From: Bacillota bacterium | GTDB lineage: Bacteria; Bacillota_E; Symbiobacteriia; Symbiobacteriales; Symbiobacteriaceae | Direction of reading: 5' to 3' | Assembly (NCBI GenBank): GCA_003242675.1 | Contig: QGVE01000024.1 | Coordinates: 1 to 24,680 of the forward strand | Length of the DNA stretch: 24,680 nt | Shown: positions 1 through 24,680 of the stretch, piece by piece | Position numbering within the stretch: position 1 is the stretch's first letter | How the letters are laid out: every line of letters starts with the position of its first letter | The notes under the pieces: model-generated | What the model saw: only the letters and a program-made list of their open reading frames with translations | Database searches by the model: none | What the model was told of the DNA's origin: nothing | Translations under genes and position numbers: made by a program

Positions 1-1077
1 GATGCGCTGGATCTCCGCCACCATGGGGGCGAGCTTGCTGCGGGGCACCGTCGCGTCCTCCAGGATGGTGGTGGGCTTGCGCCGGGCCAGGGCCGAGAGC
101 GCGAAGCGGCGGGCCTGCATCAGCCGGTCCTGCTCGGCCGGGTCGCTGGCGTGCTCGACCCGGGTCGCGCCCTCCTCCCGGCAGATCTGGGCGATGCGGG
201 CGATGTCGGCGTCGCAGACCGACGCCGGCCCGTCCTGCTGGATGAGCAGGAGCGCGGCGGCGTCGGTGGGCAGGCCCAGGCCGACGTACTCCTCCACGGC
301 CCGGATGGTGCCGTTGTCCATGAACTCCAGGGTGCACGGGATGATGCGCGCGGCGATGATCCGGCTGACCGCGCGGGCGGCCGCCTCCAGGTCGCCAAAG
401 ACGGCGAGGGCCGTGCGCTTGGCCTCGGGCATCGGCAGGAGCTTCAGGATGACCTCGGTCACGATGCAGAGGGTGCCCTCGGAGCCGCAGATCAGCTTCA
501 CCAGGTCGTAGCCGGCCACGTCCTTGACGTTCTTGCCGCCGGCCCGGAAGACGCGCCCGTCGGCCGTGACCGCGGTGAGGCCCATGACGTAGTCCTTCGT
601 CACGCCGTACTTCAGACCCCGCAGGCCGCCGGCGGACTCCATCACGTTGCCGCCGATCGTGGAGGAGGTCATCGAGCCGGGATCGGGCGGGTAGAACAGC
701 CCCACGGCCTCCACCGCCTTGTGCAGGTCGGCCGTGATGACGCCCGCCTCCGCGGTGACGGTCAGGTTTTCCTGGTCGATCTCCAGGATCCGGTTCATGC
801 GGTTCAGGGAAAGGACAATGCCGCCGCCCGACGGCACCGAGCCCGCGGCCAGGTTCGTGCCGGCGCCCCGGGGGTAGACGGGGATGCGGTGCGCGTGGGC
901 GATCCGCATCACCGCGGCGACCTCTTCGGTGGTCCGGGGCAGCACGACCGCGTCGGGGAGCCGCTGGTGAAGCGGCGTGGCATCGTACGAGTAGGCCGTG
1001 AGATCTGCCTTGCTGGTCAGGCACCACTCCTCGCCGACCGCCGCCCGGAGCGCGGCGAGGACTTCAGGGCTCAGCAT
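1..1077 (-). CDS. glcD: GlcD-type FAD-linked oxidase (glycolate oxidase subunit), 3' end cut by window edge
   Basis: Flavoprotein of the vanillyl-alcohol/D-lactate/glycolate oxidase family, which oxidises 2-hydroxy acids to 2-oxo acids. 359 codons are present in one open frame running off the left edge; full-length members have roughly 460, so about 100 C-terminal residues are missing. The N-terminal FAD (PCMH) domain is clear: YPRGAGTNLAAGS near residues 68-80, DPGSMTSSTIGGNVMESAGG at 132-151, and GLKYGVTKDYV just after. The start of the C-terminal FAD-oxidase domain follows. The ATG start at 1077 is preceded by AAGGAAGGGA at good distance. It stands first after its own putative promoter, and any GlcE/GlcF-like partners would lie beyond the window. 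The substrate cannot be fixed from sequence; D-lactate is as possible as glycolate. Confidence 0.93.
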   Translation of the reverse strand, partial: MLSPEVLAALRAAVGEEWCLTSKADLTAYSYDATPLHQRLPDAVVLPRTTEEVAAVMRIAHAHRIPVYPRGAGTNLAAGSVPSGGGIVLSLNRMNRILEIDQENLTVTAEAGVITADLHKAVEAVGLFYPPDPGSMTSSTIGGNVMESAGGLRGLKYGVTKDYVMGLTAVTADGRVFRAGGKNVKDVAGYDLVKLICGSEGTLCIVTEVILKLLPMPEAKRTALAVFGDLEAAARAVSRIIAARIIPCTLEFMDNGTIRAVEEYVGLGLPTDAAALLLIQQDGPASVCDADIARIAQICREEGATRVEHASDPAEQDRLMQARRFALSALARRKPTTILEDATVPRSKLAPMVAEIQRI

Positions 1078-1149
1078 GCTCGTCCCTTCCTTTCCGATGG
1101 AGCTCGGCCCTGTCCCCGGTGGTCTGATGGTCGGGCCTTCCTACACGCT

Positions 1150-1178
1150 ATCATACAGCAAGCCAGAGGCTCTGTCCC
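1150..1178 (-). promoter_or_regulatory. Putative sigma-A promoter of the GlcD gene
   Basis: On the minus strand a GGGACA -35-like hexamer (1173-1178) lies 17 bases from a TATGAT -10 hexamer (1150-1155). The -10 matches the consensus in five of six positions and the -35 in four. It sits about 75 bases upstream of the GlcD start and overlaps the tail of the preceding terminator. Confidence 0.5.
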
Positions 1179-1191
1179 CCCAAGAAAGAAC

Positions 1192-1216
1192 GGCGAGGAG
1201 CGCACAGCTCCTCGCC
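1192..1216 (-). terminator. Intrinsic terminator after the unknown 112-residue gene
   Basis: Perfect 10-base inverted repeat GGCGAGGAGC / GCTCCTCGCC with a 5-base loop, ten bases downstream of the stop of the minus-strand gene at 1226-1564. On that strand a T-rich stretch (GTTCTTTCTT) follows. Confidence 0.8.
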
Positions 1217-1225
1217 CCGCGCGGG

Positions 1226-1564
1226 CTACTCGGCCTGTCCCAGGGACTTCTTCGCGAGGTAGGCGGCCATCATCCGGTCGTAAGTCGCCTGGCTATACGG
1301 GTAGGAGACGACGGTCATGAGGACCACGTCCCCGCCCGAGCGGTGCAGGTGCACCGTGTCGCACTGGGATCCGTCGGCCAGATCTTCGAGGAACGCCTCC
1401 ATCACCGCGGTCGCCGCCTCCTCGGTGAAGGGCTTCTCCAGCCCCAGCTCCTGGCAGATCCGCTTGTAGCGCTCCTCGGGAAGCTTCAGGTCGAGGTACT
1501 GCTGGATGTAAATCCGCGGTTTCCCTCGGTCGGTTGTGACGCCCTTCCAACGATCTCCGGCCAC
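1226..1564 (-). CDS. Hypothetical protein, 112 residues, family not recognised
   Basis: I do not recognise the family. The frame starts at GTG (1564) behind AAGAAGGGGGG and ends in front of a strong terminator, and codon use has the G/C-rich third positions of its neighbours, so it looks like a real gene. The product is soluble and charged, with no signal peptide or membrane segment. A basic N-terminus with aromatic residues (RIYIQQYLDL) is followed by a Glu/Lys-rich helical stretch and a C-terminal part (VVLMTVVSYPYSQ, then a helix) that could form an alpha/beta domain. It lies between the DUF2268-like gene and GlcD, all on the minus strand, and the terminator separates it from GlcD. Confidence 0.65.
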   Translation of the reverse strand: MAGDRWKGVTTDRGKPRIYIQQYLDLKLPEERYKRICQELGLEKPFTEEAATAVMEAFLEDLADGSQCDTVHLHRSGGDVVLMTVVSYPYSQATYDRMMAAYLAKKSLGQAE

Positions 1565-1656
1565 TGCGAAGGACCCCCCTTCTTCCCCTCAGTATAGCGG
1601 CCGGCCCCGCGCATCTCAACCCGCGCCTGCGCAGCCGCGGGCGGGCTGCGGGGGAT

Positions 1657-2511
1657 TCAGCCCAGGCGGCGCAGGATCTCTGCGGAGGGCAGGCACAGCA
1701 TCTCCCGGATGGCGCCGGCGCCGTGCCGCTCCAGGTAGCGCCGGCAGAGGGAGTAGCCGACCCAGTAGCCGCTGATGGGCGCATCGGCGGCGAAGTAGCG
1801 GACGAAGACCGCGAGGCCCGCCGCCGGAAACTCCCGGGCGGCGGCGGCGATCGCCTCCGCGTCGTGCGCCCGGTGCCACGCCAGCCGCTCGGGGGACATG
1901 AACGTCGCCAGCGTCTCCCGGCCCAGCAGGAGGTCGGTGAAGTGCAGGGCCGTGCCCTCCAGCATCACCATGTCGAGGAGGCTGAGGTACCGGGGCGACG
2001 GGGGCAGCCCCAGGGCCTCCATGCGCGCGACGTGGGCCGCCTCGTGGGGCAGCATCTCCTCGACCCCCTCCGGCGGATACCAGTACCGGGGTCCGGGGGG
2101 CGGCGAGGGGGAGAACCGCTCCAGGCCCAGGGCGACGGCAGGCCGGCCCTCCACGGCCACCGTCGCCGCCGGGGCGGCGAAGAACAGCGTGGCGAGGTAG
2201 ACCCGCGGCAGGGGGCCGGGCAGCAGGGGCTCGATTCGGGCGAGGATCGCGCGCACCCGCTCCTCCATGCGATAGGCCGGAGCGGGGCGCAGCGCCCGGC
2301 TCAGGGCGGGCGCCAGGCGGGTGACGAGCCCGGGCAGCCCCCCTTGGCCCGTGATGAGCGGCCCGTACGTTTCGACCAGGCCGTCGAAGTAGGCGCGGTG
2401 GGGCAGGTAGGCCATGTGGCAGAACGCCGGCCACAGCGGCGATCCGAGCTCTGCCGCCCGGAGACTCAGCAGGAGGTCCCGGTAGACGGGCGTGATGCGC
2501 ACGCGGACCAC
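1657..2511 (-). CDS. DUF2268-like putative zinc metalloprotease
   Basis: Predicted cytoplasmic zinc-dependent protease. The gluzincin motif HEAAH occurs in LPHEAAHVARMEALGL, and a downstream glutamate in LLDMVMLEGTALHF fits a third zinc ligand; this spacing and context match the DUF2268 (YjaZ-like) family. The 284-residue length is usual for the family. The longest frame starts at GTG 2511. A second GTG three codons later (2502) has a better placed GAGGTGG behind it, so the true start may be 2502. No signal peptide is visible. The region between this gene and the divergent trans-sulfuration gene is about 200 bases. The substrate is unknown, and the family call rests on the motif pair rather than on an alignment. 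Confidence 0.75.
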   Translation of the reverse strand: MVRVRITPVYRDLLLSLRAAELGSPLWPAFCHMAYLPHRAYFDGLVETYGPLITGQGGLPGLVTRLAPALSRALRPAPAYRMEERVRAILARIEPLLPGPLPRVYLATLFFAAPAATVAVEGRPAVALGLERFSPSPPPGPRYWYPPEGVEEMLPHEAAHVARMEALGLPPSPRYLSLLDMVMLEGTALHFTDLLLGRETLATFMSPERLAWHRAHDAEAIAAAAREFPAAGLAVFVRYFAADAPISGYWVGYSLCRRYLERHGAGAIREMLCLPSAEILRRLG

Positions 2512-2713
2512 CTCGGCCCCAGCGTATGCCCGGCCCCGGCAGGGATGCTCCGCGCGGCCGCGGCGCGGCGGCAGGTTGCAGCGGCCGGCACCGCTCTCGC
2601 TTCTCGCCGGCCCTCGCCCGGGCCCGGGTCACCCGCCCGATGCGCAGGAGGGCCCGGCCGCGCTGGCGAAATCACTTTCAGCATTAACTTTTCGGAACGA
2701 GGAGCGAACGGTC

Positions 2714-3895
2714 ATGCAGAGATCAGCACCGAGCCGCCGCATGGACACCCTGGCCGCCCACGCGGGCGACGACCCGTTCCGCTTCCTGGGCGCCGCAGCG
2801 CCGCCCATCTTCGAGACCTCGACGTTCGTGTTCCCCACCGTGGCCGACGCCGTGGCCGCCTTCGCCGACGAGCAGGAGCACTTCGTGTACACGCGCCGGC
2901 GCAACCCCACCGTGCGGGTGGTGGAGGAGAAGCTGGCGGCCATGGAGGGCGCCGAGGCCTGCCGGCTGTTCGCCTCGGGCATGGCGGCGATCTCCGCGGC
3001 GATTCTCTCCTGCGTCAGGTCCGGCGACCACGTGGTCGCCGTCGACACGGCCTACGGCCCGGCCCGCACCTTCCTCACGGACTACCTCAGCCGCTTCGGC
3101 GTGTCGGCGACGCTGGTGGACGGGTGCGATCCGGCCGAGTGGGAGGCGGCCATCCGGCCCAACACCCGGCTGTTCTACCTGGAGTCGCCTTCCTCGGGCG
3201 TCATGAAGCTCCAGGACCTGGCGGCCGTGACCGCGGTGGCCCGCCGGCACGGCATCGCGACGATCTGCGACAACTCCTACTCCACGATGCTGCTCCAGCG
3301 GCCGCTGGAGCTGGGCGTCGACCTGGTGGTGTACTCCTGCAGCAAGTACTTCGGCGGCCACTCGGACGTCGTGGCCGGGGCGGTGCTGGGTTCGGCGGAG
3401 CGAATCCGCCGGATCGGCGATGCCGAACAGCCCTTGCTGGGCGGGGTGATCGGGCCGTTTGAGGCCTGGCTGATCGGCCGCGGGCTCCGGACGCTGTCCG
3501 TGCGCCTCCGGCAGCACCAGCAGAGCGCCTGCCGGGTCGCCGACTTCCTGGCCCGCCACGGGCGGGTCGCCCGCGTGCACTATCCCGGCCACCCGTCGCA
3601 CCCCCAGTACGACCTGGCCCGCCGGCAGATGAAGGGGGCATCGGGCCTGCTCTCCTTCGAACTGGACACCCGGGACCTGGCGCAGGTGAGCCGGTTCGTG
3701 GACGCCTTGCGCCTGTTCCGGCTGGGGGTCTCCTGGGGCGGCTTCGAGTCGCTGGTCTGGCTGCCGGTCATCGGCGCGATGCACCACGCGCCCGAGGAGC
3801 GCTGGCCGAGCCCGGGGCTGGTGCGCCTCCACGTGGGGCTGGAGGACGTGGACGACCTCCTGGAGGACCTGGACCAGGCGCTGCGTTCCATGTAG
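2714..3895 (+). CDS. PLP-dependent trans-sulfuration enzyme (cystathionine gamma-synthase / methionine gamma-lyase family)
   Basis: Cytosolic fold-type I PLP enzyme of sulfur amino-acid metabolism, 393 residues as usual for the family. Visible signatures are YTRRRNPT (59-66, phosphate contacts from the neighbouring subunit), SGMAAIS (88-94), YLESPSSGVMKLQDL (155-169), DNSYST (186-191, PLP-ring aspartate) and SCSKYFGGHSD (208-218) with the Schiff-base lysine K211. The ATG start at 2714 has GAGGAGC upstream. Whether it makes or breaks cystathionine, or cleaves methionine or homocysteine, cannot be decided from these motifs. The next gene, a metal transporter, follows in the same direction after 76 bases that form a large hairpin. 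Confidence 0.93.
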   Translation: MQRSAPSRRMDTLAAHAGDDPFRFLGAAAPPIFETSTFVFPTVADAVAAFADEQEHFVYTRRRNPTVRVVEEKLAAMEGAEACRLFASGMAAISAAILSCVRSGDHVVAVDTAYGPARTFLTDYLSRFGVSATLVDGCDPAEWEAAIRPNTRLFYLESPSSGVMKLQDLAAVTAVARRHGIATICDNSYSTMLLQRPLELGVDLVVYSCSKYFGGHSDVVAGAVLGSAERIRRIGDAEQPLLGGVIGPFEAWLIGRGLRTLSVRLRQHQQSACRVADFLARHGRVARVHYPGHPSHPQYDLARRQMKGASGLLSFELDTRDLAQVSRFVDALRLFRLGVSWGGFESLVWLPVIGAMHHAPEERWPSPGLVRLHVGLEDVDDLLEDLDQALRSM

Positions 3896-3920
3896 GCGCC
3901 GGTTCCGGCCCGCGGGCGCG

Positions 3921-3970
3921 GGGCCCCCTCGCTTCCGCCGGCGCATACTAGCGCCGAAGGGAGGGGGCCC
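3921..3970 (+). promoter_or_regulatory. Long bulged hairpin that pairs with the ribosome binding site of the CDF gene
   Basis: GGGCCCCCTC (3921-3930) is complementary to GAGGGGGCCC (3961-3970). The pairing continues inward through CTT/AAG to an inner CGGCGC-atacta-GCGCCG stem (3939-3956). The 3' arm contains the GGGAGGGGG Shine-Dalgarno of the TTG start at 3972. It may be a terminator of the upstream gene, a translational control element, or both. There is no T-tract after it. Confidence 0.6.
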
Positions 3971-3971
3971 T

Positions 3972-5057
3972 TTGGCATCCAGCACATCCGGGGACAGGCG
4001 ACAGCAGCTCATCCAGCGGGCGGGGTGGCTGACGATGGCCGTCAACCTCGGCCTGACCGCTGCCCGGGGGATCGCCGGCTATCTCGCCGGCTCCACCGCG
4101 GTCCTGGCCGATGCGGCCAACTCCGGCACGGACATCCTCGCCACGCTGGTGGTGATGGGCGGAAGCCGCATCGCCGCCCGGCCGCCCGACTGGGACCATC
4201 CCTACGGCCACGAGAAGGCGGAGCCGGTGGCGGCCAAGCTGGTCGGCATCATCGTCACGTGCGCCGGCCTGGCGACGGGCGCGGGGGCGCTCCGGGCCCT
4301 GCGGGGCGGGGGCGAGCCGGTCGGCCTCGGGGCGGCCGCGGTCACGGCGGTCTCCATCGCCGCGAAGGAGGTCCTGGCGCGCTACCTCACCCGGCTCGGG
4401 CGGCGGCTGGGCAGCCAGGCCGTGCTGGCCGACGCGGCCAACCAGCGCACCGACGTCCTGGCGTCTGCCGCCGCCCTGGCCGGGGCCCTGGGCGGCCGCT
4501 TCGGGCTGCCCCTGCTCGACCCGCTGATGGGCCTCCTGGTCGCCGGTCTGATCCTGCGCATGGGGCTGAGCCTGTACTGGGGGGCGGTGCGCGACCTGAT
4601 GGACCGGGCGCCGGACCCCGAGACGCTGGACGCCATGCGGCGGGCGGCCCTGAGCGTGCCCGGCGTGGAGGAGGTGGGGGACCTGCGGGCCCGGGTGTTC
4701 GGCCCCGGCATCTACGCCGAGTGCAAGGTGAGCGTGGACGGCCGCCTGACGGTGGCCGAGGGCCACCGGATCGGCAAGCGGGTGAAGGCGGCCATCATGG
4801 GGGCCGTGCCGGAGTGCCGGGACGTGCTCGTGCACGTGAACCCCTACCCGGGGCTCGCAGAGGAGGAGTGGCAACACGCGGGTCCGGGGGTCCCGGTCAG
4901 AGGGTCGGATGCCGCAGATGGCGACGGGGCCGCCGAGCAGGCTGGGTGCGCCACCGCACAGGAGGGGTGCAGGGTCCAGCACGGCGAGTCGGACGCCGCC
5001 GGGCTTGGTGGATCGGTCGGCACATGGGCGATCCCCGAAAAGGATAACGGATGGTAG
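3972..5057 (+). CDS. Cation diffusion facilitator transporter with long C-terminal tail
   Basis: Membrane metal/proton antiporter exporting divalent cations. About six hydrophobic segments (residues ~17-205) precede a cytoplasmic ferredoxin-like metal-sensing domain (~210-294, ending in HVNPYPG). The DWDHPYGHEKAEPVAAK stretch (73-89) is a family hallmark. The transport-site motifs are LADAANSGTD (45-54) and LADAANQRTD (152-161): the usual histidine of HxxxD is asparagine in both (N50/D54, N157/D161), which points away from a classic zinc exporter and possibly to manganese. The start is TTG at 3972 behind GGGAGGGGG. Residues 295-361 are a Gly/Ala/Glu-rich tail with two cysteines that I cannot match to anything; the family normally ends near 290-300. 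Confidence 0.92.
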   Translation: MASSTSGDRRQQLIQRAGWLTMAVNLGLTAARGIAGYLAGSTAVLADAANSGTDILATLVVMGGSRIAARPPDWDHPYGHEKAEPVAAKLVGIIVTCAGLATGAGALRALRGGGEPVGLGAAAVTAVSIAAKEVLARYLTRLGRRLGSQAVLADAANQRTDVLASAAALAGALGGRFGLPLLDPLMGLLVAGLILRMGLSLYWGAVRDLMDRAPDPETLDAMRRAALSVPGVEEVGDLRARVFGPGIYAECKVSVDGRLTVAEGHRIGKRVKAAIMGAVPECRDVLVHVNPYPGLAEEEWQHAGPGVPVRGSDAADGDGAAEQAGCATAQEGCRVQHGESDAAGLGGSVGTWAIPEKDNGW

Positions 5058-5067
5058 CCCCCGGAAA

Positions 5068-5574
5068 TCAGTCCCGGCACAGGTGTTCGAGGATCTGCAG
5101 TAGCCGGAACGCCGGCTCATCCGTGGCCGAGACTGTTTGCGCCGCCACCCGCCTCAGTTCGTCGACTCGTTCGGCGTAGCGGCCGTTGATCACCATGGAG
5201 ACGTTCATCCCCTGGGTCCGGAGTTCTTCCTCGAGGTGGAGCAACATTGCGGCTAATTTTGGCCGCACGACCGGAGCCCACTGCTGAAACTCATGCTGCC
5301 AACCGCGGAAGTGGTCCCTGGCGTAGGCGCGGCCGCGCAGGAGCTTGTCCCTTACCTTGTCGCGCGTGGTCTCATAACCGGCGCCGTAAAGCATCCCGTC
5401 GATGTGGGTGGCGACCTCGCACACGATGACCCGACCAGCGCTCGGATCGATGGCGATCAGGTCGATTTCACCCTGCCCCTGATGGAACCGCACGTTATGT
5501 GCCACTATCGGGATGCGTTCCACGTACTTTAAGTAGGCTGCAACAAGGCTCTCTCCCATCTCCATGTTCATCAT
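5068..5574 (-). CDS. YraN/UPF0102-like PD-(D/E)XK-fold protein lacking the catalytic lysine
   Basis: 168 residues resembling small nuclease-fold proteins. An N-terminal helix (GESLVAAYLKYVE) is followed by GEIDLIAID (35-43), then VIVCEVATH (49-57). In active PD-(D/E)XK enzymes the last part reads VEVKT; here E36, D38 and E53 are present but the lysine is alanine (A55). The C-terminal half, rich in Arg, Glu and hydrophobic residues, is probably helical and not recognised. The gene is visibly less GC-rich than its neighbours. Several ATGs occur in the first six codons (5574, 5571, 5565) behind AGGAAGG, so the exact start is uncertain. It lies tail-to-tail, ten bases from the CDF gene. Binding without cleavage, or a relocated lysine, are both possible. 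Confidence 0.65.
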   Translation of the reverse strand: MMNMEMGESLVAAYLKYVERIPIVAHNVRFHQGQGEIDLIAIDPSAGRVIVCEVATHIDGMLYGAGYETTRDKVRDKLLRGRAYARDHFRGWQHEFQQWAPVVRPKLAAMLLHLEEELRTQGMNVSMVINGRYAERVDELRRVAAQTVSATDEPAFRLLQILEHLCRD

Positions 5575-5602
5575 CCTTCCTGGGTGTGTCCGGAGGGCAC
5601 CG

Positions 5603-5641
5603 AAAGAACGGGGCTGTCACGGCGGTTGGCGTGACAGCCCC
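5603..5641 (-). terminator. Terminator of the SLH 5'-nucleotidase gene
   Basis: Perfect 12-base inverted repeat, GGGGCTGTCACG (5610-5621) and CGTGACAGCCCC (5630-5641), with an 8-base loop, 17 bases after the stop of the minus-strand gene. GTTCTTTCGG follows on that strand. Confidence 0.85.
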
Positions 5642-5658
5642 GCACTGTTTCACCCGGC

Positions 5659-7737
5659 TTACGGCGACTCCAGCCGCAGACCCTCCGGCATGTTGAGGAC
5701 CTGGACCCGGTTCTGGAGCTCGTAGGTGACCGGCCCGTCGGCCGCCTTGGCCTTGAAGTAGTCGACCAGGGCGTCCAGCAGGACGATGCCCAGATCCACC
5801 TGCTTGTCCTTCAGCTCGGCCAGGATCGCGAGCCCGTCGCCGCCGCCCGCCATGAAGTTGTTCACGACCACCTTGTAGGTGGCGTCCGGGTCGATGGGCG
5901 TGCCGTCGGCCAGCTTGATCTCGACGACCCGTTCACCGTCGGGCTTGCTGTAGTCCCAGGTGTACGTGATGCCGGACACCAGCAGCGGCCGGTAGCCGCC
6001 CTCCTTGTGCAGCCGCTTGATGTAGCCGGTCAGCCCCTGCTCCAGCAGCGTCTTGATCTCGCTGCCCTTCATGTCCACCAGCACCAGGGTGTTGCCGAAG
6101 GGGCTGGTCTGGTAGAGGTCGCCCCAGGTGATCCAGCCTTCCTCGTCCGGGATCAGGTGGGCCCGGACGCCGCCGCCGTTGTGGAAGGCGATCTGCGCGC
6201 CGGGAGCGCCGGCCAGCATCGCGTCGGCGATGAAGTCGCCGAGCACGCTCTCGCCCTGCGGCTCATAGTCGCGGGTGAGCGGCTGCGCGAGCTTGCCCAC
6301 CGGCTGCTCCTTGATCGGCTCGACCTCAGCGGCCCACTTGGCGACCAGGTCCTCCGCCCAGGGGGTCGGGGCCAGGGCCTGGTGCGGATTCCACACCGCA
6401 ACGGCCGCCCGGGTTACCTGCTTGTCCGCCCGGTTGATGTAGAGGTCGATGCGGGCGAGGCCCGTGCCATGCGGCCCGGACTGCACGGCCGGCACCTGAT
6501 TGCCGTTCCCGTCCAGCACGTACCCTGCGGCCATCGCGTGCGAGTGGCCGCCCGTGATGGCGTCAACCCGCTCCGTCACGCGGGCCATCCACTCGGCCAC
6601 CTCGCCGACGACCTCGAGCGGCTCGTCGCCCGGGTTGGCCGCGCCGTGGGCCACGACGACCACCAGATCCGCGCCCGCCTCACGCAGCTTGCGGGCCTCC
6701 GCGTTGATCACCGGCGCGGGATCGGCAAACTCGAGGCCCTCGATGTTGGCCGCGAGCACGATGCCCTTGGTCTCCGGGGTTGTGATGCCGATGAAGCCGA
6801 CCTTGTAGCCGCCGACCTCCAGGATGGTGGAGGGGACCAGCCATTCAGGCCGCTCCTGCGTGCCCTCAAAGAAGATGTTGGCGGAGATCACCGGGTGCTC
6901 GGCCGCCTTGATCAGCCCCTGCAGGGTCGGCTGGTTCCAGTCGAACTCGTGGTTGCCCAGGGTGGCGACCTTCACGCCGACCTTGTTGCGCCACTCCTGC
7001 ACGGAGGCGCCGTTCACCAGGTTGGAGATGGGGGTGCCCTGGAAGGTGTCGCCGCCGTCGATCAGCACCGTGTTCGGGTTCTTCAGCAGCTGGCCGGCGA
7101 TCGCGGTGGTGAACCGGGCCGCGCCCATCTCGGCGTTATTGGGCTCCAGCCGGCCGTGGAAGTCGCTGTACACCAGCAGGCTGACCTTGTCGATGCCCTC
7201 GGGCAGGGGCTCCGGCACCGCCAGGCTGATCAGCTTGGCCGCCTCGCCGACCGTGACGGGCGCATCGAGGTCGATCTCACCCGTGTCGCGGCCCATCACC
7301 ACGCCGCGCAGGAGCAGGAACGCCAGGGCCTCGCGGGTGGCCTGGTCCACCCCGGCGGTGTCGGGGTAGCGGTCCAGCACGCGCAGGTCGGCGTCGACAA
7401 ACTCATCCCCGGCGACGGCCTTCGCGAGCAGGCGCATGGCCTCGCCCCGGGTGAGCGGCTCCTTCGCCTCCTCCGTCAGAGAGGCGCCCGCCCGCTCCAG
7501 CAGTTCACGGAAGTTCTCTGCCGAGAGCGGGGCGTTCAGATCCGCTGCGTCTTCCCGATCCAGGATGCCCTGTTCGATCAGGTCGCAGGCATAGGGCGCT
7601 GCCCAGTGGTCGCCCAGGCCGCAGTCCGCGGGCGCGGCGGACACGACCGGTGCAGCGTGGGCGCCGGCGGGCAGTGCGAGAGCCGAAACCAGAAGCGCAA
7701 CCATTCCCGATGACAACAGCCGCAATAACCGGTTCAT
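5659..7737 (-). CDS. Exported 5'-nucleotidase / 2',3'-cyclic phosphodiesterase with N-terminal S-layer-homology domains
   Basis: Cell-surface metallophosphoesterase predicted to hydrolyse nucleotides and release nucleoside and phosphate. Residues 1-28 form a signal peptide (two Arg, hydrophobic core, AHA cleavage context). Residues ~40-175 look like two to three degenerate SLH repeats that would hold the enzyme on the cell-wall polymer. The metallophosphatase domain starts at ~185 with YSDFHGRLEP (D192/H194), IDGGDTFQG (D230), TLGNHEFDWN (N262/H263), VVAHGA and TGGHSHA. The C-terminal substrate domain has FHNGGGVRAH and VNNFMAGGGDG. The 692-residue length fits SLH plus enzyme. The ATG at 7737 has AGGAGGAGG upstream. 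A role in nucleotide or phosphate scavenging is inferred from the family. Confidence 0.93.
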   Translation of the reverse strand: MNRLLRLLSSGMVALLVSALALPAGAHAAPVVSAAPADCGLGDHWAAPYACDLIEQGILDREDAADLNAPLSAENFRELLERAGASLTEEAKEPLTRGEAMRLLAKAVAGDEFVDADLRVLDRYPDTAGVDQATREALAFLLLRGVVMGRDTGEIDLDAPVTVGEAAKLISLAVPEPLPEGIDKVSLLVYSDFHGRLEPNNAEMGAARFTTAIAGQLLKNPNTVLIDGGDTFQGTPISNLVNGASVQEWRNKVGVKVATLGNHEFDWNQPTLQGLIKAAEHPVISANIFFEGTQERPEWLVPSTILEVGGYKVGFIGITTPETKGIVLAANIEGLEFADPAPVINAEARKLREAGADLVVVVAHGAANPGDEPLEVVGEVAEWMARVTERVDAITGGHSHAMAAGYVLDGNGNQVPAVQSGPHGTGLARIDLYINRADKQVTRAAVAVWNPHQALAPTPWAEDLVAKWAAEVEPIKEQPVGKLAQPLTRDYEPQGESVLGDFIADAMLAGAPGAQIAFHNGGGVRAHLIPDEEGWITWGDLYQTSPFGNTLVLVDMKGSEIKTLLEQGLTGYIKRLHKEGGYRPLLVSGITYTWDYSKPDGERVVEIKLADGTPIDPDATYKVVVNNFMAGGGDGLAILAELKDKQVDLGIVLLDALVDYFKAKAADGPVTYELQNRVQVLNMPEGLRLESP

Positions 7738-7755
7738 GGTACGCCTCCTCCTACA

Positions 7756-7856
7756 GCGCCGAAAGGCGCGTTTTCTTGCAATGGAGGTGGTACCACATTT
7801 GCCCCTGGGACTCCTGCAGATCCTTCCACTCTCTCTGGGAACGAGTCCTTTTGGAC
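7756..7856. promoter_or_regulatory. Non-coding stretch with palindrome and hairpins upstream of the 5'-nucleotidase
   Basis: Within the ~210-base gap between divergent genes lie GCGCC-GAAA-GGCGC (7756-7769) followed by TTTTCTT on the plus strand, a perfect 10-base palindrome GTGGTACCAC (7787-7796), and GGACTC (7808-7813) complementary to GAGTCC (7843-7848) followed by TTTT. The palindrome could be an operator for either divergent gene. No full promoter is obvious. Confidence 0.4.
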
Positions 7857-7950
7857 AGCCTCTCCGTCATAACCTGTTCAACTTGGCGCATAGAAGTGAC
7901 CTGTGCACGGACCGCCGGCGGCTGGAGGCGGGGAAGGGAGCGGAGCGCGG

Positions 7951-8520
7951 ATGATGGAGCGCATCGCGGTGATCGGGGGCACCGAGGCGGCGGCGGAGAT
8001 CGCCGCGCTGATGGCGCGGGCCGGGTACGTGACCTGCTTGCAGGAGGCAGACCCGGCGGGTTTGGCCGAGGCCGGGCGCCGGCTGCGGAAGAGGCTGCAC
8101 GCGCCCGCCGCCGGGGGTGGCGCAGCCGTGGCCCAGCTCGCCCGGGTGCGGGTGCGGCTGGAGGCCGACCTGGAGATGGCGGTGGCCGATGCGGACCTCG
8201 TCCTCGAAGCGACCGATCTGGATCTGCCGGCGAGGCGGGAACTCTTCGCGCGGCTGGACGGCCTCGCGCCTGCGCACGCGATCCTGGCCACCTGCTGGCC
8301 GACGATCTCCTCGGCCTACCTGGCGGCGGCCACGAGCCGGCCTGACCGGGTGATCAGCCTGGGCTTCTTCCTTCCGCCCCTGGCGCCGGCGGCCGTCGCC
8401 CTGATTCAGGAGCCCCACCTGGCGCCGGAGGTGCTGGCCGCCGTCGCAGGCGTGGTCTGGCGCACGGGCCGGGAGCCGCTCCTGTTCCGGCGGGGGCGGG
8501 AGCCCGAAGGCCAGGCCTGA
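7951..8520 (+). CDS. Truncated, degenerate 3-hydroxyacyl-CoA dehydrogenase N-domain protein
   Basis: 189 residues covering only the Rossmann NAD-binding domain of 3-hydroxyacyl-CoA dehydrogenases; the C-terminal dimerisation domain is absent. The recognisable frame is IAVIGGTEAAAEIAALMARAG at the N-terminus, ADADLVLEATDLDL in the middle, and ATSRPDRVISLGFF. Key residues are lost: the GxGxxG loop reads GGTEAA, and the catalytic-histidine motif HFFNP reads GFFLP. It is therefore unlikely to be an active dehydrogenase; a regulatory or scavenged binding role is conceivable. ATG at 7951 or 7954 is chosen because both follow GGAG; the open frame extends to 7903. It is a single gene closed by the hairpin at 8534. 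Confidence 0.75.
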   Translation: MMERIAVIGGTEAAAEIAALMARAGYVTCLQEADPAGLAEAGRRLRKRLHAPAAGGGAAVAQLARVRVRLEADLEMAVADADLVLEATDLDLPARRELFARLDGLAPAHAILATCWPTISSAYLAAATSRPDRVISLGFFLPPLAPAAVALIQEPHLAPEVLAAVAGVVWRTGREPLLFRRGREPEGQA

Positions 8521-8533
8521 AAGAGCGCGCAAA

Positions 8534-8561
8534 GGCGGCGCCCCGGGTATTGGGCGCCGCC
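8534..8561. terminator. Bidirectional terminator between convergent genes
   Basis: GGCGGCGCCC (8534-8543) and GGGCGCCGCC (8552-8561) form a perfect 10-base stem with an 8-base loop. It lies between the stop of the dehydrogenase-like gene and the stop of yebC and can serve both. Confidence 0.8.
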
Positions 8562-8566
8562 GTTCC

Positions 8567-9295
8567 TTACGCCTCGCTGATGTCGGCGTTGGTGTACACG
8601 TTCTGCACGTCGTCGTGCTCCTCCAGGAGCTCCAAGAGGCGCAGCAGCTGTTCGGCCTGTTCGCCGGACACCGCCACCGTCGTGGTGGGCACCATGGCCA
8701 CCTCGCCCTTCTCCACCGGGACCCCGGCCGCCTCGAGCTGCTTCATGACCTGGTTGAGCCCCTCGGGGGCGGTGTAGATCACGTAGGAGTCCTCTTCGGT
8801 CACCAGGTCTTCGGCGCCGGCGTCCAGGGCGATCACCATGAGATCGTCCTCGCCGAGCTGGACGGCGCTGCGGTCGATCTCGATCACGCCGCGCTTCTTG
8901 AACATCCAGCTCACGCAGCCGGTTTCACCCAACGAGCCGCCGTGCTTGGAGAAGATGTGGCGCACGTCTGCCGCCGTGCGGTTGCGGTTGTCGGTGACGA
9001 TGTTCATCATGATGGCGACGCCGCCCGGGCCGTACCCCTCGTATACGATCTCGTCGTAGCGCGCGGAGGTGTCCAGGCCGGCGCCGCGGGCGATCGCCCG
9101 CTGGATGTTCTCGTTCGGCATGTTGGCCTTGCGGGCCGCGGCCACCGCGGCCTTGAGCAGGTAGTTGGTCTCCGGATCCGGCCCTCCCTCGCGGGCGGCC
9201 TTCATGATGTCCTTGGTCAGGCGGGAGAAGGTCGCCCCTCGCTGCTGGTCCAGTTTCGCTTTGGATCGCTTGATGTTCTCCCACTTTCGGCCCAA
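8567..9295 (-). CDS. yebC: YebC/PmpR/TACO1 family regulatory protein
   Basis: Conserved cytosolic protein of 242 residues. Family members act as DNA-binding regulators or assist translation of difficult (proline-rich) stretches. The N-terminus GRKWENIKRSKAKLDQQRG corresponds to the family's (H)SKWxNIKxxK opening, and downstream hallmarks include FSRLTKDIMKAAREGG, ANMPNENIQRAI, YEGYGPGGVAIM, TDNRNRTAADVRHIFSKHGG and LGETGCVSWMFKKRG. The start is TTG at 9295, with GGAGGGGG eight bases upstream. It is divergent from infA, about 175 bases away; both products act on translation. Confidence 0.95.
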   Translation of the reverse strand: MGRKWENIKRSKAKLDQQRGATFSRLTKDIMKAAREGGPDPETNYLLKAAVAAARKANMPNENIQRAIARGAGLDTSARYDEIVYEGYGPGGVAIMMNIVTDNRNRTAADVRHIFSKHGGSLGETGCVSWMFKKRGVIEIDRSAVQLGEDDLMVIALDAGAEDLVTEEDSYVIYTAPEGLNQVMKQLEAAGVPVEKGEVAMVPTTTVAVSGEQAEQLLRLLELLEEHDDVQNVYTNADISEA

Positions 9296-9441
9296 GGGTG
9301 AAACCCCCTCCGACTAGATTCGCCTTAGACATTCTAGCACGTAGCAAAATCGGCCGACAAGGCGGGTCCACGGCTGCGGCCCACGAAACGGCTTTCCTGG
9401 AATGAAGCGGAAAGGCCGGTGGCGGGCCGGAGGAAATTGAC

Positions 9442-9467
9442 TATAATAGAGAATAAAGGAGGTGATG
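9442..9467 (+). promoter_or_regulatory. -10 element and perfect Shine-Dalgarno of infA
   Basis: A consensus TATAAT (9442-9447) has no good -35 partner at 16-18 bases. It is followed by AAAGGAGGTGAT (9456-9467), which is fully complementary to the 3' end of 16S rRNA, four bases before the GTG start. The predicted leader is under 25 bases. Confidence 0.6.
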
Positions 9468-9471
9468 CGCA

Positions 9472-9699
9472 GTGGCCCGGTCGGATATGATCGAGGTGGA
9501 TGGCGTGATCGTGGAACCCCGATCCAACGGTTTCTTCACCGTCCGGCTCGACCTGGAGAACCACCCGGAAGTGATCGCCCACCTGGGCGGCAAGCTGCGC
9601 CGCCACTTCATCCGCGTGGTTCCCGGCGACCGGGTGACGGTGGAGCTCAGTCCCTACGACCTGACGCGCGGCCGCATCGTCTACCGCTACCGCAACTGA
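9472..9699 (+). CDS. infA: Translation initiation factor IF-1
   Basis: 75-residue OB-fold protein that binds the ribosomal A site during initiation. Nearly the whole length matches the family: [32 protein letters not shown], and the C-terminal [16 protein letters not shown]. The start is GTG at 9472. In Firmicutes infA normally lies in the ribosomal-protein cluster near map and rpmJ; here it stands alone with its own -10 element and terminator, so it may be an extra or relocated copy. It differs from common IF-1 at several central residues ([20 protein letters not shown]). Confidence 0.96.
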
Positions 9700-9772
9700 A
9701 CCAGCGCAGAACCGACGGCGCGAATCGGTGAATGACACGGCGCCCTTCGGACCGCCGGTTCTGCCCTGGTTT

Positions 9773-9806
9773 GCGCAGGGGGAGCCCTTCCGGGCTCCCC
9801 CTGCGC
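9773..9806. terminator. Bidirectional terminator between infA and the small minus-strand gene
   Basis: Perfect 15-base inverted repeat GCGCAGGGGGAGCCC / GGGCTCCCCCTGCGC around a TTCC loop, lying between the 3' ends of two convergent genes. Confidence 0.85.
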
Positions 9807-9836
9807 GCGACTACCCCTTCACACCATATACCGGTT

Positions 9837-10034
9837 TCAGAAGTCTACGCTGTCGATCCGGTCGATGCGGGTGGCCCGGGCGAGGCCCTTCCGGTCGACC
9901 GTGAACACCACGTCGTTCTCGAACGCCACGACCTTCTGGCGCCGGATGACGACTCCGTCCAACACCAGGCTGGTGTTGAACCCGCTCCCGCGCAGGTCCT
10001 GCAGCAGCTGGCGTATGGTCATGTTCTGCGGCAT
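9837..10034 (-). CDS. Small beta-rich (Sm-like?) protein, 65 residues
   Basis: Start ATG at 10034 behind GAGGAGGG, ending in front of a strong terminator. A short helix (TIRQLLQDLRG) is followed by alternating hydrophobic strands (SLVLDGVVIRRQKVVAFENDVVF, TVDRKGLARATRIDRIDSVDF), a pattern seen in small SH3/Sm-like barrels. The divergent protein at 10149-10463 has the same order: LLxDLRG, then five strands ending in hydrophobic-V-x-F. I do not know a named family. Both genes have their starts facing each other, 114 bases apart. Confidence 0.65.
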   Translation of the reverse strand: MPQNMTIRQLLQDLRGSGFNTSLVLDGVVIRRQKVVAFENDVVFTVDRKGLARATRIDRIDSVDF

Positions 10035-10148
10035 GAGCGGAACCCTCCTCAGGCACCGATTGGGAGGGCCGGGTACAGCTCTCCCGGGTCTACGGTATGC
10101 GCTCGTGGCGGGGAGTGTCCACCGACGGCAGGGAGAGGGGGTGGAGGG

Positions 10149-10463
10149 ATGGCCGGCACCTGCCGCTTCCGCGGGAGGGGGCTTCCGGTCGCGCCGCCGC
10201 GCCCGCGGCCCGCACCGGCGCCGCCGGGCGCTCCGGCCCCGTCAGGCGGTGATCCCGCCCGGCGGGAGGGCAGCGCTCCGGGCGGCGGGGCCGACCCCAT
10301 CGCGGCGCTGCTGGCGGACCTCAGGGGGCGCCCGGTGACGATCCAGGTGGGAGACCGGCTGCTCACCGGCAGGCTGCTGCTCGCCGACCCCGTCGTGCTC
10401 GTGGACGGGTCGGGCCGGGCCACCTTCGTGCGGCCGGAGGCGGTCGTGGCCGTGACCTTCTGA
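10149..10463 (+). CDS. Small protein with Pro/Arg-rich N-terminus and Sm-like C-terminal domain
   Basis: 104 residues from ATG 10149 (GAGAGGGGGTGGAGGG upstream). Residues 1-~48 are rich in Pro, Arg, Ala and Gly and probably disordered. Residues ~49-104 form a compact domain: DPIAALLADLRGRPVTIQ, then VGDRLLTGRLLLADPVVLVD, then ATFVRPEAVVAVTF. The domain order and the LLxDLRG opening match the divergent 65-residue protein, so the two are probably paralogues. Nucleic-acid or surface attachment are possible roles, but nothing here decides between them. The next gene, pgi, follows after a -10 element. Confidence 0.6.
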   Translation: MAGTCRFRGRGLPVAPPRPRPAPAPPGAPAPSGGDPARREGSAPGGGADPIAALLADLRGRPVTIQVGDRLLTGRLLLADPVVLVDGSGRATFVRPEAVVAVTF

Positions 10464-10495
10464 TCGCTCACGCCCGCACCTTGCGCCTTATGCTT

Positions 10496-10528
10496 TATAA
10501 TACCTAATGAACACCTGTAACCAGGAGG
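10496..10528 (+). promoter_or_regulatory. -10 element and ribosome binding site that decide the pgi start
   Basis: TATAAT at 10496-10501 places transcription start near 10508, at the ATG of 10507, so that ATG is unlikely to be used. AGGAGG at 10523-10528 is eight bases from a TTG at 10537 in the same frame. No good -35 is visible. Confidence 0.6.
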
Positions 10529-10536
10529 CGATCGGA

Positions 10537-11901
10537 TTGGCCCCTTCGCTGCGCTTTTCCCTCTCCCCGTCGTCGTTCGGTCCCCATCCCCACGAAATCC
10601 GTTACCAGGCCGAGCCGGTCCGGGCCGCGCACCGGATGCTCCACGAACGGACCGGGCCAGGGCATGAGTTCACCGGCTGGCTGGATCTTCCCCTCCGCTA
10701 CGACCGCGACGAGTTCCGCCGCATCCAGGAGGCGGCTGCGCGCATCCGGAGCGACTCCGACGCGCTGGTGGTCATCGGGATCGGCGGTTCCTATCTCGGC
10801 GCCCGGGCGACGGTGGAGGCGCTCGGACACGCCTTCCACAACCTGCTCCCGCCCGAGCGGCGGGGGGCCCCGCAGATCTTCTTCGCGGGCACCGACCTGA
10901 GCCCCCGCTACCTCAAGGAGCTGTTCGACGTGCTGGAGGGCAGGGAGGTCTCGGTCAACGTCGTCTCCAAGTCGGGGACGACCACCGAACCGGCCATCGC
11001 CTTCCGGCTGTTCCGCAGCTGGATGGAGCGCCGGTACGGCAAGGAGGGGGCCAGGCGGCGCATCTATGCGACCACCGACCGCGCCCGGGGGGCCCTGAAG
11101 CAGCTGGCCGAGGCCGAGGGCTACACCCAGTTCGTCATCCCCGACGACATCGGGGGCCGGTACTCGGTGCTGACCGCGGTGGGGCTCCTGCCCATCGCCG
11201 CAGCCGGCATCGACATCGAGGCGCTCATGGCCGGGGCCGCGGCCGCCGCGGAAGAGTACAATGAGCCGGATATCGAGCGGAATCCGTGCTACCAGTACGC
11301 TGCGGCGCGCCACGCCCTGTACCGCCGGGGGCTGACGACCGAGGTGCTGGTGACCTACGAGCCGGCCCTGCGGTCCACGGCCGAGTGGTGGAAGCAGTTG
11401 TTCGGGGAGTCGGAGGGCAAGGACGGCAAGGGCATCTTCCCTGCCTCCGCGAGCTTCACCACCGACCTGCACTCCCTGGGCCAGTACATCCAGGAAGGCA
11501 TGCGGAACCTGTTCGAGACCGTGGTGCACGTGGAACGGCCCACGGTGGACATCCCGATCCCGGGCGGCGAAGAAGGCGACGGGCTCGGCTACCTGAGCGG
11601 GCAGACGCTGCACCACGTGAACCACACGGCGCTCGTCGCCACCCGTCTGGCCCACACCGACGGCGGCGTCCCGAACCTCACCCTCACCTTGCCGGAGCTC
11701 ACGCCCTACCACTACGGCCAGATGCTCTACTTCTTCATGAAGGCCTGCGCGATCAGCGGGTACCTGCTGGGGGTCAACCCCTTCGATCAGCCCGGCGTGG
11801 AGCGCTACAAGGAGAATATGTATGCGCTGCTGGGCAAGCCGGGGTTTGAGGCCCGGCGGGCGGAGATCGAGCCGCGCCTTCAGGACACCGGCGGCAAGTA
11901 A
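10537..11901 (+). CDS. pgi: Glucose-6-phosphate isomerase
   Basis: Glycolytic enzyme interconverting glucose 6-phosphate and fructose 6-phosphate in the cytosol. The chosen TTG start (AGGAGG upstream) gives 454 residues, like other Firmicutes enzymes; an ATG ten codons earlier lies at the predicted transcription start. Motifs: [13 protein letters not shown] (78-90), SKSGTTTEP (144-152, sugar-phosphate site), [14 protein letters not shown] (206-219), [17 protein letters not shown] (288-304, with the catalytic glutamate E291), [15 protein letters not shown], and [22 protein letters not shown] near the C-terminus. It is a single gene closed by a strong hairpin. Confidence 0.97.
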
Positions 11902-11908
11902 GTCGGAA

Positions 11909-11939
11909 GCGGCGCCCCCGCATGGTGCGGGGGCGCCGC
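11909..11939. terminator. Terminator after pgi
   Basis: 14-base perfect inverted repeat (GCGGCGCCCCCGCA and its complement, loop TGG), eight bases after the pgi stop. It also lies just downstream of the minus-strand ORF remnant at 11969. Confidence 0.85.
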
Positions 11940-11968
11940 CGCACGCTTACGGGGTCCGCTGCCGGCGC

Positions 11969-12136
11969 TCAGCGGCGCAGCAGAGCGCCGATGAACAGCG
12001 AGGCCACGGCCCCATAGATGGGGGAGAGCTTCAGGTACGGCACGGAGAGGAAGAACGCCGCGGCAATGCCGAAGGGCAGCCCGATAAATCTTCTATGCAG
12101 GTAGCTTTCAGGCCTGGGGCGAAGTTCTCCTGTCAC
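11969..12136 (-). pseudogene. Small membrane-protein ORF, probably a 3' remnant (55 codons)
   Basis: A 55-residue minus-strand frame from GTG 12136 to TGA 11969. Residues ~17-55 are strongly hydrophobic, form one or two membrane segments (GLPFGIAAAFFLSV; PIYGAVASLFIGALLRR) and use the G/C-rich third codon positions typical here. The first ~17 codons do not, and there is no Shine-Dalgarno before the GTG. It may be the tail of a larger membrane protein whose 5' part was lost, or a genuine small protein. It overlaps the ribosome binding site region of the divergent DUF92 fusion gene. Confidence 0.4.
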
Positions 12137-12150
12137 GGGGAGGAATGGCG

Positions 12151-13599
12151 ATGAACGACCTCTCGGCCGTCGTGGTGTCCTTCGCCTACGTGGGCGCCGT
12201 GGTGGCGGTGGGCGAGGCGGCGTACCGGCTCGGGCTGCCGCGCCCGACCGCCCGCAAGGTGGTGCACGTGGGCGCGGGGCTGTGGATTATCCTGGCGCTC
12301 CTGCTGTTCGAGAGCCGGTACCCGGCGGCGGTGCCGCCGGCCGTGGCCGCCGTGGCCAACTGGGTCATTCACCGCCGGCGGCTCCTGGGGGCCGTGGAGG
12401 CCGAGGCCGACAACCTGGGGACCGTCTGGTTCGCGATCTCCCTCACCCTGCTCGTCCTGTTCGCCTGGGAGGAGCCGGCGGCCGTGCTGGGCGGCGCGCT
12501 CGCGATGGCCCTCGGCGATGCCGCCGCGTCCACCGTGGGCCTGCGCTTCGGCAGGCGGAAGTACGCCACCCTGGGCGACCGCACCAAGAGCCTGGAGGGC
12601 TCCCTGTCCCTGTTCGCCGTGACCCTGGCGACCCTCCTTGCCGTGCTGGGGGTGTGCCGGCCGGAGCTGGCGGCGCCGCCCCGGCTCGGGCTGGCCCTGC
12701 TCGGCTCGGTGACGGCCACCTGCGCCGAGGCCCTGGGCATCAAGGGGCTGGACAACCTCTGGGTGCCCCTGGGCACCGGGCTCGCCCTCTGGGTCGGGCT
12801 GCGCCTGCCCGAGCCGGTGGCCCTTTCCCTGGGCGCCGGCTCCCTGCTCGCCGCCCTGATCGGCCTGGTGGCCTGGCGGAAGGGCGCCCTGGTGCCGAGC
12901 GGCGTGCTGGGCGCCATCCTCACGGGCACCGCCGTCTTCGGGCTCGGCGGGTGGCCGGGCGGGCTCGCCCTGGTGGCGTTCTTCGTGTCGGGCAGCCTGC
13001 TGTCCAGGCTCTTCCGGCACCGGAAGGCCGCGGTCGAGGCGGACTTCGCGAAGACCGGCGCGCGCGACCTCGGCCAGGCCCTGGCCAACGGCGGCGTGGC
13101 GGCGGCCGCGGCGGTGGCCTACGCGGCCACGGGCCAGGCCGCCTGGATGGGCGCCCTCCTGGGCAGCCTGGCCGCCGCGGCGGCCGACACCTGGGCGACC
13201 GAGCTGGGGGTGCTCTCCCGCGCCCGGCCCCGGCTCATCACCACCTTCAAGCCGGTGCCCCCGGGCACCAGCGGCGCCGTGTCCCTGCTGGGGACTCTGG
13301 CCGCCTTGGGCGGCGGGCTCTTCGTCGCCGTGACCGGCGCCCTGGCCGACCCCCGCTGGTGGCGGTTCCTGCCCTGGGTCACGCTGGCCGGCCTGGCCGG
13401 CTCGTTCCTGGACTCGCTGCTCGGGGCGACCGTGCAGGGCGTCTACTGGTGCCCGCGGTGCGGCAAGGAGACGGAGCGGCGGGTCCACGGCTGCGGCAGC
13501 GCGACCCGGCTGCACCGGGGCCTGCCGGCCGTCAGCAACGACGTCGTCAACCTGCTGGCCACGGTCGCCGGCGCCGCCGTGGGCTTCCTCATCGTCTAG
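12151..13599 (+). CDS. Fused phytol/dolichol-kinase-like and DUF92 (VTE6-like) integral membrane protein
   Basis: 482 residues with many membrane segments and two domains. Residues 1-~235 carry signatures of the phytol kinase/dolichol kinase/CDP-diglyceride synthetase superfamily: RPTARKVVHVGAGLW (31-45), GDAAASTVGLRFG (122-134), the RTKSLEGS element (144-151) and GLDNLWVP (199-206). Residues ~243-482 are DUF92: WRKGALVPSGVLGAILTG, AADTWATELGVLS (344-356), FKPVPPGTSGAVSLLG (366-381), CPRCGKETERRVHGCG and SNDVVNLLAT. In plants the first type is phytol kinase (VTE5) and DUF92 is phytyl-phosphate kinase (VTE6), so the fusion could phosphorylate a prenyl alcohol twice; this is inference. ATG 12151 is preferred to ATG 12145, which lies too close to GGGGAGG. 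Confidence 0.88.
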   Translation: MNDLSAVVVSFAYVGAVVAVGEAAYRLGLPRPTARKVVHVGAGLWIILALLLFESRYPAAVPPAVAAVANWVIHRRRLLGAVEAEADNLGTVWFAISLTLLVLFAWEEPAAVLGGALAMALGDAAASTVGLRFGRRKYATLGDRTKSLEGSLSLFAVTLATLLAVLGVCRPELAAPPRLGLALLGSVTATCAEALGIKGLDNLWVPLGTGLALWVGLRLPEPVALSLGAGSLLAALIGLVAWRKGALVPSGVLGAILTGTAVFGLGGWPGGLALVAFFVSGSLLSRLFRHRKAAVEADFAKTGARDLGQALANGGVAAAAAVAYAATGQAAWMGALLGSLAAAAADTWATELGVLSRARPRLITTFKPVPPGTSGAVSLLGTLAALGGGLFVAVTGALADPRWWRFLPWVTLAGLAGSFLDSLLGATVQGVYWCPRCGKETERRVHGCGSATRLHRGLPAVSNDVVNLLATVAGAAVGFLIV

Positions 13600-13636
13600 C
13601 CCCGGCCCCGCGGCGGGCACAGCCGCCGGACAGCAA

Positions 13637-13673
13637 GGGAGGGGAGCCTCAGCGGCTCCCCTCCCCGGTTTTT
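13637..13673 (+). terminator. Intrinsic terminator after the DUF92 fusion gene
   Basis: GGGAGGGGAGCC / GGCTCCCCTCCC, 12-base stem with TCAGC loop, followed by a run of five T on the plus strand. Confidence 0.92.
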
Positions 13674-13682
13674 CGTCCGCCC

Positions 13683-14150
13683 TCAGAGCAGGTCGATGAC
13701 CGCGAGTGCGCCGGTGGCGACGGCGCCGACCAGCACGCCCGCTACCGCAACCCCCAAGGTCATCGCCAGGGCCGTCAGCAGGAGCGGCATGCGCATCAGG
13801 TTCGCCAGGGCCGCGCCGGTCCACAGCCCGGTGCCGGGGATCGGGATGCCGATCAGGATCGCCAGCCCGACCCAGCCGTAGCGGCGGATCGTCGCCTGGT
13901 ACCGTTCCGCCGAGCGGTCGATGCGCCCGAGCCAGCGGGCGGCCCAGGGCACCTGCTGCGCGATGCGCCGGAGCATGTACATGACGAAGATGATCAGCGG
14001 CACCTGGACCGCGTTGCCCACGATGCCGAACGCGATGGCCCAGCCGGGCGAGAGCCCGCTGACGATCCCCACGGGGATGCCGACCCGCAGCTCCAGGAAC
14101 GGGATGGCCGAGATGGCGATCACCTTCAGGGCAGCGGTCCAGTTGATCAC
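13683..14150 (-). CDS. COG2426 small integral membrane protein (putative small multidrug export family)
   Basis: 155-residue membrane protein with about four to five hydrophobic segments. Family features are AISAIPFLELRVGIPVGI near the N-terminus, GLSPGWAIAFGIVGN, and AILIGIPIPGTGLWTGAALA in the second half, the repeated E/P-rich and GxGxWTGA elements of the Sm_multidrug_ex family. The family name implies drug export, but transport by its members is poorly proven. GTG 14150 is chosen as start because GGGAGGG lies six bases upstream; the open frame extends to 14204 without a comparable site. It is convergent with the DUF92 gene across the terminator. Confidence 0.85.
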   Translation of the reverse strand: MINWTAALKVIAISAIPFLELRVGIPVGIVSGLSPGWAIAFGIVGNAVQVPLIIFVMYMLRRIAQQVPWAARWLGRIDRSAERYQATIRRYGWVGLAILIGIPIPGTGLWTGAALANLMRMPLLLTALAMTLGVAVAGVLVGAVATGALAVIDLL

Positions 14151-14308
14151 CAGGAACCCTCCCAGGCGGGGATGGATGGCCGCGGCCTGCCCGCGGTCAC
14201 GCAAACCACTTTACCCGCGGCGGCCCCTCCCGTCAACGTGCACCCGGCGCCGCACCTGCTCCTTGGACGGGCCTGACCCCCCGCGCGGTTTCAGGGATCC
14301 CGGCGGGT

Positions 14309-15094
14309 TTACCGCAGCACCCGGATGTGGCCGTTCATGTCGACGCCGTAGGTGCGGATCAACTCGTCCAGCAGCACGAAGCGGTACCCCTGCTGCCGGA
14401 GCGACTGGATGATCGCCGGCAGGGCCTGGTCCGTCTGCTTGCAGGAGTCGCTGGCGTGCATCAGGATGATCGCGCCGGGGTGCGCCAGCCGCACGGTGCG
14501 GTTGATGATGCGGTCGACCCCGGGGTTCTTCCAGTCCAGCGAGTCCACGGACCAGATCACCGTGGCGTAGCCCAGGTCCTTCGCCGCCTGCACCGACGCC
14601 TCGTTGAACGCGCCGTTGGGCGGGCGGATGTAGGCGGGTTCCCGGCCCGTCAGCTCCTTCAGGATCGCGTGCGCGGCGGCGATGTTCCGGGCGGCGCCGT
14701 CGCGCCCCAGGGTATTCAGGTCGACGTGGGCGTGCCCGTGCGACTCGATCTCGTGGCCGTCGGCCTGGATCTGCTTGACGAGCTCCGGGTGGCTCTTCGC
14801 CCAGGGGCCCGACAGGAAGAAGGTCGCCGGCACCTTCTCCCGCCGCAGCACCTCCAGCACCTTCGGCGCCATCTGCTCTCCCCAGGAGATGTCGAAGGTG
14901 AGGGCGACGACCTTCTCCTCGGTCTTGGCGGAGTAGATGGGGCGCAGGTTCGGCTGCAGCGCCGCGCTGACGGGCGCGACGTGGTTGCGCTCCACCACCC
15001 GCGCCTCGGCCGGAGCGGCCGGCAGCGCCAGGGTCGCGGCGAGCAGCGCCAGGGCGGCGGCGCGCACGCCCCTGCGATTCCACGTGCGGTGCAT
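14309..15094 (-). CDS. PdaB-type polysaccharide deacetylase (CE4 family)
   Basis: Secreted or membrane-anchored deacetylase of N-acetylated glycans, probably peptidoglycan, 261 residues. A signal peptide (RRGVRAAALALLAATLALPAAPAEA) is followed by the NodB domain: ALTFDISWGE (first metal aspartate; the DISWG form is typical of PdaB/YbaN), ATFFLSGPWAKSHPE, IESHGHAHVDL (two metal histidines), YIRPPNGAFN, WSVDSLDW and IILMHASD. PdaB acts in spore cortex maintenance in Bacillus; a sporulation role here is only suggested. ATG 15094 is chosen over TTG 15100 because GAGGGGGA is six bases upstream. Confidence 0.9.
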   Translation of the reverse strand: MHRTWNRRGVRAAALALLAATLALPAAPAEARVVERNHVAPVSAALQPNLRPIYSAKTEEKVVALTFDISWGEQMAPKVLEVLRREKVPATFFLSGPWAKSHPELVKQIQADGHEIESHGHAHVDLNTLGRDGAARNIAAAHAILKELTGREPAYIRPPNGAFNEASVQAAKDLGYATVIWSVDSLDWKNPGVDRIINRTVRLAHPGAIILMHASDSCKQTDQALPAIIQSLRQQGYRFVLLDELIRTYGVDMNGHIRVLR

Positions 15095-15273
15095 GTCCAA
15101 TCCCCCTCACGTCGCAAGAGTGCGCAAGGCTGCCCAAAGTGTGCGTGGGGCTTACCTGCCGCATACCCCGGCCGCCGGAAGGATTGTTGGCAGGCCTGGC
15201 AGAGTGTGGACAGGAACGGCAGAGGATGTGAAGAATAGTCGTTCATGCACGAAGTTTGAAAGGGGAGTGGGGG

Positions 15274-16911
15274 ATGAGCTTTGCGCATGCGGGGAAGCTG
15301 GTCGCCCGGGCCCTGCGCAACGAGGGCGTCGGGGTCGTCTTCACCCTTTGCGGCGGCCACGTCATGTCGATCTACGACGGCTGCCTGGACGAGGGAATCC
15401 GGGTGGTCGATGTGCGGCACGAGCAGACCGCGGCGTTCGCCGCGGACGCCTGGTCCCGGCTGACGGGCCGGCCGGGGGTGGCGATCCTGACGGCCGGTCC
15501 GGGCGTGACCAATGCGGTGACCGGCATCGCCAACGCCTACCGCGCCCAGTCGCCGATGGTCGTGATCGGCGGGCAGGGCCCGCGGAGCCTGGCGGGCAAG
15601 GGCGCGCTGCAGGAGATGGACGTGCTCTCCGTCATCCGGCCCATCACCAAGGGGCAGGTCTCCATCACCGATCCCGCGCGCATCCCGGAGCTGGTCTCCT
15701 GGGCCTTCCGGACGGCGATGTCGGGGGTGCCGGGGCCGGTCTACCTGGAGATGCCGCTGGACCTGCTGTTCGCGCCGTGGGAGGACACCGGCGCACGCCT
15801 GCCGGCCCCCTATCCCGGGCGGCCGGCGATGCCGGGGGACGAGGACCGGGTGGCGGAGGCCGCCGCCATGCTGCGGGAAGCCGACCGGCCGGTCGTGCTG
15901 ATCGGCAGCCAGGTGCGCTGGTCCCCCCACTGGCAGGTGGCCCGGGAGTTCGCCGAGAAGGTGGGCGCGCCCGTCTACGTCTCGGGCATGGCCCGCGGGC
16001 TTCTGCCCCCCCGCTGGGCGCGCTCCCGCAAGGCCGCCCTGGCGGAGGCCGACGTCGCCCTGGTCTTCGGCACGCCCCTGGACTTCCGTTTGGGCTACGG
16101 CGCGTCCCCCGTGTGGAACGAGGACTGCAAGCTGATCCAGGTGGACCTGGACCCGGCGGAGCCCGGCCGCAACCGGGACGCGGCGGTGGCGATCCCCGGC
16201 GACAGCGGGACGGTGATGCTGCAGCTCCTGGCCCACGGCGACCTGGGCGCGGACCGGCCCGCCCGCAGGGCGTGGCTGGAGCGGCTGGCGGCGGAGGAGG
16301 AGAAGCGGCTGGCCAGGATGCAGCCGGACCTCACCAGCGACGCCGTGCCTGTGAACCCCCTGCGCCTCTGCGCCGAGATCGACCGGGCCCTGCCGGAGGA
16401 CGCGATCCTGATCGGCGACGGCGGCGACTTCGTGGCGACGGCCGCCAACGTGCTGCGGGTGCGCCGCTATCCGGCGGGCTGGATGGACCCGGGCCCGCTG
16501 GGGACGCTGGGCATCGGGATGGGGTTCGCCATGGCCGCCCGGCTCGCGCACCCCGACGTGCCGGTGGTCCTGCTGCTCGGCGACGGCACCGCCGGGCTCA
16601 ACCTGATGGAGGTGGAGGCGGCGGTGCGGCAGAACCTGCCGTTCGTCGTGGTGATCGGCAACGACGCGGCCTGGACCCAGATCCGCCGCGGCCAGGTCGA
16701 GATGTTCGGCCCGGACCGGGCGCCGGCAACCGCGCTGGACTACGTGCGCTACGAGCGGGTGGCCGAGGCCCTGGGCGGGTACGGCGTCTGGGTCGAGCGG
16801 CCGGAGGAGGTCGGGCCGGCGCTCCGGCGGGCCCTCGCGGCGGACCGGGTGACGGTGATCAACGTGAAGATGGGCGGCAGCGACTTCCGCGCCGGTGCGA
16901 TCAGCGTGTAG
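15274..16911 (+). CDS. Thiamine-diphosphate-dependent enzyme, acetolactate synthase / 2-hydroxyacyl-CoA lyase type
   Basis: 545-residue cytosolic enzyme with the three domains of the family. The N-terminal pyrimidine-binding domain has [17 protein letters not shown] (catalytic glutamate E50) and [18 protein letters not shown] central nucleotide-fold domain follows (~190-330). The C-terminal ThDP/Mg domain has [31 protein letters not shown] and [13 protein letters not shown] (436-448), ending in VVVIGND (N464), the GDG-N metal motif. No regulatory subunit gene is adjacent, so valine biosynthesis is not supported by context; carboligase, decarboxylase or 2-hydroxyacyl-CoA lyase activity are all possible. 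ATG 15274 is preceded by AGGGGAG. Confidence 0.88.
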
Positions 16912-16943
16912 CCGCCGCCTCTGCGGTTTGGGTGGATGGCCGT

Positions 16944-16980
16944 GGCCCCCGTCCTGTTCCAGGCGAACAGGGCGGGGGCC
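16944..16980 (+). terminator. Terminator after the ThDP enzyme gene
   Basis: 16-base stem (16944-16959 with 16965-16980) containing a single G-U pair and a 5-base loop, 32 bases after the stop. Confidence 0.8.
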
Positions 16981-17013
16981 GTCGGCTTCCGGCATACTTC
17001 CGCCAGAGTAATG

Positions 17014-17026
17014 TAGAACTATTCTA
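17014..17026. promoter_or_regulatory. Fur/PerR-family-like operator upstream of the peroxiredoxin
   Basis: TAGAACTATTCTA fits the core pattern TAnAAnnATTnTA of the 7-1-7 boxes bound by PerR and Fur in Firmicutes, with one asymmetry near the centre. It lies just upstream of the -35 of the peroxiredoxin promoter. PerR repression of peroxiredoxins is well known; binding here is inferred. Confidence 0.5.
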
Positions 17027-17048
17027 AAGTACTATTCACGGACTATTC
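17018..17048 (+). repeat. Three direct copies of ACTATTC in the peroxiredoxin promoter
   Basis: Exact ACTATTC at 17018-17024, 17031-17037 and 17042-17048 (spacing 13 and 11 bases). The first copy is half of the PerR-like box and the second overlaps the -35. The surrounding AT-rich block stands out from the GC-rich window. Confidence 0.7.
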
Positions 17049-17063
17049 GTTTGGCTCTAATAT
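17035..17063 (+). promoter_or_regulatory. Putative sigma-A promoter of the peroxiredoxin gene
   Basis: TTCACG (17035-17040) and TAATAT (17058-17063) are separated by 17 bases. AAAGGAGGTGG follows at 17077-17087. Confidence 0.5.
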
Positions 17064-17196
17064 AGGGGTGAGTAGAAAGGAGGTGGCCGCTGTGCCCGAG
17101 TCTGTTGCCTGCGGGAAGCGCACCCCGGGGGCTGGGGTGATCCCCCCTGCGGCGCGCGCCCCGGAGCGGGAGGACCAGTCCGAGAGGAGGAGTGAC

Positions 17197-17817
17197 GTGA
17201 CGATCGCACGCGTGGGTCACGAGGCGCCTGACTTCAAGGCGATGGGTTACTTCAACGGCGAGTTCAAGGAGTACCGGCTGTCCGACTACAGGGGCCAGTG
17301 GGTCGTCCTCTGCTTCTACCCCGGCGACTTCACGTTCGTCTGACCGACGGAGCTGTCGGCAGTTGCCGCGCGGTATGGCGAGCTGAAGGCGCTGGGCGTG
17401 CAGGTCCTGGCGATCTCCACGGACAGCCACTTCGTCCACAAGATCTGGCACGAGGAAGAGCTCTCCCACATGGTGGAGGGCGGCATCCCCTATCCGTTGC
17501 TTTCGGACCCGGGCGGGGTCATCGGCCAGGTCTACGGCGTGTACGACGAGGCGGGCGGAGTGGACATCCGCGGCCGGTTCATCATCGATCCCGACGGCGT
17601 GATCCAGGCCGCGGAGATCCTGACGCCGGCGGTGGGGCGCAACGTGGACGAGCTGATCCGCCAGATCAAGGCCTTCCAGCACGTGCGCGCCTCGGGCGGC
17701 GCCGAGGTCTGCCCGGCCGGCTGGCGGCCCGGCGGCAAGACCCTCCGGCCCGGTCCCGCGCTGGTCGGCAAGGTCTGGAAGGAATGGTCGCCGAGGTCGG
17801 ATCTCGTGCACGCGTGA
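17197..17817 (+). CDS. Selenocysteine-containing 2-Cys-type peroxiredoxin (in-frame TGA at codon 49)
   Basis: AhpC/Prx1-type peroxidase reducing hydrogen peroxide and organic hydroperoxides in the cytosol. The frame is intact for 206 residues apart from TGA at 17341-17343. The context reads [23 protein letters not shown], where the family has YPxDFTFVCPTE, so the TGA stands exactly at the peroxidatic cysteine and is best read as selenocysteine (U49). Other hallmarks are [36 protein letters not shown] (R127) and the C-terminal [10 protein letters not shown] with resolving C172. GTG 17197 is chosen since GAGGAGG is six bases upstream and the protein begins as relatives do; an in-frame GTG at 17092 behind AAAGGAGGTGG would add 35 residues. 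Selenocysteine insertion needs selABCD elsewhere; the alternatives are a nonsense mutation or a sequence error. Confidence 0.88.
17341..17374 (+). promoter_or_regulatory. Candidate bacterial SECIS hairpin after the selenocysteine codon
   Basis: Immediately after TGA a bulged stem can form: CCG/CGG, CGG/CCG and AGCTG/CAGTT around a TCGG apical loop at 17356-17359, 13-16 bases past the TGA. A simpler alternative is CCGAC-ggagct-GTCGG. Distance and size resemble bacterial SECIS elements, though the loop lies slightly close to the codon. Confidence 0.45.
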
Positions 17818-17835
17818 CCGGCTTGGCAAACTTCC

Positions 17836-17868
17836 GGGGAGCGGCTCCACGTGGCCGCTCCCCTTTTT
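17836..17868 (+). terminator. Intrinsic terminator after the peroxiredoxin
   Basis: GGGGAGCGGC / GCCGCTCCCC stem with an 8-base loop followed by TTTTT. Confidence 0.93.
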
Positions 17869-17977
17869 CATTATGAGAGATTAAAATATTCTGTAGATCA
17901 ACCGCAGGTGTACCTGCTCTGTTCCGGCCCGCCATCGCACCCGGTGGCGGGCTCGTGGCTCCGGGGGAGGGAAGGAT

Positions 17978-18298
17978 GTGAACGAGCTCCAGCTGCTCTT
18001 CGAGGCCCTGGCGTCGCTCCTGCCGGAAGCGATTCTGCCCCGGGTGCTGGTGTACGCCGCGATCACGACGGCGTTGGTGGCGCTGCTCCGGCGCATTCCA
18101 TGGTTCGAGGCGCGCCGGCAGGTGGCCGCGCCGGTGGCAGCCCTCGTGATCGGGCAGGGGTTTGGCTGGATGGCGGTGGGGTTCGACCCGGCTCAGTGGC
18201 CGACCGCCACCATGGCGGGTCTGGTCGTCGCCCTGGCGGCCATCGGCGGATACAGCGGCACAAAGAACGTGATGCAGCACGCCAGGAAGGCTTCTTAA
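17978..18298 (+). CDS. Small three-helix membrane protein, function unknown (holin-like size)
   Basis: 106 residues from GTG 17978 with GGGGGAGGGAAGG upstream. Three hydrophobic segments are visible (about 20-38, 50-68, 76-92), the first preceded by an acidic amphipathic stretch, with a short basic tail (KNVMQHARKAS). Size, topology and the YSGTKN-type end resemble some phage holins, but no endolysin or other phage gene is nearby, so I do not assign a function. It stands alone after a 160-base gap that holds the peroxiredoxin terminator and an AT-rich stretch (17876-17900). Confidence 0.7.
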   Translation: MNELQLLFEALASLLPEAILPRVLVYAAITTALVALLRRIPWFEARRQVAAPVAALVIGQGFGWMAVGFDPAQWPTATMAGLVVALAAIGGYSGTKNVMQHARKAS

Positions 18299-18409
18299 TT
18301 GAACCTTGTTCTTTTCCGAAACGTCTACAGGTCAGATCGCGATTCCCGTTCCGAGCATCTGGACCCGGGGTACGCGGGCGAATCTCGAGTGAAGGGAAGA
18401 AAGATCGCG

Positions 18410-18973
18410 ATGGGCCGCCTCTTCCTGGTCAGGCATGCGAAGCCGCTGATCGACCCAACCCGGCACCCTTCCGAATGGGACCTGGACCCTGCGGGCGAGC
18501 CGCTCCTCGACCAGTTCGCCGGGCTCCCGCATTGGGCTTCGGCCCATCGGATCGTCAGCAGCCGCGAGCCCAAGGCCTTCAAGACGGCGGACCGCATCGC
18601 CAGGCGACATCATCCGCCCCCTCCGGAGACGGTGAGCGCCCTCGGCGAGCTGCACAAGGGTTCCTTGGTCCCGAATCATGCCGAGGTGGTGGCCAGGCTC
18701 TTCCGGTTTCCGGATGAACCGGCGGCTGACGGGTGGGAGACGGCCAGCGCGGCGCTGGCCCGCTTCGCCGACGCGGTCTCCCGGTTGATCCAGTCCGCGC
18801 AGGGCCGGGACCTCATCGCGGTGTCCCATGGCATCGTGCTGTCGCTCTACCTGAGCCGGCTGCGGGGAGAGAGCCGGGTCGATTCCGCCGACTGGGCCCG
18901 CATCCGGATGCCGGACTATTGCGCCGTCGACACGACTACCCTGCGCCTCGTGCAGCCCTTCGGGGCGTGGTGA
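18410..18973 (+). CDS. Histidine phosphatase (phosphoglycerate mutase-like) family protein
   Basis: 187-residue cytosolic phosphatase of the branch-1 histidine superfamily. LFLVRHAKPL carries the phospho-accepting H9 in an RHA rather than RHG motif. Then come IVSSREPKAFKTADRIA (arginine R52), ALGELHKG (acid E80) and IAVSHGIVLSLYL (H140). Length and the RHA variant fit general phosphatases better than glycolytic mutases; the substrate is unknown. ATG 18410 is chosen because similarity begins exactly there; the frame is open back to a TTG at 18299. Its Shine-Dalgarno is modest. Confidence 0.87.
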   Translation: MGRLFLVRHAKPLIDPTRHPSEWDLDPAGEPLLDQFAGLPHWASAHRIVSSREPKAFKTADRIARRHHPPPPETVSALGELHKGSLVPNHAEVVARLFRFPDEPAADGWETASAALARFADAVSRLIQSAQGRDLIAVSHGIVLSLYLSRLRGESRVDSADWARIRMPDYCAVDTTTLRLVQPFGAW

Positions 18974-18987
18974 GGGAGGACACAAAC

Positions 18988-19028
18988 GGCTCCGGGGCGG
19001 GCAGGGAGTGCCCTGCTGCCCCGGAGCC
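18988..19028. terminator. Terminator between the phosphatase gene and the tRNA
   Basis: Outer arms GGCTCCGGGGC (18988-18998) and GCCCCGGAGCC (19018-19028) enclose a second stem GCAGGG-agtg-CCCTGC. It lies between the 3' ends of convergent transcripts and can stop both. Confidence 0.85.
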
Positions 19029-19043
19029 TTGCGCTTTCTCGCC

Positions 19044-19120
19044 TGGCGCGCCCGGAGGGACTCGAACCCCCGACCAACAGTTTAGGAAACTGCTGCTCTA
19101 TCCTGCTGAGCTACGGGCGC
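19044..19120 (-). tRNA. tRNA-Arg (anticodon CCU), CCA encoded
   Basis: On the minus strand a complete cloverleaf: acceptor GCGCCCG/CGGGCGC (19114-19120 with 19048-19054), D-arm GCTC...GAGC, anticodon arm GCAGT-TTCCTAA-ACTGT, five-base variable loop TGGTC, T-arm with TTCGAGT, discriminator G and CCA at 19044-19046. The anticodon is CCT (19084-19086), reading AGG. No integrase or repeated tRNA end is near it. Confidence 0.97.
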
Positions 19121-19133
19121 CCACGACTCATTC

Positions 19134-19163
19134 ATTATACGAAGCAATCGCCGCCTGTGTCAA
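19134..19163 (-). promoter_or_regulatory. Consensus sigma-A promoter of the tRNA-Arg gene
   Basis: On the minus strand TTGACA (19158-19163) and TATAAT (19134-19139), both perfect matches to consensus, are separated by 18 bases. The tRNA 5' end lies 14 bases past the -10. Confidence 0.9.
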
Positions 19164-19175
19164 CCGCCGGGCGGC

Positions 19176-19490
19176 CTAGAGCCGGCCGCGCCGCCGGGGG
19201 TCGTTGTCCACCAGATTCCGGTCGTAGATCCCGAGCCCCGGCCCGTCCGGCGTCATCACCCAGTCGATGATCATCCCGTCCAGCATCTGCTGGGCGTGCG
19301 CATCCGCCTCCACCGGCACCCCGCCGACCACCGGCGTCGAGGGCCGGCGCGGCACCAGCGTCAGCCGCCACGGGCCGCCGGTCGCATCCGGATCCGCGAC
19401 GATGGAGAGCGCCAGGTTGCCGCCCCGCTCCCGGATGATGTCGTTCAGCTTCTGCGCCGCCTGGGGCGTGAACGTGAACACCGCACTCAC
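19176..19490 (-). CDS. HesB/IscA-like protein without the cluster-binding cysteines
   Basis: 104 residues with the layout of A-type iron-sulfur carriers: FTFTPQAAQKLNDIIRERG (N-terminal strand and helix), then LALSIVADPDATGGPWRLTLVP, VGGVPVEADAHAQQMLDGMIIDWV (the VxVdxxxxxxLxGxxIDyv signature) and LGIYDRNLVDNDP. The three conserved cysteines of IscA/SufA/ErpA are absent (no cysteine at all), so it probably does not carry a cluster through cysteine; this resembles the cysteine-less HesB-like proteins of other Firmicutes. GTG 19490 is taken as start, but its Shine-Dalgarno is poor and a GTG three codons later is possible. Its stop lies just before the tRNA promoter. Confidence 0.75.
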   Translation of the reverse strand: MSAVFTFTPQAAQKLNDIIRERGGNLALSIVADPDATGGPWRLTLVPRRPSTPVVGGVPVEADAHAQQMLDGMIIDWVMTPDGPGLGIYDRNLVDNDPRRRGRL

Positions 19491-19575
19491 CGCCTGATCG
19501 TATCTTTCGCCGCGCGGGGCGCGATTCCCTCATGGACACCCTAAACGGGACGACCGGGATGAGGAGGGAGCGCCC

Positions 19576-20304
19576 GTGCGCCGCGCCGCGGCCGTCGCGC
19601 TGATCGCCCTGACCCTCGCGGCGCTCGCCGTGCTGCAGGCCCGGCGGGAGCGGGAGCCGGGGCCGTCCGCCCTACAGGCGCCGGCGGCCGAGCTCGCCCG
19701 CGGCGCGGAGCCGGAGGTGATGACGCCGGACCCGCGGATCGACCGGACCGGATGGCCGGTGATCGTGGCGTTCGGCGACAGCCTGACGGCGGGGCTCGGC
19801 GTCGACCCAAACGAGAACTACCCGAGCCAGCTGCAGGCGCAGCTGGACGCGCGCGGCTACCGCTACCGGGTGGTGAGCGCCGGCGTCTCGGGGGAGCTGA
19901 CCGCCGGCGGGCTCGGCCGGGTGGAGCAGGTGCTGGAGCACCGGCCCCAGATCGTCATCCTGGAACTGGGGGCCAACGACGGCCTCCAGGCGCGGCCGGT
20001 GGCGGAGGTGCGGGAGAACCTCGCCGCCATCATCGCTCGGCTGCAGGAGGCCGGGGTCATCGTGCTGCTGGCGGGCATGCGGGCGCCGCCCAACTTCGGG
20101 CCCGAGTACGAGGCCGCCTTCGCGCAGATCTACCCCGACCTGGCGGCCGAGTTCGGCGTGCCGCTCATCCCCTTCTTCCTCGAGGGGGTAGCCGGGTCGC
20201 CGTACCTTAACCAGCGCGACGGCATCCACCCTACCGCAGAGGGGTACGCCGTCGTGGTCAGAACGGTTCTGTCGGCGCTGGAGCCGCTCCTGCAGCCGCC
20301 TTGA
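19576..20304 (+). CDS. SGNH/GDSL-family esterase, exported or membrane-anchored (TesA-like)
   Basis: 242-residue hydrolase of ester or thioester bonds. Residues 1-21 form a signal peptide or anchor with two leading arginines, followed by a loose linker. The catalytic domain has the four SGNH blocks: VAFGDSLTAGLG (S69), AGVSGELTAGGL (G106), LELGANDGLQ (N134) and RDGIHPTAEGY (D215/H218). This pattern is that of TesA-like arylesterases and lysophospholipases. GTG 19576 has GGAGGGAG upstream. The 3' end overlaps the convergent sensor-kinase gene by 47 bases. Confidence 0.92.
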   Translation: MRRAAAVALIALTLAALAVLQARREREPGPSALQAPAAELARGAEPEVMTPDPRIDRTGWPVIVAFGDSLTAGLGVDPNENYPSQLQAQLDARGYRYRVVSAGVSGELTAGGLGRVEQVLEHRPQIVILELGANDGLQARPVAEVRENLAAIIARLQEAGVIVLLAGMRAPPNFGPEYEAAFAQIYPDLAAEFGVPLIPFFLEGVAGSPYLNQRDGIHPTAEGYAVVVRTVLSALEPLLQPP

Positions 20305-21421
20305 GCGGCAGTTCGGCGATGACGGTGGTGCCCCGGCCGGGCTGGCCGTGGACCGTCACCGTGCCGCCGAAGGCGGCGGCCCGCTCCTGCATCCCCGTGA
20401 TCCCGCGGCCCGGCCGGCCCGGCCGGCCGTGGCCGTCGTCGCGCAGGACGAGCCGCACTCGGTCCGGGGCCAGCTCCAGTGTCACCCAGACCTGGCTGGC
20501 GTTGGCGTGCTTGGCGCAGTTGTTCAGGGCCTCCTGCTGGATGCGGTAGAGCGCCACGGCCACGTCCGCCGGCGGCTCCGGGCCGGGCTTCAGCTCGTAC
20601 GAGACCCGCACGCCGTGCTGTTCCCCCCAGTCGACGAGGTAGGCCCGCAGCCCCTCGGCCAGCCCCATCTGCTCCAGGAGGTGCGGGTGCAGGTTCTCCA
20701 TCAGGCGGCGCAGCTCGGCGTGGGCCCGCCGGAGGGCGTCGGCGGCCTCCTCCACGTGGCGGCGGCAGCTCTCCAGGTCGGACTGCCGGGCGGCGATCTC
20801 CAGCCGCCGGAGCGGCGCGATGATCCCGGTGCCCAGCCAGTCGTGGATGTCGTGGGCGATCCGCCGCCGCTCGGCGTCCCGGGCCTGGACCAGCTCGCTC
20901 ACCCGGCTCTTGGCCAGGGCGACCGCGCGGGCATGCGACTGGCGCTCCCGGGCCGTGGAGCGGTCGACGACGTACGCCACCAGGAAGATCGTGCCGATGC
21001 GCAGGAACAGCGCGCCCCAGTCCAGCGGCGCGCCGAAGGGATTGTAGAACAGGTAGATGAGCCCGTAGGCCGTGACGTTGGTGCCGAGCAGGAGGTACGG
21101 CGCCACCCGCCGGAGTACCACGGGGGCGGTGAGGGACATGAGGATGTACGCGGTCCAGACCTCCGAGCCCCGTCCCCCGGTGACGATGACGAGGGCCGTC
21201 AACAGGGCCGACCACACGATGCACTCGTACCAGAGGATGTGGGGCCAGTTCCGGCTGCGCAGCCAGAGCTCCAGGAAGGCGGCGGCGGCGGACAGGGCGA
21301 AAACGGCGATGACCGGCGGCCGGATCATCTCCGGCCGCTGACCGGCCAGGAGGTAGAGGGCCACCAGTGCCCCCCAGGCGATCTGCGCCTTGTTCTCCAC
21401 CGGAACGTCGGACCAGCGCAT
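20258..21421 (-). CDS. Membrane sensor histidine kinase, NarL/DesK type (HisKA_3)
   Basis: 387 residues. The N-terminal half has about five to six membrane helices (15-155) with almost no extracellular loop, suggesting sensing in or at the membrane. The kinase half starts with a short coiled coil, then ERRRIAHDIHDWLG (184-197; H193 fits the phospho-acceptor of HisKA_3), the N-box QQEALNNCAKHANAS, and the G-box DDGHGRPGRPGRGITGMQERAAAFGG of an HATPase_c domain. ATG 21421 follows GAGGGGGA. The cognate regulator is the divergent gene at 21583. The last 15 codons overlap the esterase gene on the other strand. Confidence 0.93.
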   Translation of the reverse strand: MRWSDVPVENKAQIAWGALVALYLLAGQRPEMIRPPVIAVFALSAAAAFLELWLRSRNWPHILWYECIVWSALLTALVIVTGGRGSEVWTAYILMSLTAPVVLRRVAPYLLLGTNVTAYGLIYLFYNPFGAPLDWGALFLRIGTIFLVAYVVDRSTARERQSHARAVALAKSRVSELVQARDAERRRIAHDIHDWLGTGIIAPLRRLEIAARQSDLESCRRHVEEAADALRRAHAELRRLMENLHPHLLEQMGLAEGLRAYLVDWGEQHGVRVSYELKPGPEPPADVAVALYRIQQEALNNCAKHANASQVWVTLELAPDRVRLVLRDDGHGRPGRPGRGITGMQERAAAFGGTVTVHGQPGRGTTVIAELPLKAAAGAAPAPTEPF

Positions 21422-21582
21422 GGTCTGGTTTCCCCCTCGATGTTACGCTAATGTTAATATGGCTGAGGAATGCTGGCCAGCGCCTTTCTGGTTGGAAATA
21501 TGATTCCCCTTCCATTTTACATGGACATTCGCGCTCGAACTCGCGCGCGGCCTGCGCTGGCCGGCTGCAGGAGGTGGACGCG
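21422..21582. promoter_or_regulatory. Divergent control region of the kinase and regulator genes
   Basis: An AT-rich 160-base gap. It contains a perfect palindrome GCTGGCCAGC (21472-21481), the interrupted repeat GGAAAT-atg-ATTCC (21494-21507), CCAT-n5-ATGG (21512-21524) and two TGTTA copies near 21441-21456. These are candidate sites for autoregulation by the response regulator; promoters are probable on both strands but none is near consensus. Confidence 0.45.
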
Positions 21583-22194
21583 GTGAAGCTGCGGATCCTG
21601 CTGGTGGAGGACCAGACCGTGGTGCGCGAGGGGCTCCGGCAGCTCATCGAGAGCGACCCGGACATGGAGGTCGTCGGCGAGGCCGGCACGGTGGGCGAGA
21701 CGGTCACCCTGGCGGCGCAGCTCAGGCCGGACGTCATCCTGCTGGACCTGAAGCTGGCGGACGGCAGCGGGCTGGACGCCGCCCGGCAGATCCTGCAGGG
21801 CAGCGACCCGCCGGCGATCCTGGTGCTGTCCACGTACACGGACGCGGCCCTCGTCCGGTCTGCCCTGGCGATGGGCGCGAGCGGGTATATCCCCAAGACC
21901 GCCTCGTTCGCCGAGATCGGCTCCGCGGTGCGCACGGCCGCCCAGGGCGGGGTGGTGATCCACCCGTCGCTGGCGGGCAAGCTGGCCGGCCGCGGGGAGG
22001 AGGTGCTGCGGGAGGAGGAGATCGCCATGCTCCGGATGCTGGCGGAGGGGGCGTCGTACGCCGAGATCGGGAGCAAGCTGTACCTCAGCGAGCGCACCGT
22101 GCGCCGGCACATGAACCTGCTCTTTGAAAAGATGGGCGTCCAGAACCGGACCCAGGCGGTCGCGGAGGCGATGCGCCGGGGGCTGCTCAACTAG
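21583..22194 (+). CDS. LuxR/NarL-family response regulator
   Basis: 203 residues: receiver domain with the acidic pair E9-D10, phospho-acceptor D55 in VILLDLKLADGSG, LSTYTD and IPKTAS (conserved lysine), followed by a LuxR-type helix-turn-helix (LREEEIAMLRMLAEGASYAEIGSKLYLSE, then RTVRRHMNLLFEKMGVQNRTQA). GTG 21583 is chosen with AGGAGG eight bases upstream; an in-frame GTG at 21574 overlaps that site. It pairs with the divergent sensor kinase. The target may be its own promoter region; other targets are unknown. Confidence 0.93.
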   Translation: MKLRILLVEDQTVVREGLRQLIESDPDMEVVGEAGTVGETVTLAAQLRPDVILLDLKLADGSGLDAARQILQGSDPPAILVLSTYTDAALVRSALAMGASGYIPKTASFAEIGSAVRTAAQGGVVIHPSLAGKLAGRGEEVLREEEIAMLRMLAEGASYAEIGSKLYLSERTVRRHMNLLFEKMGVQNRTQAVAEAMRRGLLN

Positions 22195-22536
22195 CGCGGC
22201 GCTCCGCCGGGAGGCGGCCCGGGAGCGGCGCCTCCGGCGCGGCGAGGCCCGGAGAGGGGGAAGCCCCGCTCCGGGCCTCTGACGCGGGCATGGCGATGGT
22301 CAGGTGAAGCTGCCCGGCCTCGGCCGTGAACGCGCGGATCTCGATGCGCCGGCCGAGGGCCTGGGAGATCAGTTCGCTGATCGGCAGGACGAAGGCGGCC
22401 TCCCGGGCGTCGTACCCCGGCCAGTCGGGCCGGAGGAGCCAGCCCGCCAGCCGGATCAGGGAGCCAGGATCAGGGCTGCCCGGGGGACGCCGCCCCGGCG
22501 CGCGGGGGCCTGCGTGGTCGTCGCCTGCACCATCAT
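22187..22536 (-). pseudogene. Small gene with an apparent -1 frameshift in a C5 run
   Basis: A good promoter and ribosome binding site lead to ATG 22536 (GGAG eight bases upstream), but that frame stops after 26 codons. A second frame, entered by a -1 shift at the five-C run (22482-22486), continues without stop to 22187 and has strong coding character: SLIRLAGWLLRPDWPGY, AFVLPISELISQALGRRIE, RIEIRAFTAEAGQLHLTIAMP, then a Pro/Ala/Arg-rich tail. The second frame has no usable start of its own. The joined product would be 116 residues; I do not recognise the family. Either programmed frameshifting, a recent mutation or a sequence error explains it. The 3' end overlaps the response regulator stop by 8 bases. 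Confidence 0.55.
22244..22279 (+). terminator. Hairpin after the response regulator
   Basis: GAGGCCCGGAG (22244-22254) and GCTCCGGGCCTC's complement arm at 22269-22279 form an 11-base stem, with further G/C pairing inside the loop. It lies 50 bases after the regulator stop and inside the tail of the frameshifted minus-strand gene. No T-tract follows. Confidence 0.55.
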
Positions 22537-22574
22537 GGCATCGTCTCCGTCTCCAGGGTTAAGCCGGTAAATTC

Positions 22575-22604
22575 ATTATAGGGTCTGCTTTACAAAGGAT
22601 TCAA
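22575..22604 (-). promoter_or_regulatory. Sigma-A promoter of the frameshifted small gene
   Basis: On the minus strand TTGAAT (22599-22604) and a perfect TATAAT (22575-22580) are 18 bases apart, about 40 bases upstream of ATG 22536. Confidence 0.8.
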
Positions 22605-22730
22605 CTGAGAAAGAATCCCCGCGCCCTTCCCGCCCGGCCGGCTCACCCGCGAAAACCTCTGCGCGCCTGTAGGAATTCGCGCCGGGGCGCTAAATTTCTC
22701 TACGTAGGATGTGGGGAGGTGGGTGAGCGG

Positions 22731-24680
22731 ATGGCGGACTACGTTTGGCAGCCCGACGAGGCCTGGCGGACGGGCTCGCGGATCGCCCGGTTCCTCGCCG
22801 CCTGCGGCGCCTCCAGCCTGGAGGAGCTGCAGGCCCGGGCGGCGGCTGATCCCGCCTGGTTCTGGGGGGAGGCCGTGAAGGACATCGGCATCGAGTGGTA
22901 CGAACCGCCCAGGCAGATCCTGGACCTCTCGGCGGGCGTGCCGTGGGCGCGCTGGTTCCGGGGGGCGCGCATGAACGTGGCCCATGAGGCCGTGGACAAG
23001 CACCTGAGGACCCGGCCCCATCAGCTGGCCGTGATCTACGAGGGGGAGAACGGGACCGTCCGCACGCTGAGCTACCGGCAGCTCTGGCAGAGGTCCCACG
23101 AGCTGGCGAACGGGCTGCGGGCGCTCGGGGTGGAGCGCGGCGACCGGGTCGGCATCATGCTGCCGATGATCCCCGAGGCGGTGGTGGCCATGATGGCCCT
23201 CGCCCGCGTGGGGGCGATCTTCACGCCCATCTTCTCGGGCTTCGCCCCGGCCGCGGCCGCCAGCCGGCTGGCGGACTGCGAGGCCAAGCTTCTGATCACC
23301 GCCGACGGCTTCTGGCGGCGGGGGCGGATGGTCAAGCTGAAGGCGGTGGCCGACGAGGCGGTCGCCCAGGCGCCGTCCGTGCGGCACGTGCTGGTGGTGC
23401 ACCACACCGGGACGGACGTGACCTGGAAAGAGGGGCGGGACATCTGGTACGACGACCTGGTGGCCGAACAGTTCTGGCGGGGCGAGACCGAGCGGCTGGA
23501 TCCGGAGGATCCCTGCATGATCCTCTACACGTCGGGGACGACCGGCCGCCCCAAGGGGGCCGTGCACGTGCACGGCGGCTTCCCGCTGAAGGCCGCGCAG
23601 GACATGGCCCACTGCTTCGACGTGCGGCCGGGCGACCTCGTGATGTGGTTCACCGACCTGGGCTGGATGATGGGCCCGTGGCTGATCTACGGCGGGCTGA
23701 TCCTGGGCGCGACGGTCTTCCTGTACGACGGCGCCCCCGACTTTCCCGGCCCCGACCGGCTCTGGCGGATGGTCGAGCGGCACGGCATCACCCACCTCGG
23801 GCTTTCGCCCACGGTGATCCGCGCGCTGGCGGCGGAGGGCACCCAGTGGGTGGAGATGTACGACCTCTCCAGCCTGCGGGTGCTGGGCGGAACCGGCGAG
23901 CCCTGGAACCCGGAGCCCTACCGCTGGTTTGTCGAACACGTGGGCCGCGGCCGCTGCCCGCTGATCAACTACTCGGGCGGCACCGAGGTCTCCGGCGGCA
24001 TCCTGGGCTGCGTGCCGATCCGCCCCATCAAGGAGTGCTCCTTCAACGCCGTGGTTCCCGGCATGGCGGCGACCGTGCTGGACGAGCAGGGGCGGCCCGC
24101 GCCGCCCGGCCAGGTGGGGGAACTGGCGATCACCGCACCGTGGCCGGGGATGACCCGGGGCTTCTGGCGCGACCCCGAGCGCTACCTGGAGACCTACTGG
24201 CGGCGGTTCGAGGGGTTCTGGGTCCACGGCGACTGGGCGTCGGTGGACGAGGAGGGCTTCTGGTACATCCACGGCCGCTCCGACGACACGATCAACGTCG
24301 CCGGCAAGCGGGTGGGGCCGGCGGAGTACGAGTCGGTGCTGGTCGGCGACCCCCGCGTGCAGGAGGCGGCGACGGTCGGCGTGCCCCACCCGGTGAAGGG
24401 GCAGGTGCCGGTCTGCTTCGTCGTGCTGCGGCCGCGCGTGCAGCCCGACCCCAGCCTGGCGGAAGAGCTTCGGGAGCGGATCGCACGGGATCTGGGCAAG
24501 CCGCTTGTGCCCGAGGCGGTGCACTTCGTCCCGGCGCTGCCCAAGACGCGCAACGGCAAGATCATGCGCCGGGTGATCCGGGCGGCCTATCTGGGCCAGG
24601 ACCCGGGCGATCTCTCGGCCCTGGAGAACCCGGAAGCGGTGGCGGAGATCCAGCGGATCGGGACGGCGCAGACCGGCTGA
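22731..24680 (+). CDS. Acetyl-CoA synthetase-like acyl-CoA ligase (ANL superfamily)
   Basis: Complete 649-residue AMP-forming ligase converting a carboxylate, ATP and CoA to acyl-CoA, AMP and pyrophosphate. It has the N-terminal ACAS_N-type segment, then the ATP loop ILYTSGTTGRPKGAVHVHGGF (~264-284), FTDLGWMMGPWLIYGGL, LGGTGEPWNPEP, NYSGGTEVSGGI, the hinge region VHGDWASVDEEGFWYIHGRSDDTINVAGKRVGP, and the C-terminal PKTRNGK with adenylating lysine K610. The acetate-pocket motif WWQTETG of true acetyl-CoA synthetases is replaced by YSGGTEVSG, so a larger acyl substrate is likely. ATG 22731 has AGGTGG nine bases upstream; GTG 22719 overlaps that site. The stop is the last codon of the window. 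Confidence 0.92.
   Translation: MADYVWQPDEAWRTGSRIARFLAACGASSLEELQARAAADPAWFWGEAVKDIGIEWYEPPRQILDLSAGVPWARWFRGARMNVAHEAVDKHLRTRPHQLAVIYEGENGTVRTLSYRQLWQRSHELANGLRALGVERGDRVGIMLPMIPEAVVAMMALARVGAIFTPIFSGFAPAAAASRLADCEAKLLITADGFWRRGRMVKLKAVADEAVAQAPSVRHVLVVHHTGTDVTWKEGRDIWYDDLVAEQFWRGETERLDPEDPCMILYTSGTTGRPKGAVHVHGGFPLKAAQDMAHCFDVRPGDLVMWFTDLGWMMGPWLIYGGLILGATVFLYDGAPDFPGPDRLWRMVERHGITHLGLSPTVIRALAAEGTQWVEMYDLSSLRVLGGTGEPWNPEPYRWFVEHVGRGRCPLINYSGGTEVSGGILGCVPIRPIKECSFNAVVPGMAATVLDEQGRPAPPGQVGELAITAPWPGMTRGFWRDPERYLETYWRRFEGFWVHGDWASVDEEGFWYIHGRSDDTINVAGKRVGPAEYESVLVGDPRVQEAATVGVPHPVKGQVPVCFVVLRPRVQPDPSLAEELRERIARDLGKPLVPEAVHFVPALPKTRNGKIMRRVIRAAYLGQDPGDLSALENPEAVAEIQRIGTAQTG

Follow-up and report, generated by a model that had tools for sequence, protein, structure and literature searches.

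A predicted selenocysteine peroxiredoxin gene, prxU, with an in-frame TGA codon in a Symbiobacterium species

The window, that is, the entire stretch of 24,680 nucleotides that was analysed, very probably carries the prxU gene of a Symbiobacterium species, which encodes a peroxiredoxin of the Prx1/AhpC type whose peroxidatic residue is a selenocysteine (Sec) specified by the TGA codon at 17341-17343, read by SelB, and which is probably under control of the PerR type. In the proposed mechanism, SelB and Sec-tRNA(Sec) would read the UGA with the aid of a hairpin at 17357-17368, as suggested by the sequence, by covariation, and by the machinery of congeners. The selenolate would attack the peroxide, and the selenenic acid could then be resolved by forming a selenenyl sulfide, either with Cys207 of the partner subunit (in the style of typical 2-Cys enzymes) or with Cys7 of the flexible N-terminal tail. 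Thioredoxin would recycle the enzyme, and a PerR-like repressor at 17014-17026 would probably hold prxU off until peroxide appears.

The frame at 17197-17817 on the forward strand contains one internal TGA only, at 17341-17343 within FTFV-TGA-PTE, and continues downstream of it through EVCPAGW to a TGA stop at 17815-17817. The read-through protein from 17197 matched AhpC-TSA (1.1e-40), in agreement with the initial annotation, which had noted an otherwise intact AhpC/Prx frame broken by a single TGA at the peroxidatic cysteine. Its best match was the NCBIfam model NF040737 for PrxU (366.9 bits, 4.5e-110). Translation from GTG17092 gave 372.7 bits, above the curated cut-off of 270, and the score against the model for typical AhpC (TIGR03137) was 206.4 bits, below the curated cut-off of 272. 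The window protein contains the PxxxTxxU motif, in which the peroxidatic U corresponds to the Sec codon TGA, and this motif is given for PrxU-type Sec peroxiredoxins in PMC13188914. The C-terminal resolving cysteine by which typical 2-Cys peroxiredoxins are recognized was also present, as Cys207 in EVCPAGW. An AlphaFold2 model of the prxU product had a mean pLDDT of 86.5, with a confident core and an N-terminal tail of low confidence; in Foldseek comparisons, the core resembled AhpC and 2-Cys Prx structures, the best being 5zte and 1n8j, with TM scores (target) mostly of 0.91-0.93. Assignment of the gene as an ordinary PrxU selenoprotein gene, a type described in other bacteria since 2001, is thus supported at the level of sequence.

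A plain listing of open reading frames (ORFs) presents the gene as two pieces, one reaching to 17343 and the other extending from GTG17398 to 17817 (139 aa). The expectation that gene callers would split it was borne out by a 139-aa database fragment (P0035), 99% identical, whose first residue is that of GTG17398; this fragment differs at one residue and therefore comes from another contig. A further database piece of 144 aa (P0116) is 87% identical to the prxU product. The presence of such fragments in the protein database, and the ORF opened by GTG17398, would suit an explanation in which the TGA acts as a genuine stop, with two separate peptides being made, the second by re-initiation at GTG17398. 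This is extremely unlikely, since that fragment would be without the active-site strand and without the residues that follow the TGA as far as residue 102, whose conservation in the 82 sequences compared below is high.

Comparison of the window with the 87% ortholog of the congener G534 showed purifying selection on the frame both before the TGA (dN/dS of about 0.12) and after it (about 0.21), and an intrinsic terminator, consisting of an 11-pair stem with 9 G-C pairs and a T tail, was located at 17836-17863 on the forward strand. The earlier observation that coding goes on past the TGA to EVCPAGW and a terminator was therefore upheld, and prxU probably forms its own transcription unit. The start at 17197 and the mass of about 23 kDa initially proposed were revised. 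An N-terminal extension of 35 codons from GTG17092 (17092-17196), which lies outside the first-noted frame and includes Cys7 (TGC at 17110-17112), is kept in G534 with a dN/dS of about 0.28, and the PrxU score rises slightly when it is included, with the profile alignment beginning at residue 20. For these reasons GTG17092, which stands behind the ribosome-binding site AAAGGAGGTG (17076-17085, identical in G534), is probably the start rather than 17197. The gene would accordingly span 17092-17817 on the forward strand and its product would probably be of 241 aa, with Sec as residue 84, and of about 26 kDa by length. Because a second good ribosome-binding site, GAGAGGAGGAG at 17182-17192, precedes GTG17197, both starts may be used. 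The ORF at 19179-19490 on the reverse strand was read past its stop in search of a second Sec gene, and nothing was found.

Conservation of the TGA was assessed by using the protein as a query against species genomes; this query had Cys at the Sec site, and the search patterns left that residue out. At least 590 matching stretches were obtained, at least 578 of which encode relatives, and the best 80 of those were kept. TGA was found at the Sec codon in 80 of these best 80 loci. The window, G534, and the best 80 loci make up the set of 82 sequences used throughout, from which weaker second copies and ordinary Cys peroxiredoxins from the same loci were left out. Among 61 genomes searched around G055, which we take to be Symbiobacterium thermophilum, the G534 ortholog has TGA at the Sec codon and G079 has a 70% ortholog holding one TGA. 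No close prxU ortholog was found in G055 or in G533, a genome found among the relatives of G055; both have just homologs of 41-43% without a stop (the best in G055 being 41%), and the absence is less certain for G533, which is in many contigs. A base error, or a pseudogene in which TGC or TGT turned into TGA, would need a single substitution only, and Cys homologs do exist (33 of the 120 protein matches listed). This account, by which the gene is dead or misread, is very unlikely in view of the same TGA, not TGC, in G534 and in the best 80 loci, the selection past the TGA, and the conserved hairpin beside it; in addition, the 99% identical fragment from the other contig begins past the TGA, as it would if made by a gene caller.

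At the Sec position, the 120 listed protein matches had Trp in 70, Cys in 33, and other letters in 3, the searched motif being missing in 14. The Trp evidently results from translation of the TGA with a code in which TGA is Trp, and the active site of PrxU family entries is frequently misrecorded in protein databases. These 70 entries would also be in keeping with a genome-wide reading of TGA as tryptophan or another residue. The probability of such a code is negligible, as the same frame terminates at the TGA at 17815-17817 and the window is syntenic (77-89% DNA identity) with G055, which has the full Sec machinery.

The machinery for selenocysteine was surveyed in relatives, as the initial annotation had proposed for the genome itself. 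The genes selA, selB, and selD and tRNA-Sec were each over cut-off in all five genomes examined (G534, G055, G533, G079, and G016), and in all five selD itself has a TGA; among 14 control genomes, selB was over cut-off in 2, selA in 1, selD in 2, and tRNA-Sec in 5. In a survey of prxU carriers to which 20 of the 80 loci were supplied, selB exceeded the cut-off in 18 of the 20 genomes with TGA-prxU loci, versus 2 of the 14 controls; the two genomes in which it did not exceed the cut-off, G001 and G007, are both metagenome-assembled genomes (MAGs). UGA decoding in the window organism is judged likely from the machinery of its congeners.

A bacterial SECIS-like element was evaluated immediately downstream of the TGA. 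Its predicted core, CGGC-AGTT-GCCG, occupies 17357-17368 on the forward strand, and the bases 19-20 nt past the TGA, which form part of the loop, are GT in 82 of 82 sequences. Across this set, counting in nucleotides after the TGA, pairing was possible for 17-22 in 100%, 16-23 in 95%, 15-24 in 100%, and 14-25 in 91%, and for the outer pairs 13-26 and 12-27 in 67% and 90%, respectively; positions 18 and 21 were A-T, G-C, or G-T in 100%. A null expectation was obtained by resampling synonymous codons from each gene for 500 rounds. The observed value for the five core pairs was 0.973 as against 0.69 in the resampled sets (sd 0.017, highest of 500 being 0.746), and all four stem pairs were formed in 71 of 82 sequences (87%) versus 25% under the null. 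Codons +5 to +9 were restricted, with an identity of 0.53-0.64 compared with an expected 0.28-0.29, and codons +10 to +16 were near expectation. Lesser excesses of codon identity occurred at -11, -3, -1, +1, +4, +17, and +18; the two serines at +25 and +28 showed larger ones, serine having codon sets that are hard to interconvert. In pair counting over the 82 sequences, 92.0% of cells were paired versus 79.7 in shuffled data, and 77 cells were changed on both sides versus 21.9; all six slid registers scored below the hairpin register in both pairing and covariation.

Thermodynamic predictions for the same region were less uniform. Folding 17336-17400 as a single sequence gave no advantage over shuffled versions (z of 0.44), and the window mRNA alone favours other pairings; in the window, pairs 13-26 and 12-27 fail, which leaves a four-pair stem plus an A-U. 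RNAalifold returned no structure for all 82 rows, the expected hairpin for the first 20 rows, three pairs for the first 40, and a longer hairpin for 5 chosen rows. The comparative tests support a predicted SECIS element consisting of a hairpin just past the UGA with a G in the apical loop.

The cysteines of the protein bear on how the Sec might be resolved. Cys74 (17311-17313), ten residues ahead of Sec, is a cysteine in 82 of 82 sequences, and F or V occurs at its place in the five ordinary Cys peroxiredoxin loci compared. At the place of the C-terminal resolving-type Cys207 (17710-17712, EVCPAGW), the 82 sequences, window included, have Cys in 13, Thr in 54, Met in 12, and another residue in 3, and on an 87-row tree this residue switched state no fewer than 7 times. 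The proposal of a Sec/Cys two-residue peroxiredoxin was sustained with reservations: its Sec is supported by the PrxU score, by TGA conservation, and by the hairpin, and resolution through EVCPAGW is plausible in the window protein, yet is not the rule in the family. The N-terminal tail is variable in the 82 sequences apart from its Cys, which lies 72-82 residues ahead of Sec in 74 of 82 (at 74-78 in 70 of those). A looser count, which accepted a Cys at any point within 50 residues upstream of the core, gave 76 of 82 and included loci L005 and L065, whose Cys lie 47 and 52 residues before Sec, beside the core. No Cys at all occurs in this region in a further 6 of 82, 4 of which have open frames of no more than 18 residues there. 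In an alignment of 74 rows picked for having the tail Cys (L005, L065, and these 6 being left out), the tail-Cys column was invariant, and a C-x-x-P-x-x-G-P-like motif was present in the N-terminal tail of many PrxU members.

The window protein has both Cys7 in its tail and Cys207 near its C-terminus. A tentative interpretation, offered as a possibility, is that, among PrxU proteins, the role of resolving Sec has passed from the C-terminal Cys to a Cys in the flexible N-terminal tail, and that the Symbiobacterium protein represents a form with two resolvers. The competing proposal of a 1-Sec enzyme, resolved either by thioredoxin directly or by some external thiol and with Cys7 and Cys207 both irrelevant, draws on the lack of the C-terminal Cys in 69 of 82 sequences and on the position of Cys7 in the low-confidence tail of the model; it is less likely than not, given that the tail Cys is kept in 74 of 82 despite the variability of the tail. 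As that tail is modelled with low confidence, the AlphaFold2 model is silent on whether Cys7 can reach Sec84. Searches of the open-licence PMC literature, at the level of listings and passages, gave no description of an N-terminal Cys with a resolving role in Prx or PrxU. The finding as a whole is of a known kind, and the pattern exposed here, in which the N-terminal Cys is kept and the C-terminal resolving Cys is mostly lost, is testable and is the part worth testing.

Upstream of prxU, a PerR-box-like palindrome, TAGAACTATTCTA, was identified at 17014-17026 on the forward strand as the sole match in the window at no more than 1 mismatch, with 0 matches in 100 shuffles; TTAGAATNATTCTAA-like boxes are presumably PerR sites. 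The same operator precedes prxU in G534, as TAGAACTGTTCTA. A possible, weak sigma-70 promoter, TTCACG-17-TAATAT (17035-17063, forward strand, 8/12 consensus), was recognized by eye and was not reported by a promoter scanner with a threshold of 9 of 12. The operator pattern occurred at 2 sites in G534, at 1 in G055, and at 2, side by side, in G533, and the reversed control pattern gave 1 match in G055. Other than the site at the G534 prxU promoter, each precedes a P-type ATPase-like gene (L126, L125, L124), which in G055 matched TIGR01525 with 443 bits and in G534 and G533 was alike by eye. In G055 and G533 (L125, L126) the ATPase gene is preceded by a gene of the Fur family; no such gene was visible in the short ATPase locus of G534. 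The Fur-family regulators of G055 and G533 best matched PerR models, with 101.3 and 90.4 bits, below the cut-off of 180, and the best PDB match of the G055 regulator was 2fe3, a peroxide operon regulator. Control of prxU by a PerR-type regulator through the predicted operator is likely. A strict PerR-box regular expression had no match upstream of the 82 genes; this pattern misses even the window's own site. Separately, the ATPase loci L125 and L126, with their adjacent PerR-like gene, resemble PerR-controlled metal efflux.

In G055, a single-contig genome, window positions 16918-17923 correspond to 53 bases at an empty site (L123), with the neighbours conserved on both sides. This site is flanked by a TPP enzyme and a 106-aa hydrophobic protein; the latter, which adjoins prxU in the window (17978-18298), has no Pfam match and is conserved in G534 and G055. 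The window and G055 are collinear in long blocks of 82-89% DNA identity, with two shorter blocks of 81% and 77% just downstream of prxU, and the window aligns with G534 over 5.3 kb at 83%. The glucose-6-phosphate isomerase of the window shares 81% identity with the Symbiobacterium terraclitae enzyme and 87% with its G055 counterpart; other database glucose-6-phosphate isomerases reach 88%, and one identical protein is on a short contig. The Symbiobacterium pair was not firmly placed in the tree (10 of 83 inner branches starred), and for this reason gain by transfer and loss in G055 are both possible. Because one congener has prxU, with a PerR-type operator, and another shows a clean empty site in its place, the genus offers a natural comparison for selenium-dependent peroxide defence.

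The name PrxU reportedly derives from the Sec peroxiredoxin of Eubacterium acidaminophilum described by Sohling et al. in 2001. By its description, that family (NF040737) shares with the window protein the peroxidatic Sec and the PxxxTxxU motif, and no essential difference was found; compared with most PrxU relatives examined, the window protein keeps the C-terminal Cys that is missing in 69 of the 82. Typical 2-Cys AhpC (TIGR03137; PDB 1we0, 1n8j) has the fold and the C-terminal EVCPAGW in common with the window protein, which differs in having Sec for Cys, an N-terminal tail with a Cys, and a further Cys ten residues ahead of Sec. That Sec occupies the peroxidatic site of some bacterial peroxiredoxins, as the initial annotation had stated, agrees with two reviews (PMC9312934, PMC13188914), in which Sec peroxiredoxins appear with Sohling et al. 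2001 as the source. A survey of the Sargasso Sea lists 43 Prx and 22 Prx-like sequences (PMC1088965), and a paper on ore-grown Sulfobacillus mentions an upregulated protein named PrxU (PMC7409299). The Sec peroxiredoxin of the sulfate-reducing bacterium Desulfococcus multivorans, likened here by its annotation, is likewise split at the Sec codon, being annotated as two genes, dmul_C20060/70, in PMC5109826. The present analysis lends support to a selenoprotein that gene calling breaks in two, and revises its probable start.

According to Zhang et al. 2006 (PMC1794560), S. thermophilum has 12 selenoproteins, one of which is a peroxiredoxin, so that a Sec-containing peroxiredoxin is recorded in the same genus. 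Locus L122 of G055 (G055:C1:3000300-3003700) holds a frame of the PrxQ/Bcp type (type assigned by eye) with TGA at the active site, DNTPG-TGA-NRQ. The S. thermophilum peroxiredoxin is probably this PrxQ/Bcp-type gene and not prxU, and the gene is apparently a second, different Sec peroxiredoxin in Symbiobacterium. Paired genes were noted elsewhere. In a Calditrichota MAG, two neighbouring prxU-like copies (L044:34-624 and 1027-1611) have TGA at both active sites. In G037, which belongs to the genomes found around G055, two neighbouring AhpC-like frames (46% and 42%) with one internal TGA each, at G037:C12:23157-24317, are possibly further Sec peroxiredoxin genes.
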